64,000 bases of DNA, from the NCBI GenBank assembly GCA_026414225.1, contig JAOAJK010000001.1:196886-260885 (forward strand), in the 5' to 3' direction. Made by a program: the position numbers and the translations under genes. The stretch is from Thermoplasmata archaeon (GTDB lineage Archaea; Thermoplasmatota; Thermoplasmata; Lutacidiplasmatales; SKW197). The notes beneath the pieces were generated by a model, which ran no database searches, was not told the origin of the DNA, and saw only the letters and a list, made by a program, of their open reading frames with translations. How positions within the stretch are numbered: position 1 is the first letter of the stretch; every line of letters starts with the position of its first letter. Positions 1 to 64,000 of this stretch are shown piece by piece.

Positions 1-342
1 GTTGGTATCGAGGACATAGATGTAGCCAGTACCATTCGCACTGTACGGAATTTCTATATTCTGGTTCCAGACCCGTGCTACCCGGATTCCTGTATCCGAA
101 AAAATTTCCATGTAACTAGTGGTGTTTACCACATAAACATAAACATCGATGTAATTGTCATTCGGATTACTATCGCTGTCCGTGCCTTCCACTGTGAGAT
201 GGATTGTTTCCCCTGCATAATAACTGCTCTTGTCCGTTGTGATTGTCACGGTTGAGAAACCGCTCCCAGACACTGTGCCCGTGGGCACCGCAATCACCGC
301 ACAAACCAACATAACCAAACACACTACTATGGATTTTTTCAT
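1..342 (-). CDS. Secreted/cell-surface protein, N-terminal part only (gene runs off the left window edge)
   Basis: Minus-strand open frame from ATG at 342 reads MKKSIVVCLVMLVCAVIAVPTGTVSGSGFSTVTITTDKSSYYAGETIHLTVEG..., a signal peptide followed by beta-rich sequence; no stop before position 1. Confidence 0.75.
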   Translation of the reverse strand, partial: MKKSIVVCLVMLVCAVIAVPTGTVSGSGFSTVTITTDKSSYYAGETIHLTVEGTDSDSNPNDNYIDVYVYVVNTTSYMEIFSDTGIRVARVWNQNIEIPYSANGTGYIYVLDTN

Positions 343-496
343 GGTCTCACGGAAAGGTAAATTCCCTGAACCTATATAAACATTGTTTAACACAATCAAA
401 AATTTCTTCCATGTTGACAGGTTCCTTCCCGAGAATTTACAGGATGCTGGAGAATAAAATAAGAATGTATAAATACTCCATCTGCAATCTGTGACC

Positions 497-1045
497 ATGT
501 TTGAAAAACGGGAGCAAAGGGTCTTCGCGAACGCGGACCTTTCAGTGATGTATGCAAAAAGCATGGAGTTCTGGAGAGCCCAGGGTTTCAATCTGATGGA
601 ATTCGGAAACAGCACATTCGCCGGAGAGCATTTCACCTCAAAGCTCGGATTGAAAAGGAAGGTGCAGATACAACTTCTGAAGCCAGGGGAGAATGTTCTT
701 GTGGATGCTACATTCTGCGCAGAAATTACTGAAACAGGGGCTGTCGCTGGCGCAATAGGGGCTGTGCTCCTCTTCCCCGTTGCGGTCGCGGTGGGGGCGG
801 TGAGCTATTTTGAGTATGAAAATGATGCGGACAATCTGATGAGAGCTTTCTGGCAGTATCTGTACCTTATCGCTGCTTCTCCAGACAAAAATATTTTACC
901 GCCCGTGCTACCCACCCCTGAGCAGCAAATGGCTACCACTGCATCAATCACCTCGTCGCAGAGCCAGCAGGTCTACTGCAAGCACTGCGGGGCAAAAATA
1001 GAAACGGATAGCAAATTCTGCAGGTACTGCGGCGGCAAACAGTAA
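497..1045 (+). CDS. Uncharacterised protein with C-terminal zinc ribbon
   Basis: ORF with C-terminal YCKHCGAKIETDSKFCRYCGGKQ (CxxC...CxxC) and a hydrophobic GAIGAVLLFPVAVAVGAV segment. Confidence 0.75.
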   Translation: MFEKREQRVFANADLSVMYAKSMEFWRAQGFNLMEFGNSTFAGEHFTSKLGLKRKVQIQLLKPGENVLVDATFCAEITETGAVAGAIGAVLLFPVAVAVGAVSYFEYENDADNLMRAFWQYLYLIAASPDKNILPPVLPTPEQQMATTASITSSQSQQVYCKHCGAKIETDSKFCRYCGGKQ

Positions 1046-1055
1046 GGGCATTTTT

Positions 1056-2462
1056 TCACAGGCTCCTACCTGCGTCCGCAATCATCTCTGTGGGCTTTCC
1101 GCAGACAATGCATCTCCCGCTCCTCGCATTCACATTCAGGGGAATTCCCAGAATCGATACATCCAGTCCTTTCTCAATTCCCATTCCGCAGTCCTCGGAA
1201 CCGCACCAGTTGAACCTGAGGATTCCTCTTCTGTTCCTTCCCTCCTCGATGGAAGTTATCCAGTGAATGTTTGCCTCCAGGGCTTTCGCGGCCCTTTCGT
1301 ACAGGTCCGCCTGTACCTTGGTAAGCAGCGACTTTACTACATCCGCAAGTCCTTCCCTGGCAATCGTTATTTTTTCCCTCGTGTCCCTCCTTACCGCGGT
1401 AACTGTACCCCCTGCACTTTCCCTCTCACCGACCTCTATCCTGAGAGGGACGCCCTTCAACTCCCAGTCATAGTACTTGTTTCCAGGGCGGAGGTCCCTG
1501 AGGTCCAGATGTACCCGGATTCCGGCATCCATCAGGAGTTTTTGAATTTCCATAGCATATCCCTCAACAACCTCTTTCTTCTCTTTTTTCGGTACCGGGA
1601 CAATCACCACCTGATAAGGTGCGATCTCTGGCGGGAGGATGAGCCCCGAGTTATCGCCATGCACCCCGACGACCGCACCCACCAGCCGTTCCGATAACCC
1701 GAATGTTGTCTGATGGGCATGCCTGTGGGTTCCATCTTTATCTTCGAAAAGAATGTTATACGCCTTCGCAAAATTTTCATGGTACTGATGGATTGTCCCG
1801 ATCTGGAGCGCCTTTTCTCCGGCAAGAAGGTCCGCGCCCAAACTGTAAACTGCACCCGCGAATTTATCCCAGTCAGGTCGTTTATGGAGGATGTAGGGCA
1901 ATGCAAGGGCTTTTCCCAAGTTCTCCATTATCTGAATATCCTCCTTTATCTGTCCCTCTGAGCCCTCTGCATCCGCATGACATGTGTGGGCTTCAAAAAA
2001 ATGGATCTCGCGCACGCGGATAAATGCCCTCGTTTGCTTTGTTTCGTATCTGAAAACATTCACTATCTGATAAATTTTTAGAGGCAAATCCGCATGACTC
2101 CTTATCCAGATTGAGAACATGCTATACATTGCGGTCTCACTCGTGGGTCTAAGCACAAGTTTTATGTCAAGGGGATTATCACCCGCATGCGTGACCCAGA
2201 AAACCTGGGCTGAAAAACCCTTGATGTGTTCCGCCTCCTTCTGGAACTCGTTTTCCGGAATAAGCAGGGGGAAGCATACCTCGGAGTGGCCCGTGGCATC
2301 AAACTCCTTCCTGATTTTTTTATCAATTAACTGCATGATTTTCCAGCCGTAGGGGAGCCAGATGTTCATTCCTTTGACTGGATACCTCTTATCACAGAGC
2401 CCCGCTGCCTCAACCACTTCGTTGTACCATTCGGATACATCCACTTCCTTTTTGTGTTCCAT
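1056..2462 (-). CDS. proS: Prolyl-tRNA synthetase (archaeal/eukaryotic type)
   Basis: 468 aa; class II motifs such as [37 protein letters not shown] and [17 protein letters not shown]. Confidence 0.95.
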
Positions 2463-2585
2463 GGTTCCACTTGCGAGAGAAATAATATGGATTTTAAAAA
2501 TGTTTGCCTCGGGTAAAACGGAGGGTTTTTTAGAACCCTTCTCCTTTCAAAAGTTTTAATTAATCATTTGTAATATTGGTAAACC

Positions 2586-3653
2586 ATGCGAAAACAGATT
2601 ACTGATACGCTGGCGGACTTAATCCGGTTCAAGTCGTATCTAGAAGAGGAGAAGGCAGATATCATTAGATATGTTGTGGACTATCTCTCCCCACTTAACC
2701 TGAAGGTAACAGAATATGGAGATGATAGCTCCCCCGCGATCCTCGTAGAATACGGAGAAGGTGGCGTGGTGTTTGCAGGACATCTGGATACCTGTCCAAT
2801 TGGAGAGTTCTGGACATACACACAGGCCCAGACGGAAGATGGAAAGATGTATGGACGCGGGGCCGCTGACATGAAGGGTTCTGCAACCGCGATGCTCAAT
2901 GCAGCCGGTGAACTGGTAAAGAGAGAAATTCCTTTTGCTATAGCCCTCACCACAGACGAGGAGACCACGATGCGGGGCGCCTCCTCCCTCTGCAGGGCAA
3001 AAGCCATCCGAAACGCACCCGCGATTGTCATAGGGGAACCCACAAACCTGAATGTGGGATATGCGGAGAAGGGACTGATGTTCCTCCAGATTGAAACCTT
3101 CGGGAAGGCAGCCCATGGTGCGATGCCCCACCTCGGAGAGAATGCCATCCTGAAGATGATGAAGGTGTTGCGAACCCTTGAGACCTTCAAAGATACTGTC
3201 CAGCATCCGCAGCTCGGGGGAGTGTCAATCAATATCGGCACAATTTCTGGTGGAGAGAAGGTTAATGTGGTTGCGGACAAGTGCACTGCAATGATTGATG
3301 TGAGATTTCCCCCACCCCATACAGTAAAAAGCATTTATGAAGCCCTCAGCAGGCATATGCACACCGCAAAGAAACACTTCGTGCTCAACAAGATGTTTGA
3401 ACTTCCTGCTATAGAGATTGACCCGAAGTCCGAGGTTATCACGGGCACCGTTGAAATTGCAAAAACAGAGCTCGTGGGGCTGAAATATACCTCGGAGCTT
3501 GTCAAATACTATGAGGTCAACAGGAATGTGGTCCTGTTTGGCTGTGGTGATGAGGAAGTTTCCCACCATGTGAATGAGTATGTGAAGTTGGAAGATGTGC
3601 TGAAGGCATCGGAAGTGTACAAGAAAATCGCTGCCAGATTTGCACCGAAGTGA
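2586..3653 (+). CDS. M20 family metallopeptidase/deacylase (ArgE/DapE/LysK-like)
   Basis: Motifs VVFAGHLDTCP, GRGAADMKGS, LTTDEETTMRGA, VIGEPT. Confidence 0.88.
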   Translation: MRKQITDTLADLIRFKSYLEEEKADIIRYVVDYLSPLNLKVTEYGDDSSPAILVEYGEGGVVFAGHLDTCPIGEFWTYTQAQTEDGKMYGRGAADMKGSATAMLNAAGELVKREIPFAIALTTDEETTMRGASSLCRAKAIRNAPAIVIGEPTNLNVGYAEKGLMFLQIETFGKAAHGAMPHLGENAILKMMKVLRTLETFKDTVQHPQLGGVSINIGTISGGEKVNVVADKCTAMIDVRFPPPHTVKSIYEALSRHMHTAKKHFVLNKMFELPAIEIDPKSEVITGTVEIAKTELVGLKYTSELVKYYEVNRNVVLFGCGDEEVSHHVNEYVKLEDVLKASEVYKKIAARFAPK

Positions 3654-3657
3654 ATAA

Positions 3658-4848
3658 ATGCATCCATCAAAAGATATTGAGGGAATAAAATCGGACAAAC
3701 TTTCGGGAAAAAAGATTGTGCTGGGAGTTACAGGAAGCATTGCGGCAGTGGAAACTGTGAAACTTGCGCGGGAACTGATAAGGCACGGTGCGACCGTTAT
3801 CCCCGTGATGACAAAAGCCGCGATGGAAATAATCAGCGCCAAGAGTTTGCATTTTGCCACAGGGTTTTCGCCGATAACAGAAATCACCGGAAGTGTGGAA
3901 CATGTGATGTACTGCGGTGCGAGGCCGGAAAGAGCAGACCTCCTTCTGATTGCACCAGCAACCGGAAATACAATTTCTAAGATTGCCTGCGGGATCGACG
4001 ACACCCCGGTAACGACCTTTGCAACCACCGCAATAGGAACAGGGATTCCCGTGCTCGTTGTTCCCGCAATGCACGAGACAATGTACGCCCACCCTGTGAT
4101 TCAGGATAACATTGCCAAGCTCGAGAAACTTGGAATTCACATTCTCAGGCCGAAAATTGCTGAGCACAAGGCAAAATTTCCTGAGATTGAGGAAATCGTG
4201 GCGCATGTTATAAGGTTGCTCGGAAAGAGGGACTATGCAGGGAAAAGGGTCTTGGTGATAGGTGGGGCTTCCTACGAACCACTGGATGACATGCGTATCC
4301 TCACAAACCTCTCAAGTGGAAAGATGAGTGTGGCGCTCGTCCGTGAGGCATTCCTCCGCGGTGCAGAGGTGGATTTTCTCGCAGGAAGAATTGAAGCCCC
4401 CATACCCCAGTATATCCCCACTACAAGATTTACTACAGTGGAAGACCTCCTTGGAAAACTGGCCAATCTGGATTACGATTACATCTTTGTGCCTGCAGCG
4501 CTCTCTGATTTTTGTGTGGATTCCCGGGAAGGCAAAATGCCATCTGACAGAGAACACAGAATTACCCTGAAACCCCTTCCAAAGGTGATAAAGCGGTTGA
4601 GAGAAGAAAGCAAGGGAGTGATTGTGGGTTTCAAGGCGGAACCAGTTATGGATGAAAAGACCCTTGTGAGCCGGGCTTTTAATGCCCTTAAAACCAGCAG
4701 GATTGACTTCATCTGTGCCAACACCATCAAAAATGCGGGAAGCGATGCTGGGCAAATAATTATCCTTGATAGAAAGGGTAAGTCCACGAAATTTACAGGA
4801 ACAAAAGAAAAGATTGCAGAAAAAATTTTAGATATTGTGAGGAAATAA
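3658..4848 (+). CDS. coaBC: Bifunctional phosphopantothenoylcysteine decarboxylase/phosphopantothenate-cysteine ligase
   Basis: LGVTGSIAAVETVKLARELIRHGA N-terminus, flavoprotein APATGNTISKIACGIDDT, and C-terminal ligase domain. Confidence 0.93.
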   Translation: MHPSKDIEGIKSDKLSGKKIVLGVTGSIAAVETVKLARELIRHGATVIPVMTKAAMEIISAKSLHFATGFSPITEITGSVEHVMYCGARPERADLLLIAPATGNTISKIACGIDDTPVTTFATTAIGTGIPVLVVPAMHETMYAHPVIQDNIAKLEKLGIHILRPKIAEHKAKFPEIEEIVAHVIRLLGKRDYAGKRVLVIGGASYEPLDDMRILTNLSSGKMSVALVREAFLRGAEVDFLAGRIEAPIPQYIPTTRFTTVEDLLGKLANLDYDYIFVPAALSDFCVDSREGKMPSDREHRITLKPLPKVIKRLREESKGVIVGFKAEPVMDEKTLVSRAFNALKTSRIDFICANTIKNAGSDAGQIIILDRKGKSTKFTGTKEKIAEKILDIVRK

Positions 4849-4850
4849 AC

Positions 4851-5003
4851 TTACTTCGGGGGATTTGGGGTTGCAATCTCCTTTGTCTGCTCGCTGTCCA
4901 GAATTTTAGTGATTTCTTTTTCAATTTCTGTGAGTTTGAGTTCCATTCTGGCCAGGCGGCAGTTTATGCAGTTGCACCCTTCCAGCGGCACCTCTTCAGC
5001 CAT
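4851..5003 (-). CDS. Small 50-aa protein with CxCxxC motif
   Basis: Not in the ORF track (below length cut-off). Reads MAEEVPLEGCNCINCRLARMELKLTEIEKEITKILDSEQTKEIATPNPPK*. Strong Shine-Dalgarno GGAGGTG directly upstream (aaaaaggaggtgaaatATG). Confidence 0.7.
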   Translation of the reverse strand: MAEEVPLEGCNCINCRLARMELKLTEIEKEITKILDSEQTKEIATPNPPK

Positions 5004-5072
5004 ATTTCACCTCCTTTTTCGTATTTTCTCCAGATGACCAGAGCCATCACCATTTTTTACACCTCGTTGCGT

Positions 5073-5094
5073 TTTGTATGCATTTTGTATGCAT
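5073..5094. repeat. Tandem 11-bp direct repeat TTTTGTATGCA x2, putative operator
   Basis: Exact head-to-tail duplication, just upstream of the small CxCxxC gene and next to a minus-strand TATA-like GATATACTT. Confidence 0.6.
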
Positions 5095-5262
5095 TAAGTA
5101 TATCAACTGCACCCTATATAAACATTTCGGCCCACTCTATTTTTTTGTTATCTTTTAATCAAAACAGTGAACTAAATATGATGCTGTGTGCCAGAATACA
5201 CTGGGACAGTTCCCTCCATTTTTAGCAGAAAAATTTAACAACAACTGAACATTTGAGGGAAC

Positions 5263-6384
5263 ATGGACGAAGGCTTCAGGGTCACACCCTGGGAAGTTTC
5301 AGGCAGGGTTGACTACGACAGATTAATTCAGGAATTCGGCACCAGCAAGATAGATTCCTGTCTCAAGGAGCGGCTCCAGAAAAACTTCGGGGAACTTCAC
5401 CAGTACTTGCGAAGGGACATCTTTTTCTCCCACAGGGATTTGGACATTATTCTCACCGATTTTGAGGAAGGAAAAAAATTCTATCTTTATACGGGGAGAG
5501 GCCCCTCCGGACACACCCATCTCGGGCACATCCTTCCCTGGATTTTCACTAGGTATATTCAGGAGAAGACGGGGAGCGTTCTGCTTTTCCAGCTGACCGA
5601 TGACGAAAAATTTTATTTCAAGGAGGAAATGACGCTTGAGGATACGAGGAAAATGGCATATGAAAACATCCTCGACATCATAGCCCTCGGTTTCCAACCG
5701 GATAAAACCAGAATCTTCCTCGATACTGAGTACATAAAGACCCTTTATCCTGTTGCTGCAAAAGTTGCAAAAAAAATCACATTCTCCACGGTTAAAGCGG
5801 TGTTCGGACTCGAAAACAGCAACAACATCGGCGAGATTTTCTACACCTCGCTCCAGTCAACTCCAGCATTCCTTCCATCGGTATTTGAGGGAAGGGATAC
5901 CCATGTCCTCATTCCGTGCGGAATTGACCAGGACCCGCACTTCAGGGTATGCAGGGATGTGGCTCCAAAGCTCGGTTATCCGAAGCCCGCACTGGTTCAC
6001 TGCAAGCTCTTTCCTTCGCTCATGGGCGCGGAGACCAAGATGTCGGCCTCGCTCCCGGAAACCTCGATATTCACAACCGATGCTCCAAAGGTTGCGAAGA
6101 AAAAGATAATGAATGCATTCACTGGCGGTGCAGTTTCGGTGGAAGAACAGCGAAAGCACGGGGGCAATCCTGATGTTTGCTCGGTTTTTGCCTACTACCA
6201 GTTCATGTTTGAGCCGGATGATGCAAAACTGGGCGAGAGATCCACTGCCTGCAGGGCTGGAAATGTGCTCTGCGGCGAGTGCAAACAGGTGCTGGCAGAA
6301 CGCGTGATTGAATTCTTGAAGGCGCATCAGGAAAAGAGGGAGAAGGCGAGAGCAATCTTGGAAAAGTTTGTGGTGCGTGATTGA
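5263..6384 (+). CDS. trpS: Tryptophanyl-tRNA synthetase
   Basis: Class I motifs GRGPSGHTHLGHILPW and AETKMSAS (KMSKS-like). Confidence 0.93.
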   Translation: MDEGFRVTPWEVSGRVDYDRLIQEFGTSKIDSCLKERLQKNFGELHQYLRRDIFFSHRDLDIILTDFEEGKKFYLYTGRGPSGHTHLGHILPWIFTRYIQEKTGSVLLFQLTDDEKFYFKEEMTLEDTRKMAYENILDIIALGFQPDKTRIFLDTEYIKTLYPVAAKVAKKITFSTVKAVFGLENSNNIGEIFYTSLQSTPAFLPSVFEGRDTHVLIPCGIDQDPHFRVCRDVAPKLGYPKPALVHCKLFPSLMGAETKMSASLPETSIFTTDAPKVAKKKIMNAFTGGAVSVEEQRKHGGNPDVCSVFAYYQFMFEPDDAKLGERSTACRAGNVLCGECKQVLAERVIEFLKAHQEKREKARAILEKFVVRD

Positions 6385-6428
6385 GTTCCTGGTCTCTTCC
6401 ATGCAAAAGGAAGTTCGGTGAGAAGCAA

Positions 6429-6440
6429 CCTATAAATACC
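6429..6440 (+). promoter_or_regulatory. Archaeal TATA box of the archaellum operon
   Basis: CCTATAAATACC about 45 nt upstream of the TTG start, followed by SD GGAGG at 6471-6475. Confidence 0.55.
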
Positions 6441-6482
6441 AAAAAACTTATTTCCTTTTACAAAACACAAGGAGGCGTTAAA

Positions 6483-7172
6483 TTGAAATGGAAGTTGAGA
6501 AAAGGCAGAAAGGGCAGCATGGGCATCGGTGCTCTGATTGTTTTCATAGCACTGGTGGTAGTGGCTGCAATCTCGGCAGTGGTTATCATAAACACAGCAA
6601 TTACCCTAAAGAACCAGGCGGAAAAGACGGGCGAGAGTATAAAGCTCACAATCCCTGAGGTGAAATCGGTTATCGGGGACAGGGACCCGACGAACTCAGG
6701 CACATTAAGTCCCACTGTGGACTTTCTCTACCTCACAATGGTCGTTAACGGCGCCAAAACGCTGAACATGACCACGATGCGGCTGCACATAACCGCATCC
6801 AACAGTAACAAGAGCGTGGACCTCGTGTTAAATACGGCCGCCCTCCAGAGTGCAGCGAACCCAGAAAATCCCACTGAAGCAGAATTAAGGAATGCCGCGG
6901 ATTCTACCCGTTATGCAGCGAAGGAGATTGCACCTTATCTGGGAAGTGGATGGGACCCGGGCCTTGGTGCCTTCTATGTGAGCAAGAATACCACACTGAA
7001 GATCTACATTGACCTCAGAATCTCGCCAGAAGGCATAGGCATGCCCCTGCCTGTGAATACGGATGTAATCATCACATTCAACGCGGGGGACTCCAGCGCG
7101 TCCTACAAAGTGCAGTTCAACACTGGCTACTCGTATGGCAACTCAAAAATCATTGACTTTACCTACGCGTGA
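6483..7172 (+). CDS. flaB: Archaellin (archaeal flagellin) 1, TTG start
   Basis: Class III signal peptide KWKLRKGRKGSMGIGALIVFIALVVVAAISAVVIINTA; first gene of the archaellum cluster. The track start at 6381 is unlikely; in-frame TTG at 6483 has an SD. Confidence 0.9.
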   Translation: MKWKLRKGRKGSMGIGALIVFIALVVVAAISAVVIINTAITLKNQAEKTGESIKLTIPEVKSVIGDRDPTNSGTLSPTVDFLYLTMVVNGAKTLNMTTMRLHITASNSNKSVDLVLNTAALQSAANPENPTEAELRNAADSTRYAAKEIAPYLGSGWDPGLGAFYVSKNTTLKIYIDLRISPEGIGMPLPVNTDVIITFNAGDSSASYKVQFNTGYSYGNSKIIDFTYA

Positions 7173-7184
7173 GGAGGTGAACAA

Positions 7185-7907
7185 ATGCACAGATACAGGA
7201 TGAGAAAAATGAAGAAAAGCCGGGGTGGTGCAATCGGAATAGGTACACTGATAGTGTTCATTGCGATGATACTTGTGGCTGCAATAGCTGCTGCCGTGAT
7301 AATCTCTGCGGTGTTTTCACTCCAGCAACAGGCGGAGAATGCGGCATCGGGTGCACAGAACAAGGTGAGCAATGCCCTCCAGGTGAGGATTATTGAAGGC
7401 GTGCGGACCGGCACACCGCTGAGCAACACCATTGACTATCTCCAGATTCAGGTTGCCCTTGCACCAGGCAGCAATCCCATCAACATGGCTGATGTAATCA
7501 TTAAGATTGTGACCGGGAATAAGGAAACCGAACTCTCGCTGAACCAGTATGTGTTCCCGGGACCGAACCCTGAAACCCAGTCCTTAACTGATGCCCTTGC
7601 ACTCCAGCTCGCGGATACCACCCACTATGCAGCGGAGGAGGTTCCTGGAGGACAGAACAACAGTGGATGGGACCCCTACACCACACCGTCTCACCCGAGT
7701 CCCTCGTATTTCTTGGCCGAAGGCAATGTACTGAAAATCTGGATTGATTTGAGGGCATCGCCAGAAGGTCTCGGCTCCCAGTTATCTCCATCCACCTACT
7801 GCAAGGTGTCCTTCATAATAACCACTGGTGGTTTCGACACTTTCGAAACTTTCACCACACCACCCTCCTACGACACGACACCCATAATTGACTTAACCTA
7901 CAGATGA
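7185..7907 (+). CDS. flaB: Archaellin 2
   Basis: RKMKKSRGGAIGIGTLIVFIAMILVAAIAAAVIISAVFSLQQQAE; paralogue of the preceding gene with a similar C-terminus. Confidence 0.9.
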   Translation: MHRYRMRKMKKSRGGAIGIGTLIVFIAMILVAAIAAAVIISAVFSLQQQAENAASGAQNKVSNALQVRIIEGVRTGTPLSNTIDYLQIQVALAPGSNPINMADVIIKIVTGNKETELSLNQYVFPGPNPETQSLTDALALQLADTTHYAAEEVPGGQNNSGWDPYTTPSHPSPSYFLAEGNVLKIWIDLRASPEGLGSQLSPSTYCKVSFIITTGGFDTFETFTTPPSYDTTPIIDLTYR

Positions 7908-9277
7908 GGTGGAAGATGTCCCCGCTTTTCAAAAAGAAGGCGAAGGAGGAAACTTCTGAGCAGCAAAAAATTGTGCCAGAAAAGCCAACCGAGGGCATCT
8001 GTGCAAAGTGCGGGAGTTCGAAGCTGAGTTTCTTTGATGATGGTACCGGCAAATGCAACAACTGCGGCAGGATTTTTAACTGGAGGGCCGCGATAACCCA
8101 GCCCCAGTTGCCCCAGCAGCCAATGCCTGGCCAGCAACCACAGCCGGTTTCACAGCCACCTGCAGCCCAATTCACGGAAGCCACCCATGGCGCTTCCATG
8201 ACGCCACCACCGCCCCCCGCCAGCGAAATACCTCAATCAGCAGCCCAGCCAGTTGCCGTGCCACTCCCCCAGCCCCCACAGCCCACTGGAACACCCGGGG
8301 AGAACAGCACGAACGAAATATCCACATTCTCCCAGCCCCCTGTCACAGTGCCACCTCCAGAGATTTCCCAGCAACCAGTAGTCCAGCCAATAGTCACCCC
8401 TTCAATCCAGGCGGAAGGGGGCTTCAGAAGAAGCGAGAGAATTGAAGAATCACTGGCGGACATAAAAAATCGTGTGGAAAGAATCAACGACGCCAATGAG
8501 CGTTATCGACTGGAGATAAACGAAATTAAGGAGAGCATCGCAAGAATAGAGAGCAGATTGCATGAACTCACGGCCCTCTACGATGCCATCTCCGCACAGT
8601 TCAACCCTTTCATAGACATCCAGATAAAACGGGAAACTGGCCAGAATCCAGAAACCGCCACGGAAAAGATTGGCGAGGAACTGAGCGATGCGATGATACT
8701 TGACAAGGTTGCCTGTCCCAAATGCGGAGAACTCATTCCCGAGGATTCAAAGATGTGCCCCAAATGCGGGGCAACGCTGGAACTCTCCACCAACCCAGTA
8801 TCTCCCCAGAGCGAAATCCCGCAGGCACCAGTTCCACAGATTCCGCAGGTTCTACAACAGCCAGTATTCTTTCAGCAATTTCAGGGCTCCCAGCCCCGTC
8901 TGGGACCGCTCCTTCAGAGCATAGGCACCGATTACAGAAGCTCTCTGCTTGCAATGAGATGGATCGAGTATCTCCTGGATAGGGTTGACCTCAATGAACT
9001 TCCCCAGGTGCTAGACTACTACCGGCGGATTAACTGGATAAGCAATGAGGTTAAAGCGGATATCCTCTGGAAAATAAAGGGAATAAAAATTGAGAAAAAG
9101 CCCTCGAGGCCAGAAGCAAAGGATGGCTGGCGGCTTTCAATCAACGATCACCTGAAAACCCTCATGTTCATCGAGATGCTCAGGGGCACCCAGCTGGATA
9201 AGCAGAACCTCGAGGAACTGGAAAAAGAAATGGAGAAGTTGAAGAAGAGCAACCTGGAGGATTTTTATGGGTTATAG
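7904..9277 (+). CDS. FlaD/FlaE-type archaellum protein with two zinc ribbons and a FlaC-like coiled coil
   Basis: CAKCGSSKLSFFDDGTGKCNNCG, Pro/Gln-rich linkers, coiled coil, CPKCGELIPEDSKMCPKCGATLE, then FlaD/E-like WIEYLLDRVDLNELPQVLDYYRRINWISNEVKADILWKIKGI. Confidence 0.85.
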   Translation: MRWKMSPLFKKKAKEETSEQQKIVPEKPTEGICAKCGSSKLSFFDDGTGKCNNCGRIFNWRAAITQPQLPQQPMPGQQPQPVSQPPAAQFTEATHGASMTPPPPPASEIPQSAAQPVAVPLPQPPQPTGTPGENSTNEISTFSQPPVTVPPPEISQQPVVQPIVTPSIQAEGGFRRSERIEESLADIKNRVERINDANERYRLEINEIKESIARIESRLHELTALYDAISAQFNPFIDIQIKRETGQNPETATEKIGEELSDAMILDKVACPKCGELIPEDSKMCPKCGATLELSTNPVSPQSEIPQAPVPQIPQVLQQPVFFQQFQGSQPRLGPLLQSIGTDYRSSLLAMRWIEYLLDRVDLNELPQVLDYYRRINWISNEVKADILWKIKGIKIEKKPSRPEAKDGWRLSINDHLKTLMFIEMLRGTQLDKQNLEELEKEMEKLKKSNLEDFYGL

Positions 9278-9686
9278 CGTGGCTGTGGCCTCAGCCATAC
9301 TTTTCACCTCCCTTCTCCTGTGCTTCTCCTTCATCTACATGGGCATCAACTTCTCAATAGATGCAGTTGAAAGAGGTTTCACCGAAAACCTGTCGTTGAG
9401 GGACGCAAAGCTCCACACCCAGGTTGTAGTTTATGCTGCCAATCTAAGCATACCCGAAAGTGAAATAATGCTTCTGAATGAAGGCAGCACTGAAATTCGC
9501 ACCTCCACGATTAACATCCTCGTCAACGGAGTTATTGTAACCCAGAATCTTACAATCTCGGTGGATGGAAAGCCCACGGAATTCTGGTATCCCGGGGAGT
9601 ATCTGAAGATTCAGATGAGCAACCTGACCGCCATGCCTGGAAAAATAAAGATTGTTACGGGCAATGGATGCTATGCCTTGATCTGA
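9267..9686 (+). CDS. flaF: Archaellum protein FlaF/ArlF-like
   Basis: N-terminal TM MGYSVAVASAILFTSLLLCFSFIYMGINF plus beta-rich domain; position in operon. Confidence 0.75.
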   Translation: MGYSVAVASAILFTSLLLCFSFIYMGINFSIDAVERGFTENLSLRDAKLHTQVVVYAANLSIPESEIMLLNEGSTEIRTSTINILVNGVIVTQNLTISVDGKPTEFWYPGEYLKIQMSNLTAMPGKIKIVTGNGCYALI

Positions 9687-9699
9687 ACGGTGAGAAAAA

Positions 9700-10197
9700 A
9701 TGCCTGCAAACGCCGCATCGCACACCATATTTTTCATAGGTGCGCTCATAGTTTCGAGCATTCTCTCCGCTGTGTTCATAGGGGTCTCCCTCCAGTTCAA
9801 GGACGGAATTGAGGCAAGAAGCGATGCCCTGAACAAGCAACTGAGAACCAGCATCGACATAATAAACGACCCCAGGCAGGTGCCCTACGACGCAAACAAC
9901 TCCTCGCTCATCCTTTACCTGAAAAACACTGGGTCTACAACAATTTCTGTTACCACCCTAACAATTGAAATCAATGGAACGCTCTACGGCTACACATCTG
10001 GCTCTGCCACCGGGACCACATTCAACGAAACAGCGTTGATTTCACCTCCGGGTATTCAGGAATGGATCCCGGAATCCACCCTGATGGTAAAGGTAAAACT
10101 GGTTTCTCCACTCACTCCTGGAAGCACATGTCTAGTTAAAGCAACCGTTGAGTATGGTGCAAGCTGCACCTTCTCCTTCCGTGTGGTGGGCCCATGA
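9700..10197 (+). CDS. flaG: Archaellum protein FlaG/ArlG-like
   Basis: N-terminal TM followed by LYLKNTGSTTISVTTLTIEINGTLYG; position between flaF and flaH. Confidence 0.8.
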   Translation: MPANAASHTIFFIGALIVSSILSAVFIGVSLQFKDGIEARSDALNKQLRTSIDIINDPRQVPYDANNSSLILYLKNTGSTTISVTTLTIEINGTLYGYTSGSATGTTFNETALISPPGIQEWIPESTLMVKVKLVSPLTPGSTCLVKATVEYGASCTFSFRVVGP

Positions 10198-10892
10198 ACG
10201 GCAAGGTGTTCTCAATCGAGATTCCGAGGGATGGACTTCACAGACGACTCGGTGGCGGCTTGCCCGTAGGGACCATAACCGCGCTCACTGGTAAACATGG
10301 AAGCGGTAAAAGTGCGATAGCCCAGAGAATTCTGTATGGATTGCTCAGAAACAACTACAATGTCACCTACATCTCCACCGAACTCACCACCAAAGGACTT
10401 ATTGACCAGATGGAGTCGCTTGACTACCAGGTGCTTGAATATCTCACCTCCAGACACCTGCTCTTTATTCCTGTGTTTCCGTTGATCGGAAAGAGCATTC
10501 CAAGGAAGGACTTTCTGACAAGGTTGATGGCTGCAAGAAATCTATTTGATAGCGATGTATGCATCGTGGACACATTTTCAGCCCTTGTGAAAGACCAGCT
10601 TACCCCTGAAACCGCAATCGATGCAATGGCGTTTTTCAAAAAAATTGTGGCAGGAAACAGGGCGGTGGTCCTCACATTCGAAAGCGGAGAGTTAACGAAG
10701 GATGTGGAAAACGCTCTCTTTTCAGCCGTGGACATCCTCATCGAAATTGAAAAGAGTTTCGGTGAGGGCGAGATTCAGAGGGTGATGACCATCACAAGGT
10801 ATACCAACGCCCAGGACTATGTGGGAAGTGTGATAGGATTCAGGGTGGAAGCAAAACGGGGAATAATTGTGGACATAACAACGGTGGCGTGA
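10194..10892 (+). CDS. flaH: Archaellum ATPase FlaH/ArlH
   Basis: KaiC-like fold with TALTGKHGSGKSAIAQRILYG Walker A; adjacent to flaI. Confidence 0.92.
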   Translation: MNGKVFSIEIPRDGLHRRLGGGLPVGTITALTGKHGSGKSAIAQRILYGLLRNNYNVTYISTELTTKGLIDQMESLDYQVLEYLTSRHLLFIPVFPLIGKSIPRKDFLTRLMAARNLFDSDVCIVDTFSALVKDQLTPETAIDAMAFFKKIVAGNRAVVLTFESGELTKDVENALFSAVDILIEIEKSFGEGEIQRVMTITRYTNAQDYVGSVIGFRVEAKRGIIVDITTVA

Positions 10893-10893
10893 T

Positions 10894-12555
10894 ATGGCAA
10901 CACTTGAAGAGGTCATTGCAAAAAATCCACATCTCGGACAGTATCTTGAGAGTTTAGCAGCCAGGGGATTCCCCAGACCCGTGTTTCTCGAGCGGCTGGG
11001 CGAGGAAGTGGCAAGGCAGAAGAATCCGAACATAATCTACCCTGTTGGTGACCCAATATTCATCCATCTCTACAGACCGAACGGCTACTACTATGTGGTG
11101 ATCGAACCCCCCCTTCCACCAGAAACCGAGGTAAAATATCACCAGATCCTTGAACTCATGCTCAAGTATGCCACCAGGTTTGAAGAGACCCCTGAAAAAA
11201 AGGAAGAATTCGAACTCCTGATTGATAAGTTGATAAACCGTATTACCGCGGTGGAGGAGAAAGAAAAACGAAAATTGTTCAGAAAGTTTGAATTTGAAAA
11301 AATTCCTGTTACACCCCAGGAACTGGAGGTCCTCAGATACCACATACGGAAGAACATCCTTGATAATGGAAAAATTGAGCCCCTTATCAGGGACCCCTAC
11401 ATAGAAGATATTCACTGCGTTGGCACCACTGAAATTCACATAACACACAAGCTCTTCGGAATGGTTGCGACCAACCTCCAGTTTGCAAGAATCGGAGAAA
11501 TCGATGAATTCCTCCGGAACATGACCGAAAGAATCGGGCACCCGGTGAGCGATGCCCGCCCAGTGGTGGATGCTGCCCTGCCTGACGGCTCGAGATTGAA
11601 TGTGGTCTACAGCGAAGATGTGAGCATGCGCGGTCCCAGCTTCACAATCAGGAAATTTTCAGAAAAACCCTACACCCTTCCGAGACTGGTAGCGTGGAAT
11701 ACGCTGAGCGCTGAGATGGCGGGTTTTCTCTGGCTCTGCGTTGAAAACGGGATAAACGCATTCGTGTGCGGAGAAACTGCCTCAGGCAAAACCACAACGC
11801 TGAACGCCCTCATTCCCTTCATAAATCACAAGTACAAGGTGTATTCTGCAGAGGATACCCCGGAAATAATCTCGCCCCACAAGGTGTGGCAGCGGATGCT
11901 CACGAGAGAGAGTGTCCAGGAAAGTGCGAGAGTGGAAATGTATGACTTGCTGCGGGCAGCTCTGAGAAGCAGGCCCAATTTCATAATTGTGGGTGAGATA
12001 AGAGGGAAGGAAGGTTTTGTCGCATTCCAGGCGATGCAAACAGGCCACTATGTACTCTCAACCTTCCACGCACCCTCGGTGAAACAGTTAATCCAGAGGT
12101 TTATTGGAGAACCGATCAACATCCCCGAGCGTTTCATGGATAACCTCAATCTCGTGGTTTTCCAGCAGAATGTTTATGAAGGGGGGAGGGTGATGCGGAG
12201 ATGCATATCCATAGATGAAATTTTGAAGTATTCTAAGGAGAAGGGTGGAGTGCTCACAAGGAACATGTTTATGTGGGAGCCAGACAGGGACCAGTTCTTC
12301 TTCAACGGAATCAACAACTCATACATCCTCGAGGAAAAGATTGCCCCGAGATTGAAGTACAAGGACAAGGCAATGATATACAGGGACCTGGAGGCAAGGG
12401 CGAGGGCGATCCAGAAGTTTGTGGAGGCAAGGGTCTTCGATTACGATGTGCTCAACCGCATTCTCGATGAATACTTCGAGAGGAACATAGACAGCATAAG
12501 GAATCCAGACGAGTTTCTGAGAGAATTGGATAGATTAATCAAGGCGGTCACATGA
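10894..12555 (+). CDS. flaI: Archaellum motor ATPase FlaI/ArlI
   Basis: Type II/IV secretion ATPase motifs: VCGETASGKTTTLNALIPFI, NFIIVGEIRGKEGFVAFQAMQTGH. Confidence 0.95.
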   Translation: MATLEEVIAKNPHLGQYLESLAARGFPRPVFLERLGEEVARQKNPNIIYPVGDPIFIHLYRPNGYYYVVIEPPLPPETEVKYHQILELMLKYATRFEETPEKKEEFELLIDKLINRITAVEEKEKRKLFRKFEFEKIPVTPQELEVLRYHIRKNILDNGKIEPLIRDPYIEDIHCVGTTEIHITHKLFGMVATNLQFARIGEIDEFLRNMTERIGHPVSDARPVVDAALPDGSRLNVVYSEDVSMRGPSFTIRKFSEKPYTLPRLVAWNTLSAEMAGFLWLCVENGINAFVCGETASGKTTTLNALIPFINHKYKVYSAEDTPEIISPHKVWQRMLTRESVQESARVEMYDLLRAALRSRPNFIIVGEIRGKEGFVAFQAMQTGHYVLSTFHAPSVKQLIQRFIGEPINIPERFMDNLNLVVFQQNVYEGGRVMRRCISIDEILKYSKEKGGVLTRNMFMWEPDRDQFFFNGINNSYILEEKIAPRLKYKDKAMIYRDLEARARAIQKFVEARVFDYDVLNRILDEYFERNIDSIRNPDEFLRELDRLIKAVT

Positions 12556-14219
12556 TTGAGAGATTAAGAAAGGCGTATCTCTGGATGGAAATTTCGCCGA
12601 AGGATTACATCCTGACCAGAATCCTGCCCGTGTTCCTCTTCACCACCGTGTTCATCCTCTCGATTGTAATCCTGCAGCCAGCAATCCTTCAGGACATGCT
12701 ATATTATCTCCTGTTCGTTGGTGTTCCCCTTTTCATCTGCATCTATGTGGTGCTTCACCCCCTCATCATCTACGAACGGCTGGGAAAGGCGATTGATGAG
12801 GATATGCACCTCTTCGTAACCCGGCTCGGGGTGCTCTCAGTTGCTTATGTTTCAAGAAAGGAGATGTTTGACATCCTCGGCGAGATGAAGGAGTACAGGG
12901 CCCTTGCAAGAGAGGTTAAAAAGGTTTATGACCTGATGAGCAAGTGGAACATTGCGCTCCAGAGGGCGTGCCGGTTGGTTGCGGAAATGACACCCAGCGT
13001 GCTTTTTTCTGATTTTCTCACGAGGATGGCCCACGCGATTGAAACAGGCGAGAGCGCCGAGAAGTTTGCAGAGAACGAGCAGAAGGCAACGATGGAGGAG
13101 TTTGTGGTGAAGTACAGGGCGAGTCTGAGTGCTGTGGAGGTTATGAATGAGGTCTTCATCTCGTTTGCAGTTGTGGTGATTTTCATCTTTGTGTTCGTGT
13201 TTATCCTTCCCTTCCTCGTCGGAGAGAATGCGATTTATTTGCTCCTGGGTGCGGGCTTTCTCTTTGTGCTTGGAGAGGTATTTTTCCTCTACTTCTTTGC
13301 CACCGTTGTGCCTGGTGAACACATCTGGCAGACCTCAGGCGAGGACACCGAAAGGGAGAAAAAGCTGAAGAAGGCATTCCTTTACACTGCCTTGACATCT
13401 GGCTTGCTGATTCTCCCCTCTGCTTTTCTCTACATATTCCTCTCAATCCCGCTCTACATCCTTGTCCCGCTAATTTTTTCACCCATGGCTTTAACTGGCT
13501 ATCTCGCTGATAAGGAGGAGGAGATAATTATCAGGAGGGACGAAAATTTTCCTTCATTCATCCGCTCGCTCGGAAGCTCTGCAGGGGCAATGGGCAAGGA
13601 AACCACCTACGCCCTCAAGAAGCTCCGCCGGTACAGATTCGGACCCCTGACAAAGAACATAGACGACCTCTACAAACGGCTCAACCTGCGGATCAACAAG
13701 AACCTTGCCTGGAAACTCTTCGGAATTGAGAGCGGCAGCGATTTAATCTCAAAATTCAATGCCCTGTATGTCGAGGGGACCCACATAGGCGGAAACCCGA
13801 AACAAATCAGCCAGATTATCAGCGACAATTTTCTAGCAATTGTTGGTTTAAGGAAGCACAAGTACCAAGTGAGCGCCACCACCTCTGGAATTCTCTACGG
13901 ACTCACTGCAGGCATTACCTTTCCCCTCTACATCTCGCTCTATCTCTCAAGCTGGATCCAGCGGTTGATGAACTCGGTCGCACCGCCCGAGGAGTATCCG
14001 TTCCTGAACATCCTGCATGGCACCGTGTTCGACACATTCTGGCTTACCGTGATTTCCCTGTTTGTAATCTGTGTCCATTCCTTCCTCTCCGCGTACATGC
14101 TGAAGATTTTGAAGGGCAGCCACCCGTATGTAATGCTCAAGCACTATTGTATAATGCTCTGGATTTCTGGCATCACGGCCGCAATCTCGATTTATATGAT
14201 GCAGCTGCTTCTGCCTTGA
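12552..14219 (+). CDS. flaJ: Archaellum membrane platform protein FlaJ/ArlJ
   Basis: 555-aa multi-TM T2SF-like protein directly after flaI; 4-nt overlap. Confidence 0.92.
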
Positions 14220-14290
14220 GGCGGGTAAAGAAGTGTTTGACTTCCAAGACATTTTTATATCCCCAAGTAATTCCCGTCTCGGTGAAACAC

Positions 14291-15142
14291 ATGGTGATAA
14301 AGAAGGTAGGCGTGGCAGGTGCGGGAACAATGGGTGCAGGAATTGCCCAGGTGTGTGCGATGTATGGGTATGAGGTGGTTCTCAGGGACATTGATGAGAT
14401 GTTCATAAAAAATGGAAAAACCAACATCGAGAAAAGCTTGAACAAGTTTGTGGAGAAAGGGAAACTTGCGCAGGAGGCAAAAACAGAGATTCTGGGGAGA
14501 ATAAAAACCACGGTCAACATGGAGGAGTTTAGGGATTGTGACCTCATAATCGAGGCAATTGTGGAAAACCCGGAACTGAAGAAGGCATTCTTCAAGGACC
14601 TGAGCAAAATTGCAAAGCCAGAAGCAATCTTTGCTTCTAACACATCCTCCATTTCAATCACAGAACTTGCAGCTGTCTCAGGCAGAGGCGATAAATTTAT
14701 CGGGATGCACTTCATGAATCCGGTGCCGCTGATGAAACTTGTCGAGATAATCCGCGGTGCCCAGACAAGCGAGGAAACGACAAAAATCATAGTGGAGATG
14801 ACAAAGAAACTGGACAAGATTCCTGTCGAGGTGAACGATTCACCTGGATTTGTCTCAAACCGCGTGCTCATGCCGATGATAAATGAAGCGATTTTCTGCG
14901 TATATGAAGGTGTGGCAACCCCCGAGGCAATAGATGCGGTGATGAAACTCGGAATGAACCACCCCATGGGACCACTGGAACTCGCTGACCTTATAGGGCT
15001 CGATGTCTGCCTCAGCATTCTTGAAGTGCTTTACAACAATTTCAACGACCCGAAGTACCGGCCCTGCCCCCTGCTGAGGAAGATGGTGAAGGCGGGATAT
15101 CTGGGAAGGAAAACGGGTAGAGGATTCTACAAATACTCTTAA
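14291..15142 (+). CDS. 3-hydroxyacyl-CoA dehydrogenase (3-hydroxybutyryl-CoA dehydrogenase-like)
   Basis: [31 protein letters not shown] Rossmann motif; [38 protein letters not shown]. Confidence 0.93.
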
Positions 15143-16149
15143 GCTCTTCTCCCCACAATCGGGCGATGGGGAGGTACATACTTTATTTGGGGAAGTACAG
15201 CATCCTCAATCACAATTATTTCACCAAAATAAGCGTCCACTATCTTGGAGCCACGCTTAATTTCCCGCCGCACCTTTTCCACATCCATCCTTGAAAATAA
15301 CGCAAGACACTGATCTGTTGTTTCCTCCTTCAGCAGCTCGAGGAGTTCGAGGGCACTTGCGTTTCTGCTCGCGAACACGACGGGTGTGATTGCGAATGTG
15401 AGGGAGTATTCGCTCACATTCTCGCCCTCAAAAACAAATCTTATCCTGTTTTCTTTTACACTGGCTTCACTTGGATAAGCAAGGTTGATTTCACATTTTT
15501 CATAAGCTGCATCAGGATACATCTCGATATCCTTCAGCTCCCGCATGAAAATGGTGTCCACCCTTTCCACAATTTTGTTCCTTGCATCTATCACTGCTTC
15601 CCGGAGCGAAACCGTTTCGTCAAACCTTATCTCAAACCGCATTTTCGTAAAGAACTGTGTCAGCTTGTTTCTATAACTATAGTGTTCAACCAGCTTTGGA
15701 TTTATCTGAACCGCACCCTTTGGAGAATACAGGAAACAACCAAGAGTGTAACCGTCTGTCACCACCGAGAGGTAGCTCTTTTTCATCGAAGCCCGGGAGG
15801 AAAGCATGTGGTCGTCAATTTCGCTGTGAAACATTGGGGTTGACTCGGTGCCCATTGTGGATTCAAGGTAGTCCTCCCTGAATGGATGAGAATGATAAAG
15901 CCCTACAATCCCTACCTTCCTAGGATAACGCATCGCAAGATTCATTTCCTCCACCGGACTTGCCTCGGCACCGTATTTTGACTGGGAAATATACTGGGTT
16001 GCAGGAACCGCATCCAGTACAAACACATCTTCACAATCAAAAAAACCCACCAGCCACCCCACTACCTCAAATCCATGCTCCTTTGCCTGCTCCAGGGCGT
16101 GGTTCAGAATTTTTTCCTTTGCTGCATTCATCAACACAATTTCAGCCAT
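15139..16149 (-). CDS. JAB/MPN (JAMM-type) putative isopeptidase with large C-terminal extension; part of ubiquitin-like operon
   Basis: [11 protein letters not shown] (Glu), GLYHSHP and FHSEIDDHM give an E...HxHP...S-x2-D JAMM-like pattern; about 190 aa C-terminal region of unknown family. Starts 1 nt after the E1 stop. Confidence 0.85.
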
Positions 16150-16150
16150 T

Positions 16151-16978
16151 TCACATCAACTTTTCAAAGAGTTCATCAATATTTTCCAGCTCTTCAAACT
16201 TCCGCTTATCCATTCTTTCCTTACCCTTCTTCCCGCATACCTGACACCTAGGATTCCTTTTCCAGTTCACCACATTCATCGTTCCGTTGAGACCATCGTA
16301 GATGATGTAAGGCACGGTGTTTCCGAAACCGAGAAGAATTTTTAAAGCTTCCTGGCATTCGAGGGCTGCAATTATGCCCATCGTTGTAGGCAGTGAGACC
16401 GCGTGGCATGTGCCCGTCTCATGTCCCTCCGTTTTCACAGGATAGTCGGTTTTCTGGCTCACTACATGACACCTGTAGCATGCGGTCTTGCCTGGGATTA
16501 TTGTGTGCACCGAACCCCTGATTCCATCCAGGCTGGTGCCTCCATCAACATATGTCTTCTTAAGCTCAACGCATTTAGCATTTATAAACATTCTCACACC
16601 GAAGCTGTCAACACAGCCCAGCACAATATCCGATTTTTCAAGTTCCTTGATGAAGGCCTCGTGACCGTCGCCAGTAATATCAAGAGGATACGGAATAATT
16701 TCAACATCTGGATTCACATGGTTCAAATATTCCTTCAGGGCCTCCACCTTCTTCATCCCCACCTGCTCGGTTTTATATATCATCCTGTTTAAATTTTCCA
16801 TCTCAAGCGTGTCATAGTCAAATATCACAATTTTACCCGCCCCAAGCCGCGTCAGAATGTCCGCGCACACGGCCCCGAGTCCTCCTGCACCCACAATCAG
16901 AATTCTTTTCTCCCTCAGCTTTTCCAAGTCTGCATGCGGAAAAATTGCAAGACGGGAATAGCGCGCTGGGGTGGTCAT
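16151..16978 (-). CDS. E1-like ubiquitin-activating enzyme (ThiF/MoeB/UbaA family)
   Basis: RILIVGAGGLGAVCADILTRLGAGKIVIFDYDTLEMENLNR, DIVLGCVDSFGVRMFINAKC, CYRCH...CQVCG zinc ligands, candidate catalytic Cys in ETGTCHAVSLPTTMGIIAALECQEALKILLG. Confidence 0.93.
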   Translation of the reverse strand: MTTPARYSRLAIFPHADLEKLREKRILIVGAGGLGAVCADILTRLGAGKIVIFDYDTLEMENLNRMIYKTEQVGMKKVEALKEYLNHVNPDVEIIPYPLDITGDGHEAFIKELEKSDIVLGCVDSFGVRMFINAKCVELKKTYVDGGTSLDGIRGSVHTIIPGKTACYRCHVVSQKTDYPVKTEGHETGTCHAVSLPTTMGIIAALECQEALKILLGFGNTVPYIIYDGLNGTMNVVNWKRNPRCQVCGKKGKERMDKRKFEELENIDELFEKLM

Positions 16979-17463
16979 AAATATCCCTGTCTTATTGCCA
17001 TCGTGAGCACGCTTTGGACCCAGTAAGACACCTCACGCTTCAGATACAGGGCGATGCTGCAGTGCTCGTTCCACCAGAAATTCTGCTCCATGTGCATATC
17101 GCAGATTCTCAGCCCGAGGACCTCATCCTCGAGCTTCCTGTCAGTATAATCTATCAGCACGGGCACCCTCGCCGCAGGCGGTGTGTGGGGATAGGTTTTC
17201 TTAAGCACGAGTTCAATATCAAACTGATAGTTCTGCGCTGTGATTGTCCCCTCCCATCTGGTTGCGTCCTCATTCACCGGTTTTATCGAAAACCATCTCG
17301 GGTTTTCTCCCACCTTCTCCCAGTACTCGATGTACTCTATGAGTTTCACGAGTGCATACTTCTCTTCCTTGATTCTGAGACCCCACTTTTTGTCACCAGG
17401 GGAAGCTACTGTCGCGCACTGCAGGAAGTGGAACAGGTCTGGTTCTTTGGGAATGGATCTCAC
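16975..17463 (-). CDS. E2/UBC-like ubiquitin-conjugating enzyme
   Basis: 162 aa, GTG start. UBC-like core RWEGTITAQNYQFDIELVLKKTYPHTPPAARVPV...HMEQNFWWNEHCSIALYLKREVSYWVQSVLTMAI, resembling the E2 YPxxPP motif and Cys-loop. Overlaps E1 start by ATGA. Confidence 0.8.
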   Translation of the reverse strand: MRSIPKEPDLFHFLQCATVASPGDKKWGLRIKEEKYALVKLIEYIEYWEKVGENPRWFSIKPVNEDATRWEGTITAQNYQFDIELVLKKTYPHTPPAARVPVLIDYTDRKLEDEVLGLRICDMHMEQNFWWNEHCSIALYLKREVSYWVQSVLTMAIRQGYL

Positions 17464-17717
17464 CCAACAACCGATGGGTCTATCACATGAATCACTGTGT
17501 TTTTCTCAGCCACTTCTCCGACTGTTCCACCTGTTATAGGGGTGCCTGCCGGATAGGTGGCACTCAGAATTGTCGGGTCCTTATTCTGCTGCTTAGCCGC
17601 GATTACAAGGGCTTCCTGGAACAGCATGCTATCTGGCACTTTTACAGTCACCACGGGCTTGTCCGGTTCACTTATAAATATGAATCTAAGGGTTACTACC
17701 GCCATGGCTATCACCAT
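17460..17717 (-). CDS. Ubiquitin-like beta-grasp protein with C-terminal glycine
   Basis: MVIAMAVVTLRFIFISEPDKPVVTVKVPDSMLFQEALVIAAKQQNKDPTILSATYPAGTPITGGTVGEVAEKNTVIHVIDPSVVG*: beta-beta-alpha-beta-type pattern and terminal Gly. GTGA overlap with E2. The track ORF to 17960 is over-extended into the transposase. Confidence 0.8.
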   Translation of the reverse strand: MVIAMAVVTLRFIFISEPDKPVVTVKVPDSMLFQEALVIAAKQQNKDPTILSATYPAGTPITGGTVGEVAEKNTVIHVIDPSVVG

Positions 17718-17736
17718 GAGAGATATGGAGGGGTGG

Positions 17737-17743
17737 TATTTAT
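17737..17743 (-). promoter_or_regulatory. Probable TATA box of the ubiquitin-like operon
   Basis: Minus strand reads CCCATAAATACCACC, about 20 nt upstream of ATG at 17717; resembles the archaellin TATA CCTATAAATACC. Confidence 0.45.
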
Positions 17744-17825
17744 GGGTTGTGGGAATTGGATGTTCCAAGAAATTCGGGAGATAGGACAATATATGAGAAA
17801 AGCATAGAGGAATGAAGGGATAGGG

Positions 17826-18746
17826 ATGCAATGCCCACACTGTAAAATGGAAGACAAAGTCGTGAAGAGCGGTGTTAGAAAGAACAAATATGTTACAAAG
17901 CAGCGATACCTTTGCAAACGATGTAACAAGAGATTTATAGAACCAGATGGTTTTCAACACATGTCATATCCAAAGGAAATAGTCGTAAAAGTTTTGCATC
18001 TATATGTGGCGGGTTTATCTCTAAGCAAAATTAGGGAATATGTTTACCAGCACGAGGGATTTCATTTGCGGGACAGTGTGATTGGATACTGGATAAAAAA
18101 ATATGCACATATGCTTTCTACCTTTGAGAAAACGCTGATACCAAAGGTAAAAGGGAGAATACACACGGATGAAGTGTTTGTGAGAGTGGGAACCGACACA
18201 TTTTACTCGATAAATACTATAGATAGTAAGACAAAATATATCCTGGCGACCACTTTCGTTAAGAAAAGAACGAAATTAAGCTGTAGAGTTCATTTCAAAA
18301 AACTAAAAGAAAAGATAGGCGCACAGGTAAAAGAGCGTTGGAAAAAGGAGAGGGATAAACCACAGGAAGAAAGAAAACTCATCACATTCGTATCTGACAA
18401 ATTTGAGGGGTACAAGGATGGCTTCAATCATTATTTCTATCGTTTTGGAAGATTAGTCTTTGGTGTTCCAATTGCTTGCAAGAAGTATGGCCTAAAACAC
18501 AATAACAACCCAATTGAAAGAGAAAATGAAGATATAAAACAACGATACAAAACTATGAGGGGTTTCAAGTCCTTTTCAGGTGGTGAAGCTTTTTTTGAAT
18601 TGAGAAGGATATATCGAAATTTCGTTCATATTCATCCAACACTTAACAAAACTCCTGCTGAAGCCTCTGGAATAACCCTTCCCCTTGGGAGAAACAAATT
18701 CCTGGGAATTATTTTTTTTTTTGATTTTTATTCACCAATAGAGTGA
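17826..18746 (+). mobile_element. IS transposase with N-terminal zinc-ribbon and DDE-type core (IS6/IS240-like)
   Basis: MQCPHCKMEDKVVKSGVRKNKYVTKQRYLCKRCNKRF zinc ribbon; HTDEVFVRV, FVSDKFEGYKDG, NNPIERENEDIKQRYKTMRGFKS. Terminal inverted repeats not identified by eye. Confidence 0.8.
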
Positions 18747-19214
18747 TTGGAAATGCAAGAAGAGTATTCTCACGACTGGAACTCCTTGTGGCTAACCTCT
18801 ACCCCTCGCGGGTATTTGTCTCAGATTATTTCTGGCTTTTTGCATCTCCCTAAATTCGTGGAACATCATTACAAAGAAATCTTTAAGTATTGCACAAGCA
18901 CTACGGTCACTAACATGGATAGTGATTGTGTGAACCACGGAGAGGACATTCAGATAATAAACACTTCTCTGAGATATCCAGATACGGACACAGATGGCAT
19001 TCCTCACATCGTTGAGGCTTACTTCAGCAATGTGTCGTACATAGACAGCAACACACTCTGGCAACACATGATTGTGGACAATGGCTTTTCTGCAACTTCA
19101 ATGTATGAGGGTTTTACTTTTGCCGCCTTCATCAGCTCTTTCCCAGGGATATACTCCTCTACAGCTGGAATTGTCAATCCTTCACTCGCCAGGAACACTC
19201 ACTTGCGGGGGTGA
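18747..19214 (+). pseudogene. Decayed fragment of a surface/secreted protein with Ca-binding (thrombospondin type 3-like) repeats
   Basis: Contains NMDSDCVNHGEDIQIINTSLRYPDTDTDGIPHIVEAYFSN, a degenerate DxDxDGxxD repeat, out of a plausible gene context. Confidence 0.55.
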
Positions 19215-19788
19215 AAACATTCAAGAAACCATACCAATAATCAAACGATGGTTTCTTATCACATCCATAGAGTATTGGCTATACCTCCCACTCATTTTAT
19301 CTGTTGTCTTAGCTATAATTGCACATCCATTTCCCATACAGACTCTTCCATTAAATATAGATAATTACATCTTACATGCTATATTTTCAATCTTTTTTCC
19401 GTATTACATACTACTACCAAGCCATTTAATACTCTCTTGTAATAGTCTGACCTATATTATGATATATATATTATTCGTGAAAAAAAAGAAAAAATGCACA
19501 ATCAAATTCTTTAAATTACACACTTGGATCACTAGTATATGCTTTATCGTGGCATGTGTTGGATGGGCGTTCTCTCTCATCCTCTTTCCTAATATTCCAC
19601 AATTTTGGAGATTTATTATCAATAATTTTGTTTTAATCATCTACATCCCTGTTTTTTTGTGTCTTGTAGGGTGGATTACATTTTTATTAGGTAGTGTTTA
19701 TACTCTCTACCGCAACGGAAAAAATATATTTAAGATATTAGATATTGATGAAGCACTCACATCGTTGTTCCCTAACCGTGAGGAATAG
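19210..19788 (+). CDS. AT-rich multi-TM membrane protein (start uncertain)
   Basis: Frame of track ORF 19072-19788; hydrophobic segments LPLILSVVLAIIAH, HAIFSIFFPYYILLPSHLIL, WITSICFIVACVGWAFSLILF, FVLIIYIPVFLCLVGWITFLLG. No clear start codon. Confidence 0.4.
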   Translation, partial: GENIQETIPIIKRWFLITSIEYWLYLPLILSVVLAIIAHPFPIQTLPLNIDNYILHAIFSIFFPYYILLPSHLILSCNSLTYIMIYILFVKKKKKCTIKFFKLHTWITSICFIVACVGWAFSLILFPNIPQFWRFIINNFVLIIYIPVFLCLVGWITFLLGSVYTLYRNGKNIFKILDIDEALTSLFPNREE

Positions 19789-19790
19789 AA

Positions 19791-20192
19791 ATGAAATACA
19801 AAAAAACGTTTAAGAAAGATAGGAGACGGATGGATCGTATCGACCTTAAGATGTTTATCATTCTGCATAAGAAATCATGGTTTAATTTCTGCATCCAGTT
19901 TCAACCCACTGTCTCAAATCCGCTGAGCAACGACACTGATTCAGACCAGTGGAATGACGGTGCGGAATTCAACTACTGGAAATCGAAGGGCTTTACGGAC
20001 ACCAAAGCCGCAGAATCCTGCAAGACCCCTGATGTCGATGCCGATTCCATCACGGACCACCAGGAAGTCCATGGCTACACGGTCAAAATCATTGCTAGCT
20101 GGGAGAATGACAACAATCCGGTATGCATCGGGTCATCGATCTTCTCCTTTGAACAACAGGAACCAGTCATGAATGTTCACATGGTTACCTGA
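19791..20192 (+). pseudogene. Second decayed thrombospondin type 3-like fragment
   Basis: NPLSNDTDSDQWNDGAEFNYWKSKGFTDTKAAESCKTPDVDADSITDHQEVHGYTVKI is repeat-like; short and disconnected. Confidence 0.5.
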
Positions 20193-20354
20193 TAATACAC
20201 CTTTCTACATATCAGAACACTTTCCGAACGGCCCTGAATCCGAAGAATTTTGCCTGCTTAAGATAAATATTGAGAGTATTAAGTGAAGGGATAGCTGGAC
20301 AAGCAAAATGAAAATCTACGAATCATGCATCCAGGAATTCCAGGTTTCTGACAC

Positions 20355-21713
20355 TCAGAACTCCGTCACACCCGTGAAATGGAACTTTTCAAGATGAACA
20401 TGCGGGCAGACAGAAACTCCAAAGTCGCCACCGATTATCTTCCGCTCCCTGCTGAGCCCCTTCACCGCTGAAAACGCCTCAACCACATTCTGGGTGAACC
20501 GCAGGTTTTTCACTGGATGCAGAATTTTTCCGTTCTCGATGTAGAAGGTGCCATCCCGCGTCATTCCTGTAAATATTGTCTTCACAGGGTGGATGATGTT
20601 CACATAATGGAACTTTGTCACGAGCAATCCCCTCCTGCAGTTGGCAATCATGTCCTCTACCTTCATCGTGCCTTCCTTCATGAACAGGTTGAGGGGCAGC
20701 GGTCCGACCTCAAATGCACCAGATCCTGGTGGTAGGGCATGCCCTGTGCTCTGCTTCGCTTCCCTGCCTGCAGTGTAGGAATCGTAAACATATCCCTTTG
20801 CCACACCGTTCTCAATTATGTCCACCCTCTGCCTCGGGACGCCTTCAAAGTCAAACGGCATCGGAATACCTGATGGATCGTTTCCGTCATCCCAGATGCT
20901 AACCTTCTCATCCATAATCTTCTTTCCAAGGTTACCGCAGAGGAAGCTCCGCATTTCCTGGACTGCGAGGGCGCCCATGCCCGCATAAGCAAGATACCCC
21001 AGAAGTTCCGCGACCGCAAGGGGTTCAAGAATCACTTCGTATTCGCCTGGCTCAATTTTCTTCGTGTGCAGGCTCCCCACCGCCTTCTCCGCTGCAGTTC
21101 TTGCGACTGCTTCGACATCAATCCTGTTCACATCCATGTGGATCATTTCGCTCCACCCATAGCCCTTCTCGTCGCCTTCATCCGCAATCATGCAAATTCC
21201 AACCTTGGCTCCGGTATGCTTCCCATAAACGGAAACTCCAAGGGTATTTGCGACGCACAGCTCCTGCACGCTGGTGGAAAGCGCCCCGTACGCGAGTGGT
21301 ACTGGACTGTAATTTTCAGCAACTTCAAAAATTTTCTTCACTGCGCGGGCTTTCTCCACTACTGTATGGCTCGCAGTGTCCCTGACGAAGGTTTTAGGTT
21401 TCTTGAGTTTCCCGGTTTTTCCAGGAAGGGAAACAAAGTCGTTTCTATCCTTCTGCAATTTTGCAATTTTTACCGCCCTGTCCACCATCTTTCTCAAACT
21501 CGCGTCGTCCAGCGAGTTCGCCTTCGCGGTGCCTATCTTCTTCCCGAGCACGACCCGCACATCCGCGGTGTAGTTTTCTTCGTACATGTTCTGGTGAATC
21601 TGCGAGTTTGCAAATCTTGTTAGATGGGACCTGTCGCCCATGACCCGCACATCCGCCTGGTCGCACTCCACCATCTTCAGAATTTTTTCCGCAATCTCAA
21701 CTATATCTACCAT
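20355..21713 (-). CDS. tldE: TldE/PmbA-family protein
   Basis: PmbA/TldD family signatures; overlaps the upstream tldD-like gene. Confidence 0.85.
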   Translation of the reverse strand: MVDIVEIAEKILKMVECDQADVRVMGDRSHLTRFANSQIHQNMYEENYTADVRVVLGKKIGTAKANSLDDASLRKMVDRAVKIAKLQKDRNDFVSLPGKTGKLKKPKTFVRDTASHTVVEKARAVKKIFEVAENYSPVPLAYGALSTSVQELCVANTLGVSVYGKHTGAKVGICMIADEGDEKGYGWSEMIHMDVNRIDVEAVARTAAEKAVGSLHTKKIEPGEYEVILEPLAVAELLGYLAYAGMGALAVQEMRSFLCGNLGKKIMDEKVSIWDDGNDPSGIPMPFDFEGVPRQRVDIIENGVAKGYVYDSYTAGREAKQSTGHALPPGSGAFEVGPLPLNLFMKEGTMKVEDMIANCRRGLLVTKFHYVNIIHPVKTIFTGMTRDGTFYIENGKILHPVKNLRFTQNVVEAFSAVKGLSRERKIIGGDFGVSVCPHVHLEKFHFTGVTEF

Positions 21714-23161
21714 TTGCCCACCCCCACGCGAACATTGTTGAATCTGGTAGGCGAGGTTCCGTGCCCCACACGCATTACCTGCCCTGGCTCACCCTTTCCG
21801 CAGTTCCTCAAACCCCAGAGATGCCAGTATTCCTGGCTGCAGATGGCATCGCAGCTTCTCCAGAATTCATAAGTTATACCCGTGTAAACGCAGTTCTTCA
21901 GCATCTCCTTCAATTCGCCATTCTCTATCCTGTAGCCGACCTCCGTGCCAAACTGGAAGTTGAGACGCCGGTCGTCGATGCTCCAGCTCTTGTTGGTCTC
22001 CACATAGATGCCCTTCTTCGTGTCCTTTATCAGTTCCTCGAATTTCCAGGTGCCTGGAAGCAAATTTATGTTTGTCATCCGGATTATCGGCATACGGTTG
22101 TAGTTGTCCGCCCTCATCGCTCCAGTGCTTTTCTGGCCGAGCTTGGCAGCGGTTTCTCTCGAGGAAAGATAGCCGGCGATTATTCCATTCTTGATTATGT
22201 GGAACCGCTGGGCTTTCACCCCCTCATCATCGTAGCCGAATGTGCCAAGCCCTCCAGGGGTTGTAGCATCGCCCACAATGTTCACGATATCAGAGCCATA
22301 CCTGAACTTGTTCAGTTTTTCAGGGGTCATGAAACTTGTGCCAGCATAACTTGCTTCGTAACCGAAAACCCTGTCGAGTTCGGAGGGATGCCCGCAGGAC
22401 TCGTGGACCTGGAGCACCATCTGGTCCGAGCTTATTATGAGCGTTGTTACCTCGGATGGGCACTGGGCCGCACGGAGCAGCTGCTCCGCCTCCTTTCCCA
22501 CCCTTTCAGCATTCTCCAGCAATTTCAGGTCTTCAAAGAATTCATGTCCTGCCTGCCTGTAATCCCCGCCGAAGGAGGTGGGGTAACTTCTTGTCTGCAT
22601 CTCCCCTGACTCAATTGCAATTGCGGTGATGCCGCCCCCGGTCTCCACAAACCTCTGGCTTATCCTCGCACCTTCAGTGCTCCCGACCAGCTTGTTCTCC
22701 TCCCAGACCTCGCTGTAGCCCATCGTGAGCTTGATTCTGTCGGAAACCCGCATCCGTTTCTCGCAGTCAATAAGGTAGTTGACCCGTTCCTCGGTGGATA
22801 CTGCCCATGGGTCCTTTTTCACATCTGTCTCATACCTTCCAATCGCCGGTTCTTCCGGGCTCAGCACCACTTTTTCTTTTGTGGTGAGGGCTGATGCCCT
22901 TGCGGTTCTCACAGCCAGTTCTGCAATTTTCTTTATTCCCTTCTTTGAGATGTCATTTGTGGATGCGAAACCCCACGCACCGTTCACAAGCACACGGATT
23001 CCGACCCCGATGCTATCGGATATACTTATCACTGGCACTCCGTTTTTCGTGGTTATTCTCTCCGACTTTCTTCCTACAAACCTTACATCACCGTACTCCA
23101 AATTAGCCCTCTCCAGAAGTTTCAGAGCGTAGTCCATTTCAACCTCATGGTTCAACATGGG
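21707..23161 (-). CDS. tldD: TldD-family metalloprotease (start approximate)
   Basis: QVHESCGHPSELDRVFGYEASYAGTSF matches the TldD HExxxH-like motif. Track start at 23275 probably too far upstream. Confidence 0.88.
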   Translation of the reverse strand, partial: PMLNHEVEMDYALKLLERANLEYGDVRFVGRKSERITTKNGVPVISISDSIGVGIRVLVNGAWGFASTNDISKKGIKKIAELAVRTARASALTTKEKVVLSPEEPAIGRYETDVKKDPWAVSTEERVNYLIDCEKRMRVSDRIKLTMGYSEVWEENKLVGSTEGARISQRFVETGGGITAIAIESGEMQTRSYPTSFGGDYRQAGHEFFEDLKLLENAERVGKEAEQLLRAAQCPSEVTTLIISSDQMVLQVHESCGHPSELDRVFGYEASYAGTSFMTPEKLNKFRYGSDIVNIVGDATTPGGLGTFGYDDEGVKAQRFHIIKNGIIAGYLSSRETAAKLGQKSTGAMRADNYNRMPIIRMTNINLLPGTWKFEELIKDTKKGIYVETNKSWSIDDRRLNFQFGTEVGYRIENGELKEMLKNCVYTGITYEFWRSCDAICSQEYWHLWGLRNCGKGEPGQVMRVGHGTSPTRFNNVRVGVGKW

Positions 23162-23286
23162 CACCACCATGGAATGCCTTAAATAGGAGAAGGTATTTCT
23201 ACTTTTGCATAGGGACGCAAGTGGTTGGTGCTGGCAGATGTGCCAGCGGAATGTGGTGGTCAAAAATGATAACAATAAAACAAAGA

Positions 23287-23391
23287 TTTATATACTTCTT
23301 ATGTATTACTATTCTTGTAGGCAAAATGTATGCACGGCGTAAATAATCACATCTCACGATGACTCACTCTCCCTCCTTTTTTTATTTTTTT
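23287..23391 (+). ncRNA. Candidate short non-coding transcription unit (TATA box to T-tract)
   Basis: Strong TATA TTTATATAC at 23287-23295 and T-rich tract CTTTTTTTATTTTTTT at 23376-23391. No ORF beyond a 6-codon ATG TAT GCA CGG CGT AAA TAA. Confidence 0.35.
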
Positions 23392-23469
23392 GTGGTAAAG
23401 AAGCAGAAGATAATTTCCAATTTCTTGTTATGAGGATTCTTATGGCATAGAAAAACCAAAATAAATTTT

Positions 23470-24426
23470 CTATTTCTTTGAGCAAAGAAGAATTAGCTGG
23501 GCAATGAGGGCTTCAACCTGGATTCTTTCGTTGCTTCCCTCGGACACCCTGAAATCCGTCTCTCCGATTTTCTCGGCGATTTTCACCTTCAGCTCTTCAT
23601 CAATGCTGGACTCTATGATGTATCTGTGCAGGTCCTCCAGGAAATCCTGGGCGCTCATTCCCTGCTCTATCAAAAACTTATCAAGAACATTTTTAGCACC
23701 GTTGAAGTCCTTCTTCATTATGCAATCCAGCATCGCCTTCAGTTCGTCGCCCTTCAATCTGCCTGTCACATGGTAAACGATGTCCATCGTAATCTTTTCT
23801 TCTGTGGCACTGCATGTCTGGAGAATGTTGATTGCCTTTCTGACATCTCCAGTGGCCAGATAGGCGATTGAATCAAGGGCGTCCTCGTCGACCTGAACCT
23901 TCTCCCTTGCAGCGATTTCCTTCAACCTGCCCAGCAGCAAAGGTTTGCTCACGGGTGCAAACCTGAATATTGCACATCTGGATTGTATTGGCTCAATTAT
24001 TTTGGAGGAATAATTGCAGGAAAGGATAAATCTGCAGACCCTGGAATACATCTCCATTGTTCTCCGCAGCGCATTCTGTGCTTCTGGAGTTAATGCATCC
24101 GCCTCATCTAGAAAGATTACCTTGAAACCCACATCCCCCACCGCCGTAACCCTTGCAAATTCTTTTATTTTCCCCCTGACCACAGGAATCCCCCGTTCGT
24201 CTGACGCATTCAGTTCTATGAAGTTGTTCTGCCAGTTCTCCCCGAAAAGCTCCTTTACAAAGGCAAGGGCGCAGGTGGTTTTGCCGGTGCCAGGCGGTCC
24301 AGAGAAGAGCAGGTGCGGCATTGATTTGGAGGCCACATAGCCCTTCAACCTGCTGACCACCTTTTCCTGTCCTATGACCTCGTCAAGTTTCGCAGGTCTG
24401 TATTTTTCTACCCAAATTTCCATCAT
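23470..24426 (-). CDS. rfcS: Replication factor C small subunit
   Basis: EKYRPAKLDEVIGQEKVVSRLKGYV, LLFSGPPGTGKTT, FLDEADALTPEAQNALRRTMEMYS. Confidence 0.96.
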   Translation of the reverse strand: MMEIWVEKYRPAKLDEVIGQEKVVSRLKGYVASKSMPHLLFSGPPGTGKTTCALAFVKELFGENWQNNFIELNASDERGIPVVRGKIKEFARVTAVGDVGFKVIFLDEADALTPEAQNALRRTMEMYSRVCRFILSCNYSSKIIEPIQSRCAIFRFAPVSKPLLLGRLKEIAAREKVQVDEDALDSIAYLATGDVRKAINILQTCSATEEKITMDIVYHVTGRLKGDELKAMLDCIMKKDFNGAKNVLDKFLIEQGMSAQDFLEDLHRYIIESSIDEELKVKIAEKIGETDFRVSEGSNERIQVEALIAQLILLCSKK

Positions 24427-24470
24427 CCATTAGGTGATTATCTCAATAATAAAATACTTTTCTACCAAAG

Positions 24471-24585
24471 CGGTTGTATGTGCTATCAACCCACCCGCGT
24501 GAACACCGGAAGCAAGCCACGAATGGGCACGGGACCCTCCGGATCAGCCAGAGCTGTCAGGTTCAAACCAGCCCTGACAAAACAT
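24471..24585. ncRNA. Candidate structured non-coding RNA, orientation unresolved
   Basis: Three perfect complementarities in about 110 nt: GGTTG/CAACC, CCGGA/TCCGG, TGTCAGG/CCTGACA. TATA-like elements flank it on both sides. Confidence 0.4.
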
Positions 24586-24633
24586 TGCACACGCTCCCGC
24601 TAACCTTTTATAGCCCTCCTCCATTCTCGCATC

Positions 24634-25089
24634 ATGGGCAAGCTGTTCAAAGATGAAAAGGTGAGCGAGCACTACCAGAAACTCATAAAAGACCCCAAGT
24701 ATGTCAAACTCGGAAGTTCTCTGAATGCGGTGGCGGATGTGTTTCTGAGCGACCTTAAACGGCGGACCGTGTTCGTTGTGAATGAGAAGATGGAGGTTGT
24801 TGGAGCGGTGATGCTCAGCACGATTCTGAAGCATGTTGCGTACCGCGCGGGTGTGCGTGGCAAGGGCGTTGTCTCCGCAATAAGGTTCTTGAAGGAGGTG
24901 CTGAGCGAGAATGTGGATGATGTGATGCTTCCCGTTGAGACCATTACGCCTGAGGATACAATTGAAAAAGCCCTGATGGTCGTTGTGGAAAAAGGAATCC
25001 TTGACATCCCGGTTGTGGACAAAAACGGAAAGTTAATAGGAGAACTGAATGGTCTTGAGATTCTGGCAGAGGGCAAGAGATTGCTCTAA
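24634..25089 (+). CDS. CBS-domain protein
   Basis: VDDVMLPVETITPEDTIEKALMVVVEKGILDIPVVDKNGKLIGELNGLEIL. Confidence 0.85.
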   Translation: MGKLFKDEKVSEHYQKLIKDPKYVKLGSSLNAVADVFLSDLKRRTVFVVNEKMEVVGAVMLSTILKHVAYRAGVRGKGVVSAIRFLKEVLSENVDDVMLPVETITPEDTIEKALMVVVEKGILDIPVVDKNGKLIGELNGLEILAEGKRLL

Positions 25090-25112
25090 AAGGTTTTCTT
25101 CTGGTTGAGAAA

Positions 25113-25697
25113 ATGAACATTGGTGTGCTTGGTATCCAGGGCGCGGTCTCGGAGCATGTGGAAGCCACGAAAAGGGCAATGGCGGAACTGGGTATTGATG
25201 GAGAGACAATAGTTGTCAAGCGGTTGGAGCAGCTGGAGACGGTCTCTGGCCTGATAATTCCTGGAGGGGAGAGCACCACGATATCTTCGATGCTCAGACG
25301 CACTGGACTCTTTGAGGCTGTGAGGAGAAGGGCGGAGCAGGGCATGGGTATCATGGGCACCTGTGCCGGGGCGATAATGCTTGCAAAGAAAGTGCTTGAG
25401 GGAAATGTGGAAACCCTTGGTCTGATGGACATCGCGGTGAGCAGGAATGCGTATGGCAGGCAGGTGGATTCGTTCGAGGCGGATGTTGAGGTTGCTGGCT
25501 TTGACAGGAAATTCCATGCGGTTTTCATAAGGGCGCCGGTTATCACGGAAGTATGGGGCAGGGCAAAGGTACTGGCAACCGATGGCAGGAACATCATCAT
25601 GGTGGAGCAGGGAAACCATCTTGCACTCACATTTCACCCCGAGCTGACAGGGGACACGAGGATTCACGGGAGATTTCTGAACAACCTCAAAAATTAG
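25113..25697 (+). CDS. pdxT: Pyridoxal 5'-phosphate synthase glutaminase subunit
   Basis: MNIGVLGIQGAVSEHVEA, GLIIPGGESTTISSML, GTCAGAIMLAK, HPELTGDTRIHGRFL. Confidence 0.95.
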   Translation: MNIGVLGIQGAVSEHVEATKRAMAELGIDGETIVVKRLEQLETVSGLIIPGGESTTISSMLRRTGLFEAVRRRAEQGMGIMGTCAGAIMLAKKVLEGNVETLGLMDIAVSRNAYGRQVDSFEADVEVAGFDRKFHAVFIRAPVITEVWGRAKVLATDGRNIIMVEQGNHLALTFHPELTGDTRIHGRFLNNLKN

Positions 25698-25703
25698 GGG
25701 CCT

Positions 25704-26441
25704 TCACCCCACATTCACAAACCCGAACCCCAAGCTGTTCCTCTCCCCGAAGCCAGTGTCCAGCCCGAACTCAATTATCTTCCGCTGCACAGCATCCATG
25801 TGGGTCCAGAGAAACTCCCACAAACTACCCGCGGCACCGTAACTCCGGCCTTCTACAACAAACCGCAGGTTCACCTGCTTCCTGAAAACGAACTGTTCAA
25901 ACAAATCGTAGGTCTGGATTTCCGTGCCGTAAAAATCGTTGTATTTCTTTATCAGGTTCTCGCTCACCTGCTTCAGGAACGCTTCAAACGGATATTTGGG
26001 ACGCCAGTACACATACCTCCGTTTCCTCTCCTCCAAGGGAATACAGTACCTGTCGTACAGTTTCTCAGGAATCCGCACGATGACTGGAGTGCTACACTCC
26101 ACCCTGGGTTTCTCTCCGAGCCGGACCTCGAACACCGAGAAATCAGAGAGCTGGAACTGCATCTCCCCAATGTTTATCGCCTCACCTTGCCTCAAACAAT
26201 CACCGATTCCCTTCACCAGTTCGCTGCTCGGCGAGGAGATTATGAAATTCCTCATATCCCCGGCGGCGACACTTTTCTGCGGAAAAATTCCGGAAAAACA
26301 GAAAAACTTGTAGCCAGATTTCTCATGTAGTCCTGGGAAACCGCTCCGTCTTATCAGATCGTAAACAAACCCCTGGAGCTTGTGGCTCTCATTGTTGATT
26401 TCCTGCGATTTGGTTGCCCTCAACCTTAAAATTATTCTCAT
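25704..26441 (-). CDS. cas6: Cas6-family CRISPR RNA endoribonuclease (orphan)
   Basis: RAMP-like N-terminus MRIILRLRATKSQEINNESHKLQGFVYDLI, YKFFCFSGIFPQ, and C-terminal Gly-rich GFGERNSLGFGFVNVG. Confidence 0.8.
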   Translation of the reverse strand: MRIILRLRATKSQEINNESHKLQGFVYDLIRRSGFPGLHEKSGYKFFCFSGIFPQKSVAAGDMRNFIISSPSSELVKGIGDCLRQGEAINIGEMQFQLSDFSVFEVRLGEKPRVECSTPVIVRIPEKLYDRYCIPLEERKRRYVYWRPKYPFEAFLKQVSENLIKKYNDFYGTEIQTYDLFEQFVFRKQVNLRFVVEGRSYGAAGSLWEFLWTHMDAVQRKIIEFGLDTGFGERNSLGFGFVNVG

Positions 26442-26449
26442 GCCCTCAC

Positions 26450-27706
26450 CTAAATTTCGATCGTCTCCCCGCATTCCAGCTTCTTTGAAGGATAATCCTC
26501 CTTCTTCACATCCGGGAAAATCAGCACATTCTTCCCGATCTCCATGTTCTCAGGCACCACCGCATTCTTTCCAATCACGGTAATCCCAGAATTCAGATAT
26601 TCCGGATACTTCTTGTTGGGCACGCTTTCATGCCCCGCACCGATGTGGGTCCCTGCCCCTACAATCACATTCTTGTCAAGAATCACTGTTTCCAGCACCG
26701 CATTCTCCCCGATCACGCAGTCCTGCATTATGACCGAATCATGCACGAATGCCCCTTTCTTCACAATCACTCCAGGTGAAAGCACTGAATGGACCACCTT
26801 GCCCTCTATTCTGCACCCCGGTGACACAATGCTGTTCAGCACCGTGCCTCCAGAACCCACATAGGCAGGGGCCCTGTCGCTGCGCCTCATCTCGGAAAGG
26901 TTCGTCCGGAGATTCCATTCCTCAAGTTTTAGCTGTGAATTTTCGTCCAGGGCATCCATGTTCGCCTCCCAGTAAGATTGAATTGTCCCCACATCCCTCC
27001 AGTAACCTGTGAATGGATAGGCATAGACCCTGTAGTTCTTTATCATCCAGCCAATGATGTCCTTCCCGAAATCATTTCCAAGCTTTTTCTTCAGCACATT
27101 TTCGAGCACATCCATGTTGAACGCATAGATCCCCATCGAGGCAATGTTGCTTTTTGGCGACTTCGGTTTCTCCTCCCAGTCCACGATTCTTCCGTCTTCG
27201 TCCTTGATTGCGATTCCAAACCTGCTGGCTTCGCTCAACGGCACTTCCATCGTGGCAATTGTCAGGTCCGCATTTTTCTCCTTGTGGTAGTTCACGAGGT
27301 CCGAGTAGTCCATCTTGTAGATGTGGTCCCCAGAGAGAATAAGGACCCGCTCTGGGGAAAAATCCCTGATGAAACCCATATTCTGGTAGATTGCATCCGC
27401 TGTGCCCTTGTACCAGTCAAATTCCTTCTCACCTGTTCTCGGCGGCAAAATTTTCGCAACCCTAGAACGCCCCACATAATCCCAGGCACTTCCACTCCCG
27501 ATGTGGTCCATCAGTGAAAGGGGCTTATACTGGGTGAGAATCCCGAGGACCCTGACACCCGAGTTGCAGGCATTGCTCAAGGTGAAATCGATTATTCTGT
27601 ACATCCCGCCGAACGGCACTGCTGGCTTCGCTCTCTTCTTCGCAAGAATGCTCAACCGCGAGCCAACACCCCCTGCAAGTAGCATTCCAACCGTCTTCCA
27701 CATCAC
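26450..27706 (-). CDS. glgC: Glucose-1-phosphate adenylyltransferase-like protein
   Basis: LLAGGVGSRLSILAKKRAKPAVPFGGMYRIIDFTLSNACNSG; C-terminal left-handed beta-helix hexapeptides. Confidence 0.88.
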   Translation of the reverse strand: MMWKTVGMLLAGGVGSRLSILAKKRAKPAVPFGGMYRIIDFTLSNACNSGVRVLGILTQYKPLSLMDHIGSGSAWDYVGRSRVAKILPPRTGEKEFDWYKGTADAIYQNMGFIRDFSPERVLILSGDHIYKMDYSDLVNYHKEKNADLTIATMEVPLSEASRFGIAIKDEDGRIVDWEEKPKSPKSNIASMGIYAFNMDVLENVLKKKLGNDFGKDIIGWMIKNYRVYAYPFTGYWRDVGTIQSYWEANMDALDENSQLKLEEWNLRTNLSEMRRSDRAPAYVGSGGTVLNSIVSPGCRIEGKVVHSVLSPGVIVKKGAFVHDSVIMQDCVIGENAVLETVILDKNVIVGAGTHIGAGHESVPNKKYPEYLNSGITVIGKNAVVPENMEIGKNVLIFPDVKKEDYPSKKLECGETIEI

Positions 27707-28968
27707 TCCTCACCCCCGACTGTTGTTCCTGGCTCTATCCTCTTTTCCTTGAAAGAACTCTCGCCTGTGAATGGCCAGACCACGCAACCCTCGCCTATAG
27801 ACACGGTGTCTGGAATCCTGGCATTCTTGCCGATGCAGGTAATTTTTTTGCTCCCACCGATCACAGAATTTTTTCCAAGTACAGTACCCTCATCAATGAT
27901 TGTATATTCCACGACTGTCCCCTCTCCAATGAAGCAATCACACATTATCAGGGAATTCTTCACGACAGCACCCTTCTCGATTACCACATTTGAGGAGATT
28001 ATCGAATGGCTCACCTTTCCCTTTATCCTGCAGCCCCTGGCAATGAGCGCATCCTCCACATCAGCGGTAGGATAGAATCTGGAAGGTGGTAAATCATGGT
28101 GGTAATGCCCGTAGATATTGGTCCTTATTCCACACTCCTCTGGCTTTATCTTGGGTTCCTCTCCGAGTAGGTCCATGTTGGTGTTGAAGTATTCGTGGAG
28201 TGTTCTCGTGTAGCCCCAGTAGCCACCAAACTTGTAGCCGTACACATTCTTTCCCGCCTTCATCATTTCTGGAATCACATCACGGCCAAACTCGTGAGAT
28301 TTCTCCCTTGCATTCTTCTTCAGGGCCTCAATTAACACTTCCGTTTTGAACGCATAAATTGTGAGCGAGGCCCACTCATATTTTGTCTTCTCTGGCTTTT
28401 CCACATAGTCCCTGAGCCAGCCGTCCTTCCCGATGTCCGCCATTCCAAATCTGTGACCTTCGCTCGGATCAACCTTCACAAAGCCCACGGTAAGGTCTGC
28501 GTTTTTTTCCAGATGGAGTGAAATTATTTCATTGTAGTCCATGCAGTAAATGTGGTCTCCAGAGAGGATGAGGACATTGTCCGGGGAGTATTCCTGAATA
28601 AAAGCCAGATTTTGATATACCGCATCCGCAGTGCCTCTGTACCAGTCACTCGTTCTCACCCCCTTGTATGGTGGAAGAATTTTTATGCCCTTGCCCCTGC
28701 CCACGAGGTCCCAGTGAATTCCAGAACCGATGTGGCTTATCAACTCGGAAGGATTGTATTGTGAGAGAATTCCGACCACTTCTATGCCAGAATTATGCAG
28801 ATTGCTCAACGGAAAATCAATGATCCTGTAGATGCCACCGAACGGCACCGCTGACTTGGGTCTTGTCAGCGTGAGCACACCCAGTTCATCTACCCTGCCC
28901 CCTGCAAGCACCAGTGCAATCAATCTCATGGGGTGGTAATCGGCTTCGGGTTTAATAAATTTTTGCAC
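27703..28968 (-). CDS. Glucose-1-phosphate adenylyltransferase-like protein, tandem paralogue
   Basis: LVLAGGRVDELGVLTLTRPKSAVPFGGIYRIIDFPLSNLHNSG; overlaps the following glgC-like gene by 4 nt. Confidence 0.85.
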   Translation of the reverse strand: MQKFIKPEADYHPMRLIALVLAGGRVDELGVLTLTRPKSAVPFGGIYRIIDFPLSNLHNSGIEVVGILSQYNPSELISHIGSGIHWDLVGRGKGIKILPPYKGVRTSDWYRGTADAVYQNLAFIQEYSPDNVLILSGDHIYCMDYNEIISLHLEKNADLTVGFVKVDPSEGHRFGMADIGKDGWLRDYVEKPEKTKYEWASLTIYAFKTEVLIEALKKNAREKSHEFGRDVIPEMMKAGKNVYGYKFGGYWGYTRTLHEYFNTNMDLLGEEPKIKPEECGIRTNIYGHYHHDLPPSRFYPTADVEDALIARGCRIKGKVSHSIISSNVVIEKGAVVKNSLIMCDCFIGEGTVVEYTIIDEGTVLGKNSVIGGSKKITCIGKNARIPDTVSIGEGCVVWPFTGESSFKEKRIEPGTTVGGEE

Positions 28969-29064
28969 TCAAATCTTTGAATCACCCTGGGAAAAATATC
29001 CAGCAGAGAAATTATTAACCTCTACAAAAAAATTTATTACTCCATAATATATATACTATCATCC

Positions 29065-29841
29065 ATGATAAAACTTACATTTCTTGGCACGGGTGGTGGG
29101 AGGTTTGCCACCCTCTATCAAACAAGAGCCACTGGTGGAGTTTATTTAGAGGATTTTACCCCCGAAAAACCATTCAGGGTCCACATAGACCCTGGACCTG
29201 GGGCGCTCGTGCATGCGGGAAGGAATGGAATCAACCCGACCCAGACAGACGGTATAATAGTTACCCACTGCCATCCAGACCACTATGTGGATGCCGAGAT
29301 TCTCACCGAAGCGATGACAATGGGTGGAAGGAGAAAAAAGGGCTTTCTCCTGGGAAGCAGGAGCACGCTGGAGGGCGTCGAAAACATAGGTCCCTGTATC
29401 TCAAGATACTTCCAGAAGAATGTGGAGACCTGCATGATTATTGAGAAGACCAGCATGAAGCTGGGCGAGCTCGTGGTTACACCTGCACCCGCGATTCATT
29501 CCGACCCAACGACGGTCGGACTCCGAATTTCTACAAACACTGGCATCATTGCCTATGTCGCAGACACCGAGTTCTCAAAGGAAATTGCAGGGGCCTACAG
29601 AAACGCAAGGGTGCTCATTCTCCCTGTGACCCGTCCGAGGGCAGCAAAAATTCCGTACCACCTCACCACAGATGATGCTGCAGAATTTGCTGCGATTGTG
29701 AAGCCAGAACTTTGCATAATCACGCATTTCGGACTGAAAATGCTTGAAGCGGATCCTGAGGCGGAGGCGAGATGGATAGAACAGCAGAGCAAGGTGAAGT
29801 GCATTGCCGCATCGGATGGAATGAAGATAGAGGTCGATTAG
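29065..29841 (+). CDS. MBL-fold metallohydrolase
   Basis: FLGTGGGR, DGIIVTHCHPDHYVDAEIL, YVADTEFSKE, CIITHFGLKML. Confidence 0.87.
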   Translation: MIKLTFLGTGGGRFATLYQTRATGGVYLEDFTPEKPFRVHIDPGPGALVHAGRNGINPTQTDGIIVTHCHPDHYVDAEILTEAMTMGGRRKKGFLLGSRSTLEGVENIGPCISRYFQKNVETCMIIEKTSMKLGELVVTPAPAIHSDPTTVGLRISTNTGIIAYVADTEFSKEIAGAYRNARVLILPVTRPRAAKIPYHLTTDDAAEFAAIVKPELCIITHFGLKMLEADPEAEARWIEQQSKVKCIAASDGMKIEVD

Positions 29842-30065
29842 AAACTACTAATTTTTTGGTAATTACTAATGAATTGGTAATGTCCTTACTCTCATGGATT
29901 TATCTACTTATAAATAAACAATATTAAATTAGATTATTTATAAATAATGGATTAAGGTTTCAACCACGGAGATAGGCCTTGCTCAACCGCTTGGAGCAGA
30001 GAATAGAAAAGAGATTGCAAAACCTCATATACATTAAGAGAATGTTGATAAATTAGGGGTTTGAA

Positions 30066-30572
30066 ATGTCGTTCCTAAGAGGGATAACAATTATTTCCAT
30101 AATCCTGGGAGCGGTATTGACCAATACTGGCGTACTACTACTATCCACCCAGCAGATTACTGCAATCGTACTCTCAATGGGGGGAATATTTTTCATGGCT
30201 TTCGGTATAATTGTGGCTATAATGGACGCAAAAACTCCAGAAGAGGATGAAGATCGAGAGTCCACACCACAAAAGATTACCCAGATTGAAATGTTGTGCA
30301 TTGGAAAAGGTTTTAAGATAACGGGGAGTGGATTCATTGTACAGGGTGCGATTATGATACTCTTTGCCCTATTGGGCTTGTATTCTTCTGTAAATACTCT
30401 CCAGAACTACCCTGCCTTCCTGAGAGAGACAGGGGAACAAATATACATAATAAATATCATCCTGTGTGAATTGATATTTGCCTGCGGGCTGTTTTTTGGA
30501 ATCATAGGTTGCTACCTGTATTGGAAGATCGGGGCCGTCCTCATAAAAACGGTCCAAAATCCCTATGAATGA
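30066..30572 (+). CDS. Uncharacterised membrane protein (about 4 TM)
   Basis: Hydrophobic segments GITIISIILGAVLTNTGVLLL, IVLSMGGIFFMAFGIIVAI, GAIMILFALLGLYSS, IILCELIFACGLFFGIIGCYLYW. Confidence 0.6.
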   Translation: MSFLRGITIISIILGAVLTNTGVLLLSTQQITAIVLSMGGIFFMAFGIIVAIMDAKTPEEDEDRESTPQKITQIEMLCIGKGFKITGSGFIVQGAIMILFALLGLYSSVNTLQNYPAFLRETGEQIYIINIILCELIFACGLFFGIIGCYLYWKIGAVLIKTVQNPYE

Positions 30573-30598
30573 AGTATAATCTCTGTTATACTTCATTC
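30567..30598. terminator. Perfect 13-bp inverted repeat at the end of the 30066-30572 gene
   Basis: GAATGAAGTATAA-TCTCTG-TTATACTTCATTC; stop codon TGA lies inside the left arm. No T-tract follows. Confidence 0.5.
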
Positions 30599-30756
30599 GC
30601 AGAGCCAGGAGTTTGTGGCGGGCGAGGGCAAATGAAGTTTTTTGAAGCCAGGAAGCAAAATCGCATTAAACAGCGAATAACAGGTTTTTTCCATGTCGTC
30701 TTACCTGATTAGCATCCGAACCCCGAAAAGGCCCGTAAAAACGATTTATTAAAGCC

Positions 30757-30993
30757 ATGGGGATAACCCGAGAGGAAAAGCTCTTTATCCTCCGATGCAT
30801 TCCACTCAACATGCCCTTGCTCCGGGAGTATTACCGGTTCTTCAGCGATGAGATGGAGTATGACGAATTCGTGAAGATGGTCAATGAAAAGCGGAAGCTG
30901 TACGGGAATCTTTACGATGAGGAAACCATTGTCCTTTACTTTCTGGCAAAGAAGGGAAAGCTAAAAGAGGTAGCGGAGGAAAAGGGGCTATAA
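30757..30993 (+). CDS. Small uncharacterised protein (78 aa)
   Basis: ATG-initiated ORF MGITREEKLFILRCIPLNMPLLREYYRFFSDEMEYDEF with coding-like composition. Confidence 0.6.
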   Translation: MGITREEKLFILRCIPLNMPLLREYYRFFSDEMEYDEFVKMVNEKRKLYGNLYDEETIVLYFLAKKGKLKEVAEEKGL

Positions 30994-31128
30994 TATATTA
31001 TAGATAATGTGTAAATAGAATTATGAAATGTTATTTATATATAACTCTTTTTATTTTCAAGCCGGTAGCGAAGATTGAAATCCAACAAACCTTATATAGC
31101 CAAAAAATAATGTGGCTGTGGTGAAAAT

Positions 31129-33501
31129 TTGATATTACCTTCTGGTAAGCTGATAAATACTGCACTCGGGGGCAGGGAAACTGCCACTGCAGTGCTTGCA
31201 GAAGCAGAAGAAAATCAGTTATCTGGATATATCGGGGTTTCCACAGCAAAAGGCGGGAAAACGGCACTTGGATACCTTCTCTATAAAAATGGCAGTATCT
31301 GTGGGGCCTACTTTATGAGGGAGACAGAGTTATATGGGGAAGAGGCACTGCTGAAGGTTTTCATTGAAATTCTGAATCCAGAGGCGGTGATTGAGGTTCA
31401 CACCTTCGTGTACAAGTCCTCGTCAATCAACATTGACTTTGTGCTTCAGAAGTATCCGGAGGCAGGATGCAGTCCAAAGAAGTCATACTCCGACCTGATC
31501 CAGGATGCAATGAGGGCTGCAAGCGCTGAGGAGAGCACCAGGCGGCTCACGCTACTCTCCGAAATTGAGAAAACTGCCCAGGTAAGACCCATGCCTGCGC
31601 CTGCACCGGAATCAGAGACACCTGGGGAGTACGGGAATTCCGCACTGATGAAGGAGGAAATTGAGCGATTGAAGGCAAGCAGCTTAACTTTGTTAAAACA
31701 TCTGTCCAGCAAGGAGAGAACAGAACTGGATGTAGAGCAAATCGCAGAGAAACGGATTCTGGAGATGAAACTTGCAAAGGAATCCGAGGACCTGGAGCGA
31801 AGAAAAAAAGAGCTGGCTGAAATTGAGAAAAACCTTAACGAGCGGGAAGCAAATCTGAAGGCGTACGATGCGTCGCTGAAAACTCGCGAAGAGAACCTGA
31901 AAAAGGAACTGGAACGGCTTGCAAATGAGAAAATTGAAATTTCAAGGGCGTGGAGCGAGATTGCAATCCAGATTGAAAAAAATGCAGAAACGAAGAAGAA
32001 TATAGAGAAGAAACTGGAGGAGATGCTGAAGAGGGAGGAGCAGTTCCTCGACAGGGAGAGGAAACTTGCGAATGAGGAAGAGAAGGTGGTGAACGAAAAT
32101 AAAAGAATTGAAGCCAGATGGAAGGAGTTGAAGGCAGAGGAGGAGCGGTTGAAGGAACTCGCTGCAAGCATTGCAAGGAGGGAGGAAGAGATCGCCAGGA
32201 GGGAAAGAGAAATCAAGAGAGAAGACCAGGAACTTACGAAGAGGGCTGAGGAAATTGCGGGAAAAATAAAGGAACTGGAACAGGGTGAAATGAAGCTGGA
32301 AAAGGAGAGGAGAATGCTTGCAGACGAAAAGGAGAACCTGGAAAAGGAAAAAATTTATCTTGAGAAGGAACTGGAAAGTTTGAAAGCAAGGTTCGGGGAA
32401 CTGGAAGCAAGGGAAAAGAGGGTTGCGGAACGGGAGGCGGATATCAACGAATTTGAGAATGCACTGGCAAAGGAGAAGAAAAATCTGAAGGAGATTGAAA
32501 CCAGATATCTGAAGAAAAAGGAAGAAGTTGAGAAGAAAGAAAAGGCCATGGCTGCGAGGGAGAAGGAGCTGAGGGAGCACGAGGAAGAGATTGAAAGGGA
32601 GAAGGAAAAAATCCGGGAAATGTATGATGAAATAATTGGAAAGGAGAAAGTGCTGGCTGAAAGGGAAAAGGAATTGAAGAGTTTTGAAGAGCGGCTCAAA
32701 GAAAGGGAGAGGGCTCTGGGGCAGAAGGAGCGGGAAATTGCAGCCGAGCTGGAAAGAATTGCGGAGGAAAGAAGTGTGGTAGAGGCCGGAAGAACAAGGC
32801 TGGATAAAGATGCGGAGAAACTCCGTGCTGAGGTGGAAAAGGAGAAGAAGAAGGTGCTGGAGAAAGCAAAGGAGGTCGTTGAGCGGGAAAAAGCCCTGGA
32901 TGAGAGAGAGAGACACATTGAATCTATAGAAAGCCAGGTGAAGGAAAAACTTGCTGCTCTCGCCGAGTTGAAGGCGAATGTAGAGGAAGAAAAGAAGGCA
33001 CTGGACCAGAAAATTGCAGAACTTGAGGCAAGGGAGAAGGAGATAGAGGGAAAGATGCTGGAAGCGGTCGAGCAGCATAGGAAGACGGAGGAGTCGCTGG
33101 CTGCAAGGCAGAAGGAATTTGACGCAAAGGAAAAGGAACTGGCTAAGAAGGAGCGGAATCTGGAGGAAAAGGAGAAACGGTTGCAGGAAAAAGCCCAGAG
33201 CCAGACAGAGAGGGAAAGGGAGCTGAAGCGCGGGCTTGCGGACCTTCTCAGGCGCCAGGATGAACTTGAAGAGAGGGCAAGGGAAATTGAGAAACTCCAG
33301 GAAGAGATTGAAAGGAAGCAGAAGGAAATTGAGGAACTGGAACATGAGAAAATTGCCGCCCTGGAGGAGCGGGAAAAGGAACTTGAGGCAAGGGAGAAGG
33401 CATTATCTGGCCGTGAGGAGGAGTTGCGAAGAAAGGAGAAGACAATCCAGGAAAAACAAATGGAATTTTTGAAGATCCGGGAGAGCCTGGAGAAGATTTA
33501 G
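31129..33501 (+). CDS. Large coiled-coil protein with N-terminal globular domain, TTG start
   Basis: N-terminal MILPSGKLINTALGGRETATAVLAEAEENQLSGYIGVSTAKGGKTALGYLLYKNGSICGAY (possibly DUF2226-like), then about 600 residues of charged heptad-rich sequence. Confidence 0.8.
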   Translation: MILPSGKLINTALGGRETATAVLAEAEENQLSGYIGVSTAKGGKTALGYLLYKNGSICGAYFMRETELYGEEALLKVFIEILNPEAVIEVHTFVYKSSSINIDFVLQKYPEAGCSPKKSYSDLIQDAMRAASAEESTRRLTLLSEIEKTAQVRPMPAPAPESETPGEYGNSALMKEEIERLKASSLTLLKHLSSKERTELDVEQIAEKRILEMKLAKESEDLERRKKELAEIEKNLNEREANLKAYDASLKTREENLKKELERLANEKIEISRAWSEIAIQIEKNAETKKNIEKKLEEMLKREEQFLDRERKLANEEEKVVNENKRIEARWKELKAEEERLKELAASIARREEEIARREREIKREDQELTKRAEEIAGKIKELEQGEMKLEKERRMLADEKENLEKEKIYLEKELESLKARFGELEAREKRVAEREADINEFENALAKEKKNLKEIETRYLKKKEEVEKKEKAMAAREKELREHEEEIEREKEKIREMYDEIIGKEKVLAEREKELKSFEERLKERERALGQKEREIAAELERIAEERSVVEAGRTRLDKDAEKLRAEVEKEKKKVLEKAKEVVEREKALDERERHIESIESQVKEKLAALAELKANVEEEKKALDQKIAELEAREKEIEGKMLEAVEQHRKTEESLAARQKEFDAKEKELAKKERNLEEKEKRLQEKAQSQTERERELKRGLADLLRRQDELEERAREIEKLQEEIERKQKEIEELEHEKIAALEEREKELEAREKALSGREEELRRKEKTIQEKQMEFLKIRESLEKI

Positions 33502-33582
33502 CTGATATTTTGTGTAATAAATAAATATAATTACGATATAAGCATTATTTGTAAATATATGCTGAAATGAAAATACACGGCT

Positions 33583-33614
33583 ACCAAAAAATTGGAAACA
33601 ACCAATTTTTTGGT
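33583..33614. terminator. Perfect 13-bp inverted repeat between convergent genes
   Basis: ACCAAAAAATTGG-AAACAA-CCAATTTTTTGGT between the ends of the coiled-coil gene (+) and the radical SAM gene (-). Confidence 0.55.
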
Positions 33615-33636
33615 AATTTCATCGCACGCGATATTC

Positions 33637-34545
33637 TTATACTGGCTTTTTTCCCTTCAAATAACTCCGCACGAATACCCCCATGTGTGCCAGGGGATTG
33701 AAGAGCGAAGGTTCCCGGAAGCACTGGATAAAGCATTCGTTACAGTTCCGTGGGGGCTTTTCGTGTTTGAAACAGGCATTGAGCTTCCCTTTAACATCTA
33801 TGTAAAAGATTGCCTCACCTGCCCTACATCTGGAAACTTTGTTGCCGCTGAGGTACTCGACGCATTGCCTGTAATATTCCCTGGTGTTTCCGAAAACATA
33901 TTTTCTGTAATTTGAGTAAGCCACTTGGAAAGCTGTCTGGATTTTCTTATGGCTCACGCTGAAATTCTTGTTGAAAACATAACTAGCATTGTCCGGAAAA
34001 CAGAGAGAGAGGGGTAAACCGATTTCACTGTTCGTGAATTCTGCCATCTGGAGCACGCGCTCCGCATTATCCTCGGTTACGAGCATATTCACGGTTGCGA
34101 TCTTTGTCTTGCCCTTCACATACCTTGCAGATTCCACCGCCTCCGCAAAGATTTTTCTACCCCTGAACTGGTTGTGGGCATCTGGCATGTAATCATCAAG
34201 CGAGATGCTGATTGCATCGAGGTACTCTGTCATCTCCTTTATTTTTTCAGGGTTGGTTCCGTTTGTCGCAGTGTGGGTAATGAAACCGAGTTCTTTCATC
34301 GCCTGGAGCATCTTTACGATGTCTGGATGGAGTGTGGGCTCGCCTCCTGTCAGCGAAAGATACCAGAAGCCCTGTTTCCTCAGGTCTCGGAGCCATTCTC
34401 TGTCCCATTTCAGAAATTCCGGTTTTGATAGATAGGTCTGGCAGGAATTGCACCTGAGATTGCATGCAGAAGTCACCTGCACGATCGCTCCCTTCATTGA
34501 TAAAGAAATTGGATGAGAATATAAATAGGTTTTCGCAGAACTCAC
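33637..34545 (-). CDS. Radical SAM protein with C-terminal Cys cluster (SPASM-like)
   Basis: QVTSACNLRCNSCQTYL (CxxxCxxC), SLTGGEPTLHPDI, C-terminal CRAGEAIFYIDVKGKLNACFKHEKPPRNCNECFIQC. Confidence 0.87.
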   Translation of the reverse strand: MSSAKTYLYSHPISLSMKGAIVQVTSACNLRCNSCQTYLSKPEFLKWDREWLRDLRKQGFWYLSLTGGEPTLHPDIVKMLQAMKELGFITHTATNGTNPEKIKEMTEYLDAISISLDDYMPDAHNQFRGRKIFAEAVESARYVKGKTKIATVNMLVTEDNAERVLQMAEFTNSEIGLPLSLCFPDNASYVFNKNFSVSHKKIQTAFQVAYSNYRKYVFGNTREYYRQCVEYLSGNKVSRCRAGEAIFYIDVKGKLNACFKHEKPPRNCNECFIQCFREPSLFNPLAHMGVFVRSYLKGKKPV

Positions 34546-37079
34546 GCCTTTTCCAGCTTTCTTATGGTTTCCTCAACCTTCTCGGCCTTAGATTTTAAGA
34601 ATTTTCTGCCAGAGTAAAATTTTAACGCATTTTCCAGAATGGCCTTTGCTTCATTCTTTCTCCCAATTTTGATGAACATCTCGGCCATATCACAGTAAAC
34701 CTCCATTGCAGATTCCTCGGCACCTGCACCCTGGTACAGGTGAATTGCTTCGAGGTAGGCATCCTCTGCCTCGTCTATCTTTCCGTCCAATCCCAGAATT
34801 GCAGCTTTAGCGGAGATTACCTCGGCCTTTATATCCCAGAATCCTGTCTCCTCGACAATCTCCATTGCCTGGTCAATGTATCTGTTTGCTTCCCCAAGAT
34901 TTCCTTTTTCAGCATGAACTACGCCAATTCTAGCCAGCGCCGAGGCATACATCCGTTTCTCTCCGGTCTGTTTGCACAGGTCCAGTGCTTCCAGATAAAA
35001 CTCCATGGCTTTCCTCTTCTCTCCCATTGCATCATACTCGTTACCCAGTCCAACGAGGGCATAGATTTCATAGTACTTGTTCCCTGTTCTCCTTGAAATC
35101 TCAAGGTCTTTCTTGGCAAATTCTATCGCCTTCTCATGCTCCCCCATGTTAGACCATACTCCAGCGAGATTGTTGTAGGTTGTGGAAACACCGGCCATAT
35201 CTCCAATTTCCTCCCAGATTTTTTTTGCATTCTGCCAGCACTCAACCGCCTTTTCCCACTCCCCCTTGTAAAGATACACGATTCCCATATTGTTGTATGT
35301 GCCGGCAATGTCTTTCTTCAAATTGTGCCGCATTCTGATTTCCAGGGCTTTCTCCAGGTAACCCAGTGCCTTCTCGAGCTCGCCCGCAAACCACATCCCT
35401 GTGCCAGCCCTGTGATAGGCGGTGGCAATAGTAATCTCATTCTCCGTCCGGTGCGCACACTCGAGTGCTTGAAGATAATATCCCAGTGCCTTTCCGAATT
35501 CTCCGGTCTTCTCATAACACTGTCCGATTGCGCCGAGGATATCAGCACGGAGTGCATGCTCCCCCTGAGGAATCTGTGCCAGCATCGAGGTCAATGTCTC
35601 AAATGCTTTCTTTAATTCACCAACGGAAAGATATGAATATGCCAGCTTTACTGAAATCTCTGTCCTCCTAGGAATTTCCTCCTCAACTTCAAGCCCTTTT
35701 TCATATGCGGTGATTGCCGCCCTGAAGTCAGATGTTATATGTTTGCAGTCCCCTATGATTGTATAAAATTTTCTTGCAATCTTTTGTTTCATCTCACCGT
35801 CTGGTAGTTTTTCAAATACCGGTGCAAGTTCATCAGCATAAACCATTGCATCTTCCATCACATAATTTTTTAGGGCATTCTCTGCCGCAAGAAGAATAAA
35901 TGGTGCCCCCCTTTCATATTCTCCAGCGAGCAGATAGTGTCTTCCGATTGTCCCTGCAAATCTTGCGTTTTCACCGTGCAACTGCGCGAGAACATCTGCA
36001 GCCATTCTGTGCATCATTTTCCTCCTGGGCATAAGAATCTCGGAATAAACTGCCTCTCTTAGCAAATTCTGGGTGAATGAATAGGTCTCCTCCACCTCTT
36101 CTTTCAGATAGCCGGTATTGATGAGTGTCTCGAGCGAATCCAGCAGGGCATTCTCATCCATCTCCACAACCCTGCGCAAAACCTCGAATTCAAAGGTATT
36201 TCCGAGCACCGCACAGCATCTCAGCACCTTTATCTCGCTCTCTCCCAGGCACTTTAATCTGTAGTTTATAAGATTTTTAACTCCCTCTGGCACAGGTAGG
36301 GCTTCTGCAAATCTCGGATTTTCAAGTTCAGCAGAAGGTGTCTGCTGGAGAACCCTGCAAATCTCTTCTATGAAGAACGGGTTTCCGCCTGTTTTATTGT
36401 AAATTGCATCCAGAACCTTTTTAGAGATCCGCCATGTGGCTAGGATATCGGTCACAATTTTGGCTGCCGCGGACTGCGAGAGTTTGCCGAGCGTAATCGT
36501 TCTGATATTTCTCTCGATATTCAGATTTCTCAGGAACTGGGTAAAGCTATTTTCTACCGAAGTGTATTCGGTTCCGTAGGCGCACGCTACTACCATTCTT
36601 AATTTTCCGACATTTCTGGAGAGGTAGTGGAGGAAGTTTAGGGTGCCCGTATCCGCCCACTGGAGGTCATCCACCAGAAAAACACAGGTTTGTTTAACCG
36701 AGATTTCCTCAAATTTTCGGAGGAACCTTTCAAGAACCATTGTTCTGGCCCTTATCACAAATTCCCCTTTTTCGGTGCCTTCCGAAAATGCAAGCCCGAG
36801 GGGGAGTGGCTCCTGGATGCCAGCCGTAAAATGGCTAATCGCATCTTCCACCGCAGAGTAAGGTCCACCATTGCCTGTGCATCGGGTTTGCATAACAAGC
36901 GCTCCGTGTTCTCTAGAAGTGTTTGAGAATTCGTTGAGTAAGCGGGTCTTGCCTATTCCCGTCTCGCCAGTAATCAGGAAAAACCTGCCCTTCCCGGAAT
37001 CTGCATCGCTCAGGGCTTTCTTCAAGATATCCAGTTCTTCTTCCCTGCCAACAAACCCAGCTGCCATCGGGCAGAACAA
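34542..37079 (-). CDS. AAA/NTPase (MalT/BTAD-like) with C-terminal TPR array
   Basis: FVGREEELDILKKALSDADSGKGRFFLITGETGIGKTRLLNEF, VFLVDDLQWAD, and many TPR motifs such as AGTYNNMGIVYLYKGEWEKAVECWQNA. Confidence 0.88.
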   Translation of the reverse strand: MFCPMAAGFVGREEELDILKKALSDADSGKGRFFLITGETGIGKTRLLNEFSNTSREHGALVMQTRCTGNGGPYSAVEDAISHFTAGIQEPLPLGLAFSEGTEKGEFVIRARTMVLERFLRKFEEISVKQTCVFLVDDLQWADTGTLNFLHYLSRNVGKLRMVVACAYGTEYTSVENSFTQFLRNLNIERNIRTITLGKLSQSAAAKIVTDILATWRISKKVLDAIYNKTGGNPFFIEEICRVLQQTPSAELENPRFAEALPVPEGVKNLINYRLKCLGESEIKVLRCCAVLGNTFEFEVLRRVVEMDENALLDSLETLINTGYLKEEVEETYSFTQNLLREAVYSEILMPRRKMMHRMAADVLAQLHGENARFAGTIGRHYLLAGEYERGAPFILLAAENALKNYVMEDAMVYADELAPVFEKLPDGEMKQKIARKFYTIIGDCKHITSDFRAAITAYEKGLEVEEEIPRRTEISVKLAYSYLSVGELKKAFETLTSMLAQIPQGEHALRADILGAIGQCYEKTGEFGKALGYYLQALECAHRTENEITIATAYHRAGTGMWFAGELEKALGYLEKALEIRMRHNLKKDIAGTYNNMGIVYLYKGEWEKAVECWQNAKKIWEEIGDMAGVSTTYNNLAGVWSNMGEHEKAIEFAKKDLEISRRTGNKYYEIYALVGLGNEYDAMGEKRKAMEFYLEALDLCKQTGEKRMYASALARIGVVHAEKGNLGEANRYIDQAMEIVEETGFWDIKAEVISAKAAILGLDGKIDEAEDAYLEAIHLYQGAGAEESAMEVYCDMAEMFIKIGRKNEAKAILENALKFYSGRKFLKSKAEKVEETIRKLEKA

Positions 37080-37174
37080 CAGGAAGGATTAGAAAAAGGT
37101 TTTTCCTCGGCTCAAACCAAAAATATATATATTAACAGGAGAATATGGACTAAATTTCCGAGGAGAGGAATTGT

Positions 37175-37873
37175 ATGGAAAATTTAAAAAAATATGTGGC
37201 AGAGTTACTGGGGACATTTGTGCTTGTGTTCATAGGCACAGGTAGTGCGGTATTCGCAGGCCAGTATATCGGCTTTGCAGGGATTTCACTTGCATTCGGT
37301 TTAGCTGTTCTGGTTATGGTGTATACAATAGGCCCCATTTCTGGCTGTCATATCAATCCTGCAATCACAGTTGCAATGCTCATTGCTGGCAAAATAAAGT
37401 CAAAAGATGCGACAATCTACATAATCATGCAATGCCTCGGGGCAATAATTGCATCCGCTCTCGTTCTGGCAATTGCCCTGGGAAATGCAAATTTTGACAT
37501 AACTGTGGATGGGCTCGGGCAGAACGGATACGGGGACCAATCTCCGGGAAAATATTCTCTGGCAGCAGGGGTGATAGCGGAAGTTATTCTCACCTTCATA
37601 TTTTTGCTCGTAATATTCGGGGCTACTAGCAAGAATGCACCCCGGATGTTTGCTGGAATTGCCATCGGGCTTTCGCTGGTAATCATCCACCTGGTCGGAA
37701 TACCCATTACGGGCACATCCGTCAACCCTGCACGGAGCCTCGGACCTGCGATATTTGTCGGAGGCCCTGCATTGACGCAACTGTGGGTCTTTATCCTGGC
37801 ACCGATTACCGGCGCAGCCATCGCAGCCCTCCTGTGGAAATATCTTTTCGAACCTGGAGCCGAAAAAACATGA
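37175..37873 (+). CDS. MIP-family aquaporin/glycerol channel
   Basis: Two NPA boxes SGCHINPAITVAML and TGTSVNPARSLGPA with multiple TM segments. Confidence 0.92.
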   Translation: MENLKKYVAELLGTFVLVFIGTGSAVFAGQYIGFAGISLAFGLAVLVMVYTIGPISGCHINPAITVAMLIAGKIKSKDATIYIIMQCLGAIIASALVLAIALGNANFDITVDGLGQNGYGDQSPGKYSLAAGVIAEVILTFIFLLVIFGATSKNAPRMFAGIAIGLSLVIIHLVGIPITGTSVNPARSLGPAIFVGGPALTQLWVFILAPITGAAIAALLWKYLFEPGAEKT

Positions 37874-37908
37874 TGCCTGACAGAATTTCCGGAAATAACA
37901 ACCCTCAA

Positions 37909-38955
37909 TCAGTATATCCCGGCAATCATCGCACCCTTCAGCACCGAATTTCTCTTTATTATCACATTCTCCCCGATAATTGAATCCTCCACTACCGCGT
38001 TTTCCTCAATCACACATTTATCTGAAAGAATTGAGTTTTTAATCTGGCTCCCTCTGCCAATCCTCACACCATGGAGTATTAGAGCCCCTTCGAGGGTGCA
38101 GTTTTCCTCAACATGAACCCCGTCATATACACACGCATTCTCAACCCTGCAGCCGTTCATTATTCTGGTACCGGTATCCACATAAACCGGCTCCTTCAGG
38201 CTGACCCCAGGGTGCAGATGGGCCCCCCCAGCAACAAATCTGCCACCGAACATCTTCTCTGTCATCACAAGGTTGGCTTTAAGCAGGTCCAGAGGTCTGC
38301 CAACATCTAGCCAGGTTCCAGAAATAACCTTTCCATACATTCTGTAACCCTTTTCCAGAAGGATCGGAAACAGATTCTTCGAAAAATCAAAAGGTCTGTC
38401 ATCAGGCACATGTTTCAGCACATCTCTTTTAAGCACATAAATTCCAGCGTTTATCAGGTTTGAAAACACCTGCTCTGGCTTCGGCTTTTCAAGAAATCTC
38501 ACAATTTTCCCGTTCTCATCAAGTCCAACTATTCCAAATTCCGTTGGGTTCTCCGCGGTTGTCAGTGCCATCGTTACATCTGCCTTTTTTTCCTCGTGAT
38601 AGGCATAGATTTCTGACAGGTTCACATCGGCCAGCACATCACCACTTGCGACTATCACGGTGTCATCGAGATAAGCCAGCACTTTTTTCACTGCTCCAGC
38701 GGTGCCCGCAGGCACATCTTCAAATGAATAGAGAATGCTCGCGTTGTGTTTTGCTCCTGAACCGATGGCCTTTATCAGCTTGTCTGAAAGATAGCCCGTT
38801 GTGATAATAATTTCCCTGAAACCGGCACTGACGAGTGAATGCAGCACATAGTCGACGCACAGTTTCCCGGCCACGGGCATCAGCGGCTTTGGCCGCTTTT
38901 CGGTGAGGGGCCGCAGCCGGGTTCCCTCACCGCCAGCCAGTATCACTGCCTTCAA
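37909..38955 (-). CDS. Sugar nucleotidyltransferase (GlmU/mannose-1-phosphate guanylyltransferase-like)
   Basis: MKAVILAGGEGTRLRPLTEKRPKPLMPVAGK; C-terminal hexapeptide repeats. Confidence 0.9.
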   Translation of the reverse strand: MKAVILAGGEGTRLRPLTEKRPKPLMPVAGKLCVDYVLHSLVSAGFREIIITTGYLSDKLIKAIGSGAKHNASILYSFEDVPAGTAGAVKKVLAYLDDTVIVASGDVLADVNLSEIYAYHEEKKADVTMALTTAENPTEFGIVGLDENGKIVRFLEKPKPEQVFSNLINAGIYVLKRDVLKHVPDDRPFDFSKNLFPILLEKGYRMYGKVISGTWLDVGRPLDLLKANLVMTEKMFGGRFVAGGAHLHPGVSLKEPVYVDTGTRIMNGCRVENACVYDGVHVEENCTLEGALILHGVRIGRGSQIKNSILSDKCVIEENAVVEDSIIGENVIIKRNSVLKGAMIAGIY

Positions 38956-38964
38956 AGAAATCCC

Positions 38965-39870
38965 TCACGAGGGTCCCATGTTTATTTTGCCTTTCTTCAG
39001 CAGTTCCTCAACGCTCTTATCAGCAAACTCATCGTAAATTTTCTCGTCCATCAAAATCTTTTTCACATTTTCGTTGTGCTCCTCAATCACCCTCTCTGCT
39101 TCCTTCTCCTCCATCCGCAATTCTTTTCTTGTCGTGATTATTTTTTCCCGCATCTCCTTCGCCTTCAGATGACACTCGGTGGCTTTACTTTTCAGATCCA
39201 CAAACTCCTCGTGCTTCTTATTTGCCTCTGCAATTACATGCGAGACCTCATCCACGATGCTCTTGATTCTTTCATTGTAATCCTTCACCTGGGCACTCAG
39301 GGTCACAACTTCAGCATGTTCCTTGTTTGCTTCATCAAACAGGGTTTTGATTGTTTCATCCAGTGTCTTCACATCCTTGATAAGCCCGTCCTGCTCGCCG
39401 AGCAACTCCTTCAATTTCGCAAGCTCTGCCGTTTTCTCCTTAATCTGGGCAATTATTTCTCTCTCCTCCTCGAGCGATAGCTGGGTTGTCTGCTGCTTCC
39501 TGTCCAGGGCTGCAACCTCTTCCTCAAGGGATTTTACTTCCTCTCCCAAGCTCGGGCGGATTCTGCCCTTTTTTTCCTTTTTCATCGCCACGAGCTCTCT
39601 TGCCTTTGCATTTAATTCATCTCTTCTTTTTCTATGGAGCGATAATTTGTCAGAAACCTCCCGTTTTTCCTTTTTAAGGGTTTCAATCTGCTGCATCAAC
39701 TCCTTCTTCTTCTGGTTCAGGGCATCCCGTTCCGCCCTGACACGCTCTGCTTCCGCGTTCAGGGCGTCCCGCTTCTCTATCAATGCCTGGTATTTTTTCT
39801 CAGCAGCATACATTTCCTTTTTCGCAGCTGCCCTGCGTTTTTCTTCCTCGCTCATGAACTCTTCTGACAT
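38965..39870 (-). CDS. Coiled-coil protein conserved in archaea (putative)
   Basis: 301 aa, almost entirely charged coiled coil. Confidence 0.75.
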   Translation of the reverse strand: MSEEFMSEEEKRRAAAKKEMYAAEKKYQALIEKRDALNAEAERVRAERDALNQKKKELMQQIETLKKEKREVSDKLSLHRKRRDELNAKARELVAMKKEKKGRIRPSLGEEVKSLEEEVAALDRKQQTTQLSLEEEREIIAQIKEKTAELAKLKELLGEQDGLIKDVKTLDETIKTLFDEANKEHAEVVTLSAQVKDYNERIKSIVDEVSHVIAEANKKHEEFVDLKSKATECHLKAKEMREKIITTRKELRMEEKEAERVIEEHNENVKKILMDEKIYDEFADKSVEELLKKGKINMGPS

Positions 39871-40613
39871 TTCCTCGCCTCGCTAATCTGTTTAACAATA
39901 AGGTAGGAGATAACTGCGGCAGTAAAACCAGCATCAATATTCACCACGCATACAGGGGTGCATGACTGGAGCATCGTTGAGAGTGCAGCTTCCCCGTCAC
40001 TACCATGTCCATAGCCGACTGAAACGGGAACGCCTATAACAACCTTATTCACAAGAGAGGCAACGAGTGTCGGGAGTGTCCCCTCCCTGCCTGCAGCTAC
40101 AATGTAGCAGTCAACATCCTTCATTTCCTCAAGGGCCTTGATGATTCTGTGAGGGCCAGCAACACCGGCATCATGGGCAATCTTCGTCTTACAGCCGAGA
40201 ATCTCTAGAATTGCCCGTGCCTCCTCTGCCACCCTGAGGTCCCCCGTGCCTCCCGTGATTATTCCAACGGTTCCATCAATCTCGGTCTTCGGCTGGAATT
40301 TGCCTGCGTAAAATACCCTTCCCTTTTCGTAATAGACCCCTCCGATATCCTTTCCCATTCTCTCAGCAAATTTATGGGAGCATCTGGAGACAACAGCGTA
40401 GCCCAGCACCTCGACATTCTTTCTCACAATCTGTAAGAGGGTTTCCTCATCCTTTGTATCTCCAAGGATTACCTCGGGAATTCCTGTTCTCTCCTGCCTG
40501 AAAAGGTCGTAATTCACATACTCACCAATAGCCAAAACCTTCTGGGTAAGCAGTTTTTCCGCATCCTCTACTGAAATTTTTCCGTTTTTCAGGTCTTCGA
40601 GAACTTTACGCAT
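39852..40613 (-). CDS. larB: LarB-like nickel-pincer cofactor biosynthesis/AIR carboxylase-related protein
   Basis: GTVGIITGGTGDLRVAEEARAILEILGCKT, HDAGVAGPHRI, YIVAAGREGTLPTLVASLVNKVVIGVPVSVGYG. Confidence 0.85.
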   Translation of the reverse strand: MRKVLEDLKNGKISVEDAEKLLTQKVLAIGEYVNYDLFRQERTGIPEVILGDTKDEETLLQIVRKNVEVLGYAVVSRCSHKFAERMGKDIGGVYYEKGRVFYAGKFQPKTEIDGTVGIITGGTGDLRVAEEARAILEILGCKTKIAHDAGVAGPHRIIKALEEMKDVDCYIVAAGREGTLPTLVASLVNKVVIGVPVSVGYGHGSDGEAALSTMLQSCTPVCVVNIDAGFTAAVISYLIVKQISEARKCQKSS

Positions 40614-40715
40614 GTCCTGAAAGGGGATAATACAGAGTGCTTAAAAACTTTCTCATTTCTCCCAATGTTGCATCTATATGCAAAGGTTAAATACCCAGTG
40701 GCTTTATGCCCCATC

Positions 40716-41840
40716 ATGCCCGCAAAAAGATTTTCTAATATTGAAATCTCTGGCATAAGAAAGATGTTTGAGGGGGCGCCCCCAGATGCCATCAATCTCG
40801 GGCTCGGGGAGCCAGATTTTCAACCTCCCGAATGCGTGCTTAACGCCCTTCAGAATGCCGTGAAAAATGGTTTCAACAAGTACGGGCCAATCGGCGGAAT
40901 TCCCGAATTGAGAAGCGAGATTGCAGCTAAGTATAATCAAATTGCCTCCACAAAATCCGAGAATGTAATCATCACGGACGGGGCTACGGAAGCCCTGTTT
41001 GCGACCGTTCTAGCTCTAATTGACGAAGGAGACGAGGTGCTGATTCCTGACCCGGGGTTTCCGCTTTACGAAAGCCATGTCCGCATCTGTGGGGGCGTGC
41101 CAGTGTTCTACTCACTCAGCCAGAAAAATGATTTTATTCCGGATGTAAATGAACTGGAGACCCTCATAACTCCAAAGACAAAGGCAATCATCGTGAACTC
41201 TCCCTCCAACCCCACAGGAGGAGTAATTCCAGCAAAAACCGTTGAGGAAATCGGTACCCTGGCCAAAAACACCAACATTGTTGTAATTTCCGACGAGGTT
41301 TACGACCACATATTGTATGATGCAAAACATGAGACCTTCTGGGGACGGTGCGATAATGCAGTGATAATAAATTCCTTTTCAAAGACCTATGCGATGACTG
41401 GCTGGAGAATTGGTTTTCTCGTTGCTCCCTCCCAACTCCTGCCCCACATCTTCAAGTCGCACTACCACCTGATTGCCTGTCCTCCGACGCCAACACAGTA
41501 TGCTGCCCTGGAAGCCCTCCTAAATGCAAATGAAGACATCGCGAGAATGGTGAATGAGTTCCGAAAACGGAGGGACTATATTGCGGGAGCCCTCAACTCT
41601 ATTCCTGGATTCAACTGCCTCGTCCCGAAAGGTGCATTTTATGTGTTCCCCGAGTTCAACCTGCCGCGGACCTCGATGGAGCTTGCGACCAAGCTGGTGC
41701 AGCACGGGGTTATTTGCACTCCCGGCTCTGCTTTTGGGAGAAACGGTGAGCGCCACATAAGATTTTCCTACGCCAACTCGCTTGAAAACATAAAGAGGGC
41801 GATAGAAAGGGTGAGGGCGGTTATAGAAACGCTCTCATAA
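40716..41840 (+). CDS. PLP-dependent aminotransferase, class I/II
   Basis: INLGLGEPDFQPPE, NSPSNPTGGVIP, SDEVYDHILYD, SFSKTYAMTGWRIGF. Confidence 0.93.
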   Translation: MPAKRFSNIEISGIRKMFEGAPPDAINLGLGEPDFQPPECVLNALQNAVKNGFNKYGPIGGIPELRSEIAAKYNQIASTKSENVIITDGATEALFATVLALIDEGDEVLIPDPGFPLYESHVRICGGVPVFYSLSQKNDFIPDVNELETLITPKTKAIIVNSPSNPTGGVIPAKTVEEIGTLAKNTNIVVISDEVYDHILYDAKHETFWGRCDNAVIINSFSKTYAMTGWRIGFLVAPSQLLPHIFKSHYHLIACPPTPTQYAALEALLNANEDIARMVNEFRKRRDYIAGALNSIPGFNCLVPKGAFYVFPEFNLPRTSMELATKLVQHGVICTPGSAFGRNGERHIRFSYANSLENIKRAIERVRAVIETLS

Positions 41841-42140
41841 TCCTGCCACAACGAGCATCCGTATCATGTCCCCGGTGTCCTTGCAGTTGTCTGCAGAGTT
41901 TTCCATGCCGTGAAGAATTTCCCTCAAAACAATTGCAGACCTGGCATCGTTCACATGTTTCAGCACATCCTTCTTTGCTTTGAAGTATATTTCATCGATT
42001 TTATGTTCCAGCATCTCCACCTGTTTCTCAATCTCCCTAGCCTCTTCGGGATTTGCTGGTAGGAGTTCCATGGCTTTCTTCAGGGCCTTGGCGCACTCCA
42101 CTATCTTTTCGCCCATTGTAAGCAGGGAATTCCATACCAC
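41835..42140 (-). CDS. Short DUF47/PhoU-like protein
   Basis: Helical ORF ending VLREILHGMENSADNCKDTGDMIRMLVVAGL, resembling the C-terminal half of DUF47/PhoU-like proteins. Confidence 0.6.
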   Translation of the reverse strand: MVWNSLLTMGEKIVECAKALKKAMELLPANPEEAREIEKQVEMLEHKIDEIYFKAKKDVLKHVNDARSAIVLREILHGMENSADNCKDTGDMIRMLVVAGL

Positions 42141-42263
42141 ATCAGGACATGACAGTTTTAACTCTATGAGAATTTCAAACTTCCAATACTCTTTTTACTT
42201 CACACGGGTGAACTCTTACGCATTTGCACAAAGAATAAGTAGCCCCTTAAAAATACGGCTCTG

Positions 42264-43187
42264 ATGTCTCCGCATGAGAACATTCTCCAGACCATCGGGA
42301 AAACTCCGCTCGTGAAGCTGAACAGGGTGTGTGCGGGTTTGAATGCAACAATCCTCGCAAAGCTGGAAGGCAGGAACCCGATGGGCAGCGTTAAGGATAG
42401 AATTGCTCTGAGCATGGTTGAGGCAAAGGAGAGGACCGGTAAATTAAAGCCAGGGATGACTGTGGTTGCAGCAACAAGTGGAAATACAGGGATTGGGCTT
42501 GCAATGGTGTGTGCAGCGAAGGGTTACAGGTTGATTATCACGATGCCGGAAACAATGAGCATCGAGAGAACAAGGATACTCAGGAGAATGGGTGCTGAGG
42601 TGGTTCTTACACCCGGTGCCGAAGGGATGCACGGTGCAGTGAAAAGGGCAGATGAAATCCATAAGGCAATGACGGAATCGGTATTGATTGACCAGTTTCG
42701 AGACCCTGCGAATGTGGAGGTGCATTCCAGAACCACGGCAACGGAGATACTTGAGGATACTGGGGGGAAGGTCAACATTTTTGTTGCAGGTGTGGGCACG
42801 GGTGGAACTATCACAGGGGTAGGTAGGGTCCTGAAGCAAAGCAGGAAGGATGTATGGGTGGTTGGAGTTGAGCCAGACGAGTCACCAGTGATATCTGGTG
42901 GGAAACCAGGTCAGCATCTAATCCTGGGGATAGGCCCTGGTTTTGTTCCAGAGATTCTGGATAGAAGTGTAATTGACGAGGTGATAAGGGTAAAGAGCAG
43001 CGATGCGATGAAGATGGCATTGAGGCTGGGAAGGGAGGAGGGAATTTTTTGTGGCATATCGTCGGGTGCTGCGTGTGTGGCCGCCGTTGAGGTCGGAAAA
43101 AGGGAGGAGAATGCAGGCAAAACAATCGTGACAGTTTTCGCTGACACCGGTGAGAGATATTTAACCATGGAGTGGGTGGGAGAATGA
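42264..43187 (+). CDS. cysK: Cysteine synthase
   Basis: IGKTPLVKLNRV, EGRNPMGSVKDRIALSM, AATSGNTGIGLAMV, GTGGTITGVGRVLK. Confidence 0.94.
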   Translation: MSPHENILQTIGKTPLVKLNRVCAGLNATILAKLEGRNPMGSVKDRIALSMVEAKERTGKLKPGMTVVAATSGNTGIGLAMVCAAKGYRLIITMPETMSIERTRILRRMGAEVVLTPGAEGMHGAVKRADEIHKAMTESVLIDQFRDPANVEVHSRTTATEILEDTGGKVNIFVAGVGTGGTITGVGRVLKQSRKDVWVVGVEPDESPVISGGKPGQHLILGIGPGFVPEILDRSVIDEVIRVKSSDAMKMALRLGREEGIFCGISSGAACVAAVEVGKREENAGKTIVTVFADTGERYLTMEWVGE

Positions 43188-43825
43188 CGCTGAAGGAGGA
43201 AATCCAATTCATCATGGAAAAGGACCCTTCAATGAAGTCGGAGCTTGAGGCACTGCTATGCTCACCAGGGTTGCATGCGCTGCTCATGCACAGAATCGCC
43301 CATAAGCTGTACAGGGAGAAGTGTTATGTGGGGGCAAGGGTCATTGCGACAATCTCAAGATTTTTCACAGGAATAGACATCCATCCGGGTGCGAAGATCG
43401 GGAAATGCGTATTCATAGACCATGGTTCGGGTGTCGTGATCGGGGAAACCGCGGAAATCGGGAACAATGTGCTGATTTACCAGGGTGTGACACTTGGAGG
43501 GACGAAACTCGTCAAGGGCAAGAGGCATCCAACCGTGGGAAACAATGTGGTGATCGGGGCAAACAGCACTTTGCTGGGCCCCATCAAGGTCGGGGACAAC
43601 GCGGTGATAGGTGCAGGTAGTGTCGTAACAGAGAATGTTCCAGAAGGAGGAATTGTTGTAGGTGTTCCAGGCAGGGTGATAAAAATCTATGGAAAAAAGG
43701 TGGAGCAGATGGACCTGACCAAGCTGCCAGATCCGATGGCCCAGGTGATGAAGTGCCTGCTCTCTAGAATCGATGAGATCGAGGCGGAAGTGAAGCGGTT
43801 GAGAGAAGAGTTGGAGAGGAGATGA
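43184..43825 (+). CDS. cysE: Serine O-acetyltransferase
   Basis: DIHPGAKIGKCVFIDHGSGVVIGETAEIGNNVLIYQGVTLGG; overlaps cysK stop (ATGA). Confidence 0.93.
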   Translation: MTLKEEIQFIMEKDPSMKSELEALLCSPGLHALLMHRIAHKLYREKCYVGARVIATISRFFTGIDIHPGAKIGKCVFIDHGSGVVIGETAEIGNNVLIYQGVTLGGTKLVKGKRHPTVGNNVVIGANSTLLGPIKVGDNAVIGAGSVVTENVPEGGIVVGVPGRVIKIYGKKVEQMDLTKLPDPMAQVMKCLLSRIDEIEAEVKRLREELERR

Positions 43826-43862
43826 AACAAACTATATATTGCCCGTCCCCTATGGTCTGCAG

Positions 43863-45011
43863 ATGAAATTTCCAGAAAAAGGGCTGGACAAGGCGAAAAT
43901 TCTTGACGAGCTAAAGGCGAATCAAAAAAGAAACTGGAGCTTCGGCTCTGGCAGGATATTTGGCTCGATGTGTGCCATGCCACTGGAGGTTTCTATCCGG
44001 GCTTACACCCTTTTTATCGAATCCAACCTCGGAAACCCAGGGCTCTACCCTGCAACCGCGGAAATGGAGAAAAAGGTTGTGGGAATGGTTGGAGACCTGC
44101 TTCACGGGAAAAAGGTTTATGGAAAGGTGCTGAGCGGGGGAACGGAGGCAAACATTTCCGCACTCTGGATGTACAGAAACATGGCCCGGAGAAAGGAAGT
44201 GATTCTCCCGCTCCATGCCCACTTCTCTTTTAAAAAGGCATGCGACCTTCTTGGCTTGAAGCCAGTTTTTGTAAAGGTTGGTGGGGACTACACGGTAGAT
44301 ATTGCTGACATGAAAAGAAAAATATCGGATAACACCCTATGTGCTGTTGCTGTTGCTGGCTCTACTGAACTGGGTGTCGTGGACCCGGTCCCGGAAATCG
44401 GGGAAATCTGCGCAGAAAGAAATTTGCCCCTCCATGTGGATGCAGCGTTTGGTGGCTTTGTAATTCCATTTCTGAAGGCATGTGGCCGCAAAATTCCAGA
44501 TTTTGATTTTCTTGTTAAGGGAGTAACTTCAATTACTGTTGACCCCCATAAGATGGGGCAGAGCGTGATGCCCAGCGGGATTCTTCTCACAAGGGAGAAC
44601 TACTGGAAATACATAGAATTCTCAGCACCCTATCTTACCTCCGAAATTCAGAGCACCCTGCTCGGCACGAGGGCGAGCGGTGCGGTTGCAGGGACCTATG
44701 CGGCAATCAAATACCTCGGTTTTTCTGGCTATCTGGAGATTGTGAGACGCTGCATGGCGATGACGGAATTCACATGCGGGATTGCGAAACATCATGGAAT
44801 TGAGCCAGTTGTTGAACCCGTGATGAACATCCTTGCCCTCAGGGTAAAAAACGCAAGGAAGGTTGTGAAGGCGCTGCATGCCAGGCAATTCTTCGTTTCC
44901 TATGGAGAGCTCACGGACTCTCTCAGAATTGTTTTGATGCCGTACGCGGGGAAGAAACAAATCCGGGAGCTGTTTGAGGAAGGGATAGTTCCGCTTGTTC
45001 AGAAAAGCTGA
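43863..45011 (+). CDS. mfnA: L-tyrosine/L-aspartate decarboxylase (MfnA-like)
   Basis: Group II PLP decarboxylase: GSGRIFGSMCAMPLEVS, GGTEANISALWMYRNMAR, SITVDPHKMGQSVMPSGILL. Confidence 0.87.
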   Translation: MKFPEKGLDKAKILDELKANQKRNWSFGSGRIFGSMCAMPLEVSIRAYTLFIESNLGNPGLYPATAEMEKKVVGMVGDLLHGKKVYGKVLSGGTEANISALWMYRNMARRKEVILPLHAHFSFKKACDLLGLKPVFVKVGGDYTVDIADMKRKISDNTLCAVAVAGSTELGVVDPVPEIGEICAERNLPLHVDAAFGGFVIPFLKACGRKIPDFDFLVKGVTSITVDPHKMGQSVMPSGILLTRENYWKYIEFSAPYLTSEIQSTLLGTRASGAVAGTYAAIKYLGFSGYLEIVRRCMAMTEFTCGIAKHHGIEPVVEPVMNILALRVKNARKVVKALHARQFFVSYGELTDSLRIVLMPYAGKKQIRELFEEGIVPLVQKS

Positions 45012-45017
45012 TGCAGT

Positions 45018-45662
45018 TCACTCGTTCTCGTACAGTTTGAGCTGGGAGCGGATGATGGTGAGGTTCTCCCCGCTGTCTTTCATCGTGATAGAATCCGCAT
45101 CCTCCATGATTTCCACACCGCACCCCTCACACTTTGTCGCGTAGCAGTCTATGATTGCCCCGCAAATCGGGCAGACACACTTGCTATCAGGCGGGAAAAA
45201 TGCAGTCCTGTGAAGTTTTATTTGCTGCAGAAAAGTTTTCAGGAAGGCTACCTGTCTGCGGTGAAGTTTGTGTTTATCAATGCACACCAGAAGCAGGGAA
45301 TCATGCTCGGAAATCAGGTCTGCCAGGTTCTTTAGATTCATCGAAAGGGCTTCGAAGGTGTGGGTGATGAGCAGCGGTGAAGGGTCATCGAACATTATGC
45401 ACACCCTCTCGTTCTGGAGAATCTGTTCCCTCAGATACTCCCAGAGTTTTTCGGTGGTGAATTCCGTATTCTCCACAAAGTAAACTATGTTGATATTTAC
45501 ATTCTGGACCCTGGGACAAATTTCCTCCTTCGAAAACCCGGAAAGCCAGAGCTTGTATCTATCCCCCGCAAGCTGGGCAAATGCCAGGCAATCATTTATA
45601 GGGTCCTGGGTTATGGCGATGTAACTCTCGAAACCATCCAGATACTTCATTCCTCGGGCCAT
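45018..45662 (-). CDS. DUF835-like protein with C-terminal zinc ribbon
   Basis: VENTEFTTEKLWEYLREQILQNERVCIMFDDPSPLLITHTFEAL and C-terminal CPICGAIIDCYATKCEGCG. Confidence 0.65.
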   Translation of the reverse strand: MARGMKYLDGFESYIAITQDPINDCLAFAQLAGDRYKLWLSGFSKEEICPRVQNVNINIVYFVENTEFTTEKLWEYLREQILQNERVCIMFDDPSPLLITHTFEALSMNLKNLADLISEHDSLLLVCIDKHKLHRRQVAFLKTFLQQIKLHRTAFFPPDSKCVCPICGAIIDCYATKCEGCGVEIMEDADSITMKDSGENLTIIRSQLKLYENE

Positions 45663-45738
45663 ATTTCATTCAGGTATAGGTTATTTCCGATATAAACATT
45701 TCTTTAGGACGCGGCAGTACCATTTCTCTATCCTGATG

Positions 45739-46833
45739 AAAAATATGATATATCCCGGAAGCATTACAGGTTCCGTGGTGAAAGTAAATTTGTACTACTG
45801 CAGCGAGCATGAACTCCATTTTCCGAGCAGCGCCAGCCCTGAAAATCCGGACAGAATAAAGAAAATTCACAGGTATCTGGTTAACAGGCGGGAAAACCTC
45901 CCATTCCTCAAAATCTTGGAAAATGTGAAGCCAGCAACCGAGGCAGACCTCCTGAGAATTCACGAGGCAAGCTACCTTGAGTTCATCAAGAAGGCAGTGG
46001 AGCGCGGAAACACATTCCTCGGGGATTCCACCTACCTCTCCAGGGGTTCGATAATTGCCGCAGAATTTGCAGCAGGTGCGGCGATTGCGGCATGCTCCGA
46101 TGTAATGGAGGAGAAAGCCACCTATGGTTATGCCCTCACGAGACCGCCGGGGCACCACGCTACTGCAGACAAATTCGGAGGTTACTGTCTCTTCAACAAT
46201 GCGGCAATTGCAATTGCCTATCTGCAGGAAATGAGGAAGGCAAAGAGGGTTTTTATCTGCGACTGGGATGCCCATGCAGGTAACGGAACGATGCGGATCT
46301 TTTACGAATGCCCCGATGTCTATAAATTTTCAATCCACAGGGACCCGCACGATTTCTACCCCCACGATGGCTTCCTTTACCAGATAGGTCATGGTGAAGG
46401 CAGGGGTTATACCGCAAACATGGAAATGCCCCCAGGTGCAGGAGATGAGGAATACATGATGGTTCTGGATGAGCTCGTGATTCCACTCATAAAGCAGTAT
46501 AGCCCAGATTTGATTCTGGGTCTCAACGGATTTGATGCCCATTTCTCGGAGCCAAATGTCGGACTGAAGCTAACGGCAAAGGGTTATAATGTCATTGTGA
46601 GCAAGCTGGCAAAGATGGGTAAGATGGTAATTCTCCAGGAAGGGGGTTACAACCAGAACAACCCTGTGCTTGCGCATGTGATTGTGAATGCCCTTGCCGG
46701 CAAAACGGTGGAGGTCCGCGAGGATTTCGACCCGCTCTCAAGTGCCGTGACAGGGACCCAGAAAACCCGCAAGGTAGTCGAGGAGAAAATCGGCGAGCTG
46801 AAGGGTGCGTTGAGAGAATACTTTAACCTCTGA
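45739..46833 (+). CDS. Histone deacetylase/acetoin utilisation family protein (paralogue 1)
   Basis: TRPPGHHATADKFGGYCLFNNAAIAIAYL, FICDWDAHAGNGTM. Confidence 0.9.
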   Translation, partial: KNMIYPGSITGSVVKVNLYYCSEHELHFPSSASPENPDRIKKIHRYLVNRRENLPFLKILENVKPATEADLLRIHEASYLEFIKKAVERGNTFLGDSTYLSRGSIIAAEFAAGAAIAACSDVMEEKATYGYALTRPPGHHATADKFGGYCLFNNAAIAIAYLQEMRKAKRVFICDWDAHAGNGTMRIFYECPDVYKFSIHRDPHDFYPHDGFLYQIGHGEGRGYTANMEMPPGAGDEEYMMVLDELVIPLIKQYSPDLILGLNGFDAHFSEPNVGLKLTAKGYNVIVSKLAKMGKMVILQEGGYNQNNPVLAHVIVNALAGKTVEVREDFDPLSSAVTGTQKTRKVVEEKIGELKGALREYFNL

Positions 46834-46837
46834 CTTT

Positions 46838-46876
46838 GTTCGGGTTTTGTACCAACCAGTTCGGTTTTTGCACCAA
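46838..46876. repeat. Two imperfect 18-bp direct repeats upstream of a TATA box
   Basis: GTTCGGGTTTTGTACCAA (46838-46855) and GTTCGGTTTTTGCACCAA (46859-46876), period 21 bp, followed by TTATATAC at 46884-46891. Confidence 0.7.
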
Positions 46877-46910
46877 AAATTAGTTATATACTCCAGCCAA
46901 TTCATTTGCG

Positions 46911-48116
46911 GTGATAAAAATGACAGGAAAAGAAGTGTTGACAATCGGGCTGGTGCTGGGCATTGCGATGCTCTTGTCGTTGCCAGTGGGTGCAGGGGCC
47001 CCTGCTCAGGTGCCCGACACACCTGGCCATTCCGGTGGCTGGGATAGCGGATTGAACTGGTCAAAGCCAGAGGATGCGAACAAGATGTGGCAGGAACGCT
47101 GCAGGGAGACAAGGTATTTTGGCTGGATAAACTACAGTGATGGAAATGCAAAGGGCAGATTTGTGGAATTCAAATTCAATGAAACCACGGGGGAAATAAG
47201 TGACTATGCAGTGAAAGTTTACTCTAAGACAGGAGATGTGGAGAGCTACAAACTCTTCGATTCAGTCAGGCCAGGCTTCGGTGTGAGCGAGGTCAGGGTG
47301 ATGGGCAGCATCTTCATGGCAAGAGGCGCTGAAGGAATGCTCATTGTTCATGACAATCCAGCGGGAGTAATCCATCACATGGCCCGGAATGCGTCCGAGA
47401 TCGATTATGTGGTTGCACCTGACTTCTATGTCACCAGCACTTACAGGAACCAGACCTTTGCAAATGTTGTGTGGATTCTCTCAAACCTGACAAACCTCAC
47501 GGGAAGCGTGATTGCAGGCAATGGCACGCTGGTTATCGAAAACAACACAGTCAAGGTTACTCTGGCTGCAGGACAGAGTTCTTTCAGGGTGCATGCAATG
47601 CACAGATACGGCCATCCGAGGCTTGAACTTCAGTATGCTCTTGGAAGAATCGGGGCAGAGATTTCAATTTCAAAGAGAGAAGGGGTTGTGCTGGATGACA
47701 TCTCAGTGTATAGGAATGACATCGGGGCAGAGATAAGGGAGATGACGGAAGAGCGGCTCCGCCTCCGTGTTGAAGGAGAGGGCGAAGGCACTGTGATTGC
47801 GGTTACCCTTGAAAACCAGGTCAGAAATCTGGAGCATATCCGGATCAGGATGGATGGCGCAGAGATGAAAAAGGTGACAGTTGAGGAGGTCTTCGGTGCA
47901 ATGAATGGAGAAGGTAGGTATGCAGCCATACAGGACGATGCAGGTAACCCCGTGATGTACATCTACATCCCGCACTTTTCAACCCATGAACTCGAAATTT
48001 TCGCCGCCTCCCAGGAAATAAACATTATCTACATCGGTCTTGCGTTCGCGGTCGGGCTCGCAGCTGGTGTTGCCCTCACCTACCTCGTCTTCAGAGTGAG
48101 AAAGAACTCAGGATGA
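46911..48116 (+). CDS. Exported protein with C-terminal TM anchor
   Basis: N-terminal LTIGLVLGIAMLLSLPVGAGA signal and C-terminal NIIYIGLAFAVGLAAGVALTYLVFRVRK. Confidence 0.7.
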   Translation: MIKMTGKEVLTIGLVLGIAMLLSLPVGAGAPAQVPDTPGHSGGWDSGLNWSKPEDANKMWQERCRETRYFGWINYSDGNAKGRFVEFKFNETTGEISDYAVKVYSKTGDVESYKLFDSVRPGFGVSEVRVMGSIFMARGAEGMLIVHDNPAGVIHHMARNASEIDYVVAPDFYVTSTYRNQTFANVVWILSNLTNLTGSVIAGNGTLVIENNTVKVTLAAGQSSFRVHAMHRYGHPRLELQYALGRIGAEISISKREGVVLDDISVYRNDIGAEIREMTEERLRLRVEGEGEGTVIAVTLENQVRNLEHIRIRMDGAEMKKVTVEEVFGAMNGEGRYAAIQDDAGNPVMYIYIPHFSTHELEIFAASQEINIIYIGLAFAVGLAAGVALTYLVFRVRKNSG

Positions 48117-48224
48117 ACATCTTTCCCTGCCTTCTTTTATTTTTTTGGGTCTATTTTTTGAAACTAACAGCAACCATCCAAAAAGATTATAACCCCTGCA
48201 TTTTATCACTCTTCTGGTGCTTGA

Positions 48225-48776
48225 ATGCGAAGGGCTGTGTTCATAGACAGAGACGGAACCATAAACGTGAATGTGGAGTATCTGGACAACCCTGAAGAAT
48301 TTGAAATGTATCCCGGGGTAGCGGAGGGCATCAAACTGCTGAATACACGGGGTTTTTTCGTCGTGGTGGCCACTAACCAGTCAGGCATCGAGAGGGGTTA
48401 TTATACCCAGGAGATTGTGGAGGCAATCCATGCGAGAATGAAAAAGGAACTCTGGGAGAAAGCCAAGGCCTGGGTAGATGCAATCTATTACTGCCCGCAC
48501 GCCCCAGAAACCGGTTGCGAATGCAGGAAGCCAAAGCCGGGACTTCTTCAGAAGGCGATAAGGGAACACGACATCATCCCAAGGATTTCATTTATGGTCG
48601 GGGACAGGCCCCTCGATGTGGAAGCCGGGGAGCAGGTGGGTGCAATTACCGTGCTCGTCCCGGAGAAGGGAAAGGAGGAGAGTGTGGCAAGGGAGTTAAA
48701 AGAAAGCTGGGCCGTGCCTGATTACATAACAGATTCTTTCTACGATGCATGTCTCTGGATTCTTTCCCAGGGTTGA
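48225..48776 (+). CDS. gmhB: HAD-family D,D-heptose 1,7-bisphosphate phosphatase/histidinol-phosphatase-like
   Basis: RAVFIDRDGTINVNVEYL, VVATNQSGIERGYY, CPHAPETGCECRKPKPG. Confidence 0.88.
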   Translation: MRRAVFIDRDGTINVNVEYLDNPEEFEMYPGVAEGIKLLNTRGFFVVVATNQSGIERGYYTQEIVEAIHARMKKELWEKAKAWVDAIYYCPHAPETGCECRKPKPGLLQKAIREHDIIPRISFMVGDRPLDVEAGEQVGAITVLVPEKGKEESVARELKESWAVPDYITDSFYDACLWILSQG

Positions 48777-49930
48777 AAGAAATGCTGGTAGAATTGCTCT
48801 CCAAAAAGGCAGGAAAACCTGTTTCGTCTGGAGAATTTGTGGAAGTCGATGTTGACATCATGCTCTCGCATGAGAATACTGACCTGGTTATGGAGAAATT
48901 CAGGGAGACAGGAAAAAAGCTCCATAGTCCAGAAAAAATTTTCATAGTGCTGGACCACAGGGCACCTGCGGAAACCGAGAGCACTGCAGGCCTCCATGCA
49001 AGAATAAGAAAGTTTGTGAAGCAACACGGAATAAGAAATTTTCACGATGTGGGCTCGGGCATCTGTCACGAGGTTCTTGCAGAATCTGGCATGATTTTCA
49101 GAGGAATGTTTGTGCTCGGCACCGACTCTCACACTCCAACCGCTGGCTATGCCTCTGCAATTGGATACGGTGTTGGAGCCACCGATATGGCCTATGCGTG
49201 GGCAACAGGAAAAATTTATCTTGAGGTGCCTGAGGTGCACTGCGTGAAGTTAACAGGGAGCCCGCCAGGGAATGTGTACCCGATGGATGTTTCTCTCCAG
49301 ATTCTTTCAATGCTTGGACTGGAAAATGAGCATGCTGGCCTAGAGTTAGTTGGAGATTACATTGCCGGAGCGTCTGATGCCGCTAAAAAAACCCTGTGCA
49401 ATATGCTTGTGGAGACCGGGGCAGCAACTGTATGCGCTGGTGATGGAAAAAACTGTGTGGATGCTTTTGAGGTGCATCTGGATGAAATCGAGCGTTTGGT
49501 CGCACTGCCAGGTAATCCATCAAATGTAAAGCCAGTTGTGGAAGTTGAGGGTGTGGAGATAAACCAGGTTTTTGTGGGCACATGCACTAGTGGAAGATTG
49601 GAAGACATGGCAATCCTTGCGAAAGTGCTGGAAAACAAGAAGGTTCATGAGAATGTGCGGATGCTTGTGGCACCCGCGACCAGAAAGGTGCTCCAGGACG
49701 CATTGAATAAGGGTTACATCCAGACGCTTGTGAAAGCGGGCTGTGTGATTCTTCCACCTGGTTGCGGTCCCTGCCTTGGTGCCCAAATGGGGTTGCTGGC
49801 AGACGGTGAAGTTTGTCTCTCTGCCGGGAACAGAAATTATCCTGGAAGGATGGGGAGCACGAATGCAAAGATATATCTGGCTTCCCCGTACACCTGTGCA
49901 CGGAGCGCGGTGGCAGGGAAGGTTGTGTGA
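48752..49930 (+). CDS. leuC: 3-isopropylmalate dehydratase/homoaconitase large subunit
   Basis: Aconitase motifs GTDSHTPTAGYASAIGYGVGATDMA, VGTCTSGRLEDM, LPPGCGPCLGAQMGLL. Confidence 0.9.
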   Translation, partial: SLDSFPGLKEMLVELLSKKAGKPVSSGEFVEVDVDIMLSHENTDLVMEKFRETGKKLHSPEKIFIVLDHRAPAETESTAGLHARIRKFVKQHGIRNFHDVGSGICHEVLAESGMIFRGMFVLGTDSHTPTAGYASAIGYGVGATDMAYAWATGKIYLEVPEVHCVKLTGSPPGNVYPMDVSLQILSMLGLENEHAGLELVGDYIAGASDAAKKTLCNMLVETGAATVCAGDGKNCVDAFEVHLDEIERLVALPGNPSNVKPVVEVEGVEINQVFVGTCTSGRLEDMAILAKVLENKKVHENVRMLVAPATRKVLQDALNKGYIQTLVKAGCVILPPGCGPCLGAQMGLLADGEVCLSAGNRNYPGRMGSTNAKIYLASPYTCARSAVAGKVV

Positions 49931-49937
49931 GAGCTTC

Positions 49938-50177
49938 TCAGGTTTTCTTTCCCCTCTCAAATATCACCTCTCCCCTGTGCACGATTTTGAAAATTTTGTA
50001 CAGCGGAATCCTCGCGGTTTTGAGCACAAGGAAGCCGCTCTCGACGGCCACAATCTCGCTGCCCCTTATTCCCCTCTCACCGGTCGGTGCCATCCTGTCC
50101 CAGAACCAGATTTCTGCATCCTTCAAACTGTAATTCGGGTCCCAGCGAAGCTTATCAATCACCTGCTTCGGGGTCAT
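49938..50177 (-). CDS. DUF504 (MJ1316-like) protein
   Basis: KLRWDPNYSLKDAEIWFWDRMAPTGERGIRGSEI...IPLYKIFKIVHRGEVIFERG. Confidence 0.8.
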   Translation of the reverse strand: MTPKQVIDKLRWDPNYSLKDAEIWFWDRMAPTGERGIRGSEIVAVESGFLVLKTARIPLYKIFKIVHRGEVIFERGKKT

Positions 50178-50179
50178 CG

Positions 50180-51805
50180 CTATCCTTTTCCCTCTGTTCT
50201 GCCCTTTCTGTATTCGAGGCAGGCACGGATGAAACCGAAGTAGGGGGGAGACGGAGCTTCAGGTCTCGACTTGAACTCCGCATGGAACTGGGTGCCAAGG
50301 AAGAACGGATGCTCCTTTAACTCGAGCACCTCGCAGCGTCTTCCATCCTCCGACTTTCCGGTGTAGATTAACCCGTGGGTCTCAAGCACTTCTATGAAAT
50401 TTGGGTTAACCTCGTAGCGGTGCCTGTGGCGCTCAAAGATTACGGTAGAATTGTAGAGTCCAGCAATCATCGTCTTTGGTTTAAGATGGATTTTGTGGGC
50501 ACCGAGCCGCATTGTTGCCCCCATTTCCTTTACGCCCTTCTGCTCGGGGAGCAAATCTATCACCGGGTGTGTGGTTTCGGGATTGAACTCGGTGCTGTTT
50601 GCATCTTTGTAGCCCAGAACATTTCTCGCGAATTCAACCGTTGCAAGCTGGAACCCGAGACAGACGCCGAGAAAAGGCACCTTGTTTTCCCTTGCAAATT
50701 GGATTGCCCTGATTTTGCCCTCAATTCCCCTGTTTCCAAAGCCCCCTGGCACCAGGATTCCATCCACCCCCTTCAACTTCTCCAGTTCCTCGGGTCTCTC
50801 CTCAAGGGTCTCTGACTCAATCCAGATTTTGTTAACCCTGGCTGCCAGTGCGGCTTCGCAGTGCCTTATCGCTTCGGTGTAACTGAGATATGAATCTTTC
50901 AGATGGGTGTATTTTCCAACGATTGCAATGCTCACCTCGTGCTTCGGATTCTCCAGGGTTTCCACCATTTTTCTCCACTCGTCCAGGTCTGTCTTTCTTT
51001 CACCCAGCTCCAGCTTTCTCAGCAGATAAGCCGTGAGGTTCTGCTCATGGAGCACGAGAGGCACCTTGTAGATGCAGTCAATATCAGGAGTGCTTATCAC
51101 GGCCTCAAGTGGCACATCGCAGAAAAGTGAGATTTTCTTCTTGATTTCATAATCCAGAGGTGCAGCACTTCTGGCAACAATCACATCTGGCTGAATACCG
51201 ATTTCCCTCAATTCCTTCACAGAGTGCTGGGTGGGTTTGGTTTTCTGCTCTCCAACCGTTGAAAGCACAGGAACAAGAGTGGTATGCACAAACACACAGT
51301 TGCTCTCAGAACCCATCTCTCTTCTCAGCTGTCTCGCCGCCTCAAGGAAGGGCATCGATTCTATATCGCCCACAGTGCCACCGATTTCCACGATTGTGAC
51401 ATCTGCATTTGTCTTCTCGCTGACCCTCTTTATCCTCTCTTTGATTTCATTCGTGATGTGCGGGATTATCTGCACGGTCTTACCCAGATACTCCCCCTTT
51501 CTCTCCTTCTCAATCACCGCCTTGTAAACTTTGCCCGTTGTAATGTTGTGGTCGCTTGTTAAATTCTCACCCAAAAAACGCTCGTAGTTGCCGAGGTCCA
51601 GGTCAACCTCACCACCATCATCCAGCACGAAAACCTCACCGTGCTGGTAAGGATTCATGGTTCCTGCATCGCAGTTGAGATATGGGTCAATTTTTATCGC
51701 GGTCACTCTCAGCCCAGAGGACTTGAGCAGTTTTCCAATGCTGGATACGGTTATTCCTTTTCCAAGCCCTGAAAGCACGCCCCCTGTCACAATTATATAC
51801 TTCAT
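50180..51805 (-). CDS. pyrG: CTP synthase
   Basis: [66 protein letters not shown] and a glutaminase domain. Confidence 0.97.
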
Positions 51806-51815
51806 TTCGCACACC

Positions 51816-52799
51816 TCACAGCTTCCAGTAATTTGAGAACAGTTTTTTTGCCGCGTCAATCCTCTCCCGCCCCCTACCTTCCGAGTCAACGCTGTCAGGA
51901 TACCTGATAGTGTAATCCCTGCCCTCCCTCGCACTCACGAGGGCGCAGAACACATCCGCAAGGGCATCAAGGTCGTAGCCGCCTTCCAGCAAAAACATGG
52001 TTTTGTATTTGAAGAGGGATTTGAGCATCTCGAGGTAACCTTTTGTGGACACCTCGAGACCCGTGAGCGGGTCCAGGGTGTGGGAATCAACACCCAGGCT
52101 TACAATCACAAGTCCTGGTTTGAATGAATCCAGAACGGGTAAAATTATTTCCTCGAACGCTGCAAGGTAGGAAGCATCCCCGCAGCCAGAGAAGAACGGA
52201 ATGTTCAGGTTGTAGCCAGCACCTTCCTTTTCCCCGATAAGTGAGAGATGCCCCGTGCCCGGGTAAATTTCAAGCTGATGGGTGGAGATATAAAGCACCT
52301 CGGGTGAGGAATAGAAGATGTCCTGGGTTCCATTCCCGTGATGTCCATCAATGTCGACGATTGCCACCCTCTTGCAGTTTTCCAGCATCGCTCTGGCGCA
52401 CACAGCGGCATTGTTAATATAGCAGAAACCTCCCCCAAAATCCTTCCCAGCGTGGTGCCCCGGGGGTCTTACAAGGGCAATTGATGCCCCCTCCTCCAGG
52501 GCAATTTTCCCAGCAGTCAGGGCACCGCCTGCGGAAAGCAGGGCAATCTCATAGGTTTCTGAGTGCGATGATGTATCCATGTCTATAATTCCCTCACCGA
52601 TCTCTGAGAGGTAGGAAATGTATTCTGGGGTGTGGACCGCAAGAATGTCCTTCTCCACAGCTTTCTCTGGCTTTACCACATCAGTAAAAAGTCCATGGCT
52701 TGCAAGGGCACCTGTAATTGCTTTTAGGCGTTCTGGGCATTCCGGATGCCCGAAATGCTGCACATGTTCCAGGTACCGCTCGTGGTATACAATCTTCAT
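51816..52799 (-). CDS. Histone deacetylase family protein (paralogue 2)
   Basis: [47 protein letters not shown]. Confidence 0.92.
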
Positions 52800-52808
52800 G
52801 GGGCTTAA

Positions 52809-53381
52809 TCAGATTTCAATATTAAATGTTTTGCAGAAGTAAGAAGGCAGCGGTTCTTTCAGGACTTCCACCACATTTTCCCCGAGGGAGTTTACAAGAT
52901 TCCACGCATCTTCCTCACCGGAAACATCCGCATCGATGGTCCAGCCGATTCCATCAATTTCCTCAAGGGCCAGATTCCAGTGGGAGTAGTCAAGGAAGTA
53001 ACCTCTCTTTCTCTGGATTTTGAAGGCAGGAGCGAAACCGAGGTCCTCTAACATTTCCGCAAGCTGGCTCTCGGTTCCACTGGCAATGAAATATTTCCGC
53101 CCGTACTTTACAATACCCCTGAACTCTGGCACTGAGAGCACAATTTCTGCCTCCGCGTGCCCGAATTTTCTGAGGCGAAGGTTTCTCCGCTCAACTTTCC
53201 AGAATCCATTTCTCTGCTCTGGGAGATAGTATGTGTCCGCAAGGGCATACTCTCTACGGTTGCTTCCTGATGCGAGCACTGGAGCCGCATCCCTCAGGAT
53301 CACCCTTACCTCGCGCTCTTCCTTCACCTTCATGAGGAGCAAATTTTCAGCCAGTATATAATTTTTTGGTTCGGTTTTCAC
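52809..53381 (-). CDS. Uncharacterised protein, possibly CYTH-like
   Basis: KEEREVRVILRD...ALADTYYLPEQRNGFWKVERRNLRLRKFGHAEAEIVLS weakly resembles CYTH proteins. Confidence 0.5.
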   Translation of the reverse strand: MKTEPKNYILAENLLLMKVKEEREVRVILRDAAPVLASGSNRREYALADTYYLPEQRNGFWKVERRNLRLRKFGHAEAEIVLSVPEFRGIVKYGRKYFIASGTESQLAEMLEDLGFAPAFKIQRKRGYFLDYSHWNLALEEIDGIGWTIDADVSGEEDAWNLVNSLGENVVEVLKEPLPSYFCKTFNIEI

Positions 53382-53427
53382 CCCGCTGAAAAATGATGGA
53401 GATAATGCGAAAAGAATTTAAGGGGAA

Positions 53428-54159
53428 ATGGTTTTGGCTCTGCAGGTGGTAACGATAGCTAAAAAGGTGCCAGTAGAAGAACCGGAGGACCAGGAGGTCT
53501 TCAAGTTCCCGGAGTTCAACGAGATTGAATTCGTCAAAAAGGAGATGAGGGACACGAAAGGTGCCCTGCTGGTGGTGCTGACAGGCATTATCTTTGCGGT
53601 AATCTCCTTCCTGCTTACAGTTGCCCAGCAGCCAGGAATCGGTCTTCTTGTTGGACTTGTGGGAATGGGATCGATAAAATACATTCTGAATGCCCTGAAG
53701 GTGGACACCTCAGAGTATAAAATCAAGAACTGGCTCGGGCACATCGGAAGTTATTTCTTTATCTGGCTTGCAATCTGGATACTCCTGATGAACGCACCGT
53801 TCAGCGATTTTGCAAAGCCAACGATAAAGGATGTGAAGGTCTACGCCGAGACCGGTGGCAATAACACCCAGTGCGAAATCAGATACTACGGAGAGGAGGC
53901 AAAGGTCATTGTGAAAAACACCTCTGCAATCACGAGGATAGTAATCACGGCCAAAATCACGGATAATGCCGCGTTGAAAACCGTCCGGCTCGTAGACAGA
54001 GACGGGAATGAGGTTGCAAGCTATCAGCTGGTCAATCAGAGCTACGAATGGAAAATTCTAAATAGTTTCAGGGCGGGGGATGTTGTGAAACTCGGAATCA
54101 CTGCTTCCGATAACGCTGGAAACTGGAACAGATTTTCTATGGAGCTGGATTTTCAGTGA
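53428..54159 (+). CDS. Membrane protein with extracellular beta-sandwich-like domain
   Basis: TM segments GALLVVLTGIIFAVISFLLTVA and HIGSYFFIWLAIWILLMNA, then beta-rich C-terminus. Confidence 0.65.
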   Translation: MVLALQVVTIAKKVPVEEPEDQEVFKFPEFNEIEFVKKEMRDTKGALLVVLTGIIFAVISFLLTVAQQPGIGLLVGLVGMGSIKYILNALKVDTSEYKIKNWLGHIGSYFFIWLAIWILLMNAPFSDFAKPTIKDVKVYAETGGNNTQCEIRYYGEEAKVIVKNTSAITRIVITAKITDNAALKTVRLVDRDGNEVASYQLVNQSYEWKILNSFRAGDVVKLGITASDNAGNWNRFSMELDFQ

Positions 54160-54205
54160 AACTAGCATCGGTGCTCTTTAATACTCCGTTGAATTTTCCA
54201 CTTCC

Positions 54206-54580
54206 ATGGAAGTCCGAATAAGGGTTCCCGTGTTTCCTACCGAAGAGCCAGAAAAGGTTATCATTGCCGTTACGAACATTTTCCCAGACGCGGTGCTCGT
54301 GTTTGAGGATGAAAAAATTTTGTCTGGAACTGCGAAAAGCATTGAGCATTTTGCCACGCTGGTAAAAAATGCAAAGATAAGGGATAGCGTGAGGGCAGAA
54401 CTTCTTCGAAACTTGTCAGGAAACCGAACCCATTTTCGTCTGAACAAGCAGGTGGCATTTGCAGGCGGTGTGAGCTTTTCAGTGGGGGAGCCACTGGGTG
54501 AAATTTATGTGGAGATTGAGGATGCCGAATTGAAGAAAGTAATAGATAGAATTGCACCCGATACCAGGATTCAGCCGTAA
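54206..54580 (+). CDS. RNA-binding protein of UPF0201-like family
   Basis: EVRIRVPVFPTEEPEKVIIAVTNIFPDAVL pattern. Confidence 0.7.
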   Translation: MEVRIRVPVFPTEEPEKVIIAVTNIFPDAVLVFEDEKILSGTAKSIEHFATLVKNAKIRDSVRAELLRNLSGNRTHFRLNKQVAFAGGVSFSVGEPLGEIYVEIEDAELKKVIDRIAPDTRIQP

Positions 54581-55329
54581 CCCATCGTTCCAAGCAGGTT
54601 CCTGCTCCTCACCGCACTTTCGATTGTTCTGGACTCAATGATGTAGTTGCCCTTGTATTTGTTGAACTTGGAGCAAAGGGGCTTGAACTTTATGCTGCCC
54701 TCGCCAACCGTGGAATGCAAGTCCTTTTTTCCGTCATTATCGTGAAGATGCACATTCAAGAACAGGTGCTTTATATTGAAGAACTCCTCAACAGTGCTGG
54801 TGGTGTTCGCATGTCCGACATCGAAGCAAATCCCGATCTCCGTGCCCCTTATCACCTGTAAAATTTCATCTGGCTTCTTGCAGATGGTCACGCTCATCTC
54901 GGGCATGTTCTCGAGGGCAATCCTGACACCCATCTCTTCCCCGAATTTTTCAACCTCCCTGATCGCTTCCGATGTCAGAGAATACACAATCTCCACATGC
55001 TCTGATGTCATCGGTGATTTATGCCCCGGATGAATCGTAACGATGCTGGAATCAATCTGGCGTGCGAAGATTATTGCCTCCTTTACTTCCTTTATGCTCG
55101 CCTCCCTCACCCTCTGGCTTATGCTCGCGATGTTTATATCGCTGAGGGGTGCGTGGACCTGCATTTTCAGGGAATAGGAAGGGAGGAGAGTTTTTAACTT
55201 GCCACATGAATTTTCAGGATGGTGGTTGTGCTCTGCGATTATCTCCCACAGTTTGAAATTCTCTGCAATTTTCTCAATCACTTCCTCCACTGGCAAATAA
55301 CACAGTGGAGGGCAGGATACTCCTAGCAT
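54571..55329 (-). CDS. Sugar phosphate isomerase/epimerase (xylose isomerase-like TIM barrel)
   Basis: VHAPLSDINIASISQRVREASIKEVKEAI, VTIHPGH, IALENMPE, GICFDVGHAN, HLHDNDGKKDLHSTVGEGSI. Confidence 0.85.
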   Translation of the reverse strand: MLGVSCPPLCYLPVEEVIEKIAENFKLWEIIAEHNHHPENSCGKLKTLLPSYSLKMQVHAPLSDINIASISQRVREASIKEVKEAIIFARQIDSSIVTIHPGHKSPMTSEHVEIVYSLTSEAIREVEKFGEEMGVRIALENMPEMSVTICKKPDEILQVIRGTEIGICFDVGHANTTSTVEEFFNIKHLFLNVHLHDNDGKKDLHSTVGEGSIKFKPLCSKFNKYKGNYIIESRTIESAVRSRNLLGTMGYG

Positions 55330-55343
55330 ATCCTTTTCCAGGG

Positions 55344-55595
55344 TTACAGCGATTTAATTTTCTCCGCAATCTGGTTTTTTATTTCAGGGTCGTCTGGAAT
55401 TGTGACAGCACTCTTGTATCTTTCGGAGCCGTCCTGCCTTGTAAAACCCCTGGATACAGTTATAAACTCGTTTACTGTGCCATCCGGTGTTGTGGCCTTC
55501 TTTCTTGCTACCTCTATGAAGTTGTTCTTCCCGAATGTAATTTTCTCTGACTTCAGGGTCTCAAACTTCACATCCTCTTTCTTTGGGTAGTCCAT
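55344..55595 (-). CDS. Small protein, possibly PC4-like ssDNA-binding
   Basis: MDYPKKEDVKFETLKSEKITFGKNNFIEVARKKATTPDGTVNEFITVSRGFTRQDGSERYKSAVTIPDDPEIKNQIAEKIKSL; weak PC4-like pattern only. Confidence 0.5.
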   Translation of the reverse strand: MDYPKKEDVKFETLKSEKITFGKNNFIEVARKKATTPDGTVNEFITVSRGFTRQDGSERYKSAVTIPDDPEIKNQIAEKIKSL

Positions 55596-55776
55596 TTTAC
55601 TGCCTCCTGCTATTACCTTTTTCAGGCGGGCAAGGGGAACCATACGGGCATTGAATATAACCTTTTCTGTAATTTTTCCGCCTCAAAACTGAAATTTGCC
55701 GCACACCGAAAGTTTCCTGAAATGCAACAAGAAAATTTTTTATACAATATGGTATTTGCATTCAAAAGGTGAATTC

Positions 55777-56520
55777 ATGCTGAACGCAAAAGTAAAGGCA
55801 GAAACGCTGAAGGAAGTGGTGGAACTCCTGCACACGCTCGTGGACGAAGTGAAGATGAACTTTGGAAAGGAAGGACTGGGAGTGAAGGCGGTTGACCCTT
55901 CCCATGTAGCTATGATAGAATTATCCCTGACAAAATCCTCGTTTGAAGAATACAAAAGCTCCGGTATGGAACTTGCAATAGAACTGGAAAAACTGAAAGA
56001 GGTGCTTAAACTTGCAAGGCCCGGTGAAATCGTCAAACTCTCTTTTGATGAGGATAAGAACAAGTTGATTGTGGAGATTGCCTCGTTCAGACGGTTCATA
56101 CCTCTTCTGGACATCGGAAGTATCAGCGATGCAAAGGTCCCCTCCCTAACCCACAGCGCAAAGGCGGTAATTGACCTCGAAGCCCTTCGTCAGGGCATCA
56201 GGGGCACCGAGAGTGTCTCAAGCCATCTCACAATTGAGATAAAACCAGATGTGTTCAAACTTGAAGGTGAGTCCGAGCAGGACAAGGTGGAGATGATGCT
56301 CTACAAGGAAAAGGGGGAGGTTGAGATTGAGGCGAAGGAACCAGCGAAGAGCATGTATGCACTGGATTATTTCTCAAATGTGGTCAAGGCAATAAGCTCA
56401 GCCCAGAAGGTGACTCTAAACATCGGGAAGGACTATCCATTGAAGATGGAGTTTGCCTTCGCAGGCGGAAACGGAACTGCCAAGTTCCTTCTCGCTCCGA
56501 GGATGCCAGATTCTATATAA
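55777..56520 (+). CDS. pcn: DNA polymerase sliding clamp PCNA
   Basis: KEVVELLHTLVDEVKMNFGKEGLGVKAVDPSHVAMIELSL; C-terminal FAGGNGTAKFLLAPRM. Confidence 0.95.
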   Translation: MLNAKVKAETLKEVVELLHTLVDEVKMNFGKEGLGVKAVDPSHVAMIELSLTKSSFEEYKSSGMELAIELEKLKEVLKLARPGEIVKLSFDEDKNKLIVEIASFRRFIPLLDIGSISDAKVPSLTHSAKAVIDLEALRQGIRGTESVSSHLTIEIKPDVFKLEGESEQDKVEMMLYKEKGEVEIEAKEPAKSMYALDYFSNVVKAISSAQKVTLNIGKDYPLKMEFAFAGGNGTAKFLLAPRMPDSI

Positions 56521-56536
56521 GGGAAGGGTGTTTTTT

Positions 56537-57718
56537 ATGGAGGCATATATCGTAAGTGCATGCCGCACAGCAATTGGAAAGTTTGATGGAACATTGAAGG
56601 GGGTACCCGTTCAGAAACTGGGTGCAGTTGTTATAGAGGAGGCGGTAAAGAGGGCAGGGATTGAGAAAACAGCGGTTGAGGAAGTGATTATGGGAAATGT
56701 GCTTCAGGCGGGCTTGGGGCAGAACCCCGCACGGCAGTCAGCAATTTACGCAGGCATCCCGTATGAAGCTGGGGCTCTCACGGTAAACAAGGTCTGTGGT
56801 TCTGGGATGAAGGCAATAATGATTGCCGCCTCTGAAATTAAGGCGGGAGATGCGGATGTGATTGTCGCAGGCGGAATGGAAAGCATGGACAATGCCCCTT
56901 ACCTGCTGGAGAAGGCAAGGTTTGGCTACAGAATGTTTGATGGTAAAATCGTTGATGAGATGGTTTATGACGGGCTCTGGGATGTCTACAATAACTTTCA
57001 CATGGGGATGACTGGCGAAATTATTGCGGAGAAATACCACATCACGAGAGAGGAAATTGATGCCTTTGCATTGCGGAGCAACCAGCGTGCGGTGAAGGCC
57101 ACAAAGGAAGGAAGGTTCAGGGATGAGATTGTGCCCGTAGTGCTTGAGGGTAAAAAAGGCGAGAAAACCGTGTTTGATAAGGACGAGGGTCCGAGGGAGG
57201 ACACGAGCATGGAAAAGCTGGCAAAGCTGAAGCCAGTGTTCAAGGAAGGTGGTGTGGTCACAGCGGGGAACGCTTCCCAGATCAGCGATGGTGCAGCTGC
57301 CCTCGTGGTGATGTCTGAGAAGGCAATGAATGAATATGGGGCCAAACCCCTTGCCAGAATTCACAGCTACACATTCTCAGGAACAAGACCAGAACTCGTG
57401 ATGGATGCACCTGTTCCGACTGTGAAGAAACTGCTCGCAAAGACAGGGTTGAAAATAGACGATTTTGATTTGATTGAACATAACGAGGCATTCTCTTCCG
57501 CGTCCGTTGCAATTCAGAAGGTATTCTCTATTCCTGATGAGAAGTTCAATGTAAACGGGGGTGCAGTCGCCCTCGGGCATCCGATCGGTTGCAGCGGTGC
57601 CAGAATCGTTGTTACCTTGCTCCATGAGATGATAAAACGGAACTCAAAGCTCGGACTGGCAACGGTGTGTCTCGGTGGCGGCAATGCCACGGCCATAGTG
57701 CTCGAAAGGGCCGCGTGA
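56537..57718 (+). CDS. Acetyl-CoA acetyltransferase (thiolase)
   Basis: VNKVCGSGMKAIMIA, GGMESMDNAPYLL, NGGAVALGHPIGCSGARIVVTLL. Confidence 0.95.
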   Translation: MEAYIVSACRTAIGKFDGTLKGVPVQKLGAVVIEEAVKRAGIEKTAVEEVIMGNVLQAGLGQNPARQSAIYAGIPYEAGALTVNKVCGSGMKAIMIAASEIKAGDADVIVAGGMESMDNAPYLLEKARFGYRMFDGKIVDEMVYDGLWDVYNNFHMGMTGEIIAEKYHITREEIDAFALRSNQRAVKATKEGRFRDEIVPVVLEGKKGEKTVFDKDEGPREDTSMEKLAKLKPVFKEGGVVTAGNASQISDGAAALVVMSEKAMNEYGAKPLARIHSYTFSGTRPELVMDAPVPTVKKLLAKTGLKIDDFDLIEHNEAFSSASVAIQKVFSIPDEKFNVNGGAVALGHPIGCSGARIVVTLLHEMIKRNSKLGLATVCLGGGNATAIVLERAA

Positions 57719-57799
57719 ACCCGAATTTCAGGGGATAACAAAATTAACAAAAAAACAATGGGAGAAAATTATATTTACCCCTTAGGTAATTAGCCAAAT

Positions 57800-58234
57800 G
57801 TGGCTGAAGAAGACATTGAAAAGGACGAAAGAAAGTGGGTGGGTGTCCGCCTTTCAAAGGTGATGATGCACCAGATTGAGATGGTGGTAAACACACATCC
57901 AGAGTATGCATGGAATGGCCCGAATGACTTCGTCAGAGATGCGGTGAGAAGGCACCTGGAATACATTCGCAGGCAGGACATGCTCAGGGAGGGCCGGATA
58001 GAATCGCTCCAGCCAAAGGTTGAACAGATAATTGAAGAATCGCTCGGTGTGGAGGAGCGCACAAGATTTGAGCGGGAACTCAGGGCAATCGAGCGGGAAA
58101 TTGATGTGGCCAAGGAACCCCAGGCATTTGTTGATGCCCTCACCAAGCTCCTTGAGAACACCTACGGACAGTCAATTGCAAAGACCATCTCCAAAAAATT
58201 GCTTGATATGCTCCAGACCAAAGGGAGTGTATGA
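57800..58234 (+). CDS. Ribbon-helix-helix-like regulator (GTG start)
   Basis: RKWVGVRLSKVMMHQIEMVVNTHPEYAWNGPNDFVRDAVRRHLEYIRR is RHH-like with a C-terminal helical domain. Confidence 0.65.
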   Translation: MAEEDIEKDERKWVGVRLSKVMMHQIEMVVNTHPEYAWNGPNDFVRDAVRRHLEYIRRQDMLREGRIESLQPKVEQIIEESLGVEERTRFERELRAIEREIDVAKEPQAFVDALTKLLENTYGQSIAKTISKKLLDMLQTKGSV

Positions 58235-58253
58235 TTGAGATGGAGGGGAAAAA

Positions 58254-59723
58254 ATGGAAAAAAGAATCCCGACCGGGATAACTGGATACGACTCAATTCT
58301 GAGGGGAGGATACATAGAGGGCTCTTTCAATCTGGTTGCTGGAGAATGTGGTGCAGGTAAAACCATCTTCGCACTCTGCTACACGATAAATGGGGCGGAT
58401 AGATACGGGGATAACGCCCTGTTTGTCACCCTGGAGGAAAGCCGTGCAAACATCCTGAAGAACATGCCAGCCAAGTTGAAGGAAACCTTTGAACGCAACA
58501 CGGACAAAATTACAATTGTGGACCTTTCGGTAATAAGGAAACTGACAACCGTGTTTGAGGAGAAAACGGGCTTCTCGAGCATCGTGGATGTGGATGTGCT
58601 GATTGAAAGCTTGAGAAAGTGGATAACCGAGAAAAAAATAAAGCGGGTGGCAATTGACGGACTTGCAGTGATGAGCATAAGGTATCCCCAGGAATCCGAG
58701 ATGCGGAGCGCGATTTTCAGAATTTCCTCAAGTTTGAAAGAACTGGGCGTCACCGCCATGATAACAGAGGAAAGCGAGCGGGATGTTGTTGCAAAGAAAT
58801 TCGGGGTAAAGGAGTTTGTGGCGGACTCGATCACCCATCTGAGGTATGACAATGGATTGAGGACCATAGAAGTGTTGAAATTAAGGGGTTCTGACTTTCT
58901 GCCAGGGGAGAGCGGGTTTGTTATAAACGATGAAGGGATTGAGGTATTCCCGCGACTGATGCCAGAGACAAAGGCATCTGCAAGTGACAAGAGGGTGCCC
59001 ACGGGAATTTCAGGACTGGATAAGATGCTCGGTGGGGGCTTTTTCCGTGGGGATGTGATTCTCGTTTCTGGAAGTGCAGGAGCAGGAAAGACAATCATGG
59101 GATTGCAGTTTGTGAGCGAGGGCTGCAGAAGCAATGAACGCGGACTGATAGTGTCATTCGAGGAAAACCCTGCCCAGCTGAAAAGGAATGCAAGGGCCGT
59201 TGGCATTCCGCTTGAAAAATATGAGAAAGAGAAATTGCTGGAAATAATGTATTCCCCCTACCCTGGCACAAATATCCACATGCTCCTCCATCAGATAATT
59301 TCCCGCCTCCCAATGGTTGAACGGATTTTCATAGATACGGTGAACCATTTTGAAAGCGCAATGCCGAGGGAGGAGTTGAGAAATGTTCTGGTGTCATTCA
59401 CCAGCATGGCCAAAAAGCATGGTGTGAGCGTGATGTTCTCTGCAGAGAGTGATGAGCTGATGGGCACGAGCAGATTGATGGCAAGCAATGTTTCCTATGT
59501 GGTGGATACAATTTTGGTGCTCCGCCATGTGGAAATCGGCTCCGAGATGAGAAAAGCCATCAACCTGCTGAAGGTCCGGGGGACCCAGCACATAAAGGAC
59601 ATCAGGGAGTATGAGATTACAAACAAGGGAATAGTGATAAAGGACAAGTTCCAGAATGTGGAAGGTGTATTCTCTGGCTCCGCAAGAGTTGCAGCTAGAA
59701 AGCTTGAAAAATTCTTTGATTGA
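58254..59723 (+). CDS. KaiC-like ATPase with two RecA-type domains
   Basis: Duplicated KaiC motifs: PTGITGYDSILRGGYIEGSFNLVAGECGAGKTIFAL and PTGISGLDKMLGGGFFRGDVILVSGSAGAGKTIMGLQF. Confidence 0.92.
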   Translation: MEKRIPTGITGYDSILRGGYIEGSFNLVAGECGAGKTIFALCYTINGADRYGDNALFVTLEESRANILKNMPAKLKETFERNTDKITIVDLSVIRKLTTVFEEKTGFSSIVDVDVLIESLRKWITEKKIKRVAIDGLAVMSIRYPQESEMRSAIFRISSSLKELGVTAMITEESERDVVAKKFGVKEFVADSITHLRYDNGLRTIEVLKLRGSDFLPGESGFVINDEGIEVFPRLMPETKASASDKRVPTGISGLDKMLGGGFFRGDVILVSGSAGAGKTIMGLQFVSEGCRSNERGLIVSFEENPAQLKRNARAVGIPLEKYEKEKLLEIMYSPYPGTNIHMLLHQIISRLPMVERIFIDTVNHFESAMPREELRNVLVSFTSMAKKHGVSVMFSAESDELMGTSRLMASNVSYVVDTILVLRHVEIGSEMRKAINLLKVRGTQHIKDIREYEITNKGIVIKDKFQNVEGVFSGSARVAARKLEKFFD

Positions 59724-61276
59724 TTATGGGACCTGAACTCTACCAGCTCTTCGGTTTTGCGAATCCACTCCTGTTCATCTTTCTTTTCCTGCTCTGGAGA
59801 TGGTGGCACCAACGGTATAAAGAGGATTTTTTTCTTGCCCTGTTTTTTCTCTGTCTCTACATCTCCATGGCCTTCTCGGTTTTGGCCGATACTTTGCATC
59901 AGCCCCTCAACATTGTGGTTTTTCTGAGCAAGATTTTCCTCTGCCTCGCAGTTTTTCTGCTGTTCCTCTTTCTGCTCATTCATTTTGTTCAGATGAGAAA
60001 ATATCGAAGCTTCATCGCAATCCACATGCTATTCGTGATTTTCATTGGCCTGGTGTATTTGCCATGGCTTGCGACACCCAGCACCTACACAGGGACAGGA
60101 AACCAGTTGCAGTGTTACAACCAGAACCCTGCATTTTCCATTGCTCTTCTTTCTTACATCATCTTCTGGAATGTAGTGGTGATTTACTACCTCTACCAGT
60201 CATCCCTCATCGTTGAAAAACTGAGTTCAAGAGTGAAGCTCCATCTATTTATTCTGGGGGTTCTCTTTACCTTCATTGGTATCCTGTGCATCGAATGTGG
60301 CTATCTGGACACCAGGGACATGTTTATTCTGGAATTCACAGGAAAGATTTACGGGATAGTCTTCTATACCATTGCATTTGTGCTTTTTGTTACTTCGCTC
60401 TTCGTGCCAAGGTCTCTCATCAGATTATGGGAAGAGGAACATGTTCTTTCATATAATGTTTCAAAAAGCTTGAAAAACCGGCGGAGTTTGCTGATAGCGG
60501 TTGTGGGCATCCTTTTGAATGTTGTCGGGGGGAAGATGACCTCGTATTTCCACCTGCCTTTTTTCGCAGACATGATTGGCACCGCAATGGTGGCGTTTAC
60601 CCTGGGTCCCTGGCATGCGGCTACCGTGGGTTTGCTCACAAACTTTCTGCTTTCTGTTTTTGCGGGTGTGGCTTACTTCCCGTTTTCAGTTTGCAATATC
60701 GCTGGGGGTTTACTCTGGGGTTATCTAGCCCGCCTTGGATACGATAGAATAGTGGGCGTCTCCGCCGAGATATTCTGGAGAAGATTTCTTAAGTTTATCG
60801 TATTCAATGGAGTCCTTGTCGGAATTACGATTGCTGCAATTGCTACGATAATCTCGTTGCTGATGTTCGGGGGCTTTTCCGGGCATGGTGCAGAGTTCAT
60901 TGCCCTGCAAACCCAGAGATACATCGGTTCTGAAGCAGGAAATTTCCTTGCAAGGGTGGGAATAGAATCTTTTGACAAAAGTTGCGCCGCCCTCATCGCA
61001 CTGTATGTCTCTCTTTTCCTCTTCCAGCGTGAATCTGCAGAATTTTTGAAATACGGCAGAAGGAAACTTTCAGTCAGGGTAGGGCATAATGAGGTTATCC
61101 TATTTCTCTTTGCTCTTGTGTTTCTCGGGCTCTGTTCCGTGCCCCTGTTCTTCCATGTGCTGGTGCTTCCTGAAACCGCCATAGTCACTCCGTACACCTG
61201 GGTGCTCCTCAATTTTGTCTGGATTTCCGTGATAACTGCGTTGGGGCTAGCCGTGCTTTACAGATGGACTGAATAA
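59720..61276 (+). CDS. Polytopic membrane protein, sensor-like N-terminus plus ECF-S-component-like C-terminal half
   Basis: About 14 hydrophobic segments; C-terminal LPFFADMIGTAMVAFTLGPWHAATVGLLTNFLLSVFAGVAYFPFSVCNIAGGLLWGYLARLG resembles ECF S-component-like domains. 4-nt overlap with the KaiC gene. Confidence 0.65.
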   Translation: MIMGPELYQLFGFANPLLFIFLFLLWRWWHQRYKEDFFLALFFLCLYISMAFSVLADTLHQPLNIVVFLSKIFLCLAVFLLFLFLLIHFVQMRKYRSFIAIHMLFVIFIGLVYLPWLATPSTYTGTGNQLQCYNQNPAFSIALLSYIIFWNVVVIYYLYQSSLIVEKLSSRVKLHLFILGVLFTFIGILCIECGYLDTRDMFILEFTGKIYGIVFYTIAFVLFVTSLFVPRSLIRLWEEEHVLSYNVSKSLKNRRSLLIAVVGILLNVVGGKMTSYFHLPFFADMIGTAMVAFTLGPWHAATVGLLTNFLLSVFAGVAYFPFSVCNIAGGLLWGYLARLGYDRIVGVSAEIFWRRFLKFIVFNGVLVGITIAAIATIISLLMFGGFSGHGAEFIALQTQRYIGSEAGNFLARVGIESFDKSCAALIALYVSLFLFQRESAEFLKYGRRKLSVRVGHNEVILFLFALVFLGLCSVPLFFHVLVLPETAIVTPYTWVLLNFVWISVITALGLAVLYRWTE

Positions 61277-61324
61277 GAGGAACGAGCCACACTTTTTATA
61301 TACCAAAACTGCATTTTATCTCAC

Positions 61325-62602
61325 ATGTCTGGGCTGCTGGTTGAAAACGCGGATTTTGTGGTCGGGGAAAAAGTGTTGAGGGATGCATCGGTTTACATTG
61401 AGGATGGAAAGATTCTGTGGGTTGGGAAGGGGGAAGTGCCTTCTGGCATTGAAAAAATTGATGCGAGAAAATGTGCCGTGCTGCCTGCACTTGTAAATGC
61501 CCACACGCATCTGCCAGAAACCGTGCTCAGAGGGTTATGTGATGACCACAACCTTCAGGAATGGCTCAACGATTACATCTGGCCTGCTGAGAATAAACTC
61601 AAGGCAGAAGATGCACGGATTGCGGCCCTGCTTGGCTGCGCGGAGTTAATCCACAATGGAATCGGATTTTTTGTGGACCAGTATTTCTATGCAAAGGAAA
61701 TTGCAGAAAGCGCTGTGACTGCTGGGATTAAAGCCCTGCTCTGTCCCAGCGTTTTTGATAACTGTCCTGAGGGAAAAGGAATTGAAAACCAGTTCGCAAT
61801 TGCACGGAATTTTGTTCAGGAATGGCAGGGAAAACATGAGCGGATTTTCACAGGGATTGGCCCCCATGCCCCCTACACCGTGAGCGACGAGTATCTCACA
61901 AGGATTGCCGAGTTTGCAGGGGCAAGGGGTCTCCACATCCATATTCATCTTTCCGAGACCGAATGGGAGAACACGGAAAGCCAGAGGAAATTTGGGGAAA
62001 CTCCAGCCGAGAGGCTGCACCGAATTGGTCTCCTGGGAGAGAAAACCCTGCTGGCACACTGTGTCCATCTGAGCCAGAAGGATGTGAAATTAATCGCCAG
62101 TGCGAAATCCACAATTCTGCACTGTCCCCAGAGCAACCTAAAACTCTCTTCTGGCATCGCGAAGGTGGAGAGTTTCCGGAACAGCATCAATGTGCTGGTA
62201 GGAACGGATGGCAATGCGTCGAACAACAATCTGGATGTGCTGGAAGAGCTGAGAACTGCCTGCATGCTCCAGAAGTATCTTTTTGGTCCAGAAGCCATGC
62301 CGCTCAGCAGTGCTTTCAGGATGATTTCTTCAAATGCGGGCTTGCTCGGGTGCAGTTACAGGGGGCTGATCGCACCTGGAATGCCTGCCGACCTCGCGGT
62401 ACTCCCGCTCTCAAAATCTCACCTGCAGCCAGTGCATGATATTCATTCCAACATAATCTACTCTGCAAATGGCACGGATATGCGGGATTTAATAGTTGAT
62501 GGAAAGGTTGTGATGAGAGATTATAAAATTGTCGCTTTCGATGAGAGGAGGGTTATCGAAGAGGCAGGACGGGTTGCGGAGAGAATTTTGGAAAAAAAGT
62601 AA
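61325..62602 (+). CDS. Amidohydrolase (MTA/SAH deaminase-like)
   Basis: PALVNAHTHLPETVLRG, IHIHLSETEWE, LLAHCVHLS, VGTDGNASNNNLDVLEELR. Confidence 0.9.
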   Translation: MSGLLVENADFVVGEKVLRDASVYIEDGKILWVGKGEVPSGIEKIDARKCAVLPALVNAHTHLPETVLRGLCDDHNLQEWLNDYIWPAENKLKAEDARIAALLGCAELIHNGIGFFVDQYFYAKEIAESAVTAGIKALLCPSVFDNCPEGKGIENQFAIARNFVQEWQGKHERIFTGIGPHAPYTVSDEYLTRIAEFAGARGLHIHIHLSETEWENTESQRKFGETPAERLHRIGLLGEKTLLAHCVHLSQKDVKLIASAKSTILHCPQSNLKLSSGIAKVESFRNSINVLVGTDGNASNNNLDVLEELRTACMLQKYLFGPEAMPLSSAFRMISSNAGLLGCSYRGLIAPGMPADLAVLPLSKSHLQPVHDIHSNIIYSANGTDMRDLIVDGKVVMRDYKIVAFDERRVIEEAGRVAERILEKK

Positions 62603-62717
62603 GCCAGGTAGTAAATTTAAATCTGATAAGGTTTATATACTCACCCACCATTCAGGAACCAGAAAGACATGGATTTGAGAAATGAAATTGAAGGTGAACA
62701 GAGAGGTGATGAAAATT

Positions 62718-64000
62718 ATGCGGAAAGGTCAGGTGTCAGGGAAATGTGTGCTCCGTCCGTATCCATGTTCCCCGCCCGAGATGGGATCCATGACCGTAAG
62801 GGCTCATAACCATAATGTAGACCACCTTGGAGTTACCAGGTTTACAAAGCTCACCACACTGGTTGTGGTAATGCTTCTGATTCTGGGAGCCGCATCGACA
62901 CTGCTGGTAATCTGGCTCAGCATACAGAATGGCTCGCCCCCAGAAAGGATAAGAATAGACGGGAATCCAGAGGACTGGCAGGATAAAGCAATGATTGAGC
63001 AGGCAGCGGCGAACATGGACTTCCCGATCGAAAGGTATGCAGTGGATTACGATGAAAAATATCTCTACTTCTGTTTACGGACTGGAAGCTCGCACCAGGT
63101 ATTTGAGAGCAGCGGGGATGCAAGGGACACCGTGATGCTGTATCTGGACACAGGAGTCCCTGGCTACAGAATTGATGGTTTTCAGGCAAAATACAGGATT
63201 GAGATATCTGGCACCAGCGGGTATGTGGTTTCTGGAACGATTTCTGAATACGCAGGTGATGGAAAATCCTGGAAATGGGTGGCAAGGGGCTCGGTGGAGG
63301 CAAGAGCAAACCTAGGATTTCTTGAGGGAAGGATAAGGAAAGCCGATATCGGAAACACGGAGCCAGCAATTTATTTTATCGCCCAGCGTGCTGATGGAAA
63401 AAGTGGCAGGAGCGTTATCCCAGTATCTTGTAAAATGCAGGGAATTGAAATTGTCCAATCAGGGGTAGTGGATAAGATTATTGCACCATCACAGGAGGCA
63501 GAGATGCTCAGATTTACAGCGAGCGCCTACGGAAAGCCCACGGTGCTCCACAGCATCACTGTGAAACGGCTGGGGGCCTACTGCGGCATGCTCAACTTCA
63601 GCGTGTCCGGAGAGGGAAACGGAGAGGTTTGCAAGGGAGCTCTCGAGGCAGCAATGGATAAGGTGACTGTTCCTGTTGAAAAAACCATAAGCCCAGGTTT
63701 GCCTCAAATCTTCAGGGTTGTGTGCGATGTAAGCGGAATTGAAAACAACTCAACCGGGCTGAAAATCGAGAGCGCAAGTGTAGAGGGCACCGTAATGGTT
63801 TACGGAAGTCCGAAGGCGGTCTATGTAGGACAGCCAGGTGGGATAATCATAGACGGGGCTTTCGGAGACTGGACAAACATTTCTTCCTATCCAGACCCGT
63901 TGAATGATCTGACAATGCATCCCGGAAATCTACCCCCGAATCCAGATATTGACCTGGTTGAAACTAAGCGCGCAGATGATGGAAGCAGCATATATTTCTA
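62718..64000 (+). CDS. Large exported/membrane-anchored protein, truncated at right window edge
   Basis: Open frame from ATG 62718 (SD GAGGTGAT just upstream) to the window end. TM TTLVVVMLLILGAASTLLVIWLSI, then repeated DG..DW modules (IRIDGNPEDWQDKAM; IIIDGAFGDWTNISSYPDPLNDL). Confidence 0.75.
   Translation, partial: MRKGQVSGKCVLRPYPCSPPEMGSMTVRAHNHNVDHLGVTRFTKLTTLVVVMLLILGAASTLLVIWLSIQNGSPPERIRIDGNPEDWQDKAMIEQAAANMDFPIERYAVDYDEKYLYFCLRTGSSHQVFESSGDARDTVMLYLDTGVPGYRIDGFQAKYRIEISGTSGYVVSGTISEYAGDGKSWKWVARGSVEARANLGFLEGRIRKADIGNTEPAIYFIAQRADGKSGRSVIPVSCKMQGIEIVQSGVVDKIIAPSQEAEMLRFTASAYGKPTVLHSITVKRLGAYCGMLNFSVSGEGNGEVCKGALEAAMDKVTVPVEKTISPGLPQIFRVVCDVSGIENNSTGLKIESASVEGTVMVYGSPKAVYVGQPGGIIIDGAFGDWTNISSYPDPLNDLTMHPGNLPPNPDIDLVETKRADDGSSIYF

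Follow-up and report, generated by a model that had tools for sequence, protein, structure and literature searches.

A probable UFM1-type protein conjugation operon with a JAMM protease in Thermoplasmatota archaea

The window analysed here, a 64-kb stretch of DNA on contig 11 of a Thermoplasmatota genome of 1.9 Mb, carries a compact cluster of genes for a ubiquitin-like protein (Ubl), an E2, an E1 and a JAB protease, and raises the question of which conjugation system this set is related to and whether it serves phage defence or the modification of the cell's own proteins.

Organization and coding status of the operon

A first-pass annotation had described the locus as a complete Ubl-E2-E1-JAB set in an archaeon, with no RING gene in the operon, and the open reading frames found at 15139-17717 agree with it in number, order, strand and place:

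17460..17705, minus strand: UFM1-like modifier Ubl, 81 aa, C-terminus Val-Val-Gly
17460..17717, minus strand: the same Ubl from an alternative ATG start at 17717, 85 aa
16975..17463, minus strand: UFC1-like E2, 162 aa, GTG start, predicted catalytic Cys121
16151..16978, minus strand: UBA5-like E1, 275 aa, predicted catalytic Cys191
15139..16149, minus strand: JAMM (JAB/MPN+) metalloprotease, 336 aa, C-terminal domain of ~190 aa

For the Ubl, alignment with relatives favours the ATG at 17705. The Ubl and E2 genes share a GTGA overlap, in which the E2 GTG start overlaps the Ubl stop, the E2 and E1 genes share an ATGA overlap, and a gap of 1 nt separates E1 from JAB; these coordinates bear out the earlier proposal of one coupled unit, and the four genes form a translationally coupled Ubl-E2-E1-JAB operon. 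Comparison with the sister species (G001, locus L008), at a dS of ~1 or more for the operon, gave dN/dS values of 0.00 for Ubl, 0.015 for E2, 0.029 for E1 and 0.039 for JAB, and the secretion genes adjoining the operon gave ~0.01. The GC content of the operon is 47.6% versus 48.0% for the 64-kb window. The four ORFs are maintained protein-coding genes under purifying selection, not chance ORFs. The same gene order is common to ~20 Thermoplasmatota loci wherever the contig spans them (that of L012 ends within E1); no recognisable Ubl was found in L014. Directly upstream of the window Ubl lies a divergent DDE transposase gene (17826-18746), which is absent at the equivalent site in the sister species.

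Relationship of the conjugation proteins to UFC1, UBA5 and UFM1

The earlier assignment of the 162-aa protein as a UBC-fold E2 was upheld and could be narrowed. The protein matches Pfam UFC1 with 48.7 bits (cut-off 25; E 8.6e-13) and scores under the cut-off of the general Pfam family UQ_con, and 26 of 26 matches in a sequence search of the PDB are UFC1. It is 31% identical to human UFC1, whose Cys116 (GGKIC) aligns with Cys121 (GLRIC), a residue invariant in all 15 archaeal sequences; TRW, WF and a YP...P run are common to the archaeal E2 and human UFC1, and the HPN motif was not found in the E2 sequence. Profile-profile comparison (hhalign) of the archaeal E2 with human and Leishmania UFC1 gave a probability of 97.7% (E 2e-12). 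By sequence, the E2 belongs to the UFC1 family, with a predicted catalytic cysteine.

In the PDB the E1 matched UBA5 best (2e-49), followed by MoeB (1.4e-30) and ThiF (4e-25); a MoeB-like paralogue from one carrier-group genome, used as a control, scored ThiF and MoeB over UBA5. A maximum-likelihood tree that also took in E. coli MoeB and ThiF, Uba4 and other E1-like paralogues of the same genomes recovered the operon E1s as a single group (93/89) separate from all of these, and human UBA5 grouped with the operon E1s (100/99), as a long branch that drew a warning from the tree program. Identity between the archaeal E1 and human UBA5 is ~38%. Cys191, which aligns with the catalytic Cys250 of UBA5, is invariant among the operon E1s, as are the zinc cysteines 167, 170, 245 and 248 and the SLPTTM motif, and LPTTM is found in the operon E1s and in none of the paralogues. 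The alignments and the tree identify the E1 as a putative UBA5-type single-domain enzyme. Its C-terminus in the window genus, ENIDELFEKLM, is similar to the sequence through which human UBA5 binds UFC1 (ESLEDLMAKMKNM; PMC8481289); such tails occur in L013 and perhaps L014 and in none of the remaining relatives, and the likeness is suggestive only.

The likeness of the Ubl to UFM1 is weak from sequence alone and clearer from the predicted fold. Scans of the single protein against Pfam, NCBIfam and PADLOC families gave no match, phmmer against the PDB gave a UBA5-UFM1 construct as the sole match (E 0.93), and a search with the archaeal Ubl profile returned only T. brucei UFM1 (E 1.3). Ufm1 is the only Pfam family touched by any member of the Ubl group (0.16), identity to human UFM1 is ~28%, and hhalign of the archaeal Ubl against three eukaryotic UFM1s gave E 2e-5 (77%). 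A profile with human UFM1 built in matched UFM1 strongly and was discarded as circular. The AF2 model (pLDDT 91.3) supports the beta-grasp protein ending in Gly of the first-pass annotation: the top 14 Foldseek matches in the PDB are all UFM1 (E 4.1e-6 to 2.8e-4), on which the model superposes with TM 0.81-0.87 at 1.2-1.8 A, and SUMO follows at TM ~0.70. The core of the protein terminates in V-G in all 20 loci having a Ubl, near-duplicates among them, and the window protein ends Val-Val-Gly, with a single Gly rather than Gly-Gly. The modelled fold, together with the one Gly after Val, indicates that the Ubl is a UFM1-type modifier. Four Ubls carry residues beyond the Gly (L012, L013, L027 and L028), which implies a maturation protease. 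That of L012 (L012:7644-7907) ends VVG-SC, SC being the extension of human pro-UFM1, the L013 extension is T, and those of L027 and L028 differ.

MoeB and ThiF belong to the same E1 family, which would also suit a ThiS/MoaD/SAMP-type sulphur-carrier or cofactor pathway in which the E2-like protein would be accessory; SAMP/Urm1 of archaea likewise combine a MoeB-related E1, a beta-grasp modifier and a JAMM desampylase. However, SAMP/Urm1 have no E2 and a Gly-Gly end, whereas the window operon has a dedicated E2 and a Ubl that terminates in VVG. Separate MoeB-like E1s are kept in the carrier genomes, the E2 has a conserved catalytic cysteine, and we know of no role for such an E2 in the known sulphur carriers, all of which makes a sulphur-carrier function very improbable.

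The JAMM protease and a proposed conjugation cascade

In the JAB protein, E28, H86, H88, S109 and D112 are invariant in 15 of 15 sequences, and the JAMM motif is kept. The fold is of the Rpn11-like MPN+ type, with structure matches that include Rpn11 and Caldiarchaeum Rpn11; the match to the desampylase model is weak. Residues about 150-336 (window 15139-15700) make up a conserved C-terminal domain of ~190 aa, mostly confidently modelled; the matches listed include no PDB relative specific to this domain.

We consider it very likely that the operon encodes a UFM1-type conjugation cascade in which a JAMM protease replaces UFSP and no E3 is recognised, and which acts reversibly, most likely on the cell's own proteins. 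The three conjugation proteins match the UFMylation core (UFM1, UBA5 and UFC1) by sequence and/or fold, and the V-G modifier end, the positions of the catalytic cysteines and the E1 zinc cysteines and SLPTTM are common to both. Eukaryotic UFMylation works with UFSP and with the UFL1 E3, which acts alongside DDRGK1 and CDK5RAP3, whereas across 13 carrier genomes we found no match for UFL1 (PF09743) and none over the cut-off for UFSP (peptidase C78, PF07910), and the archaeal version has a JAMM protease instead. It also differs in being arranged as an operon and in having a modifier that is mostly encoded already mature.

By analogy with its homologues, the E1 would use ATP to adenylate Gly81, the last residue of the modifier, and then hold the modifier as a thioester on Cys191, from which it would be handed to Cys121 of the E2. 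The E2 would then form an isopeptide bond between the modifier and lysines of target proteins; because UFL1 was not found, we propose that this transfer is direct or proceeds via an unrecognised adaptor. The JAMM protease would take the modifier off its targets and, in relatives with residues past the Gly, mature it, thus standing in for the eukaryotic UFSP cysteine proteases. Both roles have a precedent in the JAMM protease of Caldiarchaeum, similar in fold to the JAB here, which matures the ubiquitin precursor and strips ubiquitin from conjugates (PMC6043591). The Caldiarchaeum operon (CsUb, E1, E2, RING E3 and CsRpn11) likewise brings together an archaeal Ubl, E1 and E2; however, its proteins are ubiquitin-type, with a RING E3 and Gly-Gly, whereas those of the window operon are UFM1-type, with Val-Gly and no RING gene.

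When the loci were searched for a fifth gene that is conserved, only a convergent zinc-ribbon protein emerged, encoded directly downstream of JAB in 10 of 16 loci (L023:10215-10598, with equivalents in L013, L014, L016, L018, L019 and L026-L028), which in L013 and L014 has a hydrophobic N-terminal segment. Nothing in the window genus clearly corresponds to this protein, which is possibly an adaptor. Two further gene clusters were seen. In the window's genome, a second JAB-E1 pair (L056:3390-6879, contig 4) consists of a gene for an 884-aa MPN and coiled-coil protein that overlaps an E1-like gene of a different family. In the relative G426, a separate cluster (L057:8830-11414) has genes for a ubiquitin-like protein of 83 aa, for an E1 whose N-terminus is extended, perhaps by a Ubl-like segment, and for a JAB protein that probably contains a membrane segment.

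Distribution, cellular role and origin

UFC1 matches were found in 5 of 390 genomes sampled across the phylum, and a scan of ~85,000 species with two archaeal E2 motifs returned 17 loci, labelled only Thermoplasmata/Thermoplasmatota, Methanomassiliicoccales or Euryarchaeota. In the single order that was surveyed in detail, 14 of 37 genomes carry the operon and its presence is all-or-none by genus (5/5, 3/3, 3/3, 2/2 and 1/1 in the carrier genera, zero in the others), a pattern more to be expected of a cellular function than of a typical defence gene. The neighbours of the operon vary by lineage, with type II/IV secretion genes and a 3-hydroxyacyl-CoA dehydrogenase in the window and RNA polymerase genes in G338. 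A lone Cas6 gene (25704-26474; Pfam Cas_Cas6_C, 1.9e-14) lies 8 kb from the operon; no CRISPR-like repeat array was found around it in window 22-38 kb.

Bil operons carry the gene set Ubl, E2, E1 and JAB. The first-pass annotation had compared the cluster with the Bil and the Caldiarchaeum ubiquitin operons and had raised a defence system as one possibility, and an antiphage operon, of Bil type or another, whose targets are virion proteins would accord with this shared gene set, with the Cas6 gene and with the match of the E1 to PADLOC E1-E2 models (3.9e-25). In the same models, however, the E2 scores just 0.011 and the Ubl has no match, and among solved structures the E1 and E2 are nearest UBA5 and UFC1. 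Because the three conjugation proteins group with UFM1, UFC1 and UBA5, the UFM1 pathway is the closer comparison. Cas6 aside, no nearby defence genes stand out, searched viral contigs held no relatives of the operon, and with its all-or-none presence in the surveyed order the defence proposal lost ground: we regard antiphage conjugation as improbable, and distribution and neighbours point most likely to a role in modifying cellular proteins. The alternative that the annotation had offered, an ancestral-type protein modifier, proved the better half of its inference, with the ancestry as a possibility.

Published surveys place UFM1 in eukaryotes. SUMO and Ufm1 were reported to be missing from Archaea and Bacteria, with UFM1 eukaryote-specific (PMC4327156), and a second survey found UFM1 and UFC1 in eukaryotes only; it recorded UBA5 in a range of prokaryotes as well and, from the presence of UFL1 and DDRGK1 in Asgards, inferred that the E3 parts are older than the modifier (PMC10183829). 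We found no paper describing a UFM1-UFC1 system in a prokaryote in the open full-text literature, a scope outside which preprints and most subscription papers fall. In a small eukaryotic comparison set (human, C. elegans and kinetoplastids, with sequences checked against PDB chains), human and kinetoplastid proteins are 63% identical for UFC1 and 60% for UFM1, against 31% and 28% between human and archaeal proteins. The archaeal branch therefore lies outside the few eukaryotes sampled, which disfavours a recent transfer from a eukaryote.

A horizontal gain from a eukaryote followed by reduction would leave the mechanism the same and be silent on a pre-eukaryotic origin of UFM1. It would agree with the restriction of UFM1 and UFC1 to eukaryotes in the second survey, with the patchy spread of the operon in the phylum and with the SC extension that the L012 modifier shares with human pro-UFM1. 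Besides the identities above, the diversity of the archaeal sequences, their arrangement in an operon, the JAMM protease and the failure to find UFSP all argue against such a gain, which we consider possible but rather unlikely. An ancient transfer, in either direction, may have taken place, the comparison covering few eukaryotes and no Asgards. On balance, we lean modestly towards a UFM1 pathway that predates eukaryotes, in which an archaeal UFM1-UFC1-UBA5-JAMM operon functioned without UFL1, and eukaryotes would have inherited this core, added the UFL1 complex and swapped the JAMM protease for UFSP.

The archaeal operon contradicts the published absence of UFM1 and UFC1 outside eukaryotes, and as the modifier and E2 had been surveyed as eukaryote-only, it bears on the rise of the UFM1 pathway. 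It represents a minimal UFM1-type set without UFL1 that is usable for biochemistry, and it opens the origin of UFMylation to tests by phylogeny and reconstitution.
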